DNA from: Caulobacteraceae bacterium
GTDB lineage: Bacteria; Pseudomonadota; Alphaproteobacteria; Caulobacterales; Caulobacteraceae
DNA: 64,000 bases
NCBI GenBank assembly: GCA_947475875.1
Contig: CANJME010000006.1
Coordinates: 1 to 64,000 of the forward strand
Reading direction: 5' to 3'
Positions 1 through 64,000 of the stretch are shown in pieces. Each line of letters starts with the position of its first letter. Within the stretch, counting starts at the first letter, position 1. The notes under the pieces were generated by a model. That model saw nothing but the letters and a program-made list of their open reading frames with translations. It did no database searches and was not told the origin of the DNA. The position numbers and the translations under genes were made by a program.

Positions 1-2
1 AG

Positions 3-68
3 CGGGCCAGCATCAAACGGCAGACCATCGAACATCGGCGCTTGCAACACCGAAAAATCGCCGCCTAA
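3..68 (+). CDS. possible C-terminal end of a truncated ORF
   Basis: An open frame enters from the left edge and ends at TAA (66-68). It gives 21 basic residues (begins RASIKRQ, ends RKIAA). Such a basic tail suits a nucleic-acid-binding protein, but the piece is too short to assign. It points toward the 3' end of tRNA-Thr, a site type often used by integrases; this is context only. Confidence 0.25.
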   Translation, partial: RASIKRQTIEHRRLQHRKIAA

Positions 69-157
69 ATATCAACCCCAGATGAGGCCAATCCTCCGTT
101 AAATCCGGACCCCATCTGTCCCAAATGTTTTGACGACGTACAATTCCTACAAAAAGC

Positions 158-232
158 TGGTGCCGCCGGGCAGGATTGAACTGCCGACCTCAGCATTACC
201 AATGATGCGCTCTACCACTGAGCTACGGCGGC
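158..232 (-). tRNA. tRNA-Thr (GGT anticodon)
   Basis: On the minus strand a 75-nt cloverleaf with encoded CCA is seen. The acceptor stem is GCCGCCG/CGGCGGC, the D-arm is GCTC..GAGC and the T-arm carries GTTCAATCC. The anticodon loop TTGGTAA gives GGT, which reads ACC/ACT. The anticodon stem has one mismatch at its middle pair (T-C). Downstream of the 3' end lies a TTTTT run. Confidence 0.93.
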
Positions 233-273
233 CCGCTTGAGGAAGGGGGCCTATAGCGAAGGAAGTCCGGCGC

Positions 274-456
274 GTGAAGCCCAAAGGCGCACTTGACGCA
301 GGCAGCCTCTCCCCCGCTGATACGCTGGTGAAAACGCCCAAGACCCCGAAGGTCCCGAAAGACGTCCGCGAGGCCCGCCAGGCCGCGGCGCTCAAGGCCA
401 ATCTGAAACGGCGAAAGGCCGCCGCCGCGCCCGCCAAATCAAAAGACGGAGGATAA
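274..456 (+). CDS. small basic hypothetical protein
   Basis: This is a 60-residue Lys/Arg/Ala/Pro-rich protein with a central [11 protein letters not shown] stretch and a KANLKRRK segment near the C-terminus. I recognise no domain. Small basic proteins of this kind are found just upstream of murA in related Caulobacteraceae, so it is probably real. A GC hairpin (459-480) without a T run follows it. There is no signal peptide or membrane segment, so it is probably cytosolic and may bind nucleic acid. Confidence 0.6.
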
Positions 457-523
457 ATCCCGGCGCCCCTTTTCGCCGGGGCGGCGCCACCCTATTCAAG
501 GAGCGGGCTTAAGAAGGGCAGGC

Positions 524-1825
524 ATGGACCGAATCGCGATCACGGGGGGGCAGACGCTTCACGGCGAGATTCCGATCTCGGGGGCGAAGAATTCCGCCAT
601 CAAGCTGATGGCCGCCTCCCTGCTCACCGACGAGCCCCTGCGCCTCACCAATATTCCGCGGCTGGCCGACACCCGCTTCCTCGCCCAGCTGCTGCGCCGC
701 CTCGGCGTCGTGGTCACCGAATGGCAAGAGGGCGCCGAACAGATCACCGTCCTGCACGCGGCGGAAATCACCTCGGCCTTCGCGCCCTATGATCTGGTTC
801 GCCAGATGCGCGCCTCGTTCAATGTGCTGGGCCCGCTGGTGGCCCGCACCGGCCACGCCAAGGTTTCCCTGCCCGGCGGCTGTTCCATCGGCGCGCGGCC
901 CGTCGACCTGCACTTGAAGGCGCTGGAGGCGCTGGGCGCCCACATCGACCTGCACGAAGGCTATGTCTACGCCCAGGCGGCGCGCGGCCTGAAGGGCGCC
1001 GAGATCGAGTTTCCCTTCGTTTCCGTCGGCGCCACTGAACACGCCATGCTGGCCGCTGTCCTCGCCAAAGGGACGACCGTCCTTAAAAACGCCGCTCGCG
1101 AGCCCGAGATGGATGATCTGGCCCAATGCCTCAATGCCATGGGGGCCAAGGTCGAAGGGGCAGGCACGAGCGTCATCACCATCACCGGCGTGCCCAAACT
1201 GCACGGCGCCACCCACGCGGTGATCCCCGACCGGATCGAGATGGGCACCTACGCGATCGCCGCGGCCATGGCGGGCGGCGAGGTGCGGCTGACCCGCGCG
1301 CGACCCGAACTGATCGGGGCGGTCACCGACAAGCTGATCGAGGCGGGCGTTTCGGTGACCCCCACCGACGACGGGGTGATCGTAGGGCGCGACCCCAACG
1401 TGCGGCTGAAAGCGGTCAATATCGAGACCGCGCCCTATCCCGGCTTTCCCACCGACTGCCAGGCCCAGTTCATGGCCCTGATGACCACCGCGCGGGGCGA
1501 GAGCCTGTTCAAGGAAACCATTTTCGAAAACCGCTTCATGCATGCGCCGGAGCTCAATCGCCTGGGCGCGGTGATCGCCGTGGCCGGGGGCGAGGCCGTA
1601 GTGCTGGGGGTGGACAAGCTGCGCGGCGCACCCGTCATGGCCACCGACCTGCGCGCATCGGTGAGTCTTGTGATCGCGGGCCTCGCCGCCGAGGGCCGCA
1701 CCGTGGTCAACCGGGTCTATCACCTCGACCGCGGGTTCGAGCGGCTGGAAGAAAAGCTGTCGGCCTGCGGGGCGAAGATCGAGCGCCTCAAGGGCGGCGA
1801 GGGCGAGGAAGAAGAAGCCGCCTGA
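524..1825 (+). CDS. murA: UDP-N-acetylglucosamine 1-carboxyvinyltransferase MurA
   Basis: It transfers enolpyruvate from PEP to UDP-GlcNAc, the first committed step of cytosolic peptidoglycan precursor synthesis. The 433 residues fit the family. The N-terminus carries the substrate motif GAKNSAIK (about 20-27). The catalytic Cys is at residue 120 in [14 protein letters not shown]; Cys at this place is the form usually inhibited by fosfomycin. The C-terminus has a run of acidic residues. The stop overlaps the next start (TGATG), so the pair is probably co-translated. Confidence 0.97.
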
Positions 1826-2241
1826 TGAGCATCGCTCCGTTGAAACTCCTGGCGGAAGACGCCGAGGACCTCGCCGTGGTGTCCGCCGCCCTGCAGGACG
1901 CGGTGGCGAAGATCGGCGACATCCATTTCGACAAGAAGGCGCGGGCCCTGACCATCGGGTTCAACCGCTATCGGTGGGAGCAGAAGGGGCCCGAGCGGGT
2001 GCGCTGCGGTCTGCAGTTGGACAGCGTGCTCTCAGTGCAGGCCCGGCGGTTGCGGCGTGGCGCGAAAGACGCGGTCGTGGAACTCCTCGCCATAGCCTTC
2101 GTCGCCACCGAGGCGCCTGCCGGCATCGTCACACTGACCTTCGCCGGCGGGGGCGATTTGCGGTGCGAAGTGGAATGCGTCGACGCCATCCTGGCCGACG
2201 TGTCCGCGCCGTGGCCGGTGCGCAACAAGCCGAAGCACTGA
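1825..2241 (+). CDS. DUF2948 family protein
   Basis: This 138-residue protein starts at the ATG overlapping the murA stop. It matches the DUF2948 family, which lies between murA and hisD in many alphaproteobacteria. It has no signal peptide or membrane segment. Conserved-looking parts are the Trp/Arg patch NRYRWEQ and the ending APWPV. Its function is unknown; co-occurrence with murA and hisD reflects a conserved order, not a proven shared pathway. Confidence 0.85.
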   Translation: MSIAPLKLLAEDAEDLAVVSAALQDAVAKIGDIHFDKKARALTIGFNRYRWEQKGPERVRCGLQLDSVLSVQARRLRRGAKDAVVELLAIAFVATEAPAGIVTLTFAGGGDLRCEVECVDAILADVSAPWPVRNKPKH

Positions 2242-2249
2242 TAATGTAT

Positions 2250-2381
2250 CGTCATCCCAGCGAAAGCTGGGACCCATCGTGGAACGAGCACGATCGGTCG
2301 TGAATGGCGGCGCGGGCGCGCCGCCATCGCAAAGGTTCGCGTGTGAGCCTTCAATGGGTCCCAGCTTTCGCTGGGATGACG
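2250..2381. repeat. type 1 palindromic repeat pair between DUF2948 gene and hisD
   Basis: Two perfect 28-bp inverted arms lie at 2250-2277 and 2354-2381, 76 bp apart. Each arm is itself a hairpin, CCCAGC-GAAA-GCTGGG, with a GNRA-type loop. The spacer holds two more hairpins: CACGA/TCGTG, and 11-bp arms starting ATGGCGGCGCG. This is REP/BIME-like extragenic architecture inside a co-directional gene string. Related cores recur at 53972-54008 and 55788-55912. Confidence 0.85.
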
Positions 2382-2411
2382 GACGGGTGTGGATGTCCTA
2401 GAAGCCCCGCC

Positions 2412-3692
2412 ATGCGCTGGTTTGATAGCTCAGCTGCCGATTTCGACGCCTTGTTCAGGGCCTTCCTGAACGAGCGCAGGGGCGCGCCCGCCGATGTCGA
2501 CGCCGCCGTGGCGGACATTCTGGAAACCGTCCGCACTGGCGGGATCGCCGCCGTGCTGGATTACGCAAGACGCTTCGACAAGGCCGACCTGACCGCCGAC
2601 ACCCTTCGCGTCACCGCCGCCGAGATCGACGCCGGGGCCGCCGCCTGCGACCCCTCCGTTCGCGACGCCATCGCCTTCGCCGCCAAACGCATCGAAACCT
2701 ATCACGCCCGCCAGCGCCCGGCCGACCAGTCATGGACCGATGAGGCCGGCGTCGAACTCGGCTGGCGCTGGACGCCCATCGAAGCGGTCGGCATCTACGT
2801 GCCCGGCGGCCGCGCGGCTTATCCCTCCACCGTGCTGATGAACGCCATCCCGGCGAAGGTCGCCGGCGTTGACCGCATCGCCATGATCACCCCCCCCGGC
2901 CAGATGTCGCCCGCCGTGCTGGCGGCCGCAAAAGAAGCCGGCGTCACCGAGATCTGGCGTCTCGGCGGCGCTCACGGCGTGGCGGCCCTCGCCTATGGGG
3001 CCGGACCGATCCTGCCGGTCGACAAGATCGTTGGCCCCGGCAACGCTTACGTCACCGCCGCCAAGCGCCGCCTCTATGGTGTCGTCGGCATCGACGCCCT
3101 GGCCGGGCCGTCCGAAATCGTGGTGGTGGCCGACGCCGCCAACGATCCTGCCTGGATCGCCGCCGACCTGCTCAGCCAAGCCGAACACGACCCCGACGCC
3201 CAGTCCATCCTGATCACCCCCGACGCTGATTTCGGCCGCGCGGTCGAGGCCGCCATCGAGGCGCAGCTCGCCGTGCTTTCCACCGGCGAGACCGCGCGCG
3301 CTTCATGTGACGCCAACGGCGCGATCATCATCGCCCCCCTCGACGTCTCGCCGGCTCTCGTCGACGCCATCGCGCCCGAGCACGTCGAGTTCGCCGTCGA
3401 CAACCCGGAAAGGCTCGCCGACCAGGTCCGGCACGCCGGCGCGATCTTCCTTGGCCGGCACACGCCGGAAGCCATCGGCGACTATGTGGCCGGATCAAAC
3501 CACGTGCTGCCGACCAGCCGGGCGGCCCGGTTCTCGTCGGGCCTGTCGATCTATGACTTTATAAAGCGCACCTCGCTGGTGAAATGCTCTCCCGCGGCCT
3601 TCGCCGTCCTCGGCCCGCCGACTGCGGCGTTGGCCACCGCCGAGGGCTTGCCCGCGCACGCCCGCTCGGCCAGCATCCGGACCAATGACTGA
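2412..3692 (+). CDS. hisD: histidinol dehydrogenase HisD
   Basis: It oxidises L-histidinol to L-histidine in two NAD-dependent steps in the cytosol. The 426-residue length is typical. Motifs include GWRWTPIEAVGIYVPGG, the VGPGNAYVTAAK segment and LLSQAEHDPDAQ with the expected acid/base region. The frame is open further upstream, but that would run through the palindromic repeat. I start at ATG 2412 (MRWFDSS), where similarity to the family begins. The 3' end overlaps the next gene by 8 nt. Confidence 0.96.
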   Translation: MRWFDSSAADFDALFRAFLNERRGAPADVDAAVADILETVRTGGIAAVLDYARRFDKADLTADTLRVTAAEIDAGAAACDPSVRDAIAFAAKRIETYHARQRPADQSWTDEAGVELGWRWTPIEAVGIYVPGGRAAYPSTVLMNAIPAKVAGVDRIAMITPPGQMSPAVLAAAKEAGVTEIWRLGGAHGVAALAYGAGPILPVDKIVGPGNAYVTAAKRRLYGVVGIDALAGPSEIVVVADAANDPAWIAADLLSQAEHDPDAQSILITPDADFGRAVEAAIEAQLAVLSTGETARASCDANGAIIIAPLDVSPALVDAIAPEHVEFAVDNPERLADQVRHAGAIFLGRHTPEAIGDYVAGSNHVLPTSRAARFSSGLSIYDFIKRTSLVKCSPAAFAVLGPPTAALATAEGLPAHARSASIRTND

Positions 3693-4149
3693 GCACCGGC
3701 TCCAATCCGTGGTCATCGACGAAGCCATGCTGGCCTCGGCGACGCGTGATCAGGAGCAGGAGCGCGAGATCGCCATCTACGACCTGCTGGAAAAGAACCA
3801 TTTCCAGCCGGACGGCGCGGCCTGCGGTCCCTACGACCTGACCCTCAGCCTGGCTGAAAATCGCCTCGCCTTCGACATCGCCGGGCCCGGCTATATGCGC
3901 CGGCACCTGCTCTCGCTGACCCCGTTCCGGGGCCTGTTGAAAGACTATTTCCTGGTCTGCGAGAGCTATTTCGAGGCCATCCGCCATTCGACGCCCAGCC
4001 AGATCGAGGCGCTCGACATGGGCCGCCGCTCGCTGCACGACGAGGGCTCGAACCTCTTGCGCGAGCGCCTGGCCGGCAAGGTCGACACCGACCACGACAC
4101 CGCCCGCAGGCTCTTCACCCTGATCTGCGCCCTGCACTGGAGAGGGTAG
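3685..4149 (+). CDS. UPF0262 family protein
   Basis: This 154-residue protein resembles UPF0262, a family largely confined to alphaproteobacteria and usually found right after hisD, as here. Recognisable stretches are REIAIYDLLE, FHIAGP-like FDIAGPGYMRRHL and a central DYFLVCESYFEAI helix. It is soluble with no signal peptide. Its function is unknown. The 8-nt overlap with hisD and 2-nt gap to the phosphatase suggest one operon. Confidence 0.9.
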   Translation: MTEHRLQSVVIDEAMLASATRDQEQEREIAIYDLLEKNHFQPDGAACGPYDLTLSLAENRLAFDIAGPGYMRRHLLSLTPFRGLLKDYFLVCESYFEAIRHSTPSQIEALDMGRRSLHDEGSNLLRERLAGKVDTDHDTARRLFTLICALHWRG

Positions 4150-4151
4150 CG

Positions 4152-4598
4152 GTGAAGGAGCGTCCCAGCGCGGTGCTGTTCGCCTGCAACCTCAATTCCG
4201 TGCGCTCGCCGCTCGCCGAAGCGCTGATGAAACTGACCTATGGCTACGACATCTATGTCGATAGCTGCGGCGTCGAGCCCAAGCCCGACCTCGATCCCTT
4301 TGTCGTCGAGGTCATCGAGGAGGTCGGCGGGGACCTCTCGCACCACCGGCCCAAGAGCTTTGATCAGCTCAACGACGGCTCATTCGACGTGATCATCACC
4401 CTGACGCCCGAGGCCCATCACCACGCCATGGACCGCGCCCACGGCAAGGCAGTGGAGGTGGTCTACTGGCCGATGCCCGACCCGACCGTGGCCACTGGTT
4501 CGCGCGAGCAGATTCTTGAGGCCTACCGGCAAACCCGCGACCATCTGCTGCGTTTGATCAAGCAGCGGTTCGGTGATCCGCTCTCGCTGGGCGGTTGA
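4152..4598 (+). CDS. low-molecular-weight phosphatase family protein
   Basis: It is a 148-residue protein of the LMW-PTP/arsenate reductase fold, starting at GTG. The P-loop CX5R(S) is present near the N-terminus as CNLNSVRS (Cys12, Arg18). A distal acid is available in WPMPDPT near residue 112. Substrates may be phosphoprotein or a small molecule and cannot be told apart here. It lies between the UPF0262 gene and infA. It lacks the extra Cys pattern that would clearly indicate arsenate reductase. Confidence 0.85.
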   Translation: MKERPSAVLFACNLNSVRSPLAEALMKLTYGYDIYVDSCGVEPKPDLDPFVVEVIEEVGGDLSHHRPKSFDQLNDGSFDVIITLTPEAHHHAMDRAHGKAVEVVYWPMPDPTVATGSREQILEAYRQTRDHLLRLIKQRFGDPLSLGG

Positions 4599-4667
4599 CG
4601 AGGCGCCGATTGAGGATCAATGGCAGTCGCGCGGTTTCTCAAGGGCCCGCAAATCAGGAAAGGCCAT

Positions 4668-4892
4668 ATGGCTAAAGAAGAACTTCTGGAATTCCCCGGC
4701 ACGGTTTCTGAACTGCTGCCGAACGCCACGTTCCGGGTGACCCTGGATGGCGAGCAAGCCCATGAGATCATCGCCCACACCGCCGGAAAGATGCGCAAGA
4801 ACCGCATCCGCGTGCTGGCCGGCGACAAGGTCCTGGTCGAGATGACGCCCTACGACCTGACCAAGGGCCGCATCACCTACAGATTCAAGTAG
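4668..4892 (+). CDS. infA: translation initiation factor IF-1
   Basis: This 74-residue S1-like OB-fold protein binds the 30S A site during initiation together with IF-2 and IF-3. The sequence [19 protein letters not shown] and the ending KGRITYRFK are diagnostic. A longer frame opens at 4620, but the family start is ATG 4668, preceded by AGGAAAGG at a proper distance. It sits directly before maf. Confidence 0.98.
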
Positions 4893-4909
4893 AGAGGCTG
4901 GACGCGGCC

Positions 4910-5485
4910 ATGCTCGTGCTCGCGAGCGCCAGCCCGCGCCGCCTGGACCTTCTGCGCCAGGCCGGCCTTGAGCCCGGTCGCGTGGCGCCCGCCCACATCG
5001 ACGAAACACCCCTGAATGACGAGACCGCCCGCAGGCTCGCCCTGCGTCTGGCGCGCGCGAAAGCCGGGGCCGCGCACAGCGAAGGCCAGTTCACACTCGG
5101 CGCCGATACTGTGGTGGTGCTGGGAACCCGCTTCCTGCCCAAGGCCGAAACCGAAGCTCAGGCGCGAGAGTGCCTTGCCCTCTTGTCCGGCCGTGCTCAC
5201 CGCGTGTTGACTGGGGTCGCCGTCATTGGCCCGGACGGCCGCAGCGCCGCCCGGCTCTCCGAGAGCCGGTTGAAGATCAAGCGCCTGACCACAGCCGAGA
5301 TCGAGGCCTACATCCAAAGCGGCGAATGGAAAGGCAAGGCCGGCGGCTATGGCATTCAGGGGCGCGCCGGCGCTTTCGTCACCCAGTTGAGCGGCTCCTA
5401 CACCGGCGTTGTCGGCCTGCCGCTCTATGAAACCCTCTGCCTGCTGGAAGGTCTGGGATACCGGCCCAACCTGACTGCGCGATGA
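4910..5485 (+). CDS. maf: Maf family nucleoside triphosphate pyrophosphatase
   Basis: This 191-residue protein of the Maf/Ham1 fold hydrolyses non-canonical or methylated NTPs to NMP plus PPi. The N-terminal LASASPRRLDLL binds phosphate, TLGADTVVVLG carries the catalytic Asp, and the segment GKAGGYGIQGRAG closes the pocket. The gene starts 17 nt after infA and ends in an ATGA overlap with the RNase E/G-like gene, so coupling is likely. Confidence 0.94.
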   Translation: MLVLASASPRRLDLLRQAGLEPGRVAPAHIDETPLNDETARRLALRLARAKAGAAHSEGQFTLGADTVVVLGTRFLPKAETEAQARECLALLSGRAHRVLTGVAVIGPDGRSAARLSESRLKIKRLTTAEIEAYIQSGEWKGKAGGYGIQGRAGAFVTQLSGSYTGVVGLPLYETLCLLEGLGYRPNLTAR

Positions 5486-6489
5486 GTGTCCGCCGGGCCT
5501 TCCTCGACCGCTCGATCGGCGAGGACCGCGCCGTCGTCACCCTGAACGATGAACCGGAGCGGCTGATCATCCGCCGCGACGGCGAGCCTGAGTGGGGGCG
5601 GTTGGGATCCCGATCCATCGCTCGCAACCTGGGCCGCGAAGGCGCGGTCCAGTTCCTGCTGATGCCGGAGGATGGCGAGGCCGTTGCGCCACTTGGGGCA
5701 AGCAAACCGCTGGTGCAGGGCGCCGCTGTGCTGGTCGAGGTCACAGCCGAAAGCCGGACCGGCAAACAAGCTGTCGTTCGGGTCCTCGGGCCTGCTGAAC
5801 CCCAGGCGCCGCGGCTGGAGGCTTCAGGGCTCTCTTTCGAACAGCTGCTCGCCGGCTGGGCGCCGGGCGACATCACCGGAGGTCCCGAGGCGCGCGAGCG
5901 GGCTGACGAAGCGCAAGAGCTGGCGCTTCAGACCGTCCACCCGCTTGCTGGCGGTGGCAGCCTTTCGATCGAAACGACGCGTGCTCTGACCGCCATCGAC
6001 GTAGATGTCGGCGGTCGCGGTGGGCCGGATGCCGGCCGCGCGGCGAAGACGGTCAATCTCGCCGCGATCGCCGCCGCCGCCCGCCTGCTCAGGCTAAAAG
6101 GTCTCGGCGGCCTGGTGGTTTTCGACCTGGTGGGAAAAGGCCACGACGGCCCGGCGCTCGCCGCCGCCGCGCGGGCCGCCTTCTCAGCCGACGATCCCGG
6201 TGTCGCCATCGGTCCGATCAGCCGCTTTGGTCTCTTCGAGCTGGCCCTGCCCTGGCGGACGCGCCCGGTGGCGGAACGGCTCACCTCGGCCGAGGCTCAG
6301 GCGCTGTCGCTCATCCGCGCCCTGGAGCGCGAAGGGCGGGCCCATCCCGGGTCGCGTCTGATTGCCGCATGCCCGGCCGACCTCGCGCGGGCGGCGGAAC
6401 CCTGGCTGGACGCCCTGGCCGATCGCCTGGGACGCCGCTTTGCTTTCGAGGTGCGCGCGGGCGGCCCGTGGGAAGTGAGGTCCGCATGA
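5482..6489 (+). CDS. short ribonuclease E/G-like protein
   Basis: This 335-residue protein resembles the catalytic part of RNase E/G but is much shorter than RNase G (about 490). The segment RALTAIDVD (near 170) and GGLVVFDLV (near 210) keep the two Asp that bind Mg in RNase E. The Cys-x-x-Cys Zn-link and the C-terminal scaffold are absent. Such short forms occur between maf and yacG in alphaproteobacteria. A role in RNA processing is inferred. It overlaps both neighbours by four bases. Confidence 0.85.
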   Translation: MSVRRAFLDRSIGEDRAVVTLNDEPERLIIRRDGEPEWGRLGSRSIARNLGREGAVQFLLMPEDGEAVAPLGASKPLVQGAAVLVEVTAESRTGKQAVVRVLGPAEPQAPRLEASGLSFEQLLAGWAPGDITGGPEARERADEAQELALQTVHPLAGGGSLSIETTRALTAIDVDVGGRGGPDAGRAAKTVNLAAIAAAARLLRLKGLGGLVVFDLVGKGHDGPALAAAARAAFSADDPGVAIGPISRFGLFELALPWRTRPVAERLTSAEAQALSLIRALEREGRAHPGSRLIAACPADLARAAEPWLDALADRLGRRFAFEVRAGGPWEVRSA

Positions 6490-6659
6490 GCCCGTGCCCG
6501 ATCTGTTCGAAACCCGCCGAGGCGGACTACCGTCCGTTCTGTTCCAAGCGCTGCGCCGACGTTGATCTGCAGCGCTGGCTGACCGGCGGCTATGTCATTC
6601 CGGGCCTGGAAGGTGAGACGGACGACGCCTCCGAACCCGGTGGCGAAAACACCGACTAG
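6486..6659 (+). CDS. yacG: DNA gyrase inhibitor YacG (zinc-binding)
   Basis: This 57-residue protein has a treble-clef Zn finger: CPICSK near the N-terminus and FCSKRCADVDLQRWL after it (four Cys). YacG in E. coli binds GyrB and inhibits gyrase. The acidic C-terminal tail is variable in the family. ATG 6486 overlaps the previous stop (ATGA). It is the last gene of the run; a weak hairpin (6672-6690) follows before tRNA-Phe. Confidence 0.93.
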   Translation: MSPCPICSKPAEADYRPFCSKRCADVDLQRWLTGGYVIPGLEGETDDASEPGGENTD

Positions 6660-6711
6660 GCCCTTCTGGACAGGGCCCGGCGCTGGCCCTATAGAGCCCA
6701 GCCTTCTTCGG

Positions 6712-6787
6712 GCCTGGGTAGCTCAGTTGGTAGAGCAGCGGATTGAAAATCCGCGTGTCGGTGGTTCGAATCCGCCCCCAGGCACCA
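6712..6787 (+). tRNA. tRNA-Phe (GAA anticodon)
   Basis: It is a 76-nt cloverleaf with encoded CCA. The acceptor stem is GCCTGGG/CCCAGGC. The anticodon arm GGATT-GAA-AATCC gives GAA, and the T-arm is GGTGGTTCGAATCCGCC. It follows yacG on the same strand. Confidence 0.97.
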
Positions 6788-7195
6788 TCCACTTGCCGAG
6801 CGTCTGACCGGGCTTACGCCGTCTCAGAGGCGTGAAGAAGCAGTCAATTCTCCCTTTTTCACTGACATTTCACATAACGCCTCGTTTTGCGATGCGGCGA
6901 CGAAATTGCGGCAAAACGGGGTTTTATATCGATTAACGGCGAGGGTTTGTTGTGCGCCGCAGCAATTGCGGTGTACGGATGTAAAACGAGACAAGATTCA
7001 ACCGCCGGGGCTCTTGACGCCTTGAGATGGTGTTGCCAAGAGACCTCATAACTTCGAATTCCAACGCTCTGGCGAGGGTTCGTTCCGGTCGTATTTCTGG
7101 CACGGACGCCGTCAAAGTAGATTGGGACCTTTGGTGGGGACGCGGGCGCCGTCGCATGACGCGATTGGGGCCTATAATTCAGGAACTAGCGACAC
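6788..7195 (+). promoter_or_regulatory. 408-bp leader/intergenic region before exbB
   Basis: This gap between tRNA-Phe and exbB is less GC-rich than its surroundings. A weak hairpin (CTTACGCC / GGCGTGAAG, near 6813-6838) follows the tRNA. The stretch from about 6840 to 7030 is the likeliest place for the promoter of the exbB-exbD-tonB operon. A TATAAT at 7173-7178 has no convincing -35 box and would put the transcript start on top of the AGGAA ribosome site (7181-7185). No Fur box or conserved ORF was seen. Confidence 0.4.
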
Positions 7196-8095
7196 ATGCT
7201 CGATTCTCGACGACTGAAAACTTTCATCGCTCTGGTTGGTGTCATGGCTTTCGTGGCCACCGCCCCCATGGCCATGGCCCAGAACAAGGGCAAAGCCGCC
7301 GAGGCGCCCGCCGCCGCAGCGGCGCCGGCCGCCGCCGCCGCTCCTGCGGCGATCGCGGAAGAGCCCGCCGATCCCAAGACCCTGAAGGACACCATGAAGG
7401 GTGCCGGCGGCAGCATGACTCCCTGGACAATGTTCCTGGGCGCGGTGCTCGTCGTGAAGGTGATCATGATCGGCCTCCTGGTCGCGTCGGCCATCACCTG
7501 GATCGTCCTGATCCTCAAGATTTTCGAATTCGCCACGCTGGGCCGGGTCTCCACCCGCTTCGTCGAGGCCTTCCGGTCCGCCAAGTCGGTCGGCGACATG
7601 GGCAAGATCGCCATGTCGGAAGAGTTCGACGGCAACCCGCTGGCCGACATGTCGGCGGCCGCGGCTCAGGAAGTGGAGCTGTCCCGCCAGGCTGGCCTCA
7701 AGGTCAGCGGCGAGCACCGCGAAACCACCCTTGAGCGCGCCGCTCACGCCGTTCACGCCGTGCAGTCCTCGCTGAGCAAGCGGCTGTCGGGCGGCATGCA
7801 GTTCCTGGCCTCCGTCGGTTCGACCAGCCCCTTCGTGGGTCTGTTCGGTACGGTGTACGGGATCATGAACTCCTTCATCGGTATCGCGAACTCGAACACC
7901 ACCAACCTGGCCGTCGTCGCCCCCGGCATCGCCGAGGCGCTGCTGGCCACCGCGATCGGTCTGTTCGCCGCTATCCCGGCCGTGGTGTTCTATAACTACT
8001 TCCAGACCCGGATCTCGGGGTTTGGCGCGCGTACGGAAGGGTTCATCGCCGAGTTGATGAACGCTGTCTCACGCCAGCTCGACAAGGGGGCGTAA
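7196..8095 (+). CDS. exbB: ExbB-type proton channel subunit (MotA/TolQ/ExbB family)
   Basis: ExbB with ExbD harvests proton motive force to energise TonB at the inner membrane. The protein has 299 residues. A cleavable-looking signal (MLDSRRLK..., ending MAMA about 27) and an Ala/Pro linker precede the first membrane helix (about 85-110). The conserved C-terminal pair of helices includes FVGLFGTVYGIMNSF and LLATAIGLFAAIPAVV. An extended N-terminus with a signal peptide is typical of alphaproteobacterial ExbB. It is the first gene of exbB-exbD-tonB. Confidence 0.93.
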   Translation: MLDSRRLKTFIALVGVMAFVATAPMAMAQNKGKAAEAPAAAAAPAAAAAPAAIAEEPADPKTLKDTMKGAGGSMTPWTMFLGAVLVVKVIMIGLLVASAITWIVLILKIFEFATLGRVSTRFVEAFRSAKSVGDMGKIAMSEEFDGNPLADMSAAAAQEVELSRQAGLKVSGEHRETTLERAAHAVHAVQSSLSKRLSGGMQFLASVGSTSPFVGLFGTVYGIMNSFIGIANSNTTNLAVVAPGIAEALLATAIGLFAAIPAVVFYNYFQTRISGFGARTEGFIAELMNAVSRQLDKGA

Positions 8096-8101
8096 TCCCC
8101 C

Positions 8102-8554
8102 ATGGCCGCCAAAATAGCAGGCGCGGGCGGCGGCAAGTATGATCTCGGGCAAAACAACGAGATCAATGTCACCCCGTTCGTGGACGTGATGCTGGTCTTG
8201 TTGATCATCTTCATGGTGGCCGCTCCGTTGGCTACCGTGTCGGTCGAGGTCAAGCTTCCGGACGCCTACGCCGCACCCAGTCCAAACCCGGAAAAACCGA
8301 TCTATATCTCGATCCAGAAGACGTCGGGCCGGGTCTATGTCGGCGACAACCGCAGCTCACTCGAAGGCCTTTGCCAGGACGTGAAGGACAATCTGGGCAA
8401 CCGGGATCCCGAAAACGAGCGGATCTACATCCGCGGCGACGGTGATGCTTACTATCAGGACTTCATGCGCGTCATCGCCAAGCTCCAGGACTGCTATTTC
8501 TATAGCGTCGCCCTGGTCGGCCTGGACGCCGTGGGCAACAGGCGCGGCGGGTAG
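8102..8554 (+). CDS. exbD: ExbD-type biopolymer transport protein
   Basis: This 150-residue protein has a short cytosolic N-terminus, then INVTPFVDVMLVLLIIFMV. Its single membrane helix holds the conserved Asp that carries protons in ExbD/TolR. The rest is periplasmic. It lies 6 nt after exbB and 2 nt before tonB, so one transcript is likely. No second exbD is seen beside it, unlike Xanthomonas-type systems. Confidence 0.94.
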   Translation: MAAKIAGAGGGKYDLGQNNEINVTPFVDVMLVLLIIFMVAAPLATVSVEVKLPDAYAAPSPNPEKPIYISIQKTSGRVYVGDNRSSLEGLCQDVKDNLGNRDPENERIYIRGDGDAYYQDFMRVIAKLQDCYFYSVALVGLDAVGNRRGG

Positions 8555-8556
8555 AC

Positions 8557-9297
8557 ATGGCTGAACAACCAGATCAAACACCGCCGCAGATGCGAAACAT
8601 CTTTGACGACCCGCCGAAAACCAAGGCGGACGGCAAGGCGCTCGTAACGGCTTACGGCATCACACTCAGCATGTTCCTGCTGCTTGGCCTCTATATGGCC
8701 AACGCCAGGTTCAAGATTCAGGAAAAGCTGTTTCACGACGACAAGCTTGACACCGAACTGATCAAGCCGCCGCCGCCGCCGCCGCCTCCTCCGCCGCCCC
8801 CACCGCCGCCGCCGCCGCCGCCGGATCTTCCGCCGCCGCCGCCGCCGCCGCCGATCCAGCCGCGCGAAGTGCCGCCGCCGCCGATATCGCTGCCGCCGCC
8901 GCCGCCGCTTCCGATTCCGCCCGTGCCGAAGGCCGAGCGTATCGAAGATCCCCGGCCGCCGACGCCGATCCCTGCGCCGCCCGCTCCGCCGGCCCGGCCG
9001 TCGACGATCACCAATCCTGAGTGGTTGTCACAGCCGACGGCTCCGGACCTGGCTCGCGCCTTCCCGGAACGCGCCATGCGTATTGGTAGGGAAGGCTCAG
9101 CGACGATCCGCTGCGTGGTGAACGACAACGGCACCGTCGGGAACTGCACGGTGGTTTCGGAAACTCCGGCCGGCTACAGCTTTGGCCAGTCGGCTCTGTC
9201 GCTGTCGCCGAAGTTCAAGATGAAGCCGCAGACCAAGGACGGGGCCCCCGTCGGGGGCGCCAAGGTCGACGTGCCGGTGCAGTTCAGGATACAGTAG
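8557..9297 (+). CDS. tonB: energy transducer TonB
   Basis: This 246-residue protein has an N-terminal cytosolic part, one membrane anchor (about 27-45), a long proline region including an uninterrupted run of 17 Pro, and a C-terminal TonB domain (about 150-246) with the segment RIGREGSATIRCVVNDNG. It spans the periplasm and transmits force to outer-membrane receptors. The Pro run uses almost only CCG codons, prone to slippage. A strong terminator follows. Confidence 0.94.
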   Translation: MAEQPDQTPPQMRNIFDDPPKTKADGKALVTAYGITLSMFLLLGLYMANARFKIQEKLFHDDKLDTELIKPPPPPPPPPPPPPPPPPPPDLPPPPPPPPIQPREVPPPPISLPPPPPLPIPPVPKAERIEDPRPPTPIPAPPAPPARPSTITNPEWLSQPTAPDLARAFPERAMRIGREGSATIRCVVNDNGTVGNCTVVSETPAGYSFGQSALSLSPKFKMKPQTKDGAPVGGAKVDVPVQFRIQ

Positions 9298-9318
9298 ACT
9301 ATCACGTGCGATTGAAGC

Positions 9319-9353
9319 AGCCCCGGCGCCGCAAGGCTCCGGGGCTTTTCTTT
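9319..9353 (+). terminator. rho-independent terminator of exbB-exbD-tonB
   Basis: An AGCCCCGG/CCGGGGCT stem is followed by TTTTCTTT, 20 bp after the tonB stop. It separates the operon from tRNA-His. Confidence 0.85.
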
Positions 9354-9414
9354 GAAGCGCGCGCGCTTGATCGTGGGCCCGCGGGAGACTAGAACCCATC
9401 GCGCCCGAGTGGAC

Positions 9415-9491
9415 GCCGCCTTAGCTCAGTTGGTTAGAGCGCTAGATTGTGGATCTAGAGGTCCTCGGTTCGAGCCCGAGAGGTGGTACCA
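9415..9491 (+). tRNA. tRNA-His (GTG anticodon), without encoded G-1
   Basis: This 77-nt cloverleaf includes CCA. The acceptor is GCCGCCT/AGGTGGT, so position 1 is G, 72 is U, and the discriminator is A73. The anticodon arm CTAGA-TTGTGGA-TCTAG gives GTG. The base before position 1 is C (9414), so the G-1 that nearly all tRNA-His carry is not encoded. This matches the known alphaproteobacterial variant. Confidence 0.96.
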
Positions 9492-9527
9492 CGGGATCTT
9501 CCGGGATTTCGCCATGACGAGACCGGG

Positions 9528-10538
9528 ATGAGCAGCCTGCACGCCATGAAAGTCGCTGTGGTCGGGGCCGGTGTCCTCGGCCTGTCCATCGCTCTGGCCC
9601 TGGCCCGGGCGGGCGCAAGTGTCCGGCTTGTGGAGCGGGATGGCGGCCCCAATGCCTCGTCGATCGCCGCTGGCATGCTGGCTCCGGCCTTTGAGGCCGC
9701 ACTCGATCCGGTCAGTGCGGGCCATTTCGATCTGCTGGTTCAGGCGCGGGATCTGTGGCCGGATTTTCTCAAGGGTCTGGGTCCGGTCGGCTTTGAGCGT
9801 TGCGGCGCCCGGTTGATCGCGCCCGGCGAGGTTCTCGAGCGGGCTGGCATGGCGTTGCGGGGCCAGGGCGCGGAACACCGGATCGACGGCGATGGCCTGT
9901 TCACCCCCGAAGACTGGCGCATAGCCCCTTCGCGGGCGTTGACCGAAATGCGGCGCGCCTTTGTCAGGTTGGGCGGAGACGCGGTGAGGGCCAATGTCAC
10001 CGGCGCCGGGGCCAACCATATTGCGCTCTTCAGCGGCCAGACGATCGAGGCCGACACGGTGATCCTTGCCTGTGGCTATGGTGGCCGGAACCTCGCGCCC
10101 GAGCTTTCCCTGCTGACGCCGATCAAGGGTCAGCTTCTCAGGTTCGACGCCGGCCCCGTCGGCGTTGGACCGATCCTGCGCAGTCCGCGGGGCTATGTGG
10201 TTCCGGGCGCTGACGGCGCGGCGGCCGGAGCGAGCATGCAGGAGGGATTCAGCGATCTTGCGATTGATCAGGAAGTAACCGGCCGGCTGCTGGACCAGGC
10301 GCTGGACCTGGCGCCCGACCTTTCAGGCGCGGGCTTTTCCGCCTTCGCCGGCGTCAGGCCCGCAACGCCGGACGGACTCCCCATGATCGGAAAAAGCGCC
10401 GGCGGCGTGTGGCTCGCCGCCGGCGCGCGGCGGAACGGATGGTTGTTCGCCCCGCTTGCCGCCCGGCTGATCGCCGGCGGCCTGGCGGAAGGCGATGAGG
10501 ATTCCCGCCTCCGACCTGCCCGCTTCAACCCGCGTTGA
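9528..10538 (+). CDS. thiO: FAD-dependent oxidoreductase, ThiO/glycine oxidase-like
   Basis: This 336-residue protein of the DAO fold starts with a Rossmann FAD motif, VAVVGAGVLGLSIALALARAG, and continues with RLVERD. The C-terminal segment GLPMIGKSAGGVWLAAGARRNG binds FAD. Glycine oxidase ThiO makes iminoglycine for the thiamine thiazole; substrate choice cannot be read from sequence, and no other thi gene is nearby. The frame opens inside the tRNA, so I start at ATG 9528 (GACGAGACCGGG upstream); 9546 is an alternative. It overlaps the convergent gene by 14 nt. Confidence 0.75.
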   Translation: MSSLHAMKVAVVGAGVLGLSIALALARAGASVRLVERDGGPNASSIAAGMLAPAFEAALDPVSAGHFDLLVQARDLWPDFLKGLGPVGFERCGARLIAPGEVLERAGMALRGQGAEHRIDGDGLFTPEDWRIAPSRALTEMRRAFVRLGGDAVRANVTGAGANHIALFSGQTIEADTVILACGYGGRNLAPELSLLTPIKGQLLRFDAGPVGVGPILRSPRGYVVPGADGAAAGASMQEGFSDLAIDQEVTGRLLDQALDLAPDLSGAGFSAFAGVRPATPDGLPMIGKSAGGVWLAAGARRNGWLFAPLAARLIAGGLAEGDEDSRLRPARFNPR

Positions 10539-11271
10539 AGTCCACCGGGATGCGCACCTTGGCCCCTTCCACCGCCTGGCCGTCGACGGTGCGCGGCTTC
10601 ATCCTGAAGAAAGGCGCGAGCGACAGGGCCGCGGCGCCGAAGCCGTAGGAACCGGTTTCCGAAGCGACCTGGCAGGCGGCCACCGCGCCCGACACCTGCA
10701 CCGTACAGACCAGTTCGGCGCGGCCCGATACGCCAATCCGCAGGGCCCTCGACGGAAAGGCGTTGTTCGCCTGCGCGGCCGTCGGTTTGCCGATCCATTC
10801 GGGGTCGAGAATCATGGCCAGCGGACGTCGCGCCAGAGGGTTGATGATTGGGGCCGCTATGTCGGCGCTCGCCAGAAGCGCCGGACCGGGGTTTGGAGGC
10901 GTCGGCTGCGGTGGTGTGGAGACGGGGGTAATATCGGGGGTCGGAACGACGCTCTCGACCGTGCGCGGCGCGATCACCGGCTGAGGGTCCGCCACGAGCG
11001 GCTGTTGCGGCCGGGGATCATTCTTCGTGGGCGTTGGCTCGTTGGGAATGATCTGCCGAAAGGTCTGGACGTCAATCTTGGGGTCGCTGAAGCCGCGCAT
11101 GGGCTCGATCACCCATTTCTGGACGGCGAAATAGGCGCCCAGGACGCCGTAAGCCGCCACCACCGCAGCGGCGGTGAGCAGGGTCTTGCGGTTGAGCCGG
11201 AGCGGCGATGGCTCCCGATAGAACAGATCGGCGAGGTTGCGTTCGTTGGCGTCGGCCCGGATGGCCAGCAT
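10525..11271 (-). CDS. second TonB-like energy transducer
   Basis: This 248-residue protein has a cytosolic N-terminus, a membrane helix (about 32-52, TAAAVVAAYGVLGAYF), a Pro/Thr-rich linker and a TonB C-terminal domain (RALRIGVSGRAELVCTV). The frame opens at 11406, but a strong site AAGGAGG sits 5 nt before ATG 11271, which fixes the start and gives a length close to the first TonB. It has no exbB/exbD of its own and is separated from the first tonB by tRNA-His and the oxidase gene. It probably shares ExbB/ExbD or serves a special receptor. Confidence 0.85.
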   Translation of the reverse strand: MLAIRADANERNLADLFYREPSPLRLNRKTLLTAAAVVAAYGVLGAYFAVQKWVIEPMRGFSDPKIDVQTFRQIIPNEPTPTKNDPRPQQPLVADPQPVIAPRTVESVVPTPDITPVSTPPQPTPPNPGPALLASADIAAPIINPLARRPLAMILDPEWIGKPTAAQANNAFPSRALRIGVSGRAELVCTVQVSGAVAACQVASETGSYGFGAAALSLAPFFRMKPRTVDGQAVEGAKVRIPVDFNAG

Positions 11272-11393
11272 GATGTCCTCCTTCTTGACCCACGGGTTAT
11301 TGTCGTGGACGGGCGTAAACATATGAGAACTTACCGCTGTAATCAAGCTATATATTGCCAGGCCGCAATACAGTAGCGTGAACGCAATATATC

Positions 11394-11411
11394 TTTCGTT
11401 AACCATAAATC
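11394..11411 (+). promoter_or_regulatory. CtrA-like short motif before the transglycosylase gene
   Basis: TTTCGTTAACCATAAATC contains TTAACCAT, the short form of the Caulobacter CtrA site. It lies 17-34 bp before ATG 11428. The same 18-mer with two changes occurs at 14100-14117 before the DUF2336 gene. Binding is inferred only. Confidence 0.4.
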
Positions 11412-11427
11412 GCGATCAATCGGCTCC

Positions 11428-12246
11428 ATGCCTGTGGAGTCCATCAAGGGTGTCGTCGATGCGGCGATCCAGCGCGCGTCGACGGCGACGGGCGTGGACT
11501 TCGGCTTTCTCATGGGGACGACCCGGCGCGAAAGCGCGCTCAACCCCTCGGCCAAGGCCCCCAGCTCCAGCGCCGCAGGCCTCTTCCAGTTCGTTGAACA
11601 GACCTGGCTTGGCACCCTAAAGACCCACGGCGCGAAGTACGGCTACGCGCGCTACGCCGATCTCATCCAGAAAGGTTCGGACGGACGCTACAAGGTTCCG
11701 GCCGGCGCCGACGCCCGCCAGATGATCATGGATCTGCGCTTTGATCCGCGCGCGGCCTCGCTGATGGCCGGTGAGCTGACCAGCGACCATGCCGCATACC
11801 TGCGCGGCAGCGTCGGTCGAAATCCGACCTCGGGCGAGCTTTACGCCGCCCATTTCCTGGGGCCAGAGGGCTCGGCTCGCCTGATCCGCGCTGTGCAGGC
11901 CACGCCCGGATCGCCCGCCGCCAACCTGTTCCCGGATGCGGCCAGGGCCAACCACAATATTTTCTATCGCGCTGGTCGCCCAGCCACTGTGGCCGAAGTC
12001 TACGCCAATCTGACCACCACCCCGGCCGGAGAGGCCACGCCGCTGATGAACGCTAAGGCGCCGGCCCAGCCGGGAGCTTTCATCACCTATGCCTCGGGCC
12101 GGCAAAACGACCGTCTTCAGCAGCAACGCGAACTGATCAACGTCGTTCTGCGGGGTTCACAAGACAGTGGCGATTCCGTCGCGGGCTCGCTTTTCGACGC
12201 CGCCCTGATGCGGGCCGTCGCATACGGGCAGGCCAGGCGGGACTAA
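11428..12246 (+). CDS. lytic transglycosylase (SLT domain) protein
   Basis: This 272-residue protein has a Slt-type domain at the N-terminus: GTTRRESALNPSAKAPSSSAAG with the catalytic Glu in RESALNP, followed by GLFQFVEQTWL. It would cleave peptidoglycan to 1,6-anhydromuropeptides. No classical signal peptide is visible, so export may use a flagellar or pilus route, or an unusual signal. Related proteins in Caulobacter open the wall for polar organelles. The CtrA-like motif just upstream agrees with cell-cycle control (inference). It converges on the kinase gene, 4 nt apart. Confidence 0.85.
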   Translation: MPVESIKGVVDAAIQRASTATGVDFGFLMGTTRRESALNPSAKAPSSSAAGLFQFVEQTWLGTLKTHGAKYGYARYADLIQKGSDGRYKVPAGADARQMIMDLRFDPRAASLMAGELTSDHAAYLRGSVGRNPTSGELYAAHFLGPEGSARLIRAVQATPGSPAANLFPDAARANHNIFYRAGRPATVAEVYANLTTTPAGEATPLMNAKAPAQPGAFITYASGRQNDRLQQQRELINVVLRGSQDSGDSVAGSLFDAALMRAVAYGQARRD

Positions 12247-12250
12247 TCCC

Positions 12251-14011
12251 CTAAGCAGCGTTGGCGGCTTTGGGTTTGCGGAAATCCAGGCTTGCCAGGG
12301 CGCGCGCCATGGCGGTGGCGGAGAGCGGCGGCCGCAGCACGGCCGCGCAGCCGGCGGCGAGACAAGCGGCGGCGGACTCCGGGGCGCCATCGGTTAGAGC
12401 CAGAATAGGCTCTCCGGCGCCGGCTGCGCGCAGCGAGGCGATGATCACGGGAGACGAGGCGACAATGACGTCGATCTTGCCGATTTTGAGCAGCTCAGTT
12501 GCCCGCTCCGGGCTCTGAGCCTGGATCACCTGGTGGCCGAGGCCTTCCAGGGTGGCTCGAAGATTGGCGGCGGCCAGGCGGTTCTCGACCACGCTGAGCA
12601 CGAAGAGGGCGGTCGACGGTTGATCATCGTCCGACGGCTCATGCGAGGCTTCGACGGCCGGATCGTAAGTCAGGTCCAGCCAAAAACAGCTTCCGGCGCC
12701 GGCGGCGCTGACCACGCCCACCTCGCCGCCCATCAGGCCCGCCAGAGACCGGGCCAACGACAGGCCAAGTCCGGCCCCGGCCGAACCGGCGCTGGTGCGC
12801 TCGATGCGCGCGAACGGCTCAAAGGCCATCTCGATTTCGTCCGGCGTCAGGCCGGGGCCGGTGTCGGCGATCTCAAAGCGAGCGAGGTTTTCCCCTTCGC
12901 GGCGCACGCGCAGCTCGACCCGGCCTCGCGCCGTGTACTTGAGCGCATTGCCGATCATGTTGGAGACGACCTGCCGGGTGCGGGACGGATCGGCCATCAC
13001 CGCGCCGCCAGCCAGTCCCGGATCGACAAAGACCGTCAGTTCCAGGCCCTTGGCCGCGGCCAGCGGCTGGGCGAGGTAGGCGAGGTCACGCACCAGCCGC
13101 GCCGGGTCGAACGGCTCGATGGCGACGCTCAGCTGACCGGCCTGGGCGGTTTCGGTATCAAGGGTGGCGTCGAGCACCTCGGCGAGGTCGCGTGAGGCCT
13201 CCAGGGCCGCACGCAGCTGTTCACGCGACGGCGTGGACCTGGCCGAAACCCCGGCGGCGGCGGCCAGCACATGGGTGACGCCAGCCAGACCGTTGCGGAT
13301 TTCGTGGCTGAGAGTGGCGATCAGCGCCGACTTGGACTTCGCCAGCCGTTCGGCGACATGGGCGGCCTCCTCGAACGCCGAGGTGAGCCGGTCGCGCTCG
13401 ACCGTCAGGGCGAACTGCCGCTCGAGAATGCGGTTGACCAGCAGCGACAAGGCCATGCCCAGCGCCAGGGCGCCCGCCGTGAAGATCGCGGTCTGCTGGG
13501 TGTCCGGGAACAGATAGAGACAGATCAGCGGCCCGGCGCAGGCGAGCGGGGCGACGATCAGCAAGGTAATCAGGACCGGCGAAAGGAAGAAGAAGGTGGC
13601 CATGGCGCCCGCGCAGGCCAGGATCAGGATGGACTCGCGCGCTGGACCCGCGCCCAGGGCAAAGGCGCTGATCTGTGCGATGGCGACCGCCCACAACAGC
13701 CCGCCCAGGATATGGATGCGCGTTCTGGCGGGCGCGTTGGTCTGCAACTCGGGCTTGCGGCGCGCCGTCGTCGCCAGGGCGTAGAAGCCGCCCCAGTTGA
13801 TGGCGAAGATCGCCAGGCTGACGATCATCAGCGGCGCATTGGCCGCGAAGGACGAGGTCCAGGCAAACAGCATCAGGCCGACGGCGAAAAACGCCAGGGC
13901 ATAGGGCAGGAGCGCCGCCTGGGCGTCCAGCGCCATCAGCCGCAGGGCCTGGGAAGAGGCGGCGCCCGCAGGCTGACCGTCCGGGATGGAGGGGGAGGAG
14001 AAGGTCATCAT
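12251..14011 (-). CDS. membrane sensor histidine kinase with degenerate receiver
   Basis: The protein has 586 residues. About six membrane helices fill residues 30-200, with no periplasmic sensor domain. A short coiled linker leads to the H box (LIATLSHEIRNGLAGV, His near 237). The N box is NMIGNALKYT and the G boxes are DTGPGLTPDE and GAGLGLSLARSLAGLMGG, so the kinase core looks intact. The C-terminal 120 residues have the receiver fold but DVIVASSPVI stands where DxxxxDxxMP is expected, and LRPP replaces LxKP, so it probably cannot take phosphate. An unlinked Hpt gene lies 2.6 kb away. Confidence 0.88.
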   Translation of the reverse strand: MMTFSSPSIPDGQPAGAASSQALRLMALDAQAALLPYALAFFAVGLMLFAWTSSFAANAPLMIVSLAIFAINWGGFYALATTARRKPELQTNAPARTRIHILGGLLWAVAIAQISAFALGAGPARESILILACAGAMATFFFLSPVLITLLIVAPLACAGPLICLYLFPDTQQTAIFTAGALALGMALSLLVNRILERQFALTVERDRLTSAFEEAAHVAERLAKSKSALIATLSHEIRNGLAGVTHVLAAAAGVSARSTPSREQLRAALEASRDLAEVLDATLDTETAQAGQLSVAIEPFDPARLVRDLAYLAQPLAAAKGLELTVFVDPGLAGGAVMADPSRTRQVVSNMIGNALKYTARGRVELRVRREGENLARFEIADTGPGLTPDEIEMAFEPFARIERTSAGSAGAGLGLSLARSLAGLMGGEVGVVSAAGAGSCFWLDLTYDPAVEASHEPSDDDQPSTALFVLSVVENRLAAANLRATLEGLGHQVIQAQSPERATELLKIGKIDVIVASSPVIIASLRAAGAGEPILALTDGAPESAAACLAAGCAAVLRPPLSATAMARALASLDFRKPKAANAA

Positions 14012-14099
14012 GCGGGCGCCTTTCAGTGCCGCATTGCTCCCATAGGTGGAGTTTAACCCCGGTTAGGAAACGGGCTTAACAAGACGTTCCACACTAGGC

Positions 14100-14117
14100 T
14101 TTCGTTAAGCATAAACC
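14100..14117 (+). promoter_or_regulatory. CtrA-like motif before DUF2336 gene
   Basis: TTTCGTTAAGCATAAACC matches 16 of 18 bases of the motif at 11394-11411. It lies 50-67 bp before ATG 14167, in the divergent gap with the kinase gene. The flanking TTAACCCCGGTTAG (14053-14066) has six, not seven, bases between half-sites. Confidence 0.35.
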
Positions 14118-14166
14118 GGCATTCTCATCTCCGCCTGCGGAACGGGTCCGCAGTTGGGGAACGACA

Positions 14167-15309
14167 ATGGCGACGACGCGCACCGCCCTGACCGACGAGG
14201 ACATTCGCGCCCTCATCAAGGGGCCGACAGCGGACGACCGCGCCATAGCCGCCCACAAAATCTGTCGGCGGATCGAAGACGTTGAACTGACCCCGGAAGA
14301 ACGCACCCGCGCCCACGAGATTCTGCGTCTGATGGCGTCCGACGCGGCCGAGCTGGTCCGCCGGGCTCTGGCCGTCACGCTGAAAGCCTCCGACAACCTG
14401 CCGCGCGACGTGGCCCTGCAACTTGCCAACGACATCGATTCCATCGCCCTGCCGGTTCTGGCCTTCTCCCCCGCCTTCACCGACGAGGACCTGAAGGAGA
14501 TCGTCAAACTGGGCGAGCCGGTGCGGCAGATCGCCGTCGCCCGCCGGCCGGAGCTTTCTGAAACCGTAACCGCGACGATCGTCGAATTCGCCGTTCAGAA
14601 GGCGGTCGAGGTCGCCTGCTCAAACGACAACGCCCGGTTCTCGGAGATGAGCCTGCAAAAGGCCATCGACCGCTTCTCCAAGGCCGAGAGCGTGCTGCAG
14701 GCGGTGGCTTACCGCCAGGTTCTGCCCCTGGCGGTCACGGAAAAACTCATCACCCTGGTGGGCGACACTCTGCGCGAGCATCTGGTCAGCCATCATGCCG
14801 TCTCACCCGAGACCGCGCTGCAGATCACCATGGGCGCCCGCGAGCGGGCCAGTGTCGATCTGGTCGATCAGGCCGGCCGCACCGCCGATGTCCGCTCATT
14901 CGCCGTCCACCTCAACAAGGCTGGCCGATTGACGCCTTCGCTACTGCTAAGAGCGCTGGCCCACGGGCACATGACGTTCCTCGAACATGCCGTCGCCGAA
15001 CTTTCCAGCGTGCCGCACCACCGCGCCTGGCTGATGGTGCATGACGCCGGGCCTTTGGGCCTGAAAGCCATTTATGAGCGCGCGGGCCTGCCCGCCCGGC
15101 TCTATCCCGCCTTCCGTGCCGGCATCGACACCTATCACTCGCTGGAACGCGAAGGCGGCCTCTCCGACCGCGACCGTTTCCAGCAAAGCATGCTCGAGCG
15201 CTTCCTCACCCAGCCGCAGCCGGCCACGCGCGAGGACATGGACTATCTGATCGACAAGCTCGACCGCGTGCGCACCGAAGTGCGCGAACGCGAACTGGGC
15301 GTGGCCTGA
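14167..15309 (+). CDS. DUF2336 domain-containing protein
   Basis: This 380-residue all-helical protein has the DUF2336 pattern (HEAT-like helices), starting LTDEDIRALIKGPTADDRAIAAHKI. It is soluble, without signal or membrane segments. The family is abundant in Caulobacter relatives and often sits near signalling genes; its biochemical role is unknown to me. It is divergent from the histidine kinase, and a paralogue lies at 46911-48038. The 3' end converges on the secreted Gly/Arg-rich protein gene, 3 nt apart. Confidence 0.85.
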   Translation: MATTRTALTDEDIRALIKGPTADDRAIAAHKICRRIEDVELTPEERTRAHEILRLMASDAAELVRRALAVTLKASDNLPRDVALQLANDIDSIALPVLAFSPAFTDEDLKEIVKLGEPVRQIAVARRPELSETVTATIVEFAVQKAVEVACSNDNARFSEMSLQKAIDRFSKAESVLQAVAYRQVLPLAVTEKLITLVGDTLREHLVSHHAVSPETALQITMGARERASVDLVDQAGRTADVRSFAVHLNKAGRLTPSLLLRALAHGHMTFLEHAVAELSSVPHHRAWLMVHDAGPLGLKAIYERAGLPARLYPAFRAGIDTYHSLEREGGLSDRDRFQQSMLERFLTQPQPATREDMDYLIDKLDRVRTEVRERELGVA

Positions 15310-15312
15310 GGC

Positions 15313-16506
15313 CTACCGCGCCGCCGACTTCGGCGCCGCCGCAGCCTTGTCTTCCGCCCGGGCTCCCGCTAGCACGCCTTCCAGCGCGTAGTTGCCTTCG
15401 TGGCAGGCGTATTCGAAGACGCCGGTTGAACGGACGAACTCGTATTCACCGCCCCAGGGCTGGTCCCACACCGTCGGGTCGCGGGCCTCGAACTGATAGA
15501 GAAGCCGGTTGGCCCCCACGCGGGTGAACTTCTCGATCATGGTCAGGTTGGCCGAGGAGCCCTGCAGGTTCGTGGTCGAGGGGAAGTTGGTGGTCTCCAC
15601 CACCAGGGTGTCACCCTCATAATGGCCGATGGAGTCGCCCATGTAGGGACGCACGCCGTCGGTGCGGTGCTTGGCGCCAATACGGATGACGCGCACGTCG
15701 TGGACCATCTCGACCCAGATAGCGACCGTGTCCTTGCCCTGCACGAAGCGGTAGTTGTTGTTGTAGAGCTGGCTCAGCATGATCGGGCCAGTCGACTGGC
15801 CAAAGCTCATGATGCAGCGCATGGCCAGGCCCGCGGTTTCCGGATTGGCGTACTGCGCCGCGCCGCCCTGGGGCGCCGCGCCGCGTCCAGCGCCGCCGCC
15901 ACGTCCGGCGCCGCCGCGCGCCGCAGGCGGGGCGCCCTCGCCGCCTTCGCCGTCATCGGCCACGATGACCGGAGCCGGGCCCCGGCCGCCTCTGCCGCCG
16001 GCGCCCGCCTTGGGGGCGGGGGGCCGTCCATTGGCCGGATAGGTGACGAGGCTGGTTCTGGGCTCGCCATTGACGCGCATGATGTGATCGCCCGGATCGG
16101 TCCAGCCGGCGTTGTAGCCGCAGGCCGCGCCGCGTGAGCCGCTCTGGCACTGGTCGGGCGTGTTAACACCGAGGTTCGGATCGGTGGGTTTGTTGAAGCT
16201 CGCCGTCCGGGCGGCGTTATCGCCCTCAATCTTGCGCACTTCATCTTCGGTGTAGTTCTTGCGATCGCCCAGGCTGACGTCTCGCGTCAGCTTGGTCATG
16301 GTGCCGTTCTGCCAGAAGCCGCCGATATCGGGCCGGCCATCGGCCAGGCGAGGCGCCTTGTAGCCGCCGGCTTTCGAGGGAGCTTTCGCAGCCGGGGCCT
16401 TGGCGGCCGAAGCTTTGGCCGCGCCGTTGGTCTGAGACATGGCGATGGCCGGCATGATGGCCAGGGCGAGCGCCGCCGCAACGGCGATCTGGGTTTTCTT
16501 GGACAT
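15313..16506 (-). CDS. secreted protein with Gly/Arg-rich insert, function unknown
   Basis: This 397-residue protein has a Sec signal (MSKKTQIAVAAALALAIMPAIAMS, cut near 24), an Ala/Lys/Pro linker, and LADGRPDIGGFWQ, an opening shared with a large family of uncharacterised exported proteins from soil bacteria and Acidobacteria. Residues about 162-217 form an RGG-type tract (GGRGGRG, GRGGGAGRG) that interrupts the fold. The second half has GDSIGHYEGDTLVVETTNF and TMIEKFTR, which look like a beta-rich domain. Two Cys pairs may form disulfides. It is the last gene before the Hpt gene, about 115 bp away. Confidence 0.75.
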   Translation of the reverse strand: MSKKTQIAVAAALALAIMPAIAMSQTNGAAKASAAKAPAAKAPSKAGGYKAPRLADGRPDIGGFWQNGTMTKLTRDVSLGDRKNYTEDEVRKIEGDNAARTASFNKPTDPNLGVNTPDQCQSGSRGAACGYNAGWTDPGDHIMRVNGEPRTSLVTYPANGRPPAPKAGAGGRGGRGPAPVIVADDGEGGEGAPPAARGGAGRGGGAGRGAAPQGGAAQYANPETAGLAMRCIMSFGQSTGPIMLSQLYNNNYRFVQGKDTVAIWVEMVHDVRVIRIGAKHRTDGVRPYMGDSIGHYEGDTLVVETTNFPSTTNLQGSSANLTMIEKFTRVGANRLLYQFEARDPTVWDQPWGGEYEFVRSTGVFEYACHEGNYALEGVLAGARAEDKAAAAPKSAAR

Positions 16507-16621
16507 GGGCTTTCCTCTCCTGACCTAAGGGAAGGAGATTACACTTTGGCGGTGGGCGCGCCAAAAGAAAAACCTCGGCGCGCGGGCCCGGGTCTTGGGA
16601 TCGTTCAGTCCTTCGCGGTCG

Positions 16622-17101
16622 CTAGCCGAGGAACGCCTTCACATTCCGCTCCAGCTCGGCCGCCAGGGCCGCGCCGACAGGGTTGGTGTCGTCCTTGATG
16701 TTGTCGCGCACGCAGGCGCGGATGGCGTCGATGTGGGCGTCGATGATCGCCATCGGGGCCGAAAGGCGGGTCTCTGGCTTGTCGATCATCTTGCACAGCG
16801 ACCCGGCGATGCGGGTGATCAGCGGAAATTCATAGGTCGAGCCCAGGCCCTTCAGGTCGTGGGCGCGCAGGTAAAGATGCTCGGCGGTCTCGGTCGTCCA
16901 GCCTTCGCCGCGGACGCGGGCTCTCGCTGCGTCCAGCTTGGTGATCTCGTCTTGCAGCCATTCGGAGAAGTTTGACGAGAGGCTCTTCAGCGCCGCTTCG
17001 GCCTTGGCGATCGCGGCCGGATCAATGCCGGCAAAGCGGCCGCCGACCTTGAGCTTCAAGGAATTCGGCACATTGATCGTCTGTGCGGGCGACTGGCTCA
17101 T
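16622..17101 (-). CDS. Hpt domain (histidine phosphotransfer) protein
   Basis: This 159-residue helical protein carries the Hpt signature RAHDLKGLGSTYEFP with the phosphorylatable His near residue 76. It would relay phosphate between a receiver and another receiver. No kinase or receiver gene is adjacent; the closest is the kinase with a dead receiver at 12251-14011. It lies downstream of gspI on the same strand with an 86-bp gap, so read-through from the secretion genes is possible. Confidence 0.85.
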   Translation of the reverse strand: MSQSPAQTINVPNSLKLKVGGRFAGIDPAAIAKAEAALKSLSSNFSEWLQDEITKLDAARARVRGEGWTTETAEHLYLRAHDLKGLGSTYEFPLITRIAGSLCKMIDKPETRLSAPMAIIDAHIDAIRACVRDNIKDDTNPVGAALAAELERNVKAFLG

Positions 17102-17187
17102 CGTCGTGTCCTGGACGGGGAATCCGTCATTTGGTCGCCGATTATGGGCAGGTGACGTTAAAAATAGGTATTTTCAGGTAACGCTGA

Positions 17188-17646
17188 TTAACCGCCTGTC
17201 GGAGCCGGCGCGGGGGCGACGCCGGTCAGGCCGACTGAGGCCTGACCCTGGCTTGTCCAGCCCATGCGCTCGACCTCGAAACTGTCCAGCGGCATGCCAT
17301 CGGGTCCGTCCACCTCGACGGTGACATTATAGAGCGTGACGTAGTAGCGGCCATCGCCGCTGGGAAAGTTGGCCGAAAGTTTCTGCTCGCTGACCGCCCT
17401 GCTGGACCAATGCAGGCTCTTGTCCGGCGGCAGGTCGACATCGCCGTCCGGCGTGACGTCGGGATTGATGTCCCGCACTATGGCCAGGGCGTCACGCCGC
17501 AAGGCGGATTTCTTCAGCATGGCCTCCTGCTTCTGCTGGCCCTGAACAAGTGCGTGCTGCAGCTGAAAGATCGCGGTCAGGCAGATGCCGGCGATCAGGG
17601 TGGCGACCATGGCCTCCAGCAGGGTGAATCCGGCGCGGGATCTCAC
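17188..17646 (-). CDS. gspI: type II secretion minor pseudopilin GspI
   Basis: This 152-residue prepilin has a short basic leader RSRAG, then FTLLEAMVATLIAG with Glu at +5, the class III signal cut by prepilin peptidase. The size and the LLEAM(V)AT start fit GspI, which forms the pseudopilus tip with GspJ and GspK. I start at GTG 17646: it overlaps the prepilin peptidase stop (GTGA) and GGGAG lies 8 nt upstream. An earlier GTG (17661) adds five residues. Its partners gspG/H/J/K are 20 kb away. Confidence 0.8.
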   Translation of the reverse strand: MRSRAGFTLLEAMVATLIAGICLTAIFQLQHALVQGQQKQEAMLKKSALRRDALAIVRDINPDVTPDGDVDLPPDKSLHWSSRAVSEQKLSANFPSGDGRYYVTLYNVTVEVDGPDGMPLDSFEVERMGWTSQGQASVGLTGVAPAPAPTGG

Positions 17647-18302
17647 GACCAGCGCTCCCACATCAGGAACCCCGCGCCGGCCAGCGCCAGCGGCGCGCCG
17701 TAGGGAAAATAGAGGGTCTCGCCTTTGGTCTTGGACCTGGCCTGCAGGACAAGGCCGATGGCCGCGCCGGCCGCTGACGAGACGGTGATGGCCCAGATGC
17801 CGGCTTGTGGGCCCAGCATGGCGCCAAGGGCGGCGGCCAGTTTGACGTCGCCGAACCCCAGGCCCTCGACCGAGGTGACGCGCTTGAAGGCCCAGGCCAC
17901 GACGCCCAGGAAACCGCCGCAGAGCACCGCGCCGATCAGCATCTCCACCCAGCCGCCCGGCGCGCGGGCCACCGGCGCGGCCAGGTTCAGCGCCACCCCA
18001 CCGCCGAGGATGGCCAGACTATAAAGGTCGGGAATGACCAGATAGCGAAGGTCGGCATAGACGATGGCGCACAGCACCATGACCAGGGCCGCGGTCAGAA
18101 ACCGCGCCGCCGGCGCGTGAGCCGGAAAGGCTACGAACAGCAAGGCGCCGGCCGCAAACAGAACGGCCGCCAGCCTGGGTTCTGTCCAGCGGGCCACCGG
18201 CGCCTCACCGGCCTCGGCGAACAGGGCCCTGGGAAAGCGGGCGTGAGTCCATGCCAGCAGGGCCAGGGCTGCAAACGCCGCCGCCTGCATGGGCCAGGTC
18301 AT
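17643..18302 (-). CDS. gspO: short prepilin peptidase (A24 family)
   Basis: This 219-residue membrane protein has about seven helices. The two catalytic Asp are seen in VYADLRYLVIPD and EGLGFGDVKLAAALG, so it can cut class III signals such as those of GspG-K. The N-terminal Cys-rich methyltransferase domain of full-length PilD/GspO is missing, so it may cut without N-methylation. It starts 2 nt after gspF. GspO is assigned by context; a CpaA-like name would also be defensible. Confidence 0.85.
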   Translation of the reverse strand: MTWPMQAAAFAALALLAWTHARFPRALFAEAGEAPVARWTEPRLAAVLFAAGALLFVAFPAHAPAARFLTAALVMVLCAIVYADLRYLVIPDLYSLAILGGGVALNLAAPVARAPGGWVEMLIGAVLCGGFLGVVAWAFKRVTSVEGLGFGDVKLAAALGAMLGPQAGIWAITVSSAAGAAIGLVLQARSKTKGETLYFPYGAPLALAGAGFLMWERWS

Positions 18303-18304
18303 GA

Positions 18305-19525
18305 TCAGGCGATCGACTGGTAGACGCTGAGCAGCGCCATCATGATGCCCATCACCAGGGTTGCGACGATGATGGCGACAAAGATGATCACCGCCGGCTG
18401 GACGAAAGCCGAGAGGGTCTTCAGCCGGTCGCGCAGGAGGGAATCGTAGCCCTCGGCGACATAGGTGAACATGCGGGCGAGCGCGCCGGACTTCGAGCCG
18501 GCGCGGATCAGCGACAGATCCATGGAGGTGAGGCGGGTATGACGCGAAAGCGATTCGGCCACTTCCACGCCGCTTTTGAGGTCGCGCTCGAACTGATCGA
18601 GGTTCTTGTTGAATTCGCCGGGCGGGGCGGCCTGACGGGCCAGGGTCGCAGCCTCCAGCAAACCGACGCCGTTGGACAACGCGAAGGCCAGCACTTTGGC
18701 CCATGAGCCCAGTTCGCGGGCCTTCAAAATGCCGCCGAGGCCCGGCACGCCGCGAGCGACGTTGTAGAGCTGAACGCGCACCGAGGGGTTCATGAGAACC
18801 ATGACAGTGACCACGATGAAGGCGACGAAGCCGGCCCCCAGCGCCAGGATATTGTGGTTCATGAAATCGGCGATGCCGAACACCACCTGCGACAGATAGG
18901 GAATGCGGCTGCGGTCCTTGCCGATCATGTCCGAGAATTTCGGCACGATGAACATGACCATCGAGACCATGACGATAAGCGCCACGATGATCAGAAATGC
19001 CGGATAGATCAGCGAGCCGATGAAGTCGCGCCGCAGCTTGTGCTCATAGGCCATCTGGTCGGCGGCCTCCTGCATCACCTCGGCGACGCGGCCCGTGGAC
19101 TCGCCCACCCGCAACATGGCGTAGAGGTAGAACGGAAAACCCGGCGCATGGACTTCCATGGCGTTGGCCAGCCGGTCGCCGCGCTTCAGCGCCGTGATCA
19201 CCGCCTCGAACTTGGCTTTGCCCTTGGCCACGACAATGCCGGCCGCCACGGTCTGCATGGCTTCCAGGAGGCCGACGCCCGCCTCGACCATCAGGGCCAG
19301 TTGGCGCAGCACGGCGACTTTTTCGGCGAAATTCAGGTCGCGGTTCGAGCCGCCTGCAACGGCCTTCTTTTCCTCGACCACCGTGATCGGGGTCAGGCCC
19401 TCGCCAATCAGGGCCCGGGCGGCGGCGCGGGCGTCGCGGGCGCGCACTACATCCCTGACCTGACGCCCCGTGCGGTCGACCGCGGTGTAGCGGAAGGCGA
19501 TCTCGTCGGGTGCGGCGATGCTCAT
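18305..19525 (-). CDS. gspF: type II secretion inner-membrane platform protein GspF
   Basis: This 406-residue protein has the T2SSF layout: an N-terminal region (FRYTAVDRTGRQVRDVV), two repeats of a helical cytosolic domain (about 70-190 and 272-395) and three membrane helices (about 170-195, 220-245, 378-402). It couples the GspE ATPase to pseudopilus assembly. It ends 2 nt before the prepilin peptidase gene, and starts 4 nt after gspE. Confidence 0.95.
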   Translation of the reverse strand: MSIAAPDEIAFRYTAVDRTGRQVRDVVRARDARAAARALIGEGLTPITVVEEKKAVAGGSNRDLNFAEKVAVLRQLALMVEAGVGLLEAMQTVAAGIVVAKGKAKFEAVITALKRGDRLANAMEVHAPGFPFYLYAMLRVGESTGRVAEVMQEAADQMAYEHKLRRDFIGSLIYPAFLIIVALIVMVSMVMFIVPKFSDMIGKDRSRIPYLSQVVFGIADFMNHNILALGAGFVAFIVVTVMVLMNPSVRVQLYNVARGVPGLGGILKARELGSWAKVLAFALSNGVGLLEAATLARQAAPPGEFNKNLDQFERDLKSGVEVAESLSRHTRLTSMDLSLIRAGSKSGALARMFTYVAEGYDSLLRDRLKTLSAFVQPAVIIFVAIIVATLVMGIMMALLSVYQSIA

Positions 19526-19529
19526 GGAT

Positions 19530-21317
19530 TCAATAGACCGCCTGCAGATCGTCGGCAGAGTGGTCGAGGCCGTCGGTCTCCGGATCGACCGGGCCGATAA
19601 CGCGGAAGATTTCGGACAAGGCCGTCTGGCCGGCGGCGGCTTTCAGGAACCCGTCCTCGAACATGGTCACAGCCCCGGCCTCGCGCCGGGCGATCTCCAG
19701 CAGCTCCGGCTCGCTCGCCCGCCGGCGGATACCGTTGGCGGCGGCGACACCGATCGGCGCGATCTCGTAGATGCCGATCCGCCCCAGGAACCCGCCGCCG
19801 CCGCACTTGGCGCAGCCGACGGGCTCGCGCCAGTTCTGGGCGCCGGCCTTGAGCTTGGCGCGCACGGCCTTCGGGATAGCCCGGCGATAGGTGGCGACCT
19901 GGGCGGTGTCCGAGGGCGCGCTGCAATGCGGGCAGAGCCGGCGAACCAGGCGCTGGCCCACGACGCCGCGCATAACGTCGGCGAGCAGATAGTCCTCGAC
20001 GCCGAGGTCGAGCAGGCGCGAGATGGCGGCAAGGCCGGAATTGGTGTGCACGGTCGAGATGACCATGTGGCCGGTCAGCGCGGCCTGCAGCGCAATCCGC
20101 GCGGTTTCCGGATCGCGGATTTCGCCGACCATGATCACGTCCGGGTCCTGGCGCAGGATCGAACGCAGCCCGGCGGCGAAGGTCAGGCCGATGTCGGCCT
20201 TGACGTGCACCTGGATGACGCCCGGCAGGTCAAACTCCACCGGGTCCTCGACGGTGATGATTTTGCGCACCCCGTCGTTTATTCCCGAGAGCAGGCGATA
20301 GATTGTTGTGGTCTTGCCCGAGCCGGTGGGCCCCGTGACCAGCACGATGCCGTTCGGCTGGTCGACCATGCGGGCGAGTTTGGCCGCGTCTTCGTTTTCC
20401 AGGCCCAGTTCGGAAAGCTCCGGCAGGCGGCTGGTCTTGCCCAAAAGGCGCAGCACCATGGATTCGCCCCAGGCGGCTGGCAGGGCCGAGACGCGAAGGT
20501 CAACCTCCTGGCCGGAAACCCGGATCGCCTGGCGCCCGTCCTGCGGCAGGCGCCGCTCGCCGATGTCCATGCCGGAGAGCAGCTTGATGCGCGAACAGAC
20601 GGCGTCAAAACTCGAGCGCGGGGCGGTGCGCGCCGTGTAGAGAATGCCGTCGATACGCATGCGCACGAAGAACTTGTCCTCGAACGGCTCGACGTGAATG
20701 TCCGAGGCCCGGCGCTGCAGGGCTTCGGCGAAGACGCCGTTGACGAAGTCGATGACGGGGGCTTCCTGGGCGAGTTCCCGCAGCCGGGCGGCGTCGGTCG
20801 CCCCGTTCAGGCCCTCAAGCTCGTCCTCGCGGACGTCTTCCAGCGCCGCGGCGATCAGCGACTTGGCGGCCAGGCGCCATTCCACCGGCCGGTCGGCGAT
20901 CTGGGCCATCAGGCCGCGCAAGGTGGGATCGAGCGGATGAACCGCCGCGCAGATCAGCTGCACATCCTCGTCGGCGACGGCTTCGGCTTCGGTGTCTTCT
21001 TCACCCAGCACCGGCGGCTTGATGGTCTTCCAGGCCACGGCCTGGCGCTCGACCCACCAGGCGTGGGTGGTGCCAGTTTCGGCCAGCAGCGCTTCGACCT
21101 GGGCGGGCGAAGGCATCTCGTCGCGGGCCTGGATGGGGATATCGAGCTGTTCGGAAAGGGCGACCAGCAGATCGCTTTCGGAGAGCGAGCCGAGCCGAAC
21201 GAGGATCATGCCCAGAAGCCCGCCGACCGAGGCCTGGACGCCCAGCGCCGCCTCGAGATCGGCGGGGCGGATCATGGATTTGGCGACCAGCAGTTCGCCG
21301 AGGCGCATCGTGCTCAT
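19530..21317 (-). CDS. gspE: type II secretion ATPase GspE
   Basis: This protein of about 595 residues powers pseudopilus assembly from the cytosolic face. The N-terminal T2SSE domain starts MRLGELLVAKSMI. Walker A is GPTGSGKTTT, the Asp and His boxes and Walker B (DVIMVGEIRDPETA) follow, and two CxxC pairs (CPHC, CAKC) make the Zn site. The frame is open to 21410, but that end is basic and unlike the family. I choose ATG 21317; 21308 and 21329 are possible. It heads gspE-F-O-I and is divergent from the EAL gene. Confidence 0.93.
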   Translation of the reverse strand: MSTMRLGELLVAKSMIRPADLEAALGVQASVGGLLGMILVRLGSLSESDLLVALSEQLDIPIQARDEMPSPAQVEALLAETGTTHAWWVERQAVAWKTIKPPVLGEEDTEAEAVADEDVQLICAAVHPLDPTLRGLMAQIADRPVEWRLAAKSLIAAALEDVREDELEGLNGATDAARLRELAQEAPVIDFVNGVFAEALQRRASDIHVEPFEDKFFVRMRIDGILYTARTAPRSSFDAVCSRIKLLSGMDIGERRLPQDGRQAIRVSGQEVDLRVSALPAAWGESMVLRLLGKTSRLPELSELGLENEDAAKLARMVDQPNGIVLVTGPTGSGKTTTIYRLLSGINDGVRKIITVEDPVEFDLPGVIQVHVKADIGLTFAAGLRSILRQDPDVIMVGEIRDPETARIALQAALTGHMVISTVHTNSGLAAISRLLDLGVEDYLLADVMRGVVGQRLVRRLCPHCSAPSDTAQVATYRRAIPKAVRAKLKAGAQNWREPVGCAKCGGGGFLGRIGIYEIAPIGVAAANGIRRRASEPELLEIARREAGAVTMFEDGFLKAAAGQTALSEIFRVIGPVDPETDGLDHSADDLQAVY

Positions 21318-21450
21318 GGAGAACACCATTACCGGAGGCGCGAGGGCCTTGGAAACACGAGTTTTCTTGCATAATCGCCACCTTGGCGGCGCGATTAAGG
21401 CGATGGACATGTATTACGCCTAAACCGCTTGTCAGGCTTGGGTTTGCGAT

Positions 21451-22269
21451 ATGGCGCCGGTGCAAAGACGCATCAAAATAAATGATCGCCGCGGGGCCGC
21501 GAGCGAGACCGATTTGCTGGCCAGGCTCGCGGGCGCGCCCGAGAGGGGCGAGTTTTCGTTGGTCTATCAGCGTCAGGTGGCGCCGGATGGCGTCACCCTG
21601 GTGGGCGTTGAAACCCTGCTGCGCTGGGATTGCCCGACGAAAGGGGCGATGGCGCCGGAAATGTTCATTCCGCTGGCTGAGCGCCATCACGCCATCGCGC
21701 CGATCACCCGCTGGGTGCTGGATCGGGCCATGGCCGAGACGGCGGAGTTTGAGAACCTCCAGGTCGGCTTCAATGCCTCGGCGGTCGAGTTCACCGATCC
21801 GGCCTTTGTCAGTGAGATCTCCGCCCTGATCGCCGCGCGCCGGTTCGATCCCTCGCGCCTGGAGATCGAGGTCACCGAAACCGCCATTCTGGCCGACGCC
21901 GAGGTGGTTCACCGCAATATGGATGGCCTGCATGCGCTGGGCGTGCGCATCGCCCTGGATGATTTCGGGGCCGGCTATTCCAGCCTCAACCACCTGCGGC
22001 TGTTTCCCTTCGACACCCTGAAGATCGACAAGGCCTTCGTCGATGAATGCAGCCACTCGCCGCAGTCGGCGGCGCTGATCAATGCGGTGGTGGGGCTGGG
22101 CAAGGCGCTGGGCATGAAGGTGGTGGCCGAAGGCGTAGAGATCGAACAGCAACTGACCTTCCTGCGCCTCGCCGGCGTCGATGCCTTGCAAGGCTATCTG
22201 TTCGGCAAGGCGATCCCGGCCGAGCGGCTGAAATACGCGCTGGAACAGCCGGCGCAGCGGTTACGGTGA
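21451..22269 (+). CDS. EAL domain c-di-GMP phosphodiesterase
   Basis: This 272-residue stand-alone EAL domain would cut c-di-GMP to pGpG. The catalytic set is present: E in VGVETLLRW (ETL instead of EAL), N in VGFNAS, E in IEVTETAI, DD in LDDFGAGYSS, K in LKIDKAFV, E in VVAEGVE, and Q in LQGYLFGKAI. So it is probably active. No GGDEF, sensor or membrane part is fused. It is divergent from gspE with a gap of 133 bp, so a link between c-di-GMP and secretion is possible (inference). Its stop codon lies in a palindromic repeat. Confidence 0.9.
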   Translation: MAPVQRRIKINDRRGAASETDLLARLAGAPERGEFSLVYQRQVAPDGVTLVGVETLLRWDCPTKGAMAPEMFIPLAERHHAIAPITRWVLDRAMAETAEFENLQVGFNASAVEFTDPAFVSEISALIAARRFDPSRLEIEVTETAILADAEVVHRNMDGLHALGVRIALDDFGAGYSSLNHLRLFPFDTLKIDKAFVDECSHSPQSAALINAVVGLGKALGMKVVAEGVEIEQQLTFLRLAGVDALQGYLFGKAIPAERLKYALEQPAQRLR

Positions 22270-22342
22270 CAGTTTACAGTGTCCCGGGTGCGGGTCTGAT
22301 CGAACGAACGGCGGCGTACGGGGACACTGTAAACTGTCACCG
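22264..22342. repeat. 22-bp inverted repeat between convergent EAL and glpK genes
   Basis: Perfect 22-bp arms at 22264-22285 and 22321-22342, core GACAGTTTACAGTGTCCC, are separated by 35 bp. The left arm contains the EAL stop TGA (22267-22269). The right arm ends one base before the glpK stop (22343-22345). It could form a strong hairpin in both transcripts but has no T runs. Similar sequences accompany REP-associated transposases in other bacteria (from memory). Confidence 0.85.
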
Positions 22343-23824
22343 TCACACCCAATCCAGCGTCCGCTCCACGGCTTTTTTCCAGCGGGCGAGGCCGGCGTTG
22401 CGAGCTTCCGCGGTCATGGCGGGCGACCAGGTTTTGTCGGCTTGCCAGTTGGCGCGCAACGTCTCGGTGTCGGGCCAGTAGCCGACCGCCAGACCCGCGG
22501 CGTAGGCGGCGCCGAGGCAGGTGGTTTCAGGGACCTTGGGGCGCACGACCGGCGCGTCCAGCACATCGGCCTGGAACTGCATGAGCAGTTCATTGGCGGT
22601 CATGCCGCCGTCGGCTTTCAGGGTGGTCAGGTTGACGCCGCTGTCGGCTTCCATGGCGTCGGCCACCTCGCGCACCTGCCAGGCGACGGCTTCCAGCACC
22701 GCCCGGGCGATATTGGCCTTGGTGACATAGCCGGTGAGGCCGACGATCACGCCGCGCGCGTCGCTGCGCCAGTGCGGGGCGAAGAGGCCCGCGAAGGCCG
22801 GCACGAAGACGCAGCCGCCGGTGTCCTCGACGGTGGCGGCGAGCGCCTCAATGTCGGCGGCGTGGCGGATGAGGCCGAGGTTGTCGCGCACCCACTGAAC
22901 GAGAGACCCGGCCACGGCGATGGCGCCTTCCAGCGCATAGACGGCGGGGGCCTCGCCGATGCGATAGCCGACAGTGGTCAGCAGGCCGCTCTTTGAGGCC
23001 ACCGGCGCTGTTCCCGTGTTGAGCAGCATGAAGGCCCCGGTGCCGTAGGTGCATTTGCCTTCGCCGGGTGAGAAACAGGTCTGGCCAAAGAGCGCGGCCT
23101 GCTGGTCGCCCAGGGCCCCGGCGACGGGCGCGCCGGCCAGCACGCCGCGCGCCTCGCCATAGACTTCCGAGGAAGACCGGATTTCCGGCAAACAGGCGCG
23201 CGGCACGCCGATGGCGGCGAGCAGGTCATCGTCCCAGTCGAGAGAGCTCAGATTCATCAGCAACGTGCGTGAGGCGTTGGTCACGTCGGTGACGTGGCGG
23301 CCGGTCAGGTTCCAGATCAGCCAGGAGTCCATGGTGCCGAAGAGCACCTCGCCGGCCTCGGCGCGGGCGCGAAGGCCTTCGTGTTCGTCGAGCAGCCAGC
23401 GGATCTTGGGGCCGGAAAAATAGGTGGCGAGCGGGAGCCCCGTGGCGGCCCGGAACCGGTCCTGGCCTTCGGCGCCGCCCAGCTCACGCAACAGCTTGTC
23501 GGTGCGGGTGTCCTGCCAGACAATGGCATTGGCGACCGGGATGCCGGTTTTGGCGTCCCACAGTACGGTGGTTTCGCGCTGATTGGTGATGCCGACGGCG
23601 GCGAGGTCGGCCGGCTTGATGCGAGCTTTCGAGAGGGCCCCCAGGGTCACCTGCTGAACATTGGTCCAGATCTCGGCGGCGTCGTGTTCCACCCAGCCGG
23701 GCCTTGGGAAAATCTGCCGGTGCTCTTTCTGGTCCGAGGCGACGATGCGGCCGGCCGCGTCAAAGACGATGCAGCGCGAAGAGGTGGTGCCCTGGTCGAT
23801 GGCGGCGATGAATTGTTTTGGCAT
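22343..23824 (-). CDS. glpK: glycerol kinase GlpK
   Basis: It phosphorylates glycerol to sn-glycerol 3-phosphate with ATP in the cytosol. The 493 residues are usual for the FGGY family. The N-terminus [16 protein letters not shown] binds phosphate; [22 protein letters not shown] and the C-terminal [15 protein letters not shown] are typical of GlpK. ATG 23824 is chosen because GGGGAGG lies 5 nt upstream; a GTG two codons earlier overlaps that site. No glpF or glpD is beside it. Confidence 0.96.
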
Positions 23825-23880
23825 GGTCACCTCCCCTCGACGCTTGACGGTGAACTCTATTATGTCCCAACCCCACCGCC

Positions 23881-24013
23881 GTCATCCCCGGACTTGTTCC
23901 GGGGATCCATGGTTCAGACGCAGGATCAGGCGATTGATCGCCGCGCGCGCGGCGATCACACTCAGCAATCGAGGCGCACGACGATGGATCCCCGGAACAA
24001 GTCCGGGGATGAC
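23881..24013. repeat. type 2 palindromic repeat pair between glpK and the RDD gene
   Basis: Perfect 30-bp inverted arms lie at 23881-23910 and 23984-24013, core CCCCGGACTTGTTCCGGGG. Between them is a perfect 22-bp palindrome (23936-23957, GATCGCCGCGC and its complement). A diverged copy of the right half occurs at 37461-37487, with similar bases before it. This is BIME-like intergenic DNA. Confidence 0.85.
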
Positions 24014-24044
24014 GACCTGTTATTGGACGTTGATCGGGTCGCCC

Positions 24045-24944
24045 CTAGCGCAACCCCTCCCGGTCGTGTTTGTCCTTGCGGCGGTGGCCGAAGAGGAGGC
24101 GTTTTTCGAGGCGGTCTCTTAAAGCCGCGTAATAGGCTTTGAGGAAGGTGGCGTCGTCCTCGGCCGCGATGGACGTCCAGCCGATCTTGATGCGGATCCG
24201 CAGGGCCACGTCGCGCAGCACCTGTTTGTCCATCCGGCGCAGCACGGTTTCGAGCACCTGCAGCTCCATCACCCCGTAGGCGTCCAGCTGGGCCTGGGCG
24301 AAGGCGTAGGGCGTGGCCTGGCCGCCGTGGGCCAGGTCCGGCTGCAGGGTCTCGCGCGGCGCCTGCACCACCCAGGTCCCGGCGATCAGGTCGCCGGCCC
24401 GCAGGCGGTCGGCGTTGAACAGCGGGATCAGGGCGAAGATCAGAATCCAGATCAGCAGGGCCAGAGCGACCCAGCCGCTCAACCCCCCCGCCGCCGCCGC
24501 GAACGGGGCGCTGAGCAGGGCGCCGATGGGAAGAAACAGCTCAAGCTCGCGGGTGACGTTGCGGGCGAAGATGGCGTCGGCGGTGAGCCGCCCGCCGTTG
24601 CGCATGGCGACGCGGATCCTGAGGATGCGCTTGCCAAGCGTCGCGGCCCCGGGGGTCATCTCCCAGAAAATGAACCAGGTGTTGCGGGCAATGAAGAAGC
24701 CCAGATTGAGGATGATCAGGCCCACCTCCGGCGGCTTCTCCGACCGGGTCGTGAAGAACACCAGGGCGATCAGCCAGAAGAACGCCCACAGGCCCGCGGC
24801 CAAAATCACCAGATCGATGACGAGGGCGCCAAAGCGGGCGCCCAGCGGCGCGAGATCGGCGCCGAGGTCGACGCCCTCAGGCGTGACCAGAACCCGCCGG
24901 GGGGTCCAGGGTTTTTTGGGGGATGCTTTGACGCCAGTGGTCAT
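24045..24944 (-). CDS. RDD family membrane protein
   Basis: This 299-residue protein has the RDD domain: LGARFGALVIDLVILAAGL with the conserved Arg and Asp in the first helix, then TLGKRILRIRV and ADRLRAGDLIAGTWVV. Three to four membrane helices are seen. The C-terminal 100 residues are soluble and charged. RDD proteins often belong to MoxR/DUF58/SpoIIM clusters, as here; some may transport ions. The frame opens at 25064 inside a repeat, so I use ATG 24944 (MTTGVKAS). Confidence 0.88.
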   Translation of the reverse strand: MTTGVKASPKKPWTPRRVLVTPEGVDLGADLAPLGARFGALVIDLVILAAGLWAFFWLIALVFFTTRSEKPPEVGLIILNLGFFIARNTWFIFWEMTPGAATLGKRILRIRVAMRNGGRLTADAIFARNVTRELELFLPIGALLSAPFAAAAGGLSGWVALALLIWILIFALIPLFNADRLRAGDLIAGTWVVQAPRETLQPDLAHGGQATPYAFAQAQLDAYGVMELQVLETVLRRMDKQVLRDVALRIRIKIGWTSIAAEDDATFLKAYYAALRDRLEKRLLFGHRRKDKHDREGLR

Positions 24945-24967
24945 GACGTTCGCCGCACCTTTGTCGA

Positions 24968-25192
24968 CCTTTCCCCCTCGCGGGGAAAGGTGGCCGCGGA
25001 GCGGCTGGATTGGGGGGCGCTCAGGCCTGTCCGCGTCAGGCCCGTGGAGGTGCAGCGAGGACAACCCTCAGAAGACGCACTGGCCAACCCAGCTCGCCCG
25101 CCGGTGGACCCAAACCGCGCGGGCCGGCGCGCCCCCCAATCCGACCCCTCGGGCCAGCCCGAGGGGCCACCTTTCCCCGCGAGGGGGAAAGG
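24968..25192. repeat. type 4 nested inverted repeat between SpoIIM and RDD genes
   Basis: Perfect 28-bp outer arms at 24968-24995 and 25165-25192 (core CCCCCTCGCGGGG) enclose inner 14-bp arms GGATTGGGGGGCGC (25007-25020) and its complement (25129-25142). The element fills almost the whole gap. A related G/C-rich hairpin unit lies inside gspJ at 40599-40650. Confidence 0.85.
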
Positions 25193-25205
25193 ACCAGGCA
25201 ATGTA

Positions 25206-26204
25206 TTACCTCGAGCGGGCATGACCCCTCCGTGGCAGGTAGAAATAGCAGAGCCAGAAGACGCCGGTGGCGGCGCCGATGGCGTAGCGGGCCCAGTCGT
25301 TCTTGACCAGTTGGCGGCCAAAGCCCTCCAGCAGTCCCGCGAAGGCCAGCATGATCACCACCCCGCCCATGACGATGGCGCCCCGGCGGCCCGCGGCGAC
25401 CATGGCCGCGAGGCGCGATTGCTCGCCCGGGAAGCCGACGGCCCAGCCGATGCGAAGGCCCGCCGCGCCGGCCAGGATGATGGCCGAGATTTCGGTCACC
25501 CCGTGGATGACCAGCCAGCCGCCCAGCTCAAAACCGAGCCCCTTTTGCACATAGACGGCGAAGAGTGCGCCGAGGATGAAACCGTTGCTGGCGATCAGGA
25601 AGGCGGTCGGCACGCACAGGGCGAAACCGAGCGCGAAGGCCAGCAGCGAGACCTGGGCGTTGTTGGTGAACAGGGCCGAGGCGAAATAGGCCAGGGCATC
25701 CTTGGCGTTGCCGTCATAGAGGCCCTTGCGCAGGAATTCCGCCGAGGCTGAGGGATCGCGGCCGCCCGCCATGTCGTGGCTGATCAGCGAGTAGAACCAG
25801 TCCGGGTCGGCCATGACCATGACGTAGGCGATGGCGGCGCCCACGAAGAACAACAGGGTCGAGACGGCGCACTCACGCCAGATGGACCGAACCTCGGCGG
25901 GCAGGTCGTAGCGCAGGAAGGCGGTCACCCGCTCCATGAGGCCGGCGCGCACGCCATAGACGAAATAGTAGGCGCGCGAGCAGAGGCTCTCGAGATATTG
26001 AACCAGCGCCAGATCCAGTGACATGGCCCGCGCGCTGGCCAGCGCCGACATGGTCGAGCGGTAGAGCACCGGCAGGGCGAGGAGTTCATCGTCGGTCAGC
26101 CCGCGCGCCGATTTTTGCTCGATTTTTTTCAGGAGCCGTTCGAGCCGGCGCCAGTCGTCCTCGCGCTCAGAGCGGAACCGTTCACTGCGCAGAGGGGCGG
26201 TCAT
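25206..26204 (-). CDS. SpoIIM-like (stage II sporulation protein M family) membrane protein
   Basis: This 332-residue protein has a charged helical N-terminus (about 1-100, with RSERFRSEREDDWRRLERLL) and about six membrane helices. The SpoIIM/DUF95 pattern shows in FTNNAQVSLLAFALGFA and LEGGWLVIHGVTE-like LGGWLVIHGVTEISAIILAGAAGL. Non-sporulating bacteria carry such proteins in MoxR/DUF58 clusters; the function there is not established. ATG 26204 is chosen because sequence upstream belongs to a repeat. Confidence 0.88.
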   Translation of the reverse strand: MTAPLRSERFRSEREDDWRRLERLLKKIEQKSARGLTDDELLALPVLYRSTMSALASARAMSLDLALVQYLESLCSRAYYFVYGVRAGLMERVTAFLRYDLPAEVRSIWRECAVSTLLFFVGAAIAYVMVMADPDWFYSLISHDMAGGRDPSASAEFLRKGLYDGNAKDALAYFASALFTNNAQVSLLAFALGFALCVPTAFLIASNGFILGALFAVYVQKGLGFELGGWLVIHGVTEISAIILAGAAGLRIGWAVGFPGEQSRLAAMVAAGRRGAIVMGGVVIMLAFAGLLEGFGRQLVKNDWARYAIGAATGVFWLCYFYLPRRGHARSR

Positions 26205-26245
26205 GGGATGGGGCTTCCGTAATTCCAACGGCCGGCGCCAACCCG

Positions 26246-26393
26246 CGCCTTTGGCGCGGCTAAAATAAATACGCCAAGGACGCAAAGGTCACGCAATGGA
26301 CGCCAAGAGATAGCGCGCGCACCGGCCCCTTGGCGATCTTCGCGTCTCCTTGGCGTTCTTGGCGTACTTATTTCAAAGCGCGCCAAAGGCGCG
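26246..26393. repeat. iteron palindrome 3a (AAGG family) between DUF58 and SpoIIM genes
   Basis: Imperfect inverted arms of about 63 bp (26246-26308 and 26329-26393) start with the GCGCCTTTGGCGC hairpin, then AAATAAATAC, then iterated units like ACGCCAAGG. The mirror units (CCTTGGCGT) lie on the other side. It closely resembles 35101-35254 and shares its outer part with 37279-37415. Confidence 0.85.
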
Positions 26394-26421
26394 CAGGCAG
26401 TCCCGCGCTCTGAGCCGTACC

Positions 26422-27735
26422 TCACAGCACGTTCCTCTGCTTGAGCGCCAGATAGGCGCTGACGAGGTTTGGGCCGAGAGTTTCGAGGGGGGCTTCGAGG
26501 ACTTCGACGCCGATGTGGCGGAGGCGCCGCAGGACGAGGTCGCGTTCGGCCAGCAGGGCGCCGGCGGTCACCGCGCGCGAGACATCGCCGGGGGTCGCAG
26601 GCTCGGCCCGGGCCATGGCCTCGAGGTCGACATCGCGCAGGGCGATGAACAGGACGACGTGATGTCTCAGCAGGCGCTCGGTGTTTTCGATCATCAGTTC
26701 GGCGCTGATGGAATCGGGAAAGTCGGTGAAGATGATGACCAGGGAGCGGCGCTCCAGATCGCCGGCCAGGGTGGAGAGCCCGAGGGTGAAATTGGTCTCC
26801 TCGGTCGAATAGTCGATGCTCGCCGCCAGGTGCTGCAGGGCGGAAAAGCCGCGTACGCCGGAAACCACGCCGCTGGCCACGCGGACCCTGGAATCGAACC
26901 CGAAGATGCCGACCCGGTCGCCCAGTTTCAGCGAAACGAAGGCCAGCAGTAGCGCCGCGTTCAGCGCCCGGTCCAGCCGGGGCAAACCCGCCAGCGGCTC
27001 GCTCATGGTGCGGCCGCAATCGATGGCGAAGACGATGTGGTGGTTGCGCTCGGTGCGGTGTTCTTTGGCCAGCAGCTGGGCGTGGCGGGCCGACTGCTTC
27101 CAGTCGACGGTGCGGATATCCATGCCGGGCTGGAAATCGCGCAGGGCGTGAAACTCGGCGCCTTCGCCGGCCTCGCGCTGGATCTTGATGCCGAAGGCGG
27201 CCTGGCGGGAGAAGAGGCGGATGGCCTCGTCGCGCACGGCGGCGATGTTGGGCGTGATGGGCAGTTTGCGATCGGGCCGCGAGCGCATCTGGCGCCAGAC
27301 CATGCCCAGCGGCCCCCGCCAGCGCAGCCAGATGTCGGTGACAACGCCGGCGCCGCGGCGGACCGGATGGGCGCCGAACACCAGCGCCGCGCCCTCGCCA
27401 CTGATGCGGGCGCTGCCCTGCTCAGGTTCGAGCCGCAGCTTGTCGTTGGTTCCGACGGCGATATCGATGGCGCGCGGGGCGCCCCGGCCGGAGAAGCCCG
27501 CGTCGACGCGGATCTCGCCGGCATGGCCCATATAGAGCCCGGCCGGCACGGTCAGATGGACGTTCAGCCGCCGGCCGGAGGCGCACATCACCGCGTCGAG
27601 CAGGATCAGGCCCATGGCCGCGGCGATCCACACCAGCCCCAGCCCCCAAAACTCGCTGCGCACACTGGCCAGCACGGCGCACACGGGCGCGCCGAAGGCC
27701 ATGAGCAGAACAGCGAAGCGGGTGGGGTAGATCAT
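26422..27735 (-). CDS. DUF58 domain protein (vWA-like)
   Basis: This 437-residue protein starts MIYPTRFAVLLMAFGAP and has two N-terminal membrane helices (about 5-50), a beta-rich part, and DUF58. The signature FHALRDFQPGMDIRTVDWKQSARH (around 200) is followed by a vWA-like domain with AIDCGRTMSEP, a diverged MIDAS-like site. DUF58 proteins work with MoxR ATPases, probably as partners in assembling metalloproteins or envelope complexes. The frame opens at 27795, but that end is repeat DNA. Confidence 0.9.
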   Translation of the reverse strand: MIYPTRFAVLLMAFGAPVCAVLASVRSEFWGLGLVWIAAAMGLILLDAVMCASGRRLNVHLTVPAGLYMGHAGEIRVDAGFSGRGAPRAIDIAVGTNDKLRLEPEQGSARISGEGAALVFGAHPVRRGAGVVTDIWLRWRGPLGMVWRQMRSRPDRKLPITPNIAAVRDEAIRLFSRQAAFGIKIQREAGEGAEFHALRDFQPGMDIRTVDWKQSARHAQLLAKEHRTERNHHIVFAIDCGRTMSEPLAGLPRLDRALNAALLLAFVSLKLGDRVGIFGFDSRVRVASGVVSGVRGFSALQHLAASIDYSTEETNFTLGLSTLAGDLERRSLVIIFTDFPDSISAELMIENTERLLRHHVVLFIALRDVDLEAMARAEPATPGDVSRAVTAGALLAERDLVLRRLRHIGVEVLEAPLETLGPNLVSAYLALKQRNVL

Positions 27736-27779
27736 CGCGACATTGCCATGAACTGGGATCCGCTCTTTCCGGGAGGCGT

Positions 27780-27905
27780 CGCCGCGCAGCGGCAAGAAAA
27801 CCTCAAAGGCTCAAAGACTCGAAGATGCGAAGGGTTTTGCCCCTTTGAGCCTTTGAGTCTTTGAGCCTTTGTGTTGACTCTTATTGCGCGCTGGCGCGCG
27901 CGTCG
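27780..27905. repeat. iteron palindrome 3e between moxR and DUF58 gene
   Basis: CGGCAAGAAAACC (27790-27802) leads into CTCAAAGG-CTCAAAGA units, mirrored by CCTTTGAG-TCTTTGAG units (27841-27876). The arms are offset by one base. A GCGCGC-rich hairpin lies beyond. The flank GGCGTCGCC..CGGCAAGAAA is shared with the elements at 30277 and 31279. Confidence 0.8.
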
Positions 27906-27943
27906 CGGATGTGGCGGCGCCAAGCCTGATCTCATCCGCCCCA

Positions 27944-28900
27944 TCACCGCGGCGCCTCGACGGTTTCGAGGATGGCGGTGATCACCTGGTCGGCGGTGCG
28001 GCCTTCGACTTCGGCGGCGGGGGAGAGGACGATGCGGTGGCGCATGGCGGGGAGGGCGAGGAGCTTGACGTCGTCGGGGATGACGTAGTCTCGGCCTTCC
28101 AGGACAGCGCGGGCTCTGGCGGCGGTGGCCAGCATGGCGCCGCCCCGGGGTGAGACGCCGGCTTCGATGTCGGCGGTCTCGCGGGTGGCGCGCACCAGGC
28201 GCACCACATAGTCGGTGATCTCGTCGGCCAGGCGAATGCGGGAGACGAGCTCGACCACGGCCTCGATCTTTTTCAGCGAAGCCACTGCCGCAACACCCAG
28301 GTCGGCCGGATCGGGCGTGCCGGTGCGCTGGCCGTGGGTGGCGACGATCAGGCGTTCCTCTTCGGCGCTGGGATAGGTCAGCACCTGCTTGAACAAAAAC
28401 CGGTCAAGCTGGGCCTCGGGCAGGGGATAGACGCCCTGCTGCTCCAGCGGGTTTTGCGTCGCCACCACCATGAAGCGGGACGGCAGGGCGTGGGCCTTGC
28501 CGTCGAGGGTGACCTTGCGCTCCTGCATCGCTTCCAGCAGGGCCGCTTGCGTCTTGGGCGGGGTGCGGTTGATTTCGTCGGCGAGCAGCAGGTCACAAAA
28601 GATCGGCCCCCGCGTCAGGGTGAACTGGCTGGTCTGGAAACTGAAGATATTGGCCCCCAGGATGTCGCCCGGCATCAGGTCCGGCGTGAACTGGATGCGC
28701 CCGAACTGGACGCCCAGGGACCGCGCCAGGCTTTGCGCGAGGAAGGTCTTGGCCGTGCCCGGCACGCCTTCCAGCAGGATGTGGCCGCCCGCGAACAGGC
28801 TGACCAGCATCAGGTCGACGGTTTCGTGCTGGCCAACCACCGCCTTGGCGATCTCGCCGCGGATGGCCGTGGCCATGGCTTGAGCTTCATCGAGATTCAC
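27944..28900 (-). CDS. MoxR family AAA+ ATPase
   Basis: This 318-residue ATPase has Walker A GVPGTAKT (near 42), Walker [10 protein letters not shown] (near 107), sensor 1 [24 protein letters not shown], and sensor 2 in the C-terminal lid ([16 protein letters not shown]). MoxR proteins act as chaperone-like ATPases with DUF58/vWA partners. It starts at GTG 28900, with GGAG 7 nt upstream. It overlaps the DUF4350 gene by 14 nt, the only junction in this cluster without a repeat. Confidence 0.95.
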
Positions 28901-30254
28901 GGGTCATCTCCAGTCTCCATCGGTGCAGCCGTTGGGCGGCATCCATCAAATCGCTGTTGGTGCGCGCCTGTGCGGCCGCCGCGGAAAGGTCAGTAAGGCT
29001 GTCGGCCGCGCGCCCGCGCCCCAGCCGGTCGAGGAAGGCGGCGAGCGCATCACCCGCCAGATCGCGCGGGGCGCCGACCGCGCGGGCGACGATGCCGCGC
29101 ACGACGGCGACGTAGCCAGCGCCCATGCGGTGCTCGCGTTTGGCCATGCGGATCAGGCCCGCCTGATTGTCGGCCAGCACCGTCTTGCCCATGGCCAGTT
29201 CACGTGATCCGCGCGCCGATGGCCCAAACCGCCATATCGCGTGCCAGAGGATCAGAAGGGCCGCGGCCAGCACGCACAGGGTCGCGCCCAGGAACGGCGG
29301 CTGCAGCATCAGCTTGATCAGCGAGCGGGCGCGTTCAAAGCCATTCAGGGTGACGTCGACATAGACCGCTTTCTGGCTGGGTCCGCTGAGCATGGAGAGC
29401 GCAAACAGTCCCGCCCGCGCCGTGTCGATATTGGCCAGGCCGTGGTTGTTCAGAAGATCCGGTTCGGAGAGCGCGGCGAAGGCATAGCCGTCGCCGTCCC
29501 GGGCGTCTTCGACCGCCACCACGGTGGCGCCGGTTTCATCGACGATCAGCGGCCGGTAGCCGGGGGTGGCGACAAAGGTTTGCCAGCGGTCGATCGGGCC
29601 GGTCTTGACCTGGACCAGAGGACCGGGCGGCGGAAAGCCGTCGCGGCCCACCAGGGTGAGGACGTGGCTGGCGATACCGTCGCGGCGCTCCAGCCGGATG
29701 CGGGGGCGGTTTGAGCGGTCGAGGCGGGCCTTCAGCCTGGCCTTCGGGCTGACCTTGGGAGGCGCGGCCCCGGGATCGGCCCCGGCTTTCGGCGCGGCCT
29801 CTTCGTCGGGATCGCCGCTGCCGAGCCAGGTGTCGGCGTCGACGGGGCGGATGCCGATCTGGGTCACCCAGCCCCGGTGCAGCGCCGGCAGGGTCTGCCA
29901 CTTCGGCAGTACGGCGAGGATCGAGCCGTCAAAACCCCGCGTCGTGGAAAGGTCTCCCAGATCGGTGGTCGGATCGCCATCGTCGATGGTCAGGACCATC
30001 AGTCCCGCGCCGCGGATGGGCCCGCGGGCGACCAGGGCGGGACGGCCGGCGGCGTTCAACAGCGTGACCAGGCCGGAATAGCCGACCGCCGATTTCGATA
30101 AAGCGTGGGCGCCGCCATCGTCGCCGTTGCGGAAGTCCTGCTCGAAAGCGCCCAGGCCCGCCCACGCCAGAAAGGCGATGAAGCCGAGCAGCACCGCGCC
30201 GATGACGATGGCCGGCGCAAACGGACTGGAACGCTCGGCGGTCTCGTCGCTCAT
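28887..30254 (-). CDS. DUF4350 domain membrane protein
   Basis: This 455-residue protein has an N-terminal membrane helix (about 14-35, [20 protein letters not shown]), an extracytoplasmic DUF4350 region ([18 protein letters not shown]...), and a second helix near 325-345. The cytosolic C-terminus carries [21 protein letters not shown]4350 occurs next to MoxR and DUF4129 genes. A GAP-hydrolase-like fold has been suggested for DUF4350, but no role can be read here. Start at ATG 30254 (MSDETAE). Confidence 0.85.
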
Positions 30255-30276
30255 GCCAGCGCCTCGTGGCGACAGC

Positions 30277-30504
30277 GGCAAGAAAGTAAGAAAACCACAA
30301 AGGCACAAAGGCAGTTCAAGACACGAAGAGGTCGGTGAGTGGGGCTCGCGGGGAGGGCAGTCCCCGACGAGATGATTATTGCGCGCCGAAGGCGCGCGCT
30401 AAAATCGCTCTGGCGACCAGGTTCGCGGAACAGAGCGGTCACGCGCAATAACCTTGGCGCCTTGATCTTCCTTTGTGCCTTTGTGGTTTTCTTACTTTCT
30501 TGCC
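30277..30504. repeat. iteron palindrome 3c between DUF4129 and DUF4350 genes
   Basis: Perfect 35-bp arms (30277-30311 and 30470-30504) carry CCACAAAGG-CACAAAGG units and an AAGAAAGTAAG edge. The centre holds a GCGCGCC-GAA-GGCGCGC hairpin (30381-30397) after ATTATT. The gap 30255-30567 holds nothing else that I can support as a gene. Confidence 0.88.
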
Positions 30505-30567
30505 ATGGGCGCCGGATGAGCCCGACCGGCGGCTTCGCCCCCGTAGTCACTCGCAATGACGCCCCGC

Positions 30568-31191
30568 TCATGCCCACACCTGTGGGAAGGCGAAGGCTTC
30601 GTAGTCGGCGCGGGAGGCGGCGTAGGCATCGGCGTCGACCGGTCTGGCGCCGAACAGGCTGATTTCCACGCGGCTGGCCATGGCGGCGAACAGGGGGCGG
30701 GCCTCGCCGGGCAGCACCGGAAGGCGGGCCAGGTCGCGGCTGGTGGCGGCGGGGCGGACCGAGCCGGGGCGGAAGCGCTGCATGTCCTCGATGCTGCGCA
30801 ACAGCAGGACATGGACCGCCTCGGCGAAGCGGCCCTCGGCAGCCAGGGCGTCGGCGTCGGCGAGCAGGGCGGCGGCCTGCTCCGCATCGGGACGCCAGGT
30901 TTCGACCCGGGCTTTCGCCTTGGCCGACTTGCCCGCCCATTCCAGCCAGCCCACCTCGCGGGCGATCAGATAGATGATGCCCAGAACGGCGAGGGCGACC
31001 ACGCCCCAGAACAGGACCTGGATGATCGGGCCCAGCGGCGCGAACAGGTGGCTGAGGAATTCGGAAAGCGACTGAAGCCAGCCCGGCGGATCGCGGGGCG
31101 GAGGGACTTCGACGGCCTTCAGTTCGAACTGCAGGTCGTGGCGCTGCATCAGCGCCTTGTGGGCCGCCTCCAGCGTGTCGGCTTCCTGCAT
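30568..31191 (-). CDS. DUF4129 domain membrane protein
   Basis: This 207-residue protein has one central membrane helix (about 55-77, IIQVLFWGVVALAVLGIIYLI) and a cytosolic DUF4129 domain with ALAAEGRFAEAVHVLLLRSIEDM and the RPAATSRDLARL motif. Proteins with this domain accompany MoxR ATPases. It appears to be the first gene of the leftward cluster DUF4129 - DUF4350 - moxR - DUF58 - SpoIIM - RDD. Confidence 0.85.
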   Translation of the reverse strand: MQEADTLEAAHKALMQRHDLQFELKAVEVPPPRDPPGWLQSLSEFLSHLFAPLGPIIQVLFWGVVALAVLGIIYLIAREVGWLEWAGKSAKAKARVETWRPDAEQAAALLADADALAAEGRFAEAVHVLLLRSIEDMQRFRPGSVRPAATSRDLARLPVLPGEARPLFAAMASRVEISLFGARPVDADAYAASRADYEAFAFPQVWA

Positions 31192-31278
31192 GGCCCGCTC
31201 GAACCCCCTCTCCCGGAGATTGCATTGGATAGCAGTTTACGGGCCGGTACAAAGCCCTTTCGGGGGGGCGTCGCCACC

Positions 31279-31520
31279 GGCAAGAAAGCAAGAAAACCAC
31301 AAAGAGCACAAAGGATACACGAAGGTCACAAAGAGACCTTTGGTGCGGGTGGGACAGGGGCCAACTTTGGACAATGATGTTTTTTTGCGCGCCGAAGGCG
31401 CGCGACAAATTCCCTGACCTTCGACGCACGGCGCGGCAAGCGAACGCGCCCACAGACCCCTTCGTGACCTTCGTGTATCCTTTGTGCTCTTTGTGGTTTT
31501 CTTGCTTTCTTACTTCTTGC
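31279..31520. repeat. iteron palindrome 3d upstream of the MoxR cluster
   Basis: Perfect 48-bp arms (31282-31329 and 31464-31511) contain CCACAAAGA-GCACAAAGG-ATACACGAAGG units. The 134-bp spacer holds a T run and the GCGCGCC-GAA-GGCGCGC hairpin (31387-31403). It fills the divergent gap 31192-31554 between the DUF4129 gene and the fucosyltransferase-like gene, so both promoters must lie in or beside it. Confidence 0.9.
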
Positions 31521-31554
31521 CGCCGCCACCGCCGGCGTGGGTTAACACTGACGC

Positions 31555-32742
31555 ATGAACCAGCTCGAGCAACTCACCGAAAACGCCCTGGGGTATGCCG
31601 AGGCCGCGATGAAGGCCGGCAATCTGTCGGCGGTTGATTTGCTGGTTCAGGGGGTGCTGGGGGCTGACCGGGGCAATGCCCGGGGGCTGAATCTGCTGAA
31701 TGCGCTGCGCAGCCGCCTGCGCCTGCGGATCGAGAACGGCGCCTGGGTGCAGGAGGGGGCGGCGCCGGGGCCGCGCTATATGCTGATCAAGGCCTGGGGC
31801 TATGGCTATTGGGCCGATGTCTGCCACGTGATGGGGGCCTTGCTGGTCTGTGAGATGACCGGCCGCATTCCGGTGATCCACTGGGGATCGAACAGCCGGT
31901 TTCGGGGTTCAGGCGGAGACGCCTTCCGGCTGCATTTCAAGCCGGTGTCCACGGCGACGATCGAGGATGTGACGGCGGCCGCGGACGGCGGGATTTTCCC
32001 GGCCAAATGGACGCCCCGCAACCTGGCCCTCGAAGACCTCGGCAAATGGGACGGGCCGGCCTCGCGCATGGGGGCGATCTGGTTCCTCAACCGGCCCGAG
32101 CCGGTGGTGGTGAGCGATTTCTACATCGGCCTCGTTGACCTTGTGGCCTGGATCCCGCCGGGCCATCCGATGCACGGCAAAAGCCTGCACGCGCTGCATA
32201 CGTACCTGGCCGGCCGCTATCTGAAACCCGTCGACGAAGTGACCGGGCGGATCGACGCCTTCCGCAACGCCCATTTCACCGGCCGCGACGTGCTGGCCGT
32301 ACACATCCGTGGCAGCGACAAGGCCAATGAGACCGGCACGATCGACCAGGTGAACGCGCAGACCGTGGCGCTGATGGACGCAGAGTCGGCCGAAACCACC
32401 CTCTTCGTCCTCACCGAAGACGCCAATCAGCTGGCGGCCATGCAGGCGCGCTACGGCGACCGTGTGATCTCGACGGTCAGCCAGCGGGCCACAGGCACGG
32501 TCAACCTGCCGTTCCAGCGCGACGAGCAAGTCGACCGCGTCGCCCTGGGCCACGAGGTGATGGTCGACACCTATCTGGCCATGGCCTGCGACCGTTTCAT
32601 CGGGAATGGGCGGAGCAACGTGAGCAACATCGTGGCCCTGTTCCGCGCCTGGGAGCCCGGGACCTGCCGGATCCTGGAGCCGCTGCTGCTGCTGGAGCGC
32701 AATTTCTCGGTGTACCTGCCGGAGGCGGAGTTGAGGGTGTGA
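31555..32742 (+). CDS. putative fucosyltransferase-like protein
   Basis: This 395-residue cytosolic protein has an N-terminal helical part (about 1-70) and a region resembling GT23/NodZ-type alpha-fucosyltransferases. VLAVHIRGSDKANET resembles the H-x-R-x-x-D/K donor-binding loop, and YLAMACDRFIGNGRSNVSNIVALF resembles the C-terminal conserved block. The first block is YGYWADVCHVMGALLVCEM. The acceptor is unknown; no polysaccharide genes are nearby. Only remote similarity is claimed. It is divergent from the MoxR cluster. Confidence 0.5.
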   Translation: MNQLEQLTENALGYAEAAMKAGNLSAVDLLVQGVLGADRGNARGLNLLNALRSRLRLRIENGAWVQEGAAPGPRYMLIKAWGYGYWADVCHVMGALLVCEMTGRIPVIHWGSNSRFRGSGGDAFRLHFKPVSTATIEDVTAAADGGIFPAKWTPRNLALEDLGKWDGPASRMGAIWFLNRPEPVVVSDFYIGLVDLVAWIPPGHPMHGKSLHALHTYLAGRYLKPVDEVTGRIDAFRNAHFTGRDVLAVHIRGSDKANETGTIDQVNAQTVALMDAESAETTLFVLTEDANQLAAMQARYGDRVISTVSQRATGTVNLPFQRDEQVDRVALGHEVMVDTYLAMACDRFIGNGRSNVSNIVALFRAWEPGTCRILEPLLLLERNFSVYLPEAELRV

Positions 32743-33537
<795 letters not shown>

Positions 33538-33568
33538 TCGCATCATCGAGACAAGGGGACTTAACCCA

Positions 33569-35026
33569 ATGAAAATATTTGGTTTCAAACAGGTGGCAGG
33601 CCTTATCCTCGCCGCCACGATCGCGGGGGCGCCAGTACTTGGCCTCTCCGCCGCCTTCGCCCAGCCGGCCCCCGCCGCCACGGCTCCCGCCGCCGCTGCG
33701 GCTCCTGCCGCCGACGCCGCCGCCGCCCCCGCTGACGCCGCCGCGGCCCCCGCCGCCGCCGCCGAACCGGAAAAGCCCGCGGTTGTACTCCTGCCGCACC
33801 AGAAAGAACTGGCGCTCGACCAGGGCGCCGCGGCCTGGATCCTCACCTCGACGGCCCTCGTGCTCTTGATGACCATTCCGGGTCTGGCGCTCTTCTACGG
33901 CGGCATGGTGCGGCGCAAGAACGTCATCGCCACGGTGGCCCAGTCGTTCGCCATCACCTGCGTGGTGACGATCGTCTGGATGGTGATCACCTACGGCATG
34001 GCCTTCGGGGTCAACCCGGATGAAAACCTCAACAAATATGTGGGCAGCTTCAGTTTGCTGTTCCTCAAGGGGGTGACGACCAACACGGCCTATTCGGCCG
34101 CGCCACAACTGCCTGAAATGCTGTGGGTCACCTATCAGATGACCTTCGCCATCATCACGCCCGCCCTCATCGCCGGCGCCTTCGCCGAGCGGATGAAGTT
34201 CTCCGGCATGATCCTCTTCATGGTTCTCTGGTCGATCTTCGTCTACGCGCCGATCTGTCACGCGGTGTGGGGCGGCGGCTGGCTGGGCGGCCTCGGCGTA
34301 AAAGACTTCGCCGGCGGCACGGTCGTTCACATCAACGCCGGTATCGCCGGTCTGATGTGCGCGCTCGTTCTCGGCAAGCGCAAGGGCTACGGCCAGGAAA
34401 ACATGGCGCCGCACAACCTCGTCTTCACCATGATCGGCGCTTCTCTGCTGTGGGTGGGCTGGTTCGGCTTCAACGCCGGGTCCGAATGGGCCGCTGACGG
34501 CATCGCTTCGGCGGCCATGCTGAACACCCAGGTTGCAACTGCAGCGGCGGCTCTGGCCTGGATGGTTGTCGAGTGGTTCGAGCGCAAGAAGCCCGGCATG
34601 CTGGGTCTGGCCTCCGGCGCGGTTGCGGGTCTGGTTGCGGTCACGCCCGCGGCCGGCTTCGTCGAGCCCACTGGCGCCCTGATCATCGGCCTCGTCGCCG
34701 GCGCGGGCTGCTATGCCTCGGCGGTCTGGCTGAAGCGCCTGCTGAAGTACGACGACAGCCTGGACGCCTTCGGCGTGCACGGCGTCGGCGGCATCATCGG
34801 CGCGGTTCTGACGGGTGTGTTCGCCTCCACGGCGATCAACTCGGCCTCGGAAGGCGCCAGCGTTGTGAAGCAGCTCACCGGCATCGGCTTCACCATCGCC
34901 TGGTCGGGCATCCTGACCCTGGTGATCCTTTACATCTGCAAGTTCACCGTCGGCATCAAGGTGTCGGAGGAAGGCGAAGTCGAAGGCCTCGACGCCGCCC
35001 TCCACGGCGAAGCCCTGCACGAGTAG
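33569..35026 (+). CDS. amtB: ammonium transporter AmtB
   Basis: This 485-residue inner-membrane channel has 11 helices. A signal peptide (about 1-32) and an Ala/Pro-rich stretch (about 33-70, the sequence PAAAAAPAA type) precede the transport domain. The twin His of the pore are in GGTVVHINAG and FGVHGVGGIIGA. Asp of the conserved VKDFAGG is kept. An extended processed N-terminus is known for proteobacterial AmtB. It forms an operon with glnK and ends at a terminator. Confidence 0.95.
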   Translation: MKIFGFKQVAGLILAATIAGAPVLGLSAAFAQPAPAATAPAAAAAPAADAAAAPADAAAAPAAAAEPEKPAVVLLPHQKELALDQGAAAWILTSTALVLLMTIPGLALFYGGMVRRKNVIATVAQSFAITCVVTIVWMVITYGMAFGVNPDENLNKYVGSFSLLFLKGVTTNTAYSAAPQLPEMLWVTYQMTFAIITPALIAGAFAERMKFSGMILFMVLWSIFVYAPICHAVWGGGWLGGLGVKDFAGGTVVHINAGIAGLMCALVLGKRKGYGQENMAPHNLVFTMIGASLLWVGWFGFNAGSEWAADGIASAAMLNTQVATAAAALAWMVVEWFERKKPGMLGLASGAVAGLVAVTPAAGFVEPTGALIIGLVAGAGCYASAVWLKRLLKYDDSLDAFGVHGVGGIIGAVLTGVFASTAINSASEGASVVKQLTGIGFTIAWSGILTLVILYICKFTVGIKVSEEGEVEGLDAALHGEALHE

Positions 35027-35049
35027 TCTCTATCTCTGACCTACGGATG

Positions 35050-35083
35050 GGGCGCGGCGGCGAAAGCCACCGCGCCCTTTTCT
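35050..35083 (+). terminator. terminator after amtB
   Basis: A 12-bp stem with one mismatch (GGGCGCGG.GGC / GCC.CCGCGCCC), GAAA loop, is followed by TTTTCT, 24 bp after the amtB stop. Confidence 0.8.
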
Positions 35084-35100
35084 ATGGCGCCTGGCCCCTG

Positions 35101-35254
35101 CGCGCCTTTGGCGCGCCTCAAAATAAATACGCCAAGGACGCCAAGGGATCGCCAAGGACGCCAAGACGATTGGGCGCGCACTGGCCTCTTGGCGATCTTT
35201 GCGCCTCCTTGGCGTCCTTGGCGTACTTATTTCAGCCGCGCCGTAGGCGCGGAG
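35101..35254. repeat. iteron palindrome 3b after amtB
   Basis: Inverted arms (about 35101-35166 and 35188-35254) begin with GCGCCTTTGGCGCG, then AAATAAATAC, then ACGCCAAGG units, mirrored by TCCTTGGCGT units. It resembles copy 3a closely. With terminator 35050-35083 and the pckG promoter region (about 35255-35426), it accounts for the gap 35027-35426. Confidence 0.87.
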
Positions 35255-35426
35255 GTGCGCGCGTCCACCCCCCCCGATTCCTGTTGAGAAACCGCCCATA
35301 ACGGGAATTTGCGGGGGGCATGATGTTGTAAACCCTTGGCGTTGCCCTTAAGAGGCGCCACCTTGACGGCTGCCAGATTGCTCTATGGCCGACGCCCAAA
35401 CTCTAAACGCCCCTGGAGACGCCTAG

Positions 35427-37274
35427 ATGAACGGTGCGACCATCCCCGGACTCGACGCCGCGCCGACCAAACACCAGCGCCTTGTCGAATGGGTGAGACA
35501 GACCGCCGAACGGACCCAGCCAGATCGCGTCTACTGGTGCGACGGCTCGCAGGAAGAGTGGGACCGCCTGACCGCCGAACTGGTCACCGCCGGCACCATC
35601 AAACAGCTCAATCCCGCCAAACGCCCCAATTCGTTCTACGCCGTCTCCGACCCGCGCGACGTCGCCCGCGTCGAGAGCCGCACCTTCATCTGCTCGGAAA
35701 AACAGGAAGACGCCGGCCCCACCAACAACTGGCTCGACCCGGCCGAGATGCGCGAGGACCTGCAGGACCTGTTCAAGGGCTGCATGAAGGGCCGCACGAT
35801 GTACGTCGTGCCGTTCTCGATGGGGCCGATCGGCTCGCCGATTTCCCAGCTGGGCGTTGAGATCACCGATTCGGCCTATGTGGCGCTTTCGATGCGGATC
35901 ATGACCCGCATGGGCAAGGCCGCGCTGGATGAGATCGGCGATGACGGCTTTTTCGTCCCCGCCCTGCATTCGGTGGGCGCGCCGCTGGAAGCCGGCCAGG
36001 CCGATGTGCCGTGGCCGTGCAACGAGATCAAATACATCGTCCACTTCCCCGAGACCCGCGAGATCTGGTCCTACGGCTCGGGCTATGGCGGCAACGCGCT
36101 CCTGGGTAAAAAGTGTTTCGCCCTGCGCATCGCCAGTGTGATGGCCAGAGACGCTGGCTGGCTGGCCGAGCACATGCTTATCCTCAAGCTGACCCCGCCC
36201 ACGGGCAAGGCCCGCTATATCGCCGCGGCGTTCCCGTCGGCCTGCGGCAAGACCAACCTCGCCATGCTGCAGCCGACCATCCCGGGCTGGAAAGCCGAGA
36301 CCATCGGCGATGACATCTGCTGGATGCGGTTCGGACCGGACGGAACTCTGCGCGCCATCAACCCCGAGGCCGGTTTCTTTGGCGTCGCGCCGGGGACCTC
36401 CATGAAGACCAACAAGAACGCCATGGAGAGCCTCTACGCCAACACCATCTTCACCAACGTCGCCCTGACCGACGATGGCGATGTCTGGTGGGAAGGCATG
36501 ACCGATACGCCTCCGGCCCATCTGATCGACTGGAAGGGCAGAGACTGGACGCCGGATTCGCCTGAGCCCGCCGCCCACCCGAACGCGCGCTTCGCCGCCC
36601 CCGCCGGCCAGTGCCCGGTGATCGCGGGTGAGTGGGAAGACCCCGCCGGCGTGCCCATCGACGCGATCCTGTTCGGCGGCAGACGCGCCAGCGCGGTGCC
36701 GCTGGTCACCGAGGCCACCAGCTGGGCCCACGGCGTCTTCATGGCCTCCAACGTTGCCTCCGAAGGCACCGCCGCGGCCGAAAACAAGGTCGGCGAGCTG
36801 CGCCGCGATCCCTTCGCCATGCTGCCGTTCTGCGGCTACAACATGGGCGATTATTTCGGCCACTGGCTGAAGATCGGCGAGAAGGCCGGCGCCAAACTGC
36901 CGGGTATCTATTTCGTCAACTGGTTCCGCAAGGACAGAAACGGCAAGTTTGTCTGGCCGGGCTTTGGCGAGAACAGCCGGGTCCTCAAATGGATCGTCGA
37001 GCGCCTCGATGGCAAGGCCGCCGCGGTCGAGACCCCCATTGGCCGCCTGCCGGCCCGCGGTTCGCTGGATGTCTCCGGCCTCGACATCACCGACGAGCAG
37101 CTCGATCTCCTCACCTCCGTCGACGTCGAAGTCTGGAAGGAGGAAGCCTCCCTGGTCCCCGCCCACTACGCCATCTTCGGCGATACCCTGCCCAAGGCGC
37201 TGTGGAACGAACTGGAGGCGCTCAATGCCCGCCTGGGGGAGCAGCAGTCTGAACCCGCGAGGGCGGCGGGGTGA
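35427..37274 (+). CDS. pckG: phosphoenolpyruvate carboxykinase (GTP)
   Basis: This 615-residue cytosolic enzyme converts oxaloacetate plus GTP to PEP, CO2 and GDP, at the entry to gluconeogenesis. Markers are the kinase-1 loop [14 protein letters not shown] (P-loop with the reactive Cys), [20 protein letters not shown], the metal-site GDDICWMRF, and [15 protein letters not shown]. The GTP-type (not the ATP-type pckA) is present, a minority choice among alphaproteobacteria as I recall. Start at ATG 35427. Confidence 0.96.
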
Positions 37275-37278
37275 CTCC

Positions 37279-37487
37279 GCGCCTTTGGCGCGGCTGAAAT
37301 AAGTACACGGCGATCACAGCGCGTTCGAGTGCGCTCCAACCCGCCGTGATCGCTGTGCATGCCCCCGGCCCCGGCCTGCGCCGGGGCGAGGGCACCGTGA
37401 TATCCGTGTACTTATTTTCCACGCGTGCGGCTATCACGCACTCTGTCGCGGCGCACCACGATGGATCCCCGGGACAAGCCCGGGGAC
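37279..37487. repeat. composite palindromic repeat (iteron 3f plus type 2 half)
   Basis: The left part has GCGCCTTTGGCGCGG, then GAAATAAGTACACGG, mirrored by CCGTGTACTTATTTTC (37404-37419). Between them lie GCGATCACAG-type units and a CCGGCC..GGCCTGCGCCGG hairpin. The right part (37461-37487, ATGGATCCCCGGGACAAG...) is a half copy of the type 2 repeat at 23984-24013. Two families have become joined. Confidence 0.75.
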
Positions 37488-37497
37488 GTAGCTGGCG

Positions 37498-38583
37498 CTA
37501 CGCCTTTGCCCGCACCACCGATTTGTTCTTCGCCTTCACCTTCGGCTTTTTCGCGGTCATGGCGATGGTCAGCCTCTGGCCGTCACGGTCCAGGGTTGGG
37601 CGCACATTGCTGAACAGGGGCGAGGCCGCCAGCTGGCGGGAGATGCCCTCAAGGTCGCCCACCGCCTCCTTGGGCAGTACGATGGTCAACCCCTGCAGGT
37701 TGGTGTCGAAGGACACGATCTTGTAGCCGAACGGCTCGATGATCTCCTGGGCGCCCTGCAGCTGCTGCATGGCGTTGGGCGCGTCCAGCGCGGTTCTCAG
37801 CGCCGCCATGCCCCGCAGTTCCGCCTGCAGGCCCTGACCGCTGGAGGCGTTGGCGTTGAGCTGGGTGGTGCGCGCCTTGAGGTCCTCGGTCTGGCGGCGG
37901 AGGCCCAGCGCATCGCCGACCAGATAGAGCGAGGCCATCAGGATCACGGCGATGCCGGCGGCGACGGCGAAACGGGTGGTCCGCTCGGGCGTCCATTCCG
38001 ACAGCATCATCCGACGGTAGGAGGACTGCAGGGTCCAGGGCGCGTCCTGGGGCATCAGCACGGCGCTGTCGGCGCCCGTCTGGTCGGCCTGGACGCGGAC
38101 GAAATCCTGCCAGCCGGAATTGTCGAAGGCCGCCCGGCGCCAGAGATCGGCGACGAGGAAACCCTGTTTCCACAGCTGGGCCTCATAGCCGCTGGAAGCC
38201 TTGACGACGCGCCAGCCCTCGGCGCCGGCCCGCACCAAAGGCTCGGGGATGACGCGGATGTCGGGGTCGAGGCCGGCGGCGGCCAGCTTTTCGGCGACCC
38301 AGGCCGCGTCCCACCACCAGATGCCGAAGTTGCGGCCCTTGTGGGTGATCAGGGCGCCGTAGCGCTGATAGGGCGCGGCGGTGTCGGCGTGCAGCCGGGC
38401 CGCGGTCGAGGCCGAGCGGGCGGCGAGGCCTTGCGCGACCGGGAAGTTTTCGAACAGGCAGCGCTCGCGCGCCAGCACAACGAAGCCGGGCTGGAAGAGG
38501 CCGGCCCTCAGGGCCAGCGGCTCGAGCGCGCCGTCGCCCTTAAGAAGAGAGATCGGGGATGTTCGGGAAGGCCTTGACGACAT
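37498..38583 (-). CDS. gspL: type II secretion protein GspL
   Basis: This protein of about 361 residues is called GspL by context (after gspK) and layout: a cytosolic actin-like part with ALITHKGRNFGIWWWDAAWVAEKL, one membrane helix (about 208-228, FAVAAGIAVILMASLYLVG), a periplasmic coiled segment and a small domain ending in Lys-rich residues. GspL links GspE to GspM. The start is uncertain: no ATG/GTG fits after the gspK stop, and ATG 38583 overlaps gspK by 44 nt. It ends beside repeat DNA. Confidence 0.75.
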   Translation of the reverse strand: MSSRPSRTSPISLLKGDGALEPLALRAGLFQPGFVVLARERCLFENFPVAQGLAARSASTAARLHADTAAPYQRYGALITHKGRNFGIWWWDAAWVAEKLAAAGLDPDIRVIPEPLVRAGAEGWRVVKASSGYEAQLWKQGFLVADLWRRAAFDNSGWQDFVRVQADQTGADSAVLMPQDAPWTLQSSYRRMMLSEWTPERTTRFAVAAGIAVILMASLYLVGDALGLRRQTEDLKARTTQLNANASSGQGLQAELRGMAALRTALDAPNAMQQLQGAQEIIEPFGYKIVSFDTNLQGLTIVLPKEAVGDLEGISRQLAASPLFSNVRPTLDRDGQRLTIAMTAKKPKVKAKNKSVVRAKA

Positions 38584-39589
38584 CGGGGTCCACATCATTC
38601 GGAGGGGTGGTGACCAGGGTGCGCGGGTTTTCAATCCAGAGCGGCCGCGAAACATCGGTCGGGGTGAGTATCAGGGTGGAACGGTAGGTCAGGCCACTTT
38701 CCGGATCGATCAGGGTGAACCGGAAACGGCCGTTGGAAAAGGTGTAGGCCCGGTTGGGCGTCGGCGAGATCAGGCCGACATCGGCCAGACGGGTGATCTG
38801 GTTCTGCGCGCCCTCGCGGTTTTCGACGATCTGGCCGGCGGTTTCCGGGTCGATATTGAACATCACGCCCATCACGTCGGGCGGGGCGGTGTTCACATTG
38901 AAACGGTTGTCGTCGGAATAGGTGGTGATCTTGTCCGACAGCGTGTTCCACATCCGGGGCGTGATGTAGTCGGCCATGTCGGGCAGGCGCGAGAAGATCG
39001 CCGCCGGCCGGCGGATCGGCTGGTGCAGGGTGGTGGATTCGGCGAGGTACGTCTGCATCTCGACGGCCAGGTTGGTGGCGTCGATATCGCCCATGCCGGC
39101 GAACTGCTGGAACAGGCGCGTCAGCTGGTCGGAGCTGGCGTAATAGAGATTGAACAGCCCCGCCTCGTCCTGGATCTCGGCCAGATAGGGCGAGGCCGTG
39201 TCCTGGGTCTGGAAAAAGAAATAGGGTCGGCTGTCGAGCACCACCTGGGTGGTTTCCGACTCGGTGGCGGCGGCCTGGGTGCAGGTGTTGGCCGCCACGG
39301 TGTTGTTGCCCGCCAGATTGCGCGGGCCGCCGATATTGAGCAGGGCCGCGCAGAACGGCTCGGTGGTGATCAGATAGGAAAGGCGCGCCTCGGCGGTCAT
39401 GGCGTGGCGTTCAAACTCGGCCCGGGTCTGAGCCAGTTTGGTCGTCTCGGTCAGCTGGATCAGGCTGGTCAGGCTGAAGACATAGGCGGTGGTCAGCACC
39501 GCCACGATGGTCAGCACCAGCGGCAGAGAAAAGCCGGCCTTGCCGGAGTGAATTTTCCGCGGGTTGGCGCCCCTTTTCCAACTGCTCAT
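38540..39589 (-). CDS. gspK: type II secretion minor pseudopilin GspK
   Basis: This 349-residue protein has a long leader, then GFSLPLVLTIVAVLTTAYVF (hydrophobic class III signal; Glu +5 is missing, as usual for GspK, which caps the pseudopilus). The large globular part contains RFNVNTAPPDVM, the typical GspK helix-hairpin-helix-like motif, and RNAGNNT-like stretches. Cys pairs are present. The frame stays open far upstream through the gspJ tail, but ATG 39589 is the first sensible start. Confidence 0.9.
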   Translation of the reverse strand: MSSWKRGANPRKIHSGKAGFSLPLVLTIVAVLTTAYVFSLTSLIQLTETTKLAQTRAEFERHAMTAEARLSYLITTEPFCAALLNIGGPRNLAGNNTVAANTCTQAAATESETTQVVLDSRPYFFFQTQDTASPYLAEIQDEAGLFNLYYASSDQLTRLFQQFAGMGDIDATNLAVEMQTYLAESTTLHQPIRRPAAIFSRLPDMADYITPRMWNTLSDKITTYSDDNRFNVNTAPPDVMGVMFNIDPETAGQIVENREGAQNQITRLADVGLISPTPNRAYTFSNGRFRFTLIDPESGLTYRSTLILTPTDVSRPLWIENPRTLVTTPPNDVDPDVVKAFPNIPDLSS

Positions 39590-39606
39590 CCTGGCGTTCT
39601 TAACCC

Positions 39607-39638
39607 CCGAATGTCCCTGCCTTCGCGGGGACATTCGG
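39607..39638. repeat. hairpin between gspJ and gspK
   Basis: An 11-bp perfect stem CCGAATGTCCC / GGGACATTCGG, loop of 10 bases, lies in the 92-bp gap. It resembles dispersed extragenic palindromes and could change gspK level relative to gspJ. Confidence 0.7.
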
Positions 39639-39681
39639 TTGAAAAAGAGTCGAAAGCCGATTGGTCCTGAGGGGCGAGGGC

Positions 39682-40668
39682 TCATCCGCCGCGTCCTCCG
39701 CCGCCGCCGCCAAAGCCGCCACCGCCGCCACCAGGGCCGCCGCCACCACCACCGGCTCCGCCACGGCCACCACCAGGCCCGCCGCGTCCACCGCCTGGAC
39801 CTCGACCGGGACCGCCGCCCGGACCACCGCCTGGACCACCGCCCGGCCCCGCGCCTGGACCACCACCTGGACCGCGACCCGGACCACGGCCGTCGGGACC
39901 ACCGCCACGACCGCCGCGTCCGCCGTTGGCGTTGTTGCCATTGTTGTTGTTCGCCGCCGTCGTCACCCGCTGCGACAGCGCCCGTCCCGACGCGGCCAGA
40001 TCGACGATCTGGGCGCGGCCGTCGCTGGAGGCCAGGCGCACGAAGATCTTGCGCATGACCTGGTTGGGATCGACGCCGTATTCGGTCGGCTGGCCGCGAT
40101 AGACTTCCCAGCTGTCGTACCACTGGGTCCCGTCCTCGGAATAGGAAAACACCCCGTCCGGCCAGCGCAGTTTCGCCACCGCCACCGGCTCGATTTCGGA
40201 CCCGTCGTCCAGCGTCAGCCGGCAGAACACCGTGGTCTCCAGGCTGGCGGTGGTTTCCACCGAAAGGGTGATCCGCCCTTCCAGGCCCAGCGGCGCGCAG
40301 ACCGTCTCGCGTCCGGCGACCAGCCGCCCCGACATCTGGTCGGGGGCGCCCACGAAGGAATCGTCGATCAGCTCCAGCTCGGTCTCGGCCGCCTGGGAAG
40401 CGAGGTTGATCGGCGGGACGACGATATCGTGGATCAGATCGTCGAACGTCTGGCGGTCGACCTCCTTGTCGACGGTGGCCAGCGCCCGGTTGCCCAGCCC
40501 GAAGGCCTGAAAAGCCCCGCGCGTGCCGACCCCCAAAACGAGGGCGACGGTGAGGCCGGTGATCAAAAGGGCGATCATCGCCTCGATCAGGGTAAAGCCC
40601 CTCTTCCCCCGGAGGGGAAGGGGGACCGCCCCCGCAGGGGGGGGTGGAGGGGCCGCCGCCGCTCTCAT
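39682..40668 (-). CDS. gspJ: type II secretion pseudopilin GspJ with Gly/Arg-rich tail
   Basis: This 328-residue prepilin has the cut site GKRG-FTLIEAMIALLITG, Glu +5 present. The leader of about 23 residues (MRAAAAPPPPPAG...) is mainly encoded by a palindromic repeat. ATG 40668 overlaps the gspH stop (ATGA); an upstream TTG would add eight residues. Residues about 35-235 are the GspJ domain. The last 95 or so residues are nearly pure Gly/Arg/Pro (GGRGGRGGG, GPGRGPGGGPG), not found in model GspJ. Confidence 0.88.
   Translation of the reverse strand: MRAAAAPPPPPAGAVPLPLRGKRGFTLIEAMIALLITGLTVALVLGVGTRGAFQAFGLGNRALATVDKEVDRQTFDDLIHDIVVPPINLASQAAETELELIDDSFVGAPDQMSGRLVAGRETVCAPLGLEGRITLSVETTASLETTVFCRLTLDDGSEIEPVAVAKLRWPDGVFSYSEDGTQWYDSWEVYRGQPTEYGVDPNQVMRKIFVRLASSDGRAQIVDLAASGRALSQRVTTAANNNNGNNANGGRGGRGGGPDGRGPGRGPGGGPGAGPGGGPGGGPGGGPGRGPGGGRGGPGGGRGGAGGGGGGPGGGGGGFGGGGGGRGG
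40599..40650. repeat. palindromic repeat inside the gspJ leader
   Basis: Two hairpins occur back to back: CTTCCCC-CGGA-GGGGAAG (40603-40620) and CCCCC-GCA-GGGGG (40628-40642). Read in the gspJ frame they encode the PPPPPAGAVPLPLRGKRG leader. This unit is of the same GC-rich type as the one at 24968. Confidence 0.7.
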
Positions 40669-41117
40669 GTGCGCACGCGCACGAAATGACAATCCGGCTG
40701 GCCCTCGAGATGAGCGGCGACCTGGTTATCGCTCAGAATATCGGCCTCGACCGGCGAACAGACCCCGCCCGCCGAGATGACCATCGGCTCGGACAGGCGA
40801 TAGGACCACAGGCACGGCTGTTCGTCGGGCCCGCACAGTTGCACCTCGCCGACCAGCTCGTCGGGATCCTGGCTTTCCTCGCCGGTGCTGAGGAGGTTGA
40901 TGGCCAGGTTCTGGCGATAGGCCTGGGCGCGATAGCCGGTGACCTGGCGCTGGAAGACGATGAAGCGGCCCTGCGCGGCGTTTTCGGCGATCTGGCGTTT
41001 GATGTTGGGCGTGACGATGGCGACGGCGAACGCCATGATCGCCACCACGACCATCATTTCCAGCAGGGTGAAACCGGCTCTGGACCTGATCGCTCTAGAG
41101 GGCGATGTCCTTGGCAT
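40665..41117 (-). CDS. gspH: type II secretion minor pseudopilin GspH
   Basis: This 150-residue prepilin has the leader MPRTSPSRAIRSRAG, then FTLLEMMVVVAIMAFAVAIV. The globular domain has two Cys pairs (QLCGPDEQPCLW). ATG 41117 is chosen: its leader is suitable and GGAAGGCGGG lies upstream; ATG 41141 is also open. The gene overlaps gspG by 23 nt and gspJ by four. Confidence 0.85.
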   Translation of the reverse strand: MPRTSPSRAIRSRAGFTLLEMMVVVAIMAFAVAIVTPNIKRQIAENAAQGRFIVFQRQVTGYRAQAYRQNLAINLLSTGEESQDPDELVGEVQLCGPDEQPCLWSYRLSEPMVISAGGVCSPVEADILSDNQVAAHLEGQPDCHFVRVRT

Positions 41118-41556
41118 TGTTGGTCCCGCCTTCCTGGCCATCGCTGCCCAGGGTCATGACCTGAGGCTCGCCATTACCTTCCGGGGCGATGTACCGGTAG
41201 GGGTGCTTCCAGGGATCGAGCGGCACCTCGGCGGCCTGGGCTTCGTTGCCGAGGTAGGGGCCGCTCCAGCCCGGGGCGGCGTCGCCCGGATCCTTGACCA
41301 GCAGGTCGAGACCCTCTTGCTGGGTGGGATAGCGGCCAATGGCCAGGTCCATGGTGGCGAGGGCGGACTTAAGGCTGCGCATCTGGATCATCGCGGTTGA
41401 GACCTTGGAATTGTCCAGCTGCTTCATCAGCCCGGCGCCCACCAGGGTGACCAGCAGCCCGATGATGGTGATGACGATGAGGATTTCCAGCAGGGTGAAC
41501 CCGGCCTTGGCCCGAAGGCGGCGGGCAAGCCGCTGGGAGAGGGTGATGCTCATCAT
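41095..41556 (-). CDS. gspG: type II secretion major pseudopilin GspG
   Basis: This 153-residue protein has the leader ...RRLRAKAG, then FTLLEILIVITIIGLLVTLVG (Glu +5). The signature LGRYPTQQEGLDLLVKDP-like IGRYPTQQEGL and WSGPYLG are diagnostic of GspG. It polymerises into the pseudopilus. It is the first gene of gspG-H-J-K-L. Two ATGs (41556, 41553) are adjacent. Confidence 0.95.
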   Translation of the reverse strand: MMSITLSQRLARRLRAKAGFTLLEILIVITIIGLLVTLVGAGLMKQLDNSKVSTAMIQMRSLKSALATMDLAIGRYPTQQEGLDLLVKDPGDAAPGWSGPYLGNEAQAAEVPLDPWKHPYRYIAPEGNGEPQVMTLGSDGQEGGTNNAKDIAL

Positions 41557-41871
41557 GACACGCGCTCGATCGGTTTTTGGGGCGGACTGCCCCGGTTCTT
41601 CTACCAACCCGGATTCCCGGTCACAAGCATGGCAAAATGACGGCGCGGCTTAATGCGCTACGGCAACGTTCTGAATTGTCCGGCCAAGCCTTGCCGCGCA
41701 AGGGTTTACGGCCGTAAAAATGCATTACGGCGAGGGATCGCCGAAATCTTACCCCTTACGCCGCCTGATATTGGCGCTATTTTGCGGCGCGTGGCTGAAA
41801 CACCTCCGAAACACGGGTATGAAACAGCCGAGCCAACCAGAAACGTCTAAAAATCGGGAAACAAACCGCTC
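41557..41871. promoter_or_regulatory. divergent promoter region of the two gsp runs
   Basis: The 315-bp gap separates leftward gspG and rightward gspM. It is less GC-rich in 41690-41870. It holds the perfect 14-bp palindrome TTTACGGCCGTAAA (41705-41718) and nearby TTACGGCG (41725-41732) and TTACGCCG (41756-41763). A shared regulator of both runs could bind here; which protein is unknown. Confidence 0.5.
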
Positions 41872-42531
41872 TTGGCCTCGTCCCTTTCGCGTCTGAAAAC
41901 CTCGCTGGACGCACAGGTGGCCAAGCTGAGCGTCAATGAGCGGCGGCTTCTCCTTGTTCTGACCCTGGTCGCCACGGCGGGACTGGCGTATCTCGCTTTC
42001 AGCTTCCAACTCGCCGCCCGGAATGATCATACCGAGGCGCAGAACCGTTTCTCCGAGGCCGAGCAGGCGGCGGGCCGGGCCACGAGCGGCGCCCTGGCCA
42101 GCGATCTCGCCAGGGGCAAGGCCGAGGTGCGCGAATGGACCTGGCAGGGCAGCACGATCGAGGTCGCGCAGGTGCGGGCCCAGAGCCAGATCGCTGAAAT
42201 CGCCGCCAACACCGGCTTGGCCAATGCCGAGATCAAGACCAGCGACAAGTTTGAAACCGCTGGCGATGTGACGCTGGCGCCGTTCGAAATCCAGGCCCCG
42301 TTCAGCTGGCCGGCCCTGGCCGGCTTCATGTCGGGCCTGACCGCCACCGGCAAAGGGTTTGTGGTTGAGCAGGTGCAGCTGACCACCGATCGCGACATGA
42401 AGGTGCGCATCAGCCTGAAGGCGCCGCTGACGGTCATCGCGGCCCCCAAGGCGCAGCCCAAGACTGCGGGCAAGGCGGCGGTGAAGGCCGCGGCGCCGGC
42501 CAGCCCTGCGCTAAAGGGCAAGACCTCATGA
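41872..42531 (+). CDS. gspM: type II secretion protein GspM
   Basis: This 219-residue protein has a short basic N-terminus, one membrane helix (about 24-44, RLLLVLTLVATAGLAYLAFSF), a coiled region and a small periplasmic ferredoxin-like domain (APFEIQAPFSWPALAGFMSGL). GspM partners GspL, encoded on the opposite run. It starts at TTG 41872, as no ATG is available, and ends in an ATGA overlap with the next gene. The Lys/Ala-rich tail is low-complexity. Confidence 0.75.
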   Translation: MASSLSRLKTSLDAQVAKLSVNERRLLLVLTLVATAGLAYLAFSFQLAARNDHTEAQNRFSEAEQAAGRATSGALASDLARGKAEVREWTWQGSTIEVAQVRAQSQIAEIAANTGLANAEIKTSDKFETAGDVTLAPFEIQAPFSWPALAGFMSGLTATGKGFVVEQVQLTTDRDMKVRISLKAPLTVIAAPKAQPKTAGKAAVKAAAPASPALKGKTS

Positions 42532-43496
42532 GTATGAAGGCGCTTGGTCTTGTCGTTCTGGTGGGTGCTCCGGCGGCTCTGGCCGCGGGTTATCTGCAGG
42601 GCGTCAGCACACCGCCGCCGCCGGCCGCCAAGGTGCGCGCCGCCCCGCCGGCGCTGATCGTCAAGCCGGGCTGGGGCGCCAAGGAAGCCGCCGCCTACAT
42701 GGCCAGGCTGAACGCCCCGCCTCCGCCGCCGCCGCCAGTCTATACCGGACCGCCGCCCACCGATGTGGCGGTCTATTTCCGCCGAGAATACGGCGGCGTG
42801 CTCAATCCGACCGGACCGGCGCCCGTGGTGTTCCTGGGGCCGAGGCGCACCCTGAAGATCGGCGATGTCTATCGGGATGGCTGGAAACTCACCAGCATCA
42901 ACGCCTCGACCGCGACGCTGTCCAAGGGGACCGAAACGCGGCGGATCGGCCTGTTCTCGCCGCCCGTTCCGGCGGAAAATGCGCAGAACAACGCGGCCAA
43001 CACGCCGGTCATTCCGCTGTCGCTGTCGAACGGCCTGCGCGAGGGCCAGCTGACCGGCACCCAGCTCAACACTATCGAGAGCGCCGCGAGCCGCCTGGGC
43101 CTGACGCCCGCCCAACGCTTGCAGTTGCGCGCCCAGCTGACCCAGGGGACCGTCAACCAGCAATCGATCATCCAGCTGATCCAGGGCCTCCGCCCGCCGC
43201 CCAGCGCCGCGGCGATCACCGCCTTCGTCAATGCGCTTGGCCAGGCCGGCGTCATCCCGCAGCAAGTCGCCAACCAGCTCAGCCAGACCCTGCCACAGAT
43301 GATCAGCAACCAGGCGCCCGCCAACATCAACCGCGGTCCCGTCAACAATGGCGCGGCCCCGGCGCCGGGCGCCAACCGTGGCGGCGGACCGGGCGGCGGC
43401 AATCGCGGCGGGCCCGGCGCCCTTCAGAATTTCGGCGGACCCGGAGGCGGTCAGAACTTCGGCGGCCCTGGCGGCCGCGGCGAACGCGGCGGTTAG
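42528..43496 (+). CDS. GspC-like protein with Gly/Arg-rich tail
   Basis: This 322-residue protein has an N-terminal hydrophobic segment (about 4-22), Pro-rich linkers, and a small domain (about 75-145) with LKIGDVYRDGWKLTSINASTATLSKGTETRRIGLF. That block looks like the homology region of GspC/PilP that binds the secretin. The middle (160-270) is helical and Gln-rich. The tail (about 275-322) is RGG-like. Its place between gspM and gspD suits the missing gspC. No PDZ domain is seen. Confidence 0.55.
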   Translation: MSMKALGLVVLVGAPAALAAGYLQGVSTPPPPAAKVRAAPPALIVKPGWGAKEAAAYMARLNAPPPPPPPVYTGPPPTDVAVYFRREYGGVLNPTGPAPVVFLGPRRTLKIGDVYRDGWKLTSINASTATLSKGTETRRIGLFSPPVPAENAQNNAANTPVIPLSLSNGLREGQLTGTQLNTIESAASRLGLTPAQRLQLRAQLTQGTVNQQSIIQLIQGLRPPPSAAAITAFVNALGQAGVIPQQVANQLSQTLPQMISNQAPANINRGPVNNGAAPAPGANRGGGPGGGNRGGPGALQNFGGPGGGQNFGGPGGRGERGG

Positions 43497-43532
43497 ACCA
43501 TGGCCCTTCAAATTGAAGAAAGACGCAAAACC

Positions 43533-46085
43533 ATGACTCTCGCGAGGGCACTGATCACTGTCGGGACCGGGCTTGTGGTTTCGGCCGCGCTCTACGGATG
43601 CGCCGCGTTCCCGACCATGCAGGTCGCCGATCCGGGCGCCCAGACGGGCCGGCCTGAAACCGGCTCGAATGGCGCGCTTGAGGGCCCCGGCCTTGCCCCG
43701 CCGCCGGGACGGGGTGGACGTGGCGGCAGAGGCGGTGAAGCCGATTTGCTGCGCGGCGTGCCATCGGTTGCGCAAACCATTCCGGGCGCCGCCGTGAGCC
43801 GCCCGCAGACACCCGAGGCCGCGCCCGATGCGCTGGCCGCCCTGGCGCCGGATGAGCCGATCATGGCCGTGCTGCCGCCCCAGGGCGTGGGCCAGTTCCT
43901 CGACATCGTCTTCTCGCAAGTGCTCAAGATCCCCTACGCGCTGGGCCCCGGCATCTCGACCCGCACCGACGTTATTCAGCTGAACCAGCCGCAAACGACC
44001 TCAAAGAAGGTCTATATCCGGTCCCTGCAGACCACCTTGCGCAACTACGGTCTGCGCATGGCCGTTGACGCGACAGGCCGTGTGCAGATCACCGAACAGG
44101 GCGTGACCTCGGCCGGCGGCTCGGCCAACACCATCATCCGCACCCGCAGCTCGGCCGACATTCCGGCCGGCCCGCAGCGCATCAATGTTGAATTTCAGCT
44201 GGTCGCGCTGCGCGCCGACGGCATTCAGGCGTTCCTCGATCAGACCTTCAGCGGTCAGCAGGTGACATTCACGGCTGATGACGCGGCCAACGCCTTCATC
44301 ATTCAGGGCCCGGCGCGCAACGTCTCCCTGGCGGTGGAGTTCCTGCAGCACCTCGACGTGCCGGCCTTCGCCGGCGCCCAGGTCGTACGCCTGCAGCCGA
44401 TCTTCTATTCGCCCGACAATTTCGCCCAGGCCCTGACCACGGCCATGTCCGCTGAGGGCTATATCATCGGCACCGACCCTCTGGGCCCCAAGTCGATCGT
44501 CGTCGTGCCGCTGGCCACCACCAACCAGACCCTGGTGTTCGCGGCTGACAAGGACACCATGGCGCGTGTTCAGTATTACGCCACCTTCCTCGACCAGCCG
44601 AGCCAGATCGGCGACGCCAGCGGCACCTATGTCTATGACGTGCGCAACACTTCGGCGACCTCGATCGGCTCGATGGTGACCAGCGCCGGGGCCCAGGCCA
44701 ACGCCGCCGCCGGCGGCCGCGGCGGCGGCTTCAACGGTCAGGCGGCCGCTGCGCTCGGTCAGCCGGGCGGTGCGGCGGCCCAGGCCGGCAGGGGCGGCGG
44801 CGCGGCCAACAACAACGCCGGACGCGGCGGGGCGGCGGCAGGCGGCGCCGCTGGCGGACGTGGCGGAGCGGCGGCCAACGGCGGCCGCGGCGGCGCTGCG
44901 GCCAACGGCGGCCGCGGCGGCCAGATAAACGCCGGGGCCGGTAATGGCGCGGTCGGCCGGGGCGTCACCGTAGCCGGGTCGGTTCCAACCGGCGGCACCA
45001 TCACTGTCGACGATTCCTCCAACCGCATTCTCTTCACCGGCAGCCCCAGCCAGTACGCATCGTTGCGGCCGCTGCTGGCCAGCCTCGACCAGCCGCCGCG
45101 CGAAGTGCTGGTCGAAGTCACGGTCGCCGAGGTCACCCTCAGCGACACGACGGAGTATGGGCTTGAGTGGTTCTTCAATCACAACCTGGTCCGGGGCTCG
45201 ACGGTTACCGGTTCGATCAGCGGCGGCACCCAGACAAGGGTTCCCGGCGCGACGACGCGGACGACCACCGGCACTGGCGCGGCCCAGGTGATCACGGAGG
45301 TAACGGCTCCCGACACCTTCCTGAGCAGCCTGGGGTTGGGTTCGCAGGGCCTGAACGCGGTCTATCAGAACGGCGACCTGCGCGCGGCGTTCAACGCCTT
45401 TGCCTCCAACAACAAGATCAACATCCTGTCGCGGCCCAGGGTGACGGCGCGCAGCGGCGCAGCGGCGGCCTTGCAGGTGGGCTCCAGCGTACCGATTGTC
45501 ACGGCGCAACAGACGGCGGACACCGGCAGCGGCACGCCCACGGTGACCAATTCCTACACCTACCGCGACGTCGGTATCATCCTGAACATCACGCCGACGG
45601 TCTACGGCGACAACCGGGTGGACATCCAGGTCTATCAGGATGTCTCGAGCGTGCGCGACAACACCAATCCGGACATCGACTCGCCGTTCATCGACACGCG
45701 GAATGTGACCACCACACTTTCGCTCACCGATGGCCGCACGGCGGTGCTGGGCGGCGCTATCCAGGACAGCTACGGCAAGGGCAATTTCGGCATTCCGTTC
45801 CTCAAGGACATCCCGATCCTGGGCCAGCTGTTCAGGGTGGATACCACCTCGGGCACCAAGACCGAACTGGTGGTGCTGATCACCCCGTTCATCATCCGCG
45901 ATGAGGACGACATGAGCGACCTGACGCGGCAGATCTCCAATGAGTTCAACCAGGCCTTCAAGGTCGGCCGCGGCGGCTCCTACACCTTGACGCCGTTTAC
46001 CGGGAAGAATGTCCTGGCGCCCGGCGCGCCGAGCACCACCATCACCGGCGCCAACCTGCAACGCCCGGCCCCGGCGGCGAAGTAA
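43533..46085 (+). CDS. gspD: type II secretion outer-membrane secretin GspD, lipoprotein-like
   Basis: This protein of about 850 residues has an N-terminal signal ending AALYGC (Cys near 23), which resembles a lipobox. N0-N3 domains follow. Residues about 387-474, within N3, are a Gly/Arg/Ala/Asn-rich insert. The secretin core contains VEVTVAEVTLSDTTEYGLEW, GSSVPIVTAQQ, DVGIILNITPTV and the ending of the beta barrel LVVLITPFIIRD. Start at ATG 43533 because it gives a proper signal; the frame is open from 43500. Confidence 0.93.
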   Translation: MTLARALITVGTGLVVSAALYGCAAFPTMQVADPGAQTGRPETGSNGALEGPGLAPPPGRGGRGGRGGEADLLRGVPSVAQTIPGAAVSRPQTPEAAPDALAALAPDEPIMAVLPPQGVGQFLDIVFSQVLKIPYALGPGISTRTDVIQLNQPQTTSKKVYIRSLQTTLRNYGLRMAVDATGRVQITEQGVTSAGGSANTIIRTRSSADIPAGPQRINVEFQLVALRADGIQAFLDQTFSGQQVTFTADDAANAFIIQGPARNVSLAVEFLQHLDVPAFAGAQVVRLQPIFYSPDNFAQALTTAMSAEGYIIGTDPLGPKSIVVVPLATTNQTLVFAADKDTMARVQYYATFLDQPSQIGDASGTYVYDVRNTSATSIGSMVTSAGAQANAAAGGRGGGFNGQAAAALGQPGGAAAQAGRGGGAANNNAGRGGAAAGGAAGGRGGAAANGGRGGAAANGGRGGQINAGAGNGAVGRGVTVAGSVPTGGTITVDDSSNRILFTGSPSQYASLRPLLASLDQPPREVLVEVTVAEVTLSDTTEYGLEWFFNHNLVRGSTVTGSISGGTQTRVPGATTRTTTGTGAAQVITEVTAPDTFLSSLGLGSQGLNAVYQNGDLRAAFNAFASNNKINILSRPRVTARSGAAAALQVGSSVPIVTAQQTADTGSGTPTVTNSYTYRDVGIILNITPTVYGDNRVDIQVYQDVSSVRDNTNPDIDSPFIDTRNVTTTLSLTDGRTAVLGGAIQDSYGKGNFGIPFLKDIPILGQLFRVDTTSGTKTELVVLITPFIIRDEDDMSDLTRQISNEFNQAFKVGRGGSYTLTPFTGKNVLAPGAPSTTITGANLQRPAPAAK

Positions 46086-46088
46086 GGG

Positions 46089-46865
46089 TCAGGCCGAGAA
46101 CTGCTCGGTCAGGACGCGTTCCTCGAAGCTTCTGCCAGCGTCGAAGAGCATGCACAGGTTCGTCTCGCGGTCTTCGGAGATGTGGACCTCGACGACGTCG
46201 CGCACCTCGAAGGCGTCGGCGACGGCGGCCACCGGCCGCTTGTCGGCCTCGATGACCTCGAAGGTGACGCGGGCGTTGTGGGGCAACAGCGCGCCCCGCC
46301 AGCGGCGCGGACGAAAGGCGCTGATCGGCGTCAGCGCCATGACCTCGGCGTTGATCGGGATGATCGGCCCATGGGCCGAGAGATTATAGGCGGTCGAGCC
46401 GGCGGGGGTGGCGACCAGGGCGCCGTCGCAGACCAGTTCTGCCATGCGGACCTTGCCGTCGATAGAGATGCGCAGCTTGGCCGTCTGGCTGGTCTGGCGC
46501 AGCAGGGAAACTTCGTTGATGGCGAGCGCCCGGTGCTGGCGGCGATTGCGGTCGATGGCCACCATGACCAGCGGGTGGATGGTGGCGCGCTCGGCCGCGT
46601 TGATGCGATCCAGCAGGCCGTCCTCGGCGAAATCGTTCATCAGAAAGCCGATGGAGCCGCGGTTCATGCCGTAAACCGGGGTCGGGCGCCCAATCTGGTC
46701 GTGCAGGGTTTCCAGCATGAAGCCGTCGCCGCCGAGGGCGACGATGACCTCGGCGTCAGCCATGGGAACGCCGCCGTAAGTGCTTTCCAGCCGCGCGCGC
46801 GCTTCCTGCGCCTCGGGCCGGGCGCTGGCGACAAAGGCCAGACGGGAGATTTTCCGCACGTTCAT
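46089..46865 (-). CDS. nadK: NAD kinase
   Basis: This 258-residue enzyme phosphorylates NAD to NADP in the cytosol. The GGDG motif is in [16 protein letters not shown]; the NE/D motif is in [10 protein letters not shown], and [18 protein letters not shown] is the Gly-rich family block. The Caulobacter-type length is short. It converges on gspD, 3 nt apart, and follows the DUF2336 gene with a 45-bp gap. Confidence 0.95.
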
Positions 46866-46910
46866 GGGCGGAGAAAGCGCGAGGGCGCCGGGCTTGTCAA
46901 ATCGAGGGGT

Positions 46911-48038
46911 TTAGGCGGCCGCCACGCGCTTGAGCACGTTGCGGGCCTTTTCGGGATCGCCGACGCCGAAGGCGGCCATGGCCCGGCGGCCTTCTTCGGG
47001 ACCGCCACCGGGACGGTGCTGGTTCAGCTCGCGCACCAGGCGCAGCACGGTGTCATAGACCGAGCGGTCGATGCCGGCCGAGACGCAGGCCAGGGCCAGC
47101 AATTGAGGTTGAGCCGAGTTTATGGCGTGCTCGATGGTTGAAACCGGCACATCGATACGGCGGGCGAGCGCGGCCACGAACAGGCCCAGCCGCTGGTCGC
47201 GCAGCGCCTTGACCAGGAAGCCGGGGCGCAACTGCCCGGAATCGTGCAGCTTTTCGACCAACCGCCGTTCCATTTCGGCGCGCTCTTCGATGGAGGCGAC
47301 CATGGGCGAGCGTTTCGGCCCGGCGACCACATCGCCGAACTGGGAGCTCTTGACCGCCTCGGCGATTTCCCGGTCGAGCTTTTCGGCGTCGACGCGGAAG
47401 CGGCTGACGATGGCCGAGCGAAGGGACTGGCCGACCCAGACATAGAGCTGTTCGGCCATGGGCGGGGTCAGGCGCGGATGGCGCACCAGGGGCGAGCGGA
47501 TCGAGGCGACCTTGCGCGAGGCGTCCAGCAGCCGGCTCATGCCGGCCTCGGAAATGGCGGCGGTGTCGTTGCCGGCCAGCGCCGTCATGACGCCGGGATC
47601 GCCGGTCGCCAACAGCTTTTCGACAATGGTCTCGCCGATGGCCGGGCGCGCGGCCACCGAGACCTGGTGCTCCAGGGTGGCCAGGGCGAGGATGCGGACC
47701 AGATCGGCGTCTTCCAGCACCGGGCTTTGGGCGATAACCGGCCGGGCGATCTCGATCTCGTCGAGCGCCAGCACATTGATCAGGGCGTGCGGCGCCCATT
47801 CGGCGGCGGCCAGGCGCTGCGACAGGGCCTGGCGGATCTGACGTTCGGCATTGGCGACCAGGGTCATGAACACCGAGTTCATCAGCGCCTGGACGGGCGC
47901 CTCGATCCGCTCAGCCCCGTGCTCGGACGCCGCGCACAGGTCGACCAGCGCCAGCAACAGCTTTTCCCGGTCCTCCGGGTCGCTGCTCTTGGCGAGAGCC
48001 AGGATTTCAGTCGGTTCCATAGGGGTAAGCAAACTCAT
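46911..48038 (-). CDS. DUF2336 domain-containing protein (second paralogue)
   Basis: This 375-residue all-helical soluble protein matches the DUF2336 pattern: LAATLEHQVSVAARPAIGETIVEKLL-like ATLEHQVSVAARPA and LRPGFLVKALRDQRLGLFVAALA. It shares architecture with the protein at 14167-15309. Upstream codons to 48137 are open; ATG 48038 (MSLLTPMEPTE) or ATG 48020 are both plausible. Function is unknown. It lies upstream of nadK. Confidence 0.82.
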   Translation of the reverse strand: MSLLTPMEPTEILALAKSSDPEDREKLLLALVDLCAASEHGAERIEAPVQALMNSVFMTLVANAERQIRQALSQRLAAAEWAPHALINVLALDEIEIARPVIAQSPVLEDADLVRILALATLEHQVSVAARPAIGETIVEKLLATGDPGVMTALAGNDTAAISEAGMSRLLDASRKVASIRSPLVRHPRLTPPMAEQLYVWVGQSLRSAIVSRFRVDAEKLDREIAEAVKSSQFGDVVAGPKRSPMVASIEERAEMERRLVEKLHDSGQLRPGFLVKALRDQRLGLFVAALARRIDVPVSTIEHAINSAQPQLLALACVSAGIDRSVYDTVLRLVRELNQHRPGGGPEEGRRAMAAFGVGDPEKARNVLKRVAAA

Positions 48039-48165
48039 CCCACCACGTCTTTGAGACGCGATCATGAGGGCTTGGAATGAAAAGAGGCTTAAATCACCTT
48101 GACGCACACCCCCGCGGGGCCGATTTTCCACATTCAAGTCACGAACTTACAGGAAGGCGCCCCCA

Positions 48166-48942
48166 ATGGCTGACGGCTCGATGGTCAAAGCCCCCTCACT
48201 GCGGGGCAAGGTATCGGAAGGCGAATGGCAGGCCCGCGTGAACCTGGCCGCGCTCTACCGGCTGGTGGCCTACTACGGCTGGGATGACCTGATCTTCACG
48301 CACATCTCGGCGCGTGTGCCGGGGCCGGAGCATCACTTCCTGATCAATCCCTATGGCCTGTTCTTCGAGGAGATGACCGCCTCGTCCCTGGTCAAGATCA
48401 ATCTGGATGGCGAAATCGTTCAGGACACTGAATACGGCGTCAACGCCGCCGGCTTCACGATCCACTCGGCGATTCATGGCGCGCGCGAGGACGCCAAGTA
48501 CGTGATGCACCTGCATTCGGATCAGGGCGCGGCGGTCTCGGCCCAGAAGGAAGGGCTGTTGCCGCTCACCCAGCATGCGCTGACCTGCATCCCGCGCCTG
48601 GCCTATCATGACTATGAGGGTATCGCGCTGAACCTTGGCGAGCGCGAGCGGATCATCGCCGACATGGGCGACAAGACCATGCTTTTGCTGAAGAATCACG
48701 GAACCCTGACGGTTGGCGAAACCGCCGCCCAGTGCTGGGTCGCCATGTGGTTCCTCGAACGGGCCTGCAAGCAACAGGTCATGGCCCTGGCCGGTGGGCG
48801 CGCCGAGGCGCTGATCGCCCCGAAGGCGGCGCAGGATGAAGTGGCGCTGCAGATTCAGTCCAACGCGGCGGTTTCGGCCGAGCTGGCCTGGCCCGGATGC
48901 CTGCGCCTGCTCGACCGCAAGTTGCCGGGCTACGACGCCTAG
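48166..48942 (+). CDS. class II aldolase/adducin family protein
   Basis: This 258-residue protein has the aldolase II fold: GWDDLIFTHISARVPG, HFLINPYGLFFEEMTASSLVKI, and the metal site VMHLHSDQG (HxH) with a third His in LLLKNHGTL. It could be an aldolase, epimerase or decarboxylase on a sugar phosphate or similar; the catalytic Glu of L-fuculose aldolase is not clearly placed. It stands alone, divergent from the DUF2336 gene. Confidence 0.88.
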   Translation: MADGSMVKAPSLRGKVSEGEWQARVNLAALYRLVAYYGWDDLIFTHISARVPGPEHHFLINPYGLFFEEMTASSLVKINLDGEIVQDTEYGVNAAGFTIHSAIHGAREDAKYVMHLHSDQGAAVSAQKEGLLPLTQHALTCIPRLAYHDYEGIALNLGERERIIADMGDKTMLLLKNHGTLTVGETAAQCWVAMWFLERACKQQVMALAGGRAEALIAPKAAQDEVALQIQSNAAVSAELAWPGCLRLLDRKLPGYDA

Positions 48943-49082
48943 CGCCGCTTTCAGAAACGACGACACTGTTCAGCCGGTCCAAATATTGCGAACGGGCAAT
49001 TTGGGCTGTCATATTCCTGATATAGCAGGCGCGTTTATGCCTTCGTTTTCCGCCCACACCCTGTCGGCCCCGGAGCGTCCTA

Positions 49083-50711
49083 TTGTTTAAGCGGCACTTT
49101 TTCCTCATCGGCGCGATTCTCGCCCTGGTGCTGATGGCCGGCGCCGGCGCGTGGAAGTTTATGCACAAGGATCCGGCGGGCGCTCCTGGCGGCGCCGGGG
49201 CTCCCGGCGGCGCGGCTGCCGGTGGCCGTGGCGGGGCGGCCGGCGGCGGCGCAGCAGGCGGCGCGCCCGGCCGGGGCGGTCCCGGTGGCGCGGCTGGCGG
49301 ACGAGGCGGCGGCGGCCGGGGCGGGTCGGTCGTCACCGCGGCGACCATTGTTCCTCACACCTTCTCCGACCGGCTGCAGGTGCTGGGCGTGGCCAAGGGG
49401 CGCGAGTCCGTGACCCTGACCTCTGTCGCGGCGGAGTATGTCGAGGCGGTGCGTTTCCGGCCCGGCGATCACGTCCAGCGCGGCCAGATCCTGATCGAGC
49501 TGAAACGCACCGAAGAGGACGCCGGCATCGTTCAGGCCCGTTCGGACCTCAATCTCGCCAAGCTTAACGCCGACCGCAACAACACCCTTGCGTCCAAGGG
49601 TGTGGTGACCCAGCAGCAGGCAGACGGCACGCAAGCGGCCTATGACCGGGCCAAGGCGGCGCTGGATGCGGCTGAATCGCGCGCCGGCGACCGGGTGATC
49701 CGGGCCCCGTTCGCGGGCCTGATCGGCCTTTCCGACATTGCGCCCGGCGCATTGATCTCGCCCGGCACGGCGATCGCTACTCTGGATGACACCGCGGTCA
49801 TGCGGGTCGATTTCGACGTTCCCGACCGGTTCCTGTCGCTGATCAAGGAGGGCGGGCGGATCACCGCCACCACCGACGCCTATCCGGGCGAGCAGTACAC
49901 GGGGCGGATCGCCAAGCTCGACACCCGCATCGACGAGCGCACCCGCACCCTAAAGGCGCGGGCCGAATTCCCGAATCCGGGCGAGCGGCTGAAGCCCGGC
50001 ATGCTGATGCGCGTCGGCGTCGACCGCGGCACGCGGGAATCGCCGGCCGCGCCGGAATCGGGCGTGCAGTTCACCGGCAACCAGGCCTTCGTTTTCCTGA
50101 TCGCCTCACGCAACGGCGGAAACTTCGCCGAGCAGCGCAATGTCATTGTCGGCGAGATGCAGGACGGCCTGGTGGAAATACGCGAAGGCCTGGTGGTCTG
50201 CGACCGCATCGTCGCCGACGGCCTCAACAAGGTTCAGCCAGGCGCCTCGCTGACGATCGGCGGGGCCGGCGGACGCGGCGGCGGCCGGGGTGGTCCCGGC
50301 GGCGCCGGCGCGGCGGGACGCGGTGCGGGCGCAGGTTCGGGACGGGGCGGCGGTGCTCCGGCCTCGGCGTCGGGACAGGGTCGCGGCGGTTCTCCGGAAG
50401 CGGCGGCGCAAGGCCGCGGCGGCTCGCCTGATCGGGCCGGCGGACGTTCGGGCGGCAGAGGCGGTCCGGGCGCTGGGCGTGGCGGACCCGGTGGGGGTCG
50501 AGGGGGACCCAGTGCCGGACGCAGCGGATCGGCGCCGGTCAACTGCAGCGCGCCGGGCGGTGGCCGTGGTGGTCCTGGCGGCGGGCGTGATGGCGGTCGT
50601 GGCGGAGCACCCGGCGGCGGCGCGCCTGGCGGCGCCCGTGACGGAGCGCTTGCCGGTGGCAATTATGGTGGCCGGGGCGGCCGCGCTGGCGGGGGAGCTC
50701 CGGCGCGATGA
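49083..50711 (+). CDS. RND efflux periplasmic adaptor with large Gly/Arg-rich regions
   Basis: This 542-residue HlyD/MFP-family protein starts at TTG 49083 (GGAG 7 nt upstream). A membrane anchor/signal (about 4-23) is followed by a Gly/Ala/Arg tract (31-81), then the adaptor core (about 85-390): lipoyl halves (VEAVRFRPGDHVQRGQIL, DRVIRAPFAGLIGLSDI), a short hairpin and a beta barrel. Residues 393-542 are another RGG-type tail with one Cys. It connects the RND pump with an outer-membrane channel, not encoded nearby. It overlaps the permease gene (ATGA). Confidence 0.9.
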   Translation: MFKRHFFLIGAILALVLMAGAGAWKFMHKDPAGAPGGAGAPGGAAAGGRGGAAGGGAAGGAPGRGGPGGAAGGRGGGGRGGSVVTAATIVPHTFSDRLQVLGVAKGRESVTLTSVAAEYVEAVRFRPGDHVQRGQILIELKRTEEDAGIVQARSDLNLAKLNADRNNTLASKGVVTQQQADGTQAAYDRAKAALDAAESRAGDRVIRAPFAGLIGLSDIAPGALISPGTAIATLDDTAVMRVDFDVPDRFLSLIKEGGRITATTDAYPGEQYTGRIAKLDTRIDERTRTLKARAEFPNPGERLKPGMLMRVGVDRGTRESPAAPESGVQFTGNQAFVFLIASRNGGNFAEQRNVIVGEMQDGLVEIREGLVVCDRIVADGLNKVQPGASLTIGGAGGRGGGRGGPGGAGAAGRGAGAGSGRGGGAPASASGQGRGGSPEAAAQGRGGSPDRAGGRSGGRGGPGAGRGGPGGGRGGPSAGRSGSAPVNCSAPGGGRGGPGGGRDGGRGGAPGGGAPGGARDGALAGGNYGGRGGRAGGGAPAR

Positions 50712-53700
50712 CGCTTTCGGACCTTTCGGTTCGCAGACCAGTGTTCGCCGCGGTGCTGGCGATCGCGCTGGTGGTGATCGGCGTGTTTGCATTCCTGCAG
50801 CTGACGGTGCGCGAACTGCCCAGTGTCGATCCCCCGCAGGTTTCGATCAGCACCACCTATATCGGCGCCTCGGCCGAAGTCGTTGAAGAGCGCATCACCC
50901 AGGTGGTGGAGCGGGCGATCTCCGGCATCCAGGGCATCGACCGGGTCAATTCCTCGTCCCGCGACGGCCGCAGCCAGGTCAACATCCTGTTCAAGCCGAA
51001 CCGCAAGCTGGAAGAAGCCGCCAACGACGTGCGCGACGCCGTCGGCCGCGTGCAGCGCCAGTTGCCGCTGGGCGTCGATCCGCCGATCACCAACAAGGCC
51101 AACGCCGATAGCCAGCCGATCGTGATCCTCAGCCTGACGTCGCCCAAGATGGACCGGCTGCAGCTCACCGACTACGCCAACCGCTATCTCGTCGAACAAC
51201 TGGCTTCGATCGATGGCGTATCGCAAGTGATGGTCGGCGGCGCCCAGAACTACGCCATGCGCGTCTGGCTCGACCCCGACTCCATGGCCGCGCGAGGCGT
51301 TACCGTCGAGGATGTTTCCAGCGCGCTCGCCTCCCAGAACGTCGAGCTACCGGCCGGTACCCTGGAATCGACCTCCAAGGATTTCACCGTGCGGGTGGCG
51401 CGCCAGTATTCACGGCCCGAAGATTTCGCCCAGCTGCCGATCACCACCTCGACCGCGGTTTCCGGCTCGGGCGCGCTTTCCAACACCAGCGGCAGCGGCA
51501 CGCCGACCACCACCGCCACCACGCCGGCGGTGCGCACGGGCGCGGCCTATATCACCCGCCTGGGCGATGTCGCCCGCATCGAGGAAGGCCCGGACGAGCG
51601 GCGCCGGTTCACCCACGCGGCCAAGAACGATGGAGTGGGATTCCGCGACCTCGTCAGTTTCCAGATCACCCGCCAGTCCGACGCCAACGACCTGGCCATT
51701 TCCAAGGCCGTTGAGAAGGCGGTGAAGGAGATCAACAAGTCCCTGCCCGAGGGGATGGCGCTCGAGGTCTCGGTCGACAATTCGGTGTTTACCTCCGAGG
51801 CGATCAAGGAAGTCTGGAAGACCATGGCCATCTCGCTGGGGCTGGTGGCTCTGGTCAACATCATCTTCCTGGGTAGCTGGCGAACGGCGCTGATCCCGAC
51901 CATCGTCGCGCCGATCTGTATTCTCTCGACCTTCATCGTGCTGGCGGTGTTCGGATTCTCGATCAATCTGCTCACCCTTCTGGCCCTGGTGCTGGCCATC
52001 GGTCTGGTGGTCGACGACGCCATCGTCGTGGTCGAAAACATCCAGCGAAGAATCGATGAGGGCGAGCCGCCGCTGGTGGCCGCCGAGCGTGGCGCCAAAC
52101 AGGTGTTCTTCGCGATCATCGCCGTGACCATGGTGCTGATGGCGGTGTTCGCGCCGATGATGGTGCTGCCGGGCTATACCGGGAAGCTGTTCGTCGAACT
52201 GGCCGTAGCGGTTGCCGCCGCCATCGCGTTCTCGGCCCTGCTGGCGCTGTCGATGTCGCCGATGCTGGCGTCCAAGCTGTTGCGTCCTGCCCGCACGCAG
52301 GGCGGTTTCGCCCGGCTGGTCGACGACGCCATCGGAGCTCTGCGCCGGTCCTATGTCAGCTCCTTGCGCGCCATGATCGGACGCAAGGCCGTGGCGGCGG
52401 GGGTGCTGGTCGTGCTGATCGCTCTGGGCGGCGTGGCGGCGGGCCTGTTCCTGACCCTGCCCAAGGAGCTGGTGCCCAACGAGGACCGCGGCCTGTTGCA
52501 GGTGAACGCGCAAGGCCCCGAAGGCGCGGGCTATGACTACACCCTGGGCGTCGCCGGCCAGCTGGAGAAGATTCTGCTGCCCATGGTGCAGGACAAGACC
52601 ATCGCCCGCGCGGTGGTCAACGCCGGCGGCGGCGGCAGCGGCGGGTTCGGCGGCGGCGGGTTCAACAGCGCCGGCGGGCAGATCGCCATGGCGCCCTGGA
52701 ACGAGCGCAAGATCACCTCTGACGAGGTCGCCCAGCGCATCAACCGCGAAGGCGCGCAGATCACCGGCGCGCGCGTCAACGCCTCGGTGCAGTCGCCGCT
52801 GGGACGCGGCGGCGGGGCGGCGGCCAACAGCTTCCAGATGATTGCCAAGGGCAACGACTACGAAGCGCTGAACACCTGGCTGCAGCCGATGATGGCGGCC
52901 CTGCGCGACAACCCGAATTTCGCGCGCATGCGCCTGGACTACGAGCCCACCTCGCCGCGTCTGCTGATCAACATGGACCGTGACAAGGCAGCGTCGCTGG
53001 GCATTCCCCCGCGCGCGATCGGCAATGTGCTTTCGACCATGCTGGGGTCAACCCGGGCGACCACCTACATCAAGAACGGCCAGGAGTATGACGTTGTCCT
53101 GCAGACGGACCTGGCCAACCGCCGCACCGAACAGGCGCTAGACAGCCTCTATGTCCGCTCAAGCCAGGGGGCCCTGGTGCCGCTGTCGAGCGTGGTCTCC
53201 ACCCAGATCCGGGGCGATACGCCCAGCCGCAACCACATCGACCGCGTGCGTTCGATCTCGCTGAACGCTGAACTGGCGCCCGGCTTTACCCAGCAACAGG
53301 CGATCGATTTCGTGCAGGCCGAGGCCGACAAACAGCCCGGCGGCGTGGTCATCGACTGGGGCAGCGCCACGCGCGACTATCTGCAGGGCCAGGGCGGCGT
53401 TGCGCTGGCGTTCGGCGGGGCGCTGGTGCTGGTGTTCCTGGTGCTGGCCGCCCAGTTCGAAAGCTGGATCCACCCGACCGTGATCATCTCCACCGTGCCG
53501 ATCGCGGCGCTGGGCGGGCTGTTTGCTCTGTTCATGGTCGGATCGAGCCTCAATCTCTACAGCCAGATCGGCCTGATCATCCTGATCGGCATCGCCGCCA
53601 AGAACGGCATCCTGATTGTCGAATTCGCCAACCAGAAACGCGATGAAGGCATGACCGTCAACGAAGCGATCCTGGAGTCCGCCTCGGTGCGTCTGCGCCC

Positions 53701-53965
53701 CATCATCATGACCTCGATCGCCGCGGCCTGCGGGGCCATTCCGCTGGTCCTCTCGCAAGGCCCCGGCGCGGCCAGCCGCTTCACCATCGGCGTCGTCATC
53801 TTCGGCGGCTGTCTGTTCGCGACGCTGCTGACGCTCTTCGTGGTGCCGGTGTTCTATTCGATGGTGGCGCGCTTCACGAAATCGCCCGAATGGAGCGCCA
53901 AACAGATCGAGGCCTACGAGGAAGAAGAACGCATCGGCGGGCATCTGCCGGCGCCGGCGGAGTAA
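50708..53965 (+). CDS. RND efflux transporter permease (AcrB/HAE1-like)
   Basis: This 1085-residue protein has the 12-helix RND plan with two large periplasmic loops. Proton-relay Asp residues are in LAIGLVVDDAIVVVENI; the second half has GLIILIGIAAKNGILIVEFANQKRDEG. The first loop shows PQVSISTTYIGASAEVVEERITQ. It has a Gly-rich stretch (GGGGSGGFGGGG) in the second periplasmic loop and an unusual Ser/Thr/Ala insert in the first. Substrates are unknown. The gene ends before a bidirectional hairpin terminator. Confidence 0.95.
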   Translation: MTLSDLSVRRPVFAAVLAIALVVIGVFAFLQLTVRELPSVDPPQVSISTTYIGASAEVVEERITQVVERAISGIQGIDRVNSSSRDGRSQVNILFKPNRKLEEAANDVRDAVGRVQRQLPLGVDPPITNKANADSQPIVILSLTSPKMDRLQLTDYANRYLVEQLASIDGVSQVMVGGAQNYAMRVWLDPDSMAARGVTVEDVSSALASQNVELPAGTLESTSKDFTVRVARQYSRPEDFAQLPITTSTAVSGSGALSNTSGSGTPTTTATTPAVRTGAAYITRLGDVARIEEGPDERRRFTHAAKNDGVGFRDLVSFQITRQSDANDLAISKAVEKAVKEINKSLPEGMALEVSVDNSVFTSEAIKEVWKTMAISLGLVALVNIIFLGSWRTALIPTIVAPICILSTFIVLAVFGFSINLLTLLALVLAIGLVVDDAIVVVENIQRRIDEGEPPLVAAERGAKQVFFAIIAVTMVLMAVFAPMMVLPGYTGKLFVELAVAVAAAIAFSALLALSMSPMLASKLLRPARTQGGFARLVDDAIGALRRSYVSSLRAMIGRKAVAAGVLVVLIALGGVAAGLFLTLPKELVPNEDRGLLQVNAQGPEGAGYDYTLGVAGQLEKILLPMVQDKTIARAVVNAGGGGSGGFGGGGFNSAGGQIAMAPWNERKITSDEVAQRINREGAQITGARVNASVQSPLGRGGGAAANSFQMIAKGNDYEALNTWLQPMMAALRDNPNFARMRLDYEPTSPRLLINMDRDKAASLGIPPRAIGNVLSTMLGSTRATTYIKNGQEYDVVLQTDLANRRTEQALDSLYVRSSQGALVPLSSVVSTQIRGDTPSRNHIDRVRSISLNAELAPGFTQQQAIDFVQAEADKQPGGVVIDWGSATRDYLQGQGGVALAFGGALVLVFLVLAAQFESWIHPTVIISTVPIAALGGLFALFMVGSSLNLYSQIGLIILIGIAAKNGILIVEFANQKRDEGMTVNEAILESASVRLRPIIMTSIAAACGAIPLVLSQGPGAASRFTIGVVIFGGCLFATLLTLFVVPVFYSMVARFTKSPEWSAKQIEAYEEEERIGGHLPAPAE

Positions 53966-53971
53966 CCTATC

Positions 53972-54008
53972 AACCGTCATCCCAGCGTTCGCCGGGATGA
54001 CGGTTTTT
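53972..54008. terminator. palindromic terminator between RND and amidohydrolase genes
   Basis: A 12-bp perfect stem AACCGTCATCCC / GGGATGACGGTT, followed by TTT, lies between two convergent stop codons. It is a single-hairpin member of the type 1 repeat family that could end both transcripts. Confidence 0.75.
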
Positions 54009-54017
54009 GGGGGGGGG

Positions 54018-55730
54018 TTAGACCTGCGGTCCCCTGACCAGCTTGCCGGGGAGCGCGCCGGTGGCCTGGCCCTCGCGATATATCACCTGGCCTGAGCAAA
54101 TCGTCGCCACATAGCCGTCGGCGCCTTGCAGGAGGCGTGAGCCGCCGGCGGGCAGGTCGGAGGCCATCAGCGGGGCGTGGAGGGCGAGGCGGTCCATGTC
54201 GATGACATTGACGTCGGCCTTGAGGCCAGGGGCAAGGCGGCCGCGATCGTTCAGGGATACGGCGGCGGCGGTGTCGGCGGTCTGGCGTTTGATCAGCCAG
54301 GGGATGTCGAGACGCCCGGTGGTCCGGTCGCGGCCCCAGTGGCTCAGCATATAGGTCGGGAAACTGCCGTCGGAGATCAGCCGCACATGGGCGCCGCCGT
54401 CGGAGAGGCCCGGCAGGGTGTTGGGCCGGGTCAGCATCTCGCGGCAAACGTCGAGGTTGTGGTCGGCATAGTTGGCGAACGGGGCATAGATGAAGCCGCG
54501 CCCTTCGTTCTGCAGCATCAGGTCGAGCGCCACCGCGCCGGGCGCCCGGCCCTCACGTTCGGCGATTGCGGAGATGCGCATTTCGGCGGGCGGTGAATAG
54601 TCGGGCGGATCGCCGAACGGGAATATCAGCGGCCACTCGGTGACGCGTTTCTTGTAGCCCCGCTGGGGCGCCTCGATCTCGTCGAGGAGCCGGGCCCGGA
54701 AAGCGGGCTCGCGCATTCTGGCGACGCGTTCAGCCAGCGGGAGGTCCTGGATTTCGGCGTAAGCCGGGGTGAAGCTGAACGGGTTGCGGCTGCTCTGCAG
54801 GCCAAGCAGCACGCCGATCGGCCGGGGCGCGACCTGGGCGCGCATGGGCAGGCCGTCGTCCACCGCCTGGTCCACGAGGGCCATGATCTCGCGCCAGTGC
54901 CCCGGCTGGGTGTGGCGTTGGGCGACCGAGATGGAGAGCGGGCGGCCGGAGATTTCAACCAGCTCGCGCAGCATGGCGAACTCCACCTCGAGCGAGGGGG
55001 TGTCGAAGTCCGAGATCACCTGCAACACGCCGGCATTGGCGTCTTTCAGGCCAAGCGCGATGCCTTTCAGCTCCTCGGCGGCGGCGCGCAGGGTGGGGGT
55101 GTAGTCGCCGGTGGCGGTGCGGTGGTTCAGCGAGCGGGTGGTGGTGAAGCCGAGGGCTCCGGCGCTAATCGCCTCGGCGGTGAGGACGCGCATGGCCGCG
55201 ACGTCGTCGGCGGTAGCCTCCTCGCGCCGGACCGCGCGCTCGCCCATGACATAGACCCGCAAAGGCCCGTGCGGCAGCTGGGCGCAAAGGTCGATGTCGC
55301 GGGGCCGGCGCTCCAGCACGCCGAGGTAATCGTCGAAACTCTCCCAACGGAAATCCAGGCCCTCGTGCAGGGCCGCGCCGGGGATATCCTCAACGCCTTC
55401 CATGAGTTCGATGAGTTTCAGATGGTCGGTGGGCCGCACGGGCGCAAAGCCGACGCCGCAATTGCCCATCACCGCGGTGGTGACGCCGTGCACGCTCGAA
55501 GGCGCCAGCCGATCGTCCCACACCGCCTGGCCGTCATAGTGGGTGTGGATGTCGACAAAGCCTGGGGTGACCAGCTTGCCTGTCGCGTCGATCTCCTCAC
55601 GGCCGGCGGCGTCGATGCGGCCGATGCCGGCGATGCGGCCGCCGGTGATGGCGACATCGCCCTCGAACAGCGGCGCGCCGGTTCCGTCAGCGATCTTGCC
55701 GTTGCGGATGACGAGGTCGGGTTGGGGCAT
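54018..55730 (-). CDS. N-acyl-D-amino-acid deacylase-like amidohydrolase
   Basis: This 570-residue enzyme has the amidohydrolase fold: the metal site HTH in FVDIHTHYDGQ, the D-aminoacylase segment GNCGVGFAP, and the C-terminal SDGGAHV with the catalytic Asp. It likely frees D-amino acids from N-acyl forms in the cytosol. Start at ATG 55730, with GGAGAGAGA directly upstream; the frame is open much further, through a repeat. No signal peptide. Confidence 0.9.
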   Translation of the reverse strand: MPQPDLVIRNGKIADGTGAPLFEGDVAITGGRIAGIGRIDAAGREEIDATGKLVTPGFVDIHTHYDGQAVWDDRLAPSSVHGVTTAVMGNCGVGFAPVRPTDHLKLIELMEGVEDIPGAALHEGLDFRWESFDDYLGVLERRPRDIDLCAQLPHGPLRVYVMGERAVRREEATADDVAAMRVLTAEAISAGALGFTTTRSLNHRTATGDYTPTLRAAAEELKGIALGLKDANAGVLQVISDFDTPSLEVEFAMLRELVEISGRPLSISVAQRHTQPGHWREIMALVDQAVDDGLPMRAQVAPRPIGVLLGLQSSRNPFSFTPAYAEIQDLPLAERVARMREPAFRARLLDEIEAPQRGYKKRVTEWPLIFPFGDPPDYSPPAEMRISAIAEREGRAPGAVALDLMLQNEGRGFIYAPFANYADHNLDVCREMLTRPNTLPGLSDGGAHVRLISDGSFPTYMLSHWGRDRTTGRLDIPWLIKRQTADTAAAVSLNDRGRLAPGLKADVNVIDMDRLALHAPLMASDLPAGGSRLLQGADGYVATICSGQVIYREGQATGALPGKLVRGPQV

Positions 55731-55787
55731 TTCTCTCTCCGGCGACCAGAATGGAGCGGGCCGGGAACAAAAGCCATACCCCTCTCC

Positions 55788-55912
55788 CCGCTCATCCCGG
55801 CGAATGCCGGGACCCAGATCCAGTCGCTGGCCGCTGGAGAGCAGTGTTTTCTTCGAAATTATCGGATGCGGAATTCTTTGATCTGGGTCCCGGCATTCGC
55901 CGGGATGAGCGG
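55788..55912. repeat. type 1 palindromic repeat pair, 33-bp arms
   Basis: Perfect 33-bp inverted arms lie at 55788-55820 and 55880-55912; each folds on itself (CCCGGCGAATGCCGGG). The spacer is 59 bp. A run of seven or more T follows the right arm. It separates the amidohydrolase gene from the SMP-30 gene. Confidence 0.88.
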
Positions 55913-55927
55913 ATTTTTTTGAGCTGT

Positions 55928-57016
55928 TTAACGCGGGAACTTCGGCTTCAACCCCGCCGACGGCCAGCGGACCTTGGCGATGCGGCCGGTGTCGGAGAAG
56001 GTCAGCCACGCATCCCGATAGTCCGCTCCGCCGAACGCCAGGTTGGTGGTGAAGCGGTCGGGGAAAGCCAGGAACTCGACGGGGTTTGAGCCGCGGTGCA
56101 GGCCGATGCCGCCGGGGCGCAGAAGTGAGCAGACCGCGACCGTGCCGTCGGCCATGACCTTCAGGGAATCAGCGGTGCCGTTCAGCGGCGCCTGGACGCC
56201 GTTGTTGGGATAGGTGGTGGTGGCCAGCACGCCCGGCGCGGTGATGTCGAAGCCCAGCAGGTTTCCGCCCATGGAGACGTGCAGCATCTTGCCGTCGGGC
56301 GAGACGCCGATGCCGTTGGGCGAGTTCAGATTGGCCCGGGCGATCTTGATGGTCTTGAGGTCGGGCGAGACCCAGTAGATGGCGCCGGTGCCGGCGGCCC
56401 GGCCGTATTCGGAGACCCAGAGAGAGCCGTCCGGTCCGAAGACGAGGTCGTCGGGGGCGAGCATCTCCTTGCCTTCGACGGACGAGAACAGGGTGGTGAC
56501 CGCCTTGGTGCGCGGATCGACGCGCTGAATCTTGCCCGGAACGATGGGCATGGGCGAGGCGCCGCCGAGGGTGGCGCTGCCGTCGGCGCGCGGCGGGGTG
56601 AAGCCGAAGCGGTTGCCGTCATTGGCGACATAGAGCGCGCCGTCGGGACCGAAGGCCAGGCCATTGGGGCTGTCGCCCGTTTTGCACCAGAGCTCGACCT
56701 TGCCGTCGGGGGTGAGGCGGCTGATCTCGCCCTTGGGGATCTGGACGAAGAGCACCGAGCCATCGCGCATCCACACCGGAGCCTCGGGGAACTGCAGGCC
56801 AGTGGCGAGGATGGTCATCGGCAAAGCGGGTTCGACCGGGGCGGCGGGCGCACCGCCTCTGCCGCCGCCGCGGCCGGCGCCGGGGGGGGCGCCCGCGGGG
56901 GGTGCGCCGGCTGCGGCGGGAGGGGCGCCAGCCTGGGGCGCGGCCGGGGGCTGGGCGAAGGCGGTTCCGGCGAGGCCCAGGGCGGGCAGGGTCGCGATCA
57001 GCTGGCGACGGTTCAT
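55928..57016 (-). CDS. SMP-30/gluconolactonase-like exported beta-propeller
   Basis: This 362-residue protein has a twin-arginine-like signal (MNRRQLIATLPALGLAGTAFA), a Pro/Ala/Gly-rich stretch with GRGGGRGG (about 25-62), and a six-bladed SMP-30 propeller: FPEAPVWMRDGSVLFVQIPKGEI, DSPNGLAFGPDGALYVAND, APDDLVFGPDGSLWVSE. It may hydrolyse lactones or sugar acids in the periplasm. It starts directly after the folA stop (TAAATG). Confidence 0.88.
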   Translation of the reverse strand: MNRRQLIATLPALGLAGTAFAQPPAAPQAGAPPAAAGAPPAGAPPGAGRGGGRGGAPAAPVEPALPMTILATGLQFPEAPVWMRDGSVLFVQIPKGEISRLTPDGKVELWCKTGDSPNGLAFGPDGALYVANDGNRFGFTPPRADGSATLGGASPMPIVPGKIQRVDPRTKAVTTLFSSVEGKEMLAPDDLVFGPDGSLWVSEYGRAAGTGAIYWVSPDLKTIKIARANLNSPNGIGVSPDGKMLHVSMGGNLLGFDITAPGVLATTTYPNNGVQAPLNGTADSLKVMADGTVAVCSLLRPGGIGLHRGSNPVEFLAFPDRFTTNLAFGGADYRDAWLTFSDTGRIAKVRWPSAGLKPKFPR

Positions 57017-57538
57017 TTATCGTTTCCTCTCCAGTACGCGGAAGGTGGTCGCGTACGCGTTCTTCTCGTCGGCCGGGTGGCGTTCGCTTTGCACCTCGGT
57101 CCATTGGGTTTCGTCGAAGGGCGGGAAGAACACATCGCCCCCTGACGCAGCGTCAACTTCAGTTAGATAGATGCGCATCGCTTTCGGCAAGGCCAGTTCA
57201 AAGAGGGCCTGGCCGCCGATGACGCAGAATTCCTCGACCCCCTCCTCGGCGGCGTGTTCGCGGGCGATCTGCACGGCTTCGGAAAAGGTTTCGACCGGCA
57301 GGGCGCCCTTCGGCTCGTACGATCCATCGCGGGTCAGCACGATGTTCATCCGGCCGGGCAGCGGCTTGATCGGCAGGCTTTCCCAGGTCTTGCGCCCCAT
57401 GATCACCGGCTTGCCGTAGGTGAGCGCCTTGAAGCGCTTGAGATCGTCGGAAAGCCGCCAGGGCAGGGTCCCGTCCTTACCGATTACGCCCTGGCGGTCG
57501 CGGGCGACGGGGCCGAGGGTCAGGATGGGGGTTGCCAC
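57017..57538 (-). CDS. folA: dihydrofolate reductase
   Basis: This 173-residue enzyme reduces dihydrofolate with NADPH. It begins ILTLGPVARDRQGVIGKDGTLPWRLSDDLKRFK; the catalytic Asp is in that segment, and VIMGRKTWESLP and CVIGGQALFELAL bind NADPH. The start is GTG 57538, right after the thyA stop. It serves thyA by recycling the dihydrofolate thyA makes. Confidence 0.96.
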   Translation of the reverse strand: MATPILTLGPVARDRQGVIGKDGTLPWRLSDDLKRFKALTYGKPVIMGRKTWESLPIKPLPGRMNIVLTRDGSYEPKGALPVETFSEAVQIAREHAAEEGVEEFCVIGGQALFELALPKAMRIYLTEVDAASGGDVFFPPFDETQWTEVQSERHPADEKNAYATTFRVLERKR

Positions 57539-58375
57539 CTAGACCGCGACCTCGGCCTTGATGTGCGGGTGGGCCTGGTAGGCTTCGAGGCGGAAGTCCT
57601 CGTAGTCGAAGCCGAAGATGTCGTCCTTGTCGGCGATGTGCATGACCGGGAACGGATAGGGCGCGCGGGAAAGCTGCTCCTTCGCCTGGTCGACATGGTT
57701 CAGATAGAGGTGCGCATCGCCGAAGGTGTGGATGAACTCGCCGGGCTCATAGCCTGTGACTTTCGCCATCATCATCGTCAGCAGGGCGTAGGAGGCGATG
57801 TTGAACGGCACGCCCAGGAATGTGTCGGCGCTGCGCTGGTAGAGCTGGCAGGAGAGCTTGCCGTCGGCCACGAAGAACTGGAACAGGCAATGGCAGGGCG
57901 GCAGGGCCATGTCGTCGACCTCGGCCGGGTTCCAGGCCGAGACGATGTGGCGGCGGCTGGAGGGGCTGGCTTTGATGGAGCGGACGACATTCGCCATCTG
58001 GTCGATCACACGGCCGTCCGGCGCGGCCCAGGAGCGCCACTGCTTGCCATAGACGGGGCCGAGCTCGCCGTTCTCGTCGGCCCATTCGTCCCAGATCCTG
58101 ACGCCGCGTTCCTGCAGCCAGCGGACATTGGTGTCGCCTTTGAGGAACCAGAGCAGTTCCAGCACGATCGACTTCAGATGCAGCTTCTTGGTGGTCAGCA
58201 TCGGAAAGCCGGCGGAAAGATCAAAGCGGATCTGCCGGCCGAACACGCCGAGGGTGCCGGTGCCGGTGCGGTCGTCGCGCCGGGCGCCGTTTGCCAGGAT
58301 ATCGGCCAGCAGATCGAGGTACTGCTGCTCAGGATGGGGCTGGGTTTCGGGCTTCAGGGACAGGACGGCGGACAT
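57539..58375 (-). CDS. thyA: thymidylate synthase
   Basis: This 278-residue enzyme makes dTMP from dUMP and methylene-THF. The catalytic Cys is in [29 protein letters not shown] and the C-terminal AV are typical. It is the first gene of thyA-folA-SMP-30, with no spacer between genes. The start is ATG 58375. Confidence 0.98.
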
Positions 58376-58445
58376 GCGCGCAATGTCGGGGGGAATCGCG
58401 GGCGAGGCAAGGGCGCGGCGAATCCGTGCAGGTTAAACCTCGCCC

Positions 58446-58808
58446 ATGACCCGCGAACCTGACTGGATGCCCCGCGCCGAACGCGCCGCCCTATCGCTGA
58501 AGGCGGTCACGAGGCGTGCGCGCGGCGCCGGGCATTCTGTCTATGTAATCCTGCTGCGAGACACCCGGCGGGCCGATCCCTGGGGTCTCTATGTCGGGCA
58601 GACCTCACGCGATCCGGACCTGCGCTTTGACCAGCACAAGAACGGCTACAAGGCCAGCGGCGCGGCAAAACGGTTCGGCGTGAGGCTTCTGCCCGACCTG
58701 ACCAGCCATCTCAATCCGTTACGCCGATGGGAAGCCCTGGACCTGGAGGCGGCTCTGGCCGAAGCCCTTCGCGTCGCCGGTGTTCCGTGGGTTGAAGGCG
58801 GGCACTGA
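58446..58808 (+). CDS. GIY-YIG-like nuclease domain protein
   Basis: This 120-residue protein has a GIY-YIG-type core: HSVYVILLRD (VYV at the GIY place), GLYVGQTSRDPDLRFDQHKNG with Tyr, Gln-Thr and the conserved Arg of the family. Catalytic Glu is likely in AALDLEAALAEAL. Such small proteins are uncharacterised; DNA repair or mobile-element origins are possible. It stands alone between thyA and DUF924. Confidence 0.7.
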   Translation: MTREPDWMPRAERAALSLKAVTRRARGAGHSVYVILLRDTRRADPWGLYVGQTSRDPDLRFDQHKNGYKASGAAKRFGVRLLPDLTSHLNPLRRWEALDLEAALAEALRVAGVPWVEGGH

Positions 58809-58819
58809 GGCGCAGGCCC

Positions 58820-59362
58820 TCAGCCCGAGAATCCCCCGTCATCGAGGAACGCCTGTTCGTCGGCTGTCGTCGCCCGTCCGAGCGCCGCGTTTCGGTGGGG
58901 GAAGCGACCGAACCTGGCGATGATGTCTTCGTGGAGCACCGCCCATTTCAGGCCCTCGGGGTCGCCCGCGGCGCTGAACAGAGCGACCGCCCGCTCCTGG
59001 TCCTCGGGCGATTCCGAGTGCTCGAACGGCAGGTAGAAGAACTGACGGAGCAGAGGGTCGACCTCGTGATCGAAACCGCGTTCCAGCGAAAGGCGAGCGA
59101 TACGGCGGGCCAGGGGATCGGTGGCGAAGGCGTGAGCCGTTTTCCGGTAGAGATTGCGCGGGAACTGGTCGAGCAGAATGAGCAGGGCGCAGCAGCCCTC
59201 GGCGGAATTCTCCCAGGCCGCATACTCGCCGCGCGCGGCGGCGTGGTGGGTGGGCTCGAACTTCAGCCGGATGGCGTCGTCGAACGCGGCTTTGCGGGTA
59301 AACCAGCGCTCCGGCCCGGCGTTCAGCCAGAAGGTCAGCACATCGGCGGGGTGGGCGGGCAT
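58820..59362 (-). CDS. DUF924 family protein
   Basis: This 180-residue helical protein shows the DUF924 pattern: DVLTFWLNAGPERWFTRKAAFDDAI, LLILLDQFPRNLYRKTAHAFATDP and RFGRFPHRN. The fold is TPR-like. Function is unknown. It converges on the GIY-YIG gene with an 11-bp gap. Confidence 0.9.
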   Translation of the reverse strand: MPAHPADVLTFWLNAGPERWFTRKAAFDDAIRLKFEPTHHAAARGEYAAWENSAEGCCALLILLDQFPRNLYRKTAHAFATDPLARRIARLSLERGFDHEVDPLLRQFFYLPFEHSESPEDQERAVALFSAAGDPEGLKWAVLHEDIIARFGRFPHRNAALGRATTADEQAFLDDGGFSG

Positions 59363-59460
59363 GGCGCGAAAAGGGCCTATATAACAGGGATGTTCAAGTT
59401 GCGTTCAGTTCCGAAATCGGAGGGTAGGGGCGAAGGGAACTCTAGGCAGGAGTATTTGCT

Positions 59461-59491
59461 ATGAAATCCAGATTCGCGACAACCACTGGCA
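59461..59491 (+). other. apparent frameshift in the signal peptide of the RcnB-like gene
   Basis: ATG 59461 has AGGAG upstream and opens MKSRFATTTG, but this frame soon ends. The next frame carries the body from 59492. Removing one G near 59488-59489 would give MKSRFATTTAVGLMATTS..., a normal signal peptide ending APAMAQ. So one extra base, real or an error, seems to separate start from body. Confidence 0.65.
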
Positions 59492-60517
59492 GTGGGCCTG
59501 ATGGCCACCACGAGCATGAGCGCGCTCGCGCCGGCGATGGCCCAGCCCGGACGAGGTCAGCCGCCGTCCCGCGATGACCGCGGGCGGGACCAGGACAGCC
59601 GGCCGCGCTATGACGCGCAGGCCCAGGCCCAGGCCCAGGCCCAGGCCGAAGCTGACGCCCGGGCGCGGGCAGAGGCCGACGCCAGGGCCAGGGCAGAAGC
59701 TGACGCCCGGGCCAGGGCCCAGGCCAACGCGACCTCGACGACCCAGACGCCGCCGCAGGGCCGGGGCGGTCCAGGCGGCCGCGGCGGACAAGGCGCCCCC
59801 GGACGGGGTGGCCCGCCGCCCCAGAACCAGCCCCAGAACCAGCCTCAGAACCAGCCGCAGTACCAGGCTCCGCAGACCCAGGGCGGGCGCGATGGCCGGG
59901 GTCAGAACTATGGCCCGGGCCGGGGCGGACCCGCGCCCTCCCAGCCGACCAGGGTCCCATCCTGGCAGAACCCGTCGGGCTTCCAGCAGACTCCGCCGCC
60001 CAAGCCCCAACCGCAGGATCGCGGCGGCTATTCGGGTCGTGATGGCCGTGACGGCCGCGACGGCCGGGGCGGTGATCAGCGCGGCCCGGGCGGCTATGAC
60101 GGCCGCGATGGACGCGGCGGGCGTGACGGCCGAGACGGTCGGGATGGCCGGGACTGGAACGGCCGTGACGGGCGTGGCTCCGACTACCGGCCGGCGCCGA
60201 ACCGCGGCGACCGCGACCGCGGCCGGCCGCGCTATGATCCCAGGCGCTATCCGTTCGAGATCAAGTCCCGTCAGCACTTTTACTGGCGCGGGCCGGTCTA
60301 TCGCACGCCGCCCGGGTTCTACGTGCAGTTCTGGTCCTACGGCGATTACCTGCCGTGGAACTGGTACACACCGGGCTACTACATCGATAACTGGTGGTGG
60401 TACGGCCTCGACTACCCGCCCGCCGGCTTCGAGTGGGTCCGCGTCGGCCGCGACGCCGTCCTGGTCGATGTCTGGTCCGGCCGCATCTACGAAGTGGTCT
60501 ACGACCTCTTCTGGTAG
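59492..60517 (+). CDS. RcnB-family exported protein, Gln/Ala/Arg and Gly/Arg-rich
   Basis: The body gives 341 residues from GTG 59492; the true start is probably ATG 59461 through a one-base frameshift. After a signal ending AMAQ comes a repeat of QAQAQA and EADARARA units (about 42-78), then a Gly/Arg/Asp-rich tract (GRDGRDGRDG, about 180-230). The last 95 residues form an RcnB-like domain, with YWRGPVYRTPPGFYVQFWSYGDYLP and WVRVGRDAVLVDVWSG. RcnB in E. coli affects Ni/Co efflux in the periplasm. A terminator follows. Confidence 0.75.
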   Translation: MGLMATTSMSALAPAMAQPGRGQPPSRDDRGRDQDSRPRYDAQAQAQAQAQAEADARARAEADARARAEADARARAQANATSTTQTPPQGRGGPGGRGGQGAPGRGGPPPQNQPQNQPQNQPQYQAPQTQGGRDGRGQNYGPGRGGPAPSQPTRVPSWQNPSGFQQTPPPKPQPQDRGGYSGRDGRDGRDGRGGDQRGPGGYDGRDGRGGRDGRDGRDGRDWNGRDGRGSDYRPAPNRGDRDRGRPRYDPRRYPFEIKSRQHFYWRGPVYRTPPGFYVQFWSYGDYLPWNWYTPGYYIDNWWWYGLDYPPAGFEWVRVGRDAVLVDVWSGRIYEVVYDLFW

Positions 60518-60548
60518 GTGGCGTCGAACACCTGAGTGAACAGGGAAG

Positions 60549-60574
60549 CCCCGGCGCGAACCGCCGGGGTTTTT
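60549..60574 (+). terminator. terminator after the RcnB-like gene
   Basis: An 8-bp stem CCCCGGCG / CGCCGGGG with a five-base loop is followed by TTTTT, 32 bp after the stop. Confidence 0.85.
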
Positions 60575-60615
60575 CTTATTGCGACGACCGTCGCGGGCAT
60601 CTATAGGCGTCGAAC

Positions 60616-60631
60616 CGTACCGTACGGTACG
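60616..60631. promoter_or_regulatory. 16-bp palindrome, likely TetR operator
   Basis: CGTACCGTACGGTACG is a perfect palindrome 21 bp before the GTG start of the tetR gene. Its place suggests autoregulation; because ilvC is coupled to tetR, the operator would also govern ilvC. Confidence 0.6.
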
Positions 60632-60652
60632 CTGCAATCTGACGGAGAAATC

Positions 60653-62304
<1,652 letters not shown>

Positions 62305-62308
62305 GCTG

Positions 62309-62749
62309 ATGCGCCGGCCCGCAGCCGCTGTTCTGCTTTGTCTGGCGCTCAGCGGCTGTAGCCAGGGTTTTGTCGGCGCGCGCGATTATGCCCGCGTGGC
62401 CGACTGCTACGCGGCGTTCTTCTCGGCGCACATGGACGCGCTGGATCCGAGCCTGAGCTTGTCCAATGAGCAAATAAGCCAGGCCGAGCTCATCACCATG
62501 CAGGGCGTCAACCGCATGACGCCGTACATCGTTGAGGCCAAGAAGAGCGCCGGCGGCGACCGGAAATTCCTGCAACTGGTGGCGGCCTGGCGAAAGCGGC
62601 CCGAGTTCAGCGTCGCCCTGGCTTCAACGCCAAAGGCCAAGGCGATGGTCTATGAGAGCGTGCTGGATGAAGCCGAGGGGTGTCACAAGACCATGGATCG
62701 GTGGGGGGTTACCGATGGGGCGAAGAAGGCCGCATCAGCGCCGAAGTAG
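62309..62749 (+). CDS. small lipoprotein, function unknown
   Basis: This 146-residue protein starts MRRPAAAVLLCLALSGCSQ, with lipobox LSGC (Cys 17), so it is probably anchored in the outer membrane. The rest is helical, with three further Cys, and has no recognised domain. It follows ilvC by four bp and may be co-transcribed. Confidence 0.75.
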   Translation: MRRPAAAVLLCLALSGCSQGFVGARDYARVADCYAAFFSAHMDALDPSLSLSNEQISQAELITMQGVNRMTPYIVEAKKSAGGDRKFLQLVAAWRKRPEFSVALASTPKAKAMVYESVLDEAEGCHKTMDRWGVTDGAKKAASAPK

Positions 62750-62768
62750 CCGCAACGACAACAAACGT

Positions 62769-62898
62769 CGTCATCCTCGGGTTCAGCGAAGCTGAAGCCC
62801 GAGCACCCAGCAGCGCTGGTGATGAAGCTGCACATTCACGTTGAGGGCAGGGATGCTGGGTCCTCGGCCTTGCCCACGCGGGCAAACCGAGGGTGACG
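62769..62898. repeat. type 5 palindromic repeat between lipoprotein gene and purN
   Basis: Outer arms CGTCATCCTCGG (62769-62780) and CCGAGGGTGACG (62887-62898) enclose CACCCAGCA and TGCTGGGTC. The left half folds as CTCGGG-TTCAGC-GAA-GCTGAA-GCCCGAG. It resembles the type 1 and 2 elements in plan. Confidence 0.75.
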
Positions 62899-62918
62899 GA
62901 CTATTATTGAACTGGATT

Positions 62919-63497
62919 CTAGCCCTTCGCGGCCGCCAGCGCCTTGAGCGTGCGCACGAACAGGGCCGGCTCGATGGCCATGACGCGGGTTTCCACGGCC
63001 TCGGCGGTATCGCCCGGGTAAACGGGCACCCGCTCCTGGGCGACGATTTCTCCGTGGTCGTATTCGCCGTCGACAACGTGGACGGTGGCGCCGCTCTCGA
63101 TCACTTCGGCGGCGACGACCGCTTCATGCACCTTGCGTCCATACATCCCTTCGCCGCCGAAGTCGGGCAGCAGGGCCGGGTGGATATTGAGGATGCGGCC
63201 CGAAAAAGCTTCCAGCACCTTGGGTCCCAATTTCCGCAGATAGCCTGAAAGGATCACCCATTCGGCGCCGGCCGCGTTCAGCGCCGTCAGCGCCCGCTCG
63301 TCGGCCGCCTCGCCGTCCGCGCCGACGGTCGGGATGATCAGGTGCTCCAGCCCGTTGGCGGCGGCGAACTCCAGCGCCTTGCAGGGCCGGTTGGCGATCA
63401 GCAGCGCTGGCGTAGCCGCGATCTCGCCCGTCCGGCACGCCGCCACAATGGCGCGCATGGAAGAGCCCGAGCCCGAAGCGAAGAAGGCGAGTCGCAT
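62919..63497 (-). CDS. purN: phosphoribosylglycinamide formyltransferase
   Basis: This 192-residue enzyme formylates GAR with 10-formyl-THF in purine synthesis. It has GSGSSMRAIV, the catalytic Asn-His in ILNIHPALLPDF, and the Asp in VDGEYDHGEIVAQE. The variant GGEGMYGRKVHEAV replaces the usual FKG-type loop. ATG 63497 starts at the family N-terminus. purM is not next to it in this window. Confidence 0.88.
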   Translation of the reverse strand: MRLAFFASGSGSSMRAIVAACRTGEIAATPALLIANRPCKALEFAAANGLEHLIIPTVGADGEAADERALTALNAAGAEWVILSGYLRKLGPKVLEAFSGRILNIHPALLPDFGGEGMYGRKVHEAVVAAEVIESGATVHVVDGEYDHGEIVAQERVPVYPGDTAEAVETRVMAIEPALFVRTLKALAAAKG

Positions 63498-63671
63498 GGC
63501 GGCTATCCTAGCATGCATCGGGTTCTACACGCCCATGGTTGAGGCGGTGAAAGCAAGGGTAGCGGCTTGAGGCGGAGCTGCCGCGCAATTGCTCACTTAG
63601 GGGAAGATCGAGCAATTTTCTGGATCGGCATGGTTGAAATGCGGCGGATTCGTGTTAGTCTAACTGAACAA

Positions 63672-63683
63672 CGTTCATGAACG
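63672..63683. promoter_or_regulatory. palindrome upstream of the receptor gene
   Basis: CGTTCATGAACG is a perfect 12-bp palindrome, overlapped on its left by TGAACAACGTTCA. It ends 12 bp before ATG 63696, where a repressor could act. It might be chance. Confidence 0.3.
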
Positions 63684-63695
63684 AGGGCGCCTCCC

Positions 63696-64000
63696 ATGGC
63701 CAAGACCCGGTTGCTTTGTTCGTCCATTCTCGTCTCTGCCGCGCTGGCCTTGCCGGCCTTCGCCCAGGAGGAACCGGCCGAGCCGGCCACGGGCGTCGCG
63801 CCCCTGGTCATCACCGGCACGCGATTGCAGATCCAGGACTACATCTCGCCCAACCCAACCACCTCGGCGGACGCCCAGCAGATTCAGGCCTCGGGCGACA
63901 CCAATCTTGGCGACTTCCTCACCGACTACCCGGCCCTGGTGTCATCGATCACCGACCAGCTGGGGGCGGAAACGGCGACGCCCTATTATGTCGGACTGAA
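63696..64000 (+). CDS. TonB-dependent receptor, N-terminal part
   Basis: The frame runs off the right edge. The first 101 residues show a Sec signal (MAKTRLLCSSILVSAALALPAFA), a TonB-box-like LVITGTRL, and the start of the plug domain (SGDTNLGDFLTDYPAL). It would be an outer-membrane importer energised by TonB. The substrate is unknown. Confidence 0.85.
   Translation, partial: MAKTRLLCSSILVSAALALPAFAQEEPAEPATGVAPLVITGTRLQIQDYISPNPTTSADAQQIQASGDTNLGDFLTDYPALVSSITDQLGAETATPYYVGL

What the first reader, a model, noticed from the sequence alone, without database searches (positions are those of the whole stretch)
40599..40668. GspJ leader peptide encoded by a palindromic repeat
A GC-rich double hairpin typical of extragenic repeats lies inside gspJ and encodes most of the leader upstream of G-FTLIEA. 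Because the leader is removed, such an insertion can be tolerated. It would also place a hairpin right after the start codon.
Basis: partly seen in the sequence, partly recalled or inferred. Interest (0 to 1): 0.5.

Follow-up and report, generated by a model that had tools for sequence, protein, structure and literature searches.

The report
Palindromic repeats inside pseudopilin leader peptides
A DNA palindrome of a dispersed repeat family sits inside a secretion-pilus gene, in the short leader that is expected to be cut off the finished protein, and similar in-frame palindromes occur in the same leaders of many related bacteria, which suggests that these throw-away leaders are a repeated safe harbour for such repeats.

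Summary
Window 40598-40652 is one of 18 exact pattern matches of a palindromic repeat in its own genome (reversed control 0). It fills most of the 24-residue leader of the gspJ-position pseudopilin. The start codon overlaps the gspH stop (ATGA) and no in-frame start lies behind the repeat. Same-genus G002 and G001 have short leaders without it.

It generalises. A repeat-plus-prepilin-motif scan of genome contigs gave 22 matches in 21 contigs, all pseudopilin leaders as read by me, in Sphingomonadaceae and Brevundimonas (one label says Bacillus). In 54 Brevundimonas operons 76 of 206 readable leaders are extended, 69 of the 76 with palindrome seeds, some seeds taken from these leaders. Extended leaders keep the frame to an upstream start: gspG 30/30, gspH 26/26, gspI 10/11, gspJ 9/9. 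Seeds of families B, C, D, F, G: 84 clusters in leaders, 0 in 90 kb of mature coding DNA. Two gspG leaders from other alphaproteobacterial families are also hairpin-rich.

Best reading: palindromes are tolerated in frame because prepilin peptidase removes the leader; a variant of protein-coding palindromes (Rickettsia RPE) with a recurrent, cleavable target. A regulatory role is open.

The parts
40598..40652 (+). family-A palindromic repeat (two adjacent hairpins); in the - strand gene frame it spans leader residues 6-24, (A)PPPPPAGAVPLPLRGKR(G)
40597..40668 (-). class III (prepilin) leader of the gspJ-position pseudopilin, 24 codons, ending at Gly before Phe
   Evidence: cleavage inferred from the motif
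40665..40668 (-). ATGA overlap of the gspJ start codon and the gspH stop codon
39682..40668 (-). gspJ-position pseudopilin gene, with Gly-rich C-terminal tail
   Evidence: name from position and size only
40665..41141 (-). gspH-like pseudopilin gene, next upstream in the operon
   Evidence: GspH model matched below its cut-off
41095..41607 (-). gspG, major pseudopilin
   Evidence: TIGR01710 E 8.5e-36

Best explanation
The element is a member of a dispersed palindromic repeat family (family A: CCTCCCC..GGGGAGGGGGACC..GGTGGAGGGG) that inserted into the gspJ leader in this lineage. It brings no stop codon in the gene frame, the frame to the downstream gene was kept, and the lengthened leader is cut off by prepilin peptidase after the Gly, so the mature pseudopilin is unchanged. 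Shown: family membership, absence from the two other genomes of the genus that are held, position between the start codon coupled to the gspH stop and the cleavage motif, frame preservation in many parallel cases, and use of all three reading phases of the same repeat in different leaders (the peptide sequence is nearly free, the overall frame is kept). Inferred: that the leader is really cleaved and the secretion system works, that the repeat arrived as a unit (rather than being lost from relatives), and that tolerance rather than benefit explains its retention. The same has happened in gspG, gspH, gspI and gspJ of Brevundimonas and Sphingomonadaceae, in Brevundimonas with several different palindrome families.
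For: 18 family copies in the genome, 0 control. Relatives' leaders without the repeat. All 22 hits of the repeat-plus-motif scan are pseudopilin leaders with an open frame upstream (the pattern itself asks for the prepilin motif, so this shows recurrence, not enrichment); in 20 of 22 an in-frame start upstream of the first repeat is in view, in L060 and L068 the record ends first. Of the 21 of 24 leaders with a readable upstream gene end, 10 (L061, L064, L065, L066, L071, L073, L075, L076, L077, window) have the start overlapping that stop as ATGA or GTGA; five S. paucimobilis-type gspI overlap it by a few bases more. Brevundimonas: 76 of 206 leaders extended, 40 of 54 operons with at least one; in-frame start from 40 nt before to 30 nt after the upstream stop in 75 of 76. 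Extended gspH leaders have 16 distinct lengths, all in frame with such a start. Family B's TAG is out of the gene frame in 46 of 46 copies matched. Repeat A is read in phases 0/1/2 in 11/5/6 of 22 leaders, all three among orthologous Sphingomonas gspI. Seeds of families B, C, D, F, G: 84 clusters in 13.9 kb of leader, 0 in 90 kb mature, 1 in 114 kb downstream, which looks like the gspJ leader of L116 cut by an N run.
Against: Cleavage and expression were not tested. Extended leaders share ancestry, so counts are not independent events. Seeds were chosen from these leaders; dispersal elsewhere was shown for A and B and F, for C by one further cluster, not for D, E, G. 7 of 76 extended leaders show no seed. 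12 of 76 have an ATG/GTG/TTG directly before the Gly and 9 one at 4-15 codons, so only 55 of 76 have no in-frame start in the last 15 codons. gspI of L126 (with an N run) has no in-frame start. Frame counts for gspG are mixed (20/5/5), as its start lies freely after gspF. With short seeds, 5 of 13 (G175) and 13 of 25 (G065) family-A clusters fell inside genes called by my home-made caller; with the fuller signature 0 of 12 and 2 of 12. gspK, also a prepilin, showed no copy of B, C, D, F or G, which tolerance alone does not explain. No Y1 transposase in the window genome: the mover is unknown.
Confidence: 0.85

Rival explanations
1. The hairpins are kept for function: in the leader coding region behind a start codon coupled to the upstream stop, they slow or gate re-initiation and so set the ratio of pseudopilins, or protect the operon mRNA between cistrons.
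For: Several palindrome families at the same spot; Sphingomonas gspI leaders keep hairpins although sequence and phase changed, 6 of 53 predicted pairs with a change on both sides; T2SS leaders hold 3 of 12 family-A clusters in 400 kb of G065 and 3 of 4 family-B clusters in 400 kb of G175 (genomes chosen because their leaders have repeats; the other pairing, B in G065 and A in G175, gave 0 of 7 and 0 of 12). Hairpin-rich gspG leaders in two other families, z -4.05 and -2.79.
Against: 130 of 206 Brevundimonas leaders do without; kinds and numbers of hairpins differ at the same place; two-sided pair changes may be whole-element replacement; the RNAalifold covariation term was unfavourable (+3.28).
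Confidence: 0.25
2. The repeats are intergenic and the long leaders are artefacts: translation really starts after the repeat.
For: 12 of 76 extended Brevundimonas leaders (3 gspG, 9 gspH, with family A or B) have a start codon directly before the Gly, some behind GGGGGAGG that resembles a ribosome-binding site; 9 more have a start 4-15 codons before the cleavage site.
Against: A start directly before the Gly would give a leader of Met-Gly only; 55 of 76 have no in-frame start in the last 15 codons; leader lengths keep the frame to a start inside or overlapping the upstream gene; the window gspJ has no start downstream of the repeat.
Confidence: 0.06
3. Leaders exchange repeats with each other (local duplication or gene conversion inside the operon) rather than receiving many separate insertions.
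For: All 35 forward family-B copies use one phase and all 11 reverse copies one other phase, over four genes; tandem copies occur; in G108 and G117 family F recurs in several leaders of one operon.
Against: Several families and at least two taxonomic families are involved; A, B and F copies exist elsewhere in the genomes.
Confidence: 0.2
4. Chance G+C-rich palindrome in a proline-rich leader, unrelated to any repeat.
For: Fold energy not exceptional against shuffles.
Against: 18 family copies versus 0 control; absent from the relatives read.
Confidence: 0.02

Closest known systems
Rickettsia palindromic elements (RPE), protein-coding palindromes
   Same: Palindromic repeats inserted in frame into genes, several families (passages of the review PMC10969869: about 150 bp, ten families, 44 integrations in R. 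conorii genes).
   Different: RPEs sit in many unrelated genes. Here the recurrent target is the leader of type II pseudopilins, expected to be cleaved; the units are shorter (55 bp in the window) and G+C-rich. No RPE sequence was compared.
REP/BIME/REPIN elements
   Same: Short interspersed palindromes, here often in inverted pairs.
   Different: Here found in coding leaders; no Y1 (RAYT-type) transposase in the window genome.
Enterobacterial repeat units RU-1/2/3 found intragenically
   Same: Intergenic repeats that also carry open frames and occur in genes (abstract and outline of PMC2759123).
   Different: Various genes there; here one gene class is hit again and again.

Membership tests
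REP/BIME-like dispersed palindrome | several dispersed copies of a short palindrome | tested here: met
   18 matches in 2.85 Mb, 0 control
REP/BIME-like dispersed palindrome | location mostly outside genes | tested here: inconclusive
   no gene calls for the window genome; 3 of 18 copies in clear coding genes by my reading. With the fuller signature 2 of 12 (G065) and 0 of 12 (G175) family-A clusters lie in genes of a home-made caller, more with short seeds
REP/BIME-like dispersed palindrome | associated Y1/RAYT transposase in the genome | tested here: not met
   PF01797 absent in G000, present in 5 of 14 control genomes
RPE-type protein-coding palindrome | in-frame insertion in a gene, absent from relatives | tested here: met
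RPE-type protein-coding palindrome | sequence homology to RPE families | not tested
   no RPE sequences compared
type II pseudopilin | class III N-terminal methylation motif | tested here: met
   Pfam N_methyl 26.3 bits, cut-off 21.2
GspJ | GspJ-specific profile | tested here: not met
   no GspJ model in Pfam or NCBIfam at E 0.001; named by position
type II pseudopilin | leader cleaved by prepilin peptidase | not testable with these tools
   inferred from the G|FTLIEA motif

The most novel reading that the evidence does not exclude
Pseudopilin leader peptides are a recurrent, convergent landing site where stop-free palindromes of many kinds are domesticated as coding hairpins; placed behind start codons coupled to the upstream stop, the hairpins then tune the stoichiometry of the pseudopilins, giving a lineage-variable regulator made from selfish DNA.
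Probability: 0.22. Interest if true: 0.8.

Novelty: new variant of a known kind. Interest (0 to 1): 0.6.

Why it matters
It points to a place in protein-coding DNA where repeat insertion is cheap, because the encoded peptide is discarded and its sequence is nearly free. That gives many natural replicates for measuring insertion, frame selection and loss of palindromic elements, and shows how little of a prepilin leader is constrained beyond the residues at the cut. It also warns that gene callers may misplace pseudopilin starts in these genera; my own simple caller did so.

Tried and rejected
Chance palindrome: rejected by the family count. Start downstream of the repeat: rejected for the window. 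Classical RAYT-mobilised REP: no Y1 transposase in the genome. Known structured RNA: only a sub-threshold Rfam match, E 0.84. The search for related loci with the whole protein found no relatives in genome contigs. Literature: no paper on this phenomenon appeared in the listings (titles and abstract starts only; capped lists; open-access library); the RepRanger paper PMC12306157 does not mention Brevundimonas, Sphingomonas or Caulobacter in its main text (find).

Corrected while checking: I had first concluded that other Alphaproteobacteria show no such leaders. One search had looked only at distances between consecutive pseudopilins; one search then printed the gspG leaders and found two that are hairpin-rich (L206, L227). 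Four rows bore the wrong gene letter (two gspI called H, two gspJ called I, all unextended); one search has the corrected counts, 206 leaders instead of the 205. The 76 extended leaders are unchanged.

Rows dropped before counts: L161 (second copy of the operon in G108); the L163 gspI row, whose 455-nt gap came from a gspH missed by my motif; one of 56 GspG places with 65% identity or more (G103, cut by its contig end) was not fetched, and the more distant GspG matches were not examined. Gaps of about 400-490 nt are genes missed by the motif. The threshold of 65 nt for 'extended' is mine.

Full report
Observation. The double hairpin is at 40598-40652, in frame within the leader of a prepilin-type gene, 40668-39682 on the minus strand. 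The ATG at 40668 overlaps the TGA of the upstream gspH. Predicted folding is not much stronger than that of shuffles, so the structure alone would not convince. The family does: the signature GGGGGACC-N{3,20}-GGTGGAGGGG occurs 18 times in 2.85 Mb and its reversed control never. Other copies show the same layout with other loops.

Other coding copies in the same genome. One copy lies in frame inside a UvrD-like helicase, within the UvrD_C match; the G001 orthologue lacks 15 residues there and the G002 orthologue has different sequence. Another lies at the N terminus of a HAD-hydrolase ORF, in frame, with a GTG just upstream and no in-frame start after it before the conserved part (my reading; domain).

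Relatives. In a sample of 99 genomes of the family, 12 (own included) gave a match to the whole protein at E 0.001 or better. Some of the weaker ones match only the Gly-rich tail or the repeat-coded peptide. Leaders read in G002, G001, G090 and G003 are 6-13 residues and repeat-free; G041 and G094 have about 20-25 residues without the repeat; the G036 leader was not read. One weak match led to a T2SS of G065, whose gspG and gspH leaders carry inverted pairs of the same repeat.

Wide scan. The pattern 'repeat arm plus prepilin motif' in genome contigs gave 22 matches in 21 contigs: 15 labelled Sphingomonas, one Sphingomonadaceae bacterium, one Parasphingopyxis, 3 Brevundimonas and one Bacillus sp. 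2B10, which has a Sphingomonas-like gspI. The window's own copy does not fit this pattern, so the scan is not exhaustive. All 22 read as gspG, gspH, gspI or gspJ types by eye; no profile search was completed on them. The upstream frame is open for 41-141 codons, with L060 and L068 cut by the record end. The upstream gene's end was readable in 21 of 24 leaders (these 22, the window and G065 gspG); in 10 the start overlaps it as ATGA or GTGA. The repeat is read in phases 0, 1, 2 in 11, 5 and 6 leaders, and orthologous Sphingomonas gspI leaders differ in phase because internal length changes compensate. So the peptide is not conserved, only the overall frame.

Brevundimonas survey. A GspG search hit 72 of 101 genomes of the genus. 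I fetched 55 of the 56 places with 65% identity or more and used 54, one per genome. The distance from the upstream stop to the cleavage Gly is 5-62 nt in 130 leaders and 68-305 nt in 76, of 206 readable; 40 of 54 operons have at least one long one. Extended: gspG 30 of 54, gspH 26 of 52, gspI 11 of 51, gspJ 9 of 49. Distance modulo 3 is 2 in 49 of 49 gspJ and 1 in 50 of 52 gspH leaders; the one extended gspH exception, L159, has an ATGA overlap and is still in frame. gspI is 1 in 41, 2 in 9, 0 in 1 (L126, N run); gspG is mixed. An in-frame start near the upstream stop exists in 75 of 76 extended leaders; 12 also have a start directly before the Gly, 9 one at 4-15 codons.

Families. Seeds of palindrome families were found in 69 of 76 extended and 2 of 129 unextended leaders (made before one unextended row was restored): A (this repeat), B (CGCTCAAGCAGCG...GCGAGCGGTAGCGC), C (GGCCTTGTGCCGGGGATCC), D, E, F and G. 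E seeds also hit A; D, E and G rest on these leaders only. Outside leaders the same 54 loci show no seed of B, C, D, F or G in 90 kb of mature coding DNA, and one B in 114 kb downstream, probably the cut gspJ leader of L116; the short A seeds hit 7 places outside leaders, which in the printed context lack the full signature. F is dispersed: 28 matches in G108, 8 of them in its two T2SS copies, and 15, 9, 3 and 2 in four others (pieces may be split). A and B are dispersed in two 400-kb samples.

Family B contains TAG. In 46 of 46 matched leader copies it is out of the gene frame; 35 forward copies share one phase and 11 reverse copies another. Shared descent, selection on the peptide, or copying between leaders could each explain the single phase.

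Other Alphaproteobacteria. From a class-wide sample (52 of 289 genomes with a match) 29 loci outside the window's family were read. The 50 readable distances between consecutive pseudopilins show no insert. gspG leaders are different: in 6 loci gspG lies 65 nt or more behind the upstream gene, and two of these, L206 and L227, have leaders made of strong hairpins (z -4.05 and -2.79) behind an ATGA or GTGA overlap; a third long one, L209, folds no better than shuffles (z -0.58). None carries the seeds used here, and whether their hairpins are dispersed repeats was not tested. So the habit is common in Brevundimonas, recurrent in Sphingomonadaceae, and probably occurs elsewhere.

Mechanism. Prepilin peptidase cuts after the Gly and the leader is discarded (established knowledge of T2SS, recalled). 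Because the genes overlap, a palindrome arriving at a junction must be translated as leader; only stop-free, frame-keeping inserts survive. Whether hairpins also tune translation is open. The absence from gspK is unexplained.

Comparison. Closest in kind are Rickettsia protein-coding palindromes (passages of PMC10969869; the original papers by Ogata and colleagues seen only as references there) and RU elements (PMC2759123, abstract and outline). A recurrent leader target did not appear in the listings.

Noticed in passing
window 39682-39990, 42528-43496 and 43500-46085: Gly/Arg-rich low-complexity tails or linkers (GGRGG-like) in several proteins of this T2SS cluster, including the gspJ-position protein.
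   Followed up: no
L037 (G000:C15:24880-24906): Repeat copy right behind a GTG of a HAD-hydrolase ORF, in nearly the same peptide frame as in gspJ (PPPPPSAVPLPLGG).
   Followed up: partly
L046 (G000:C45:4613-4643): Repeat copy in frame inside a UvrD-like helicase, at a site that varies in length between relatives.
   Followed up: partly
L206 (1427-1500) and L227 (1885-2048, minus strand): gspG leaders from two other alphaproteobacterial families made of strong hairpins behind ATGA/GTGA overlaps; possible further, independent cases with other palindromes.
   Followed up: partly
L234 (G000:C7, about 13.5-19.5 kb): The window genome has a second T2SS pseudopilin cluster; the four prepilin motifs read there have short leaders without the repeat.
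   Followed up: partly
L076: Contig labelled Bacillus sp. 2B10 carries a Sphingomonas-type gspI with repeat leader; probably a mislabelled or contaminated record.
   Followed up: no
L109-L163, downstream of gspJ: No seed of families B, C, D, F or G lies near gspK, although it should have a prepilin leader too; gspK itself was not located in each locus.
   Followed up: no
G175:C1:386248: Family-B copy beside a sequence that resembles the RNase P RNA gene (recognised from memory).
   Followed up: no
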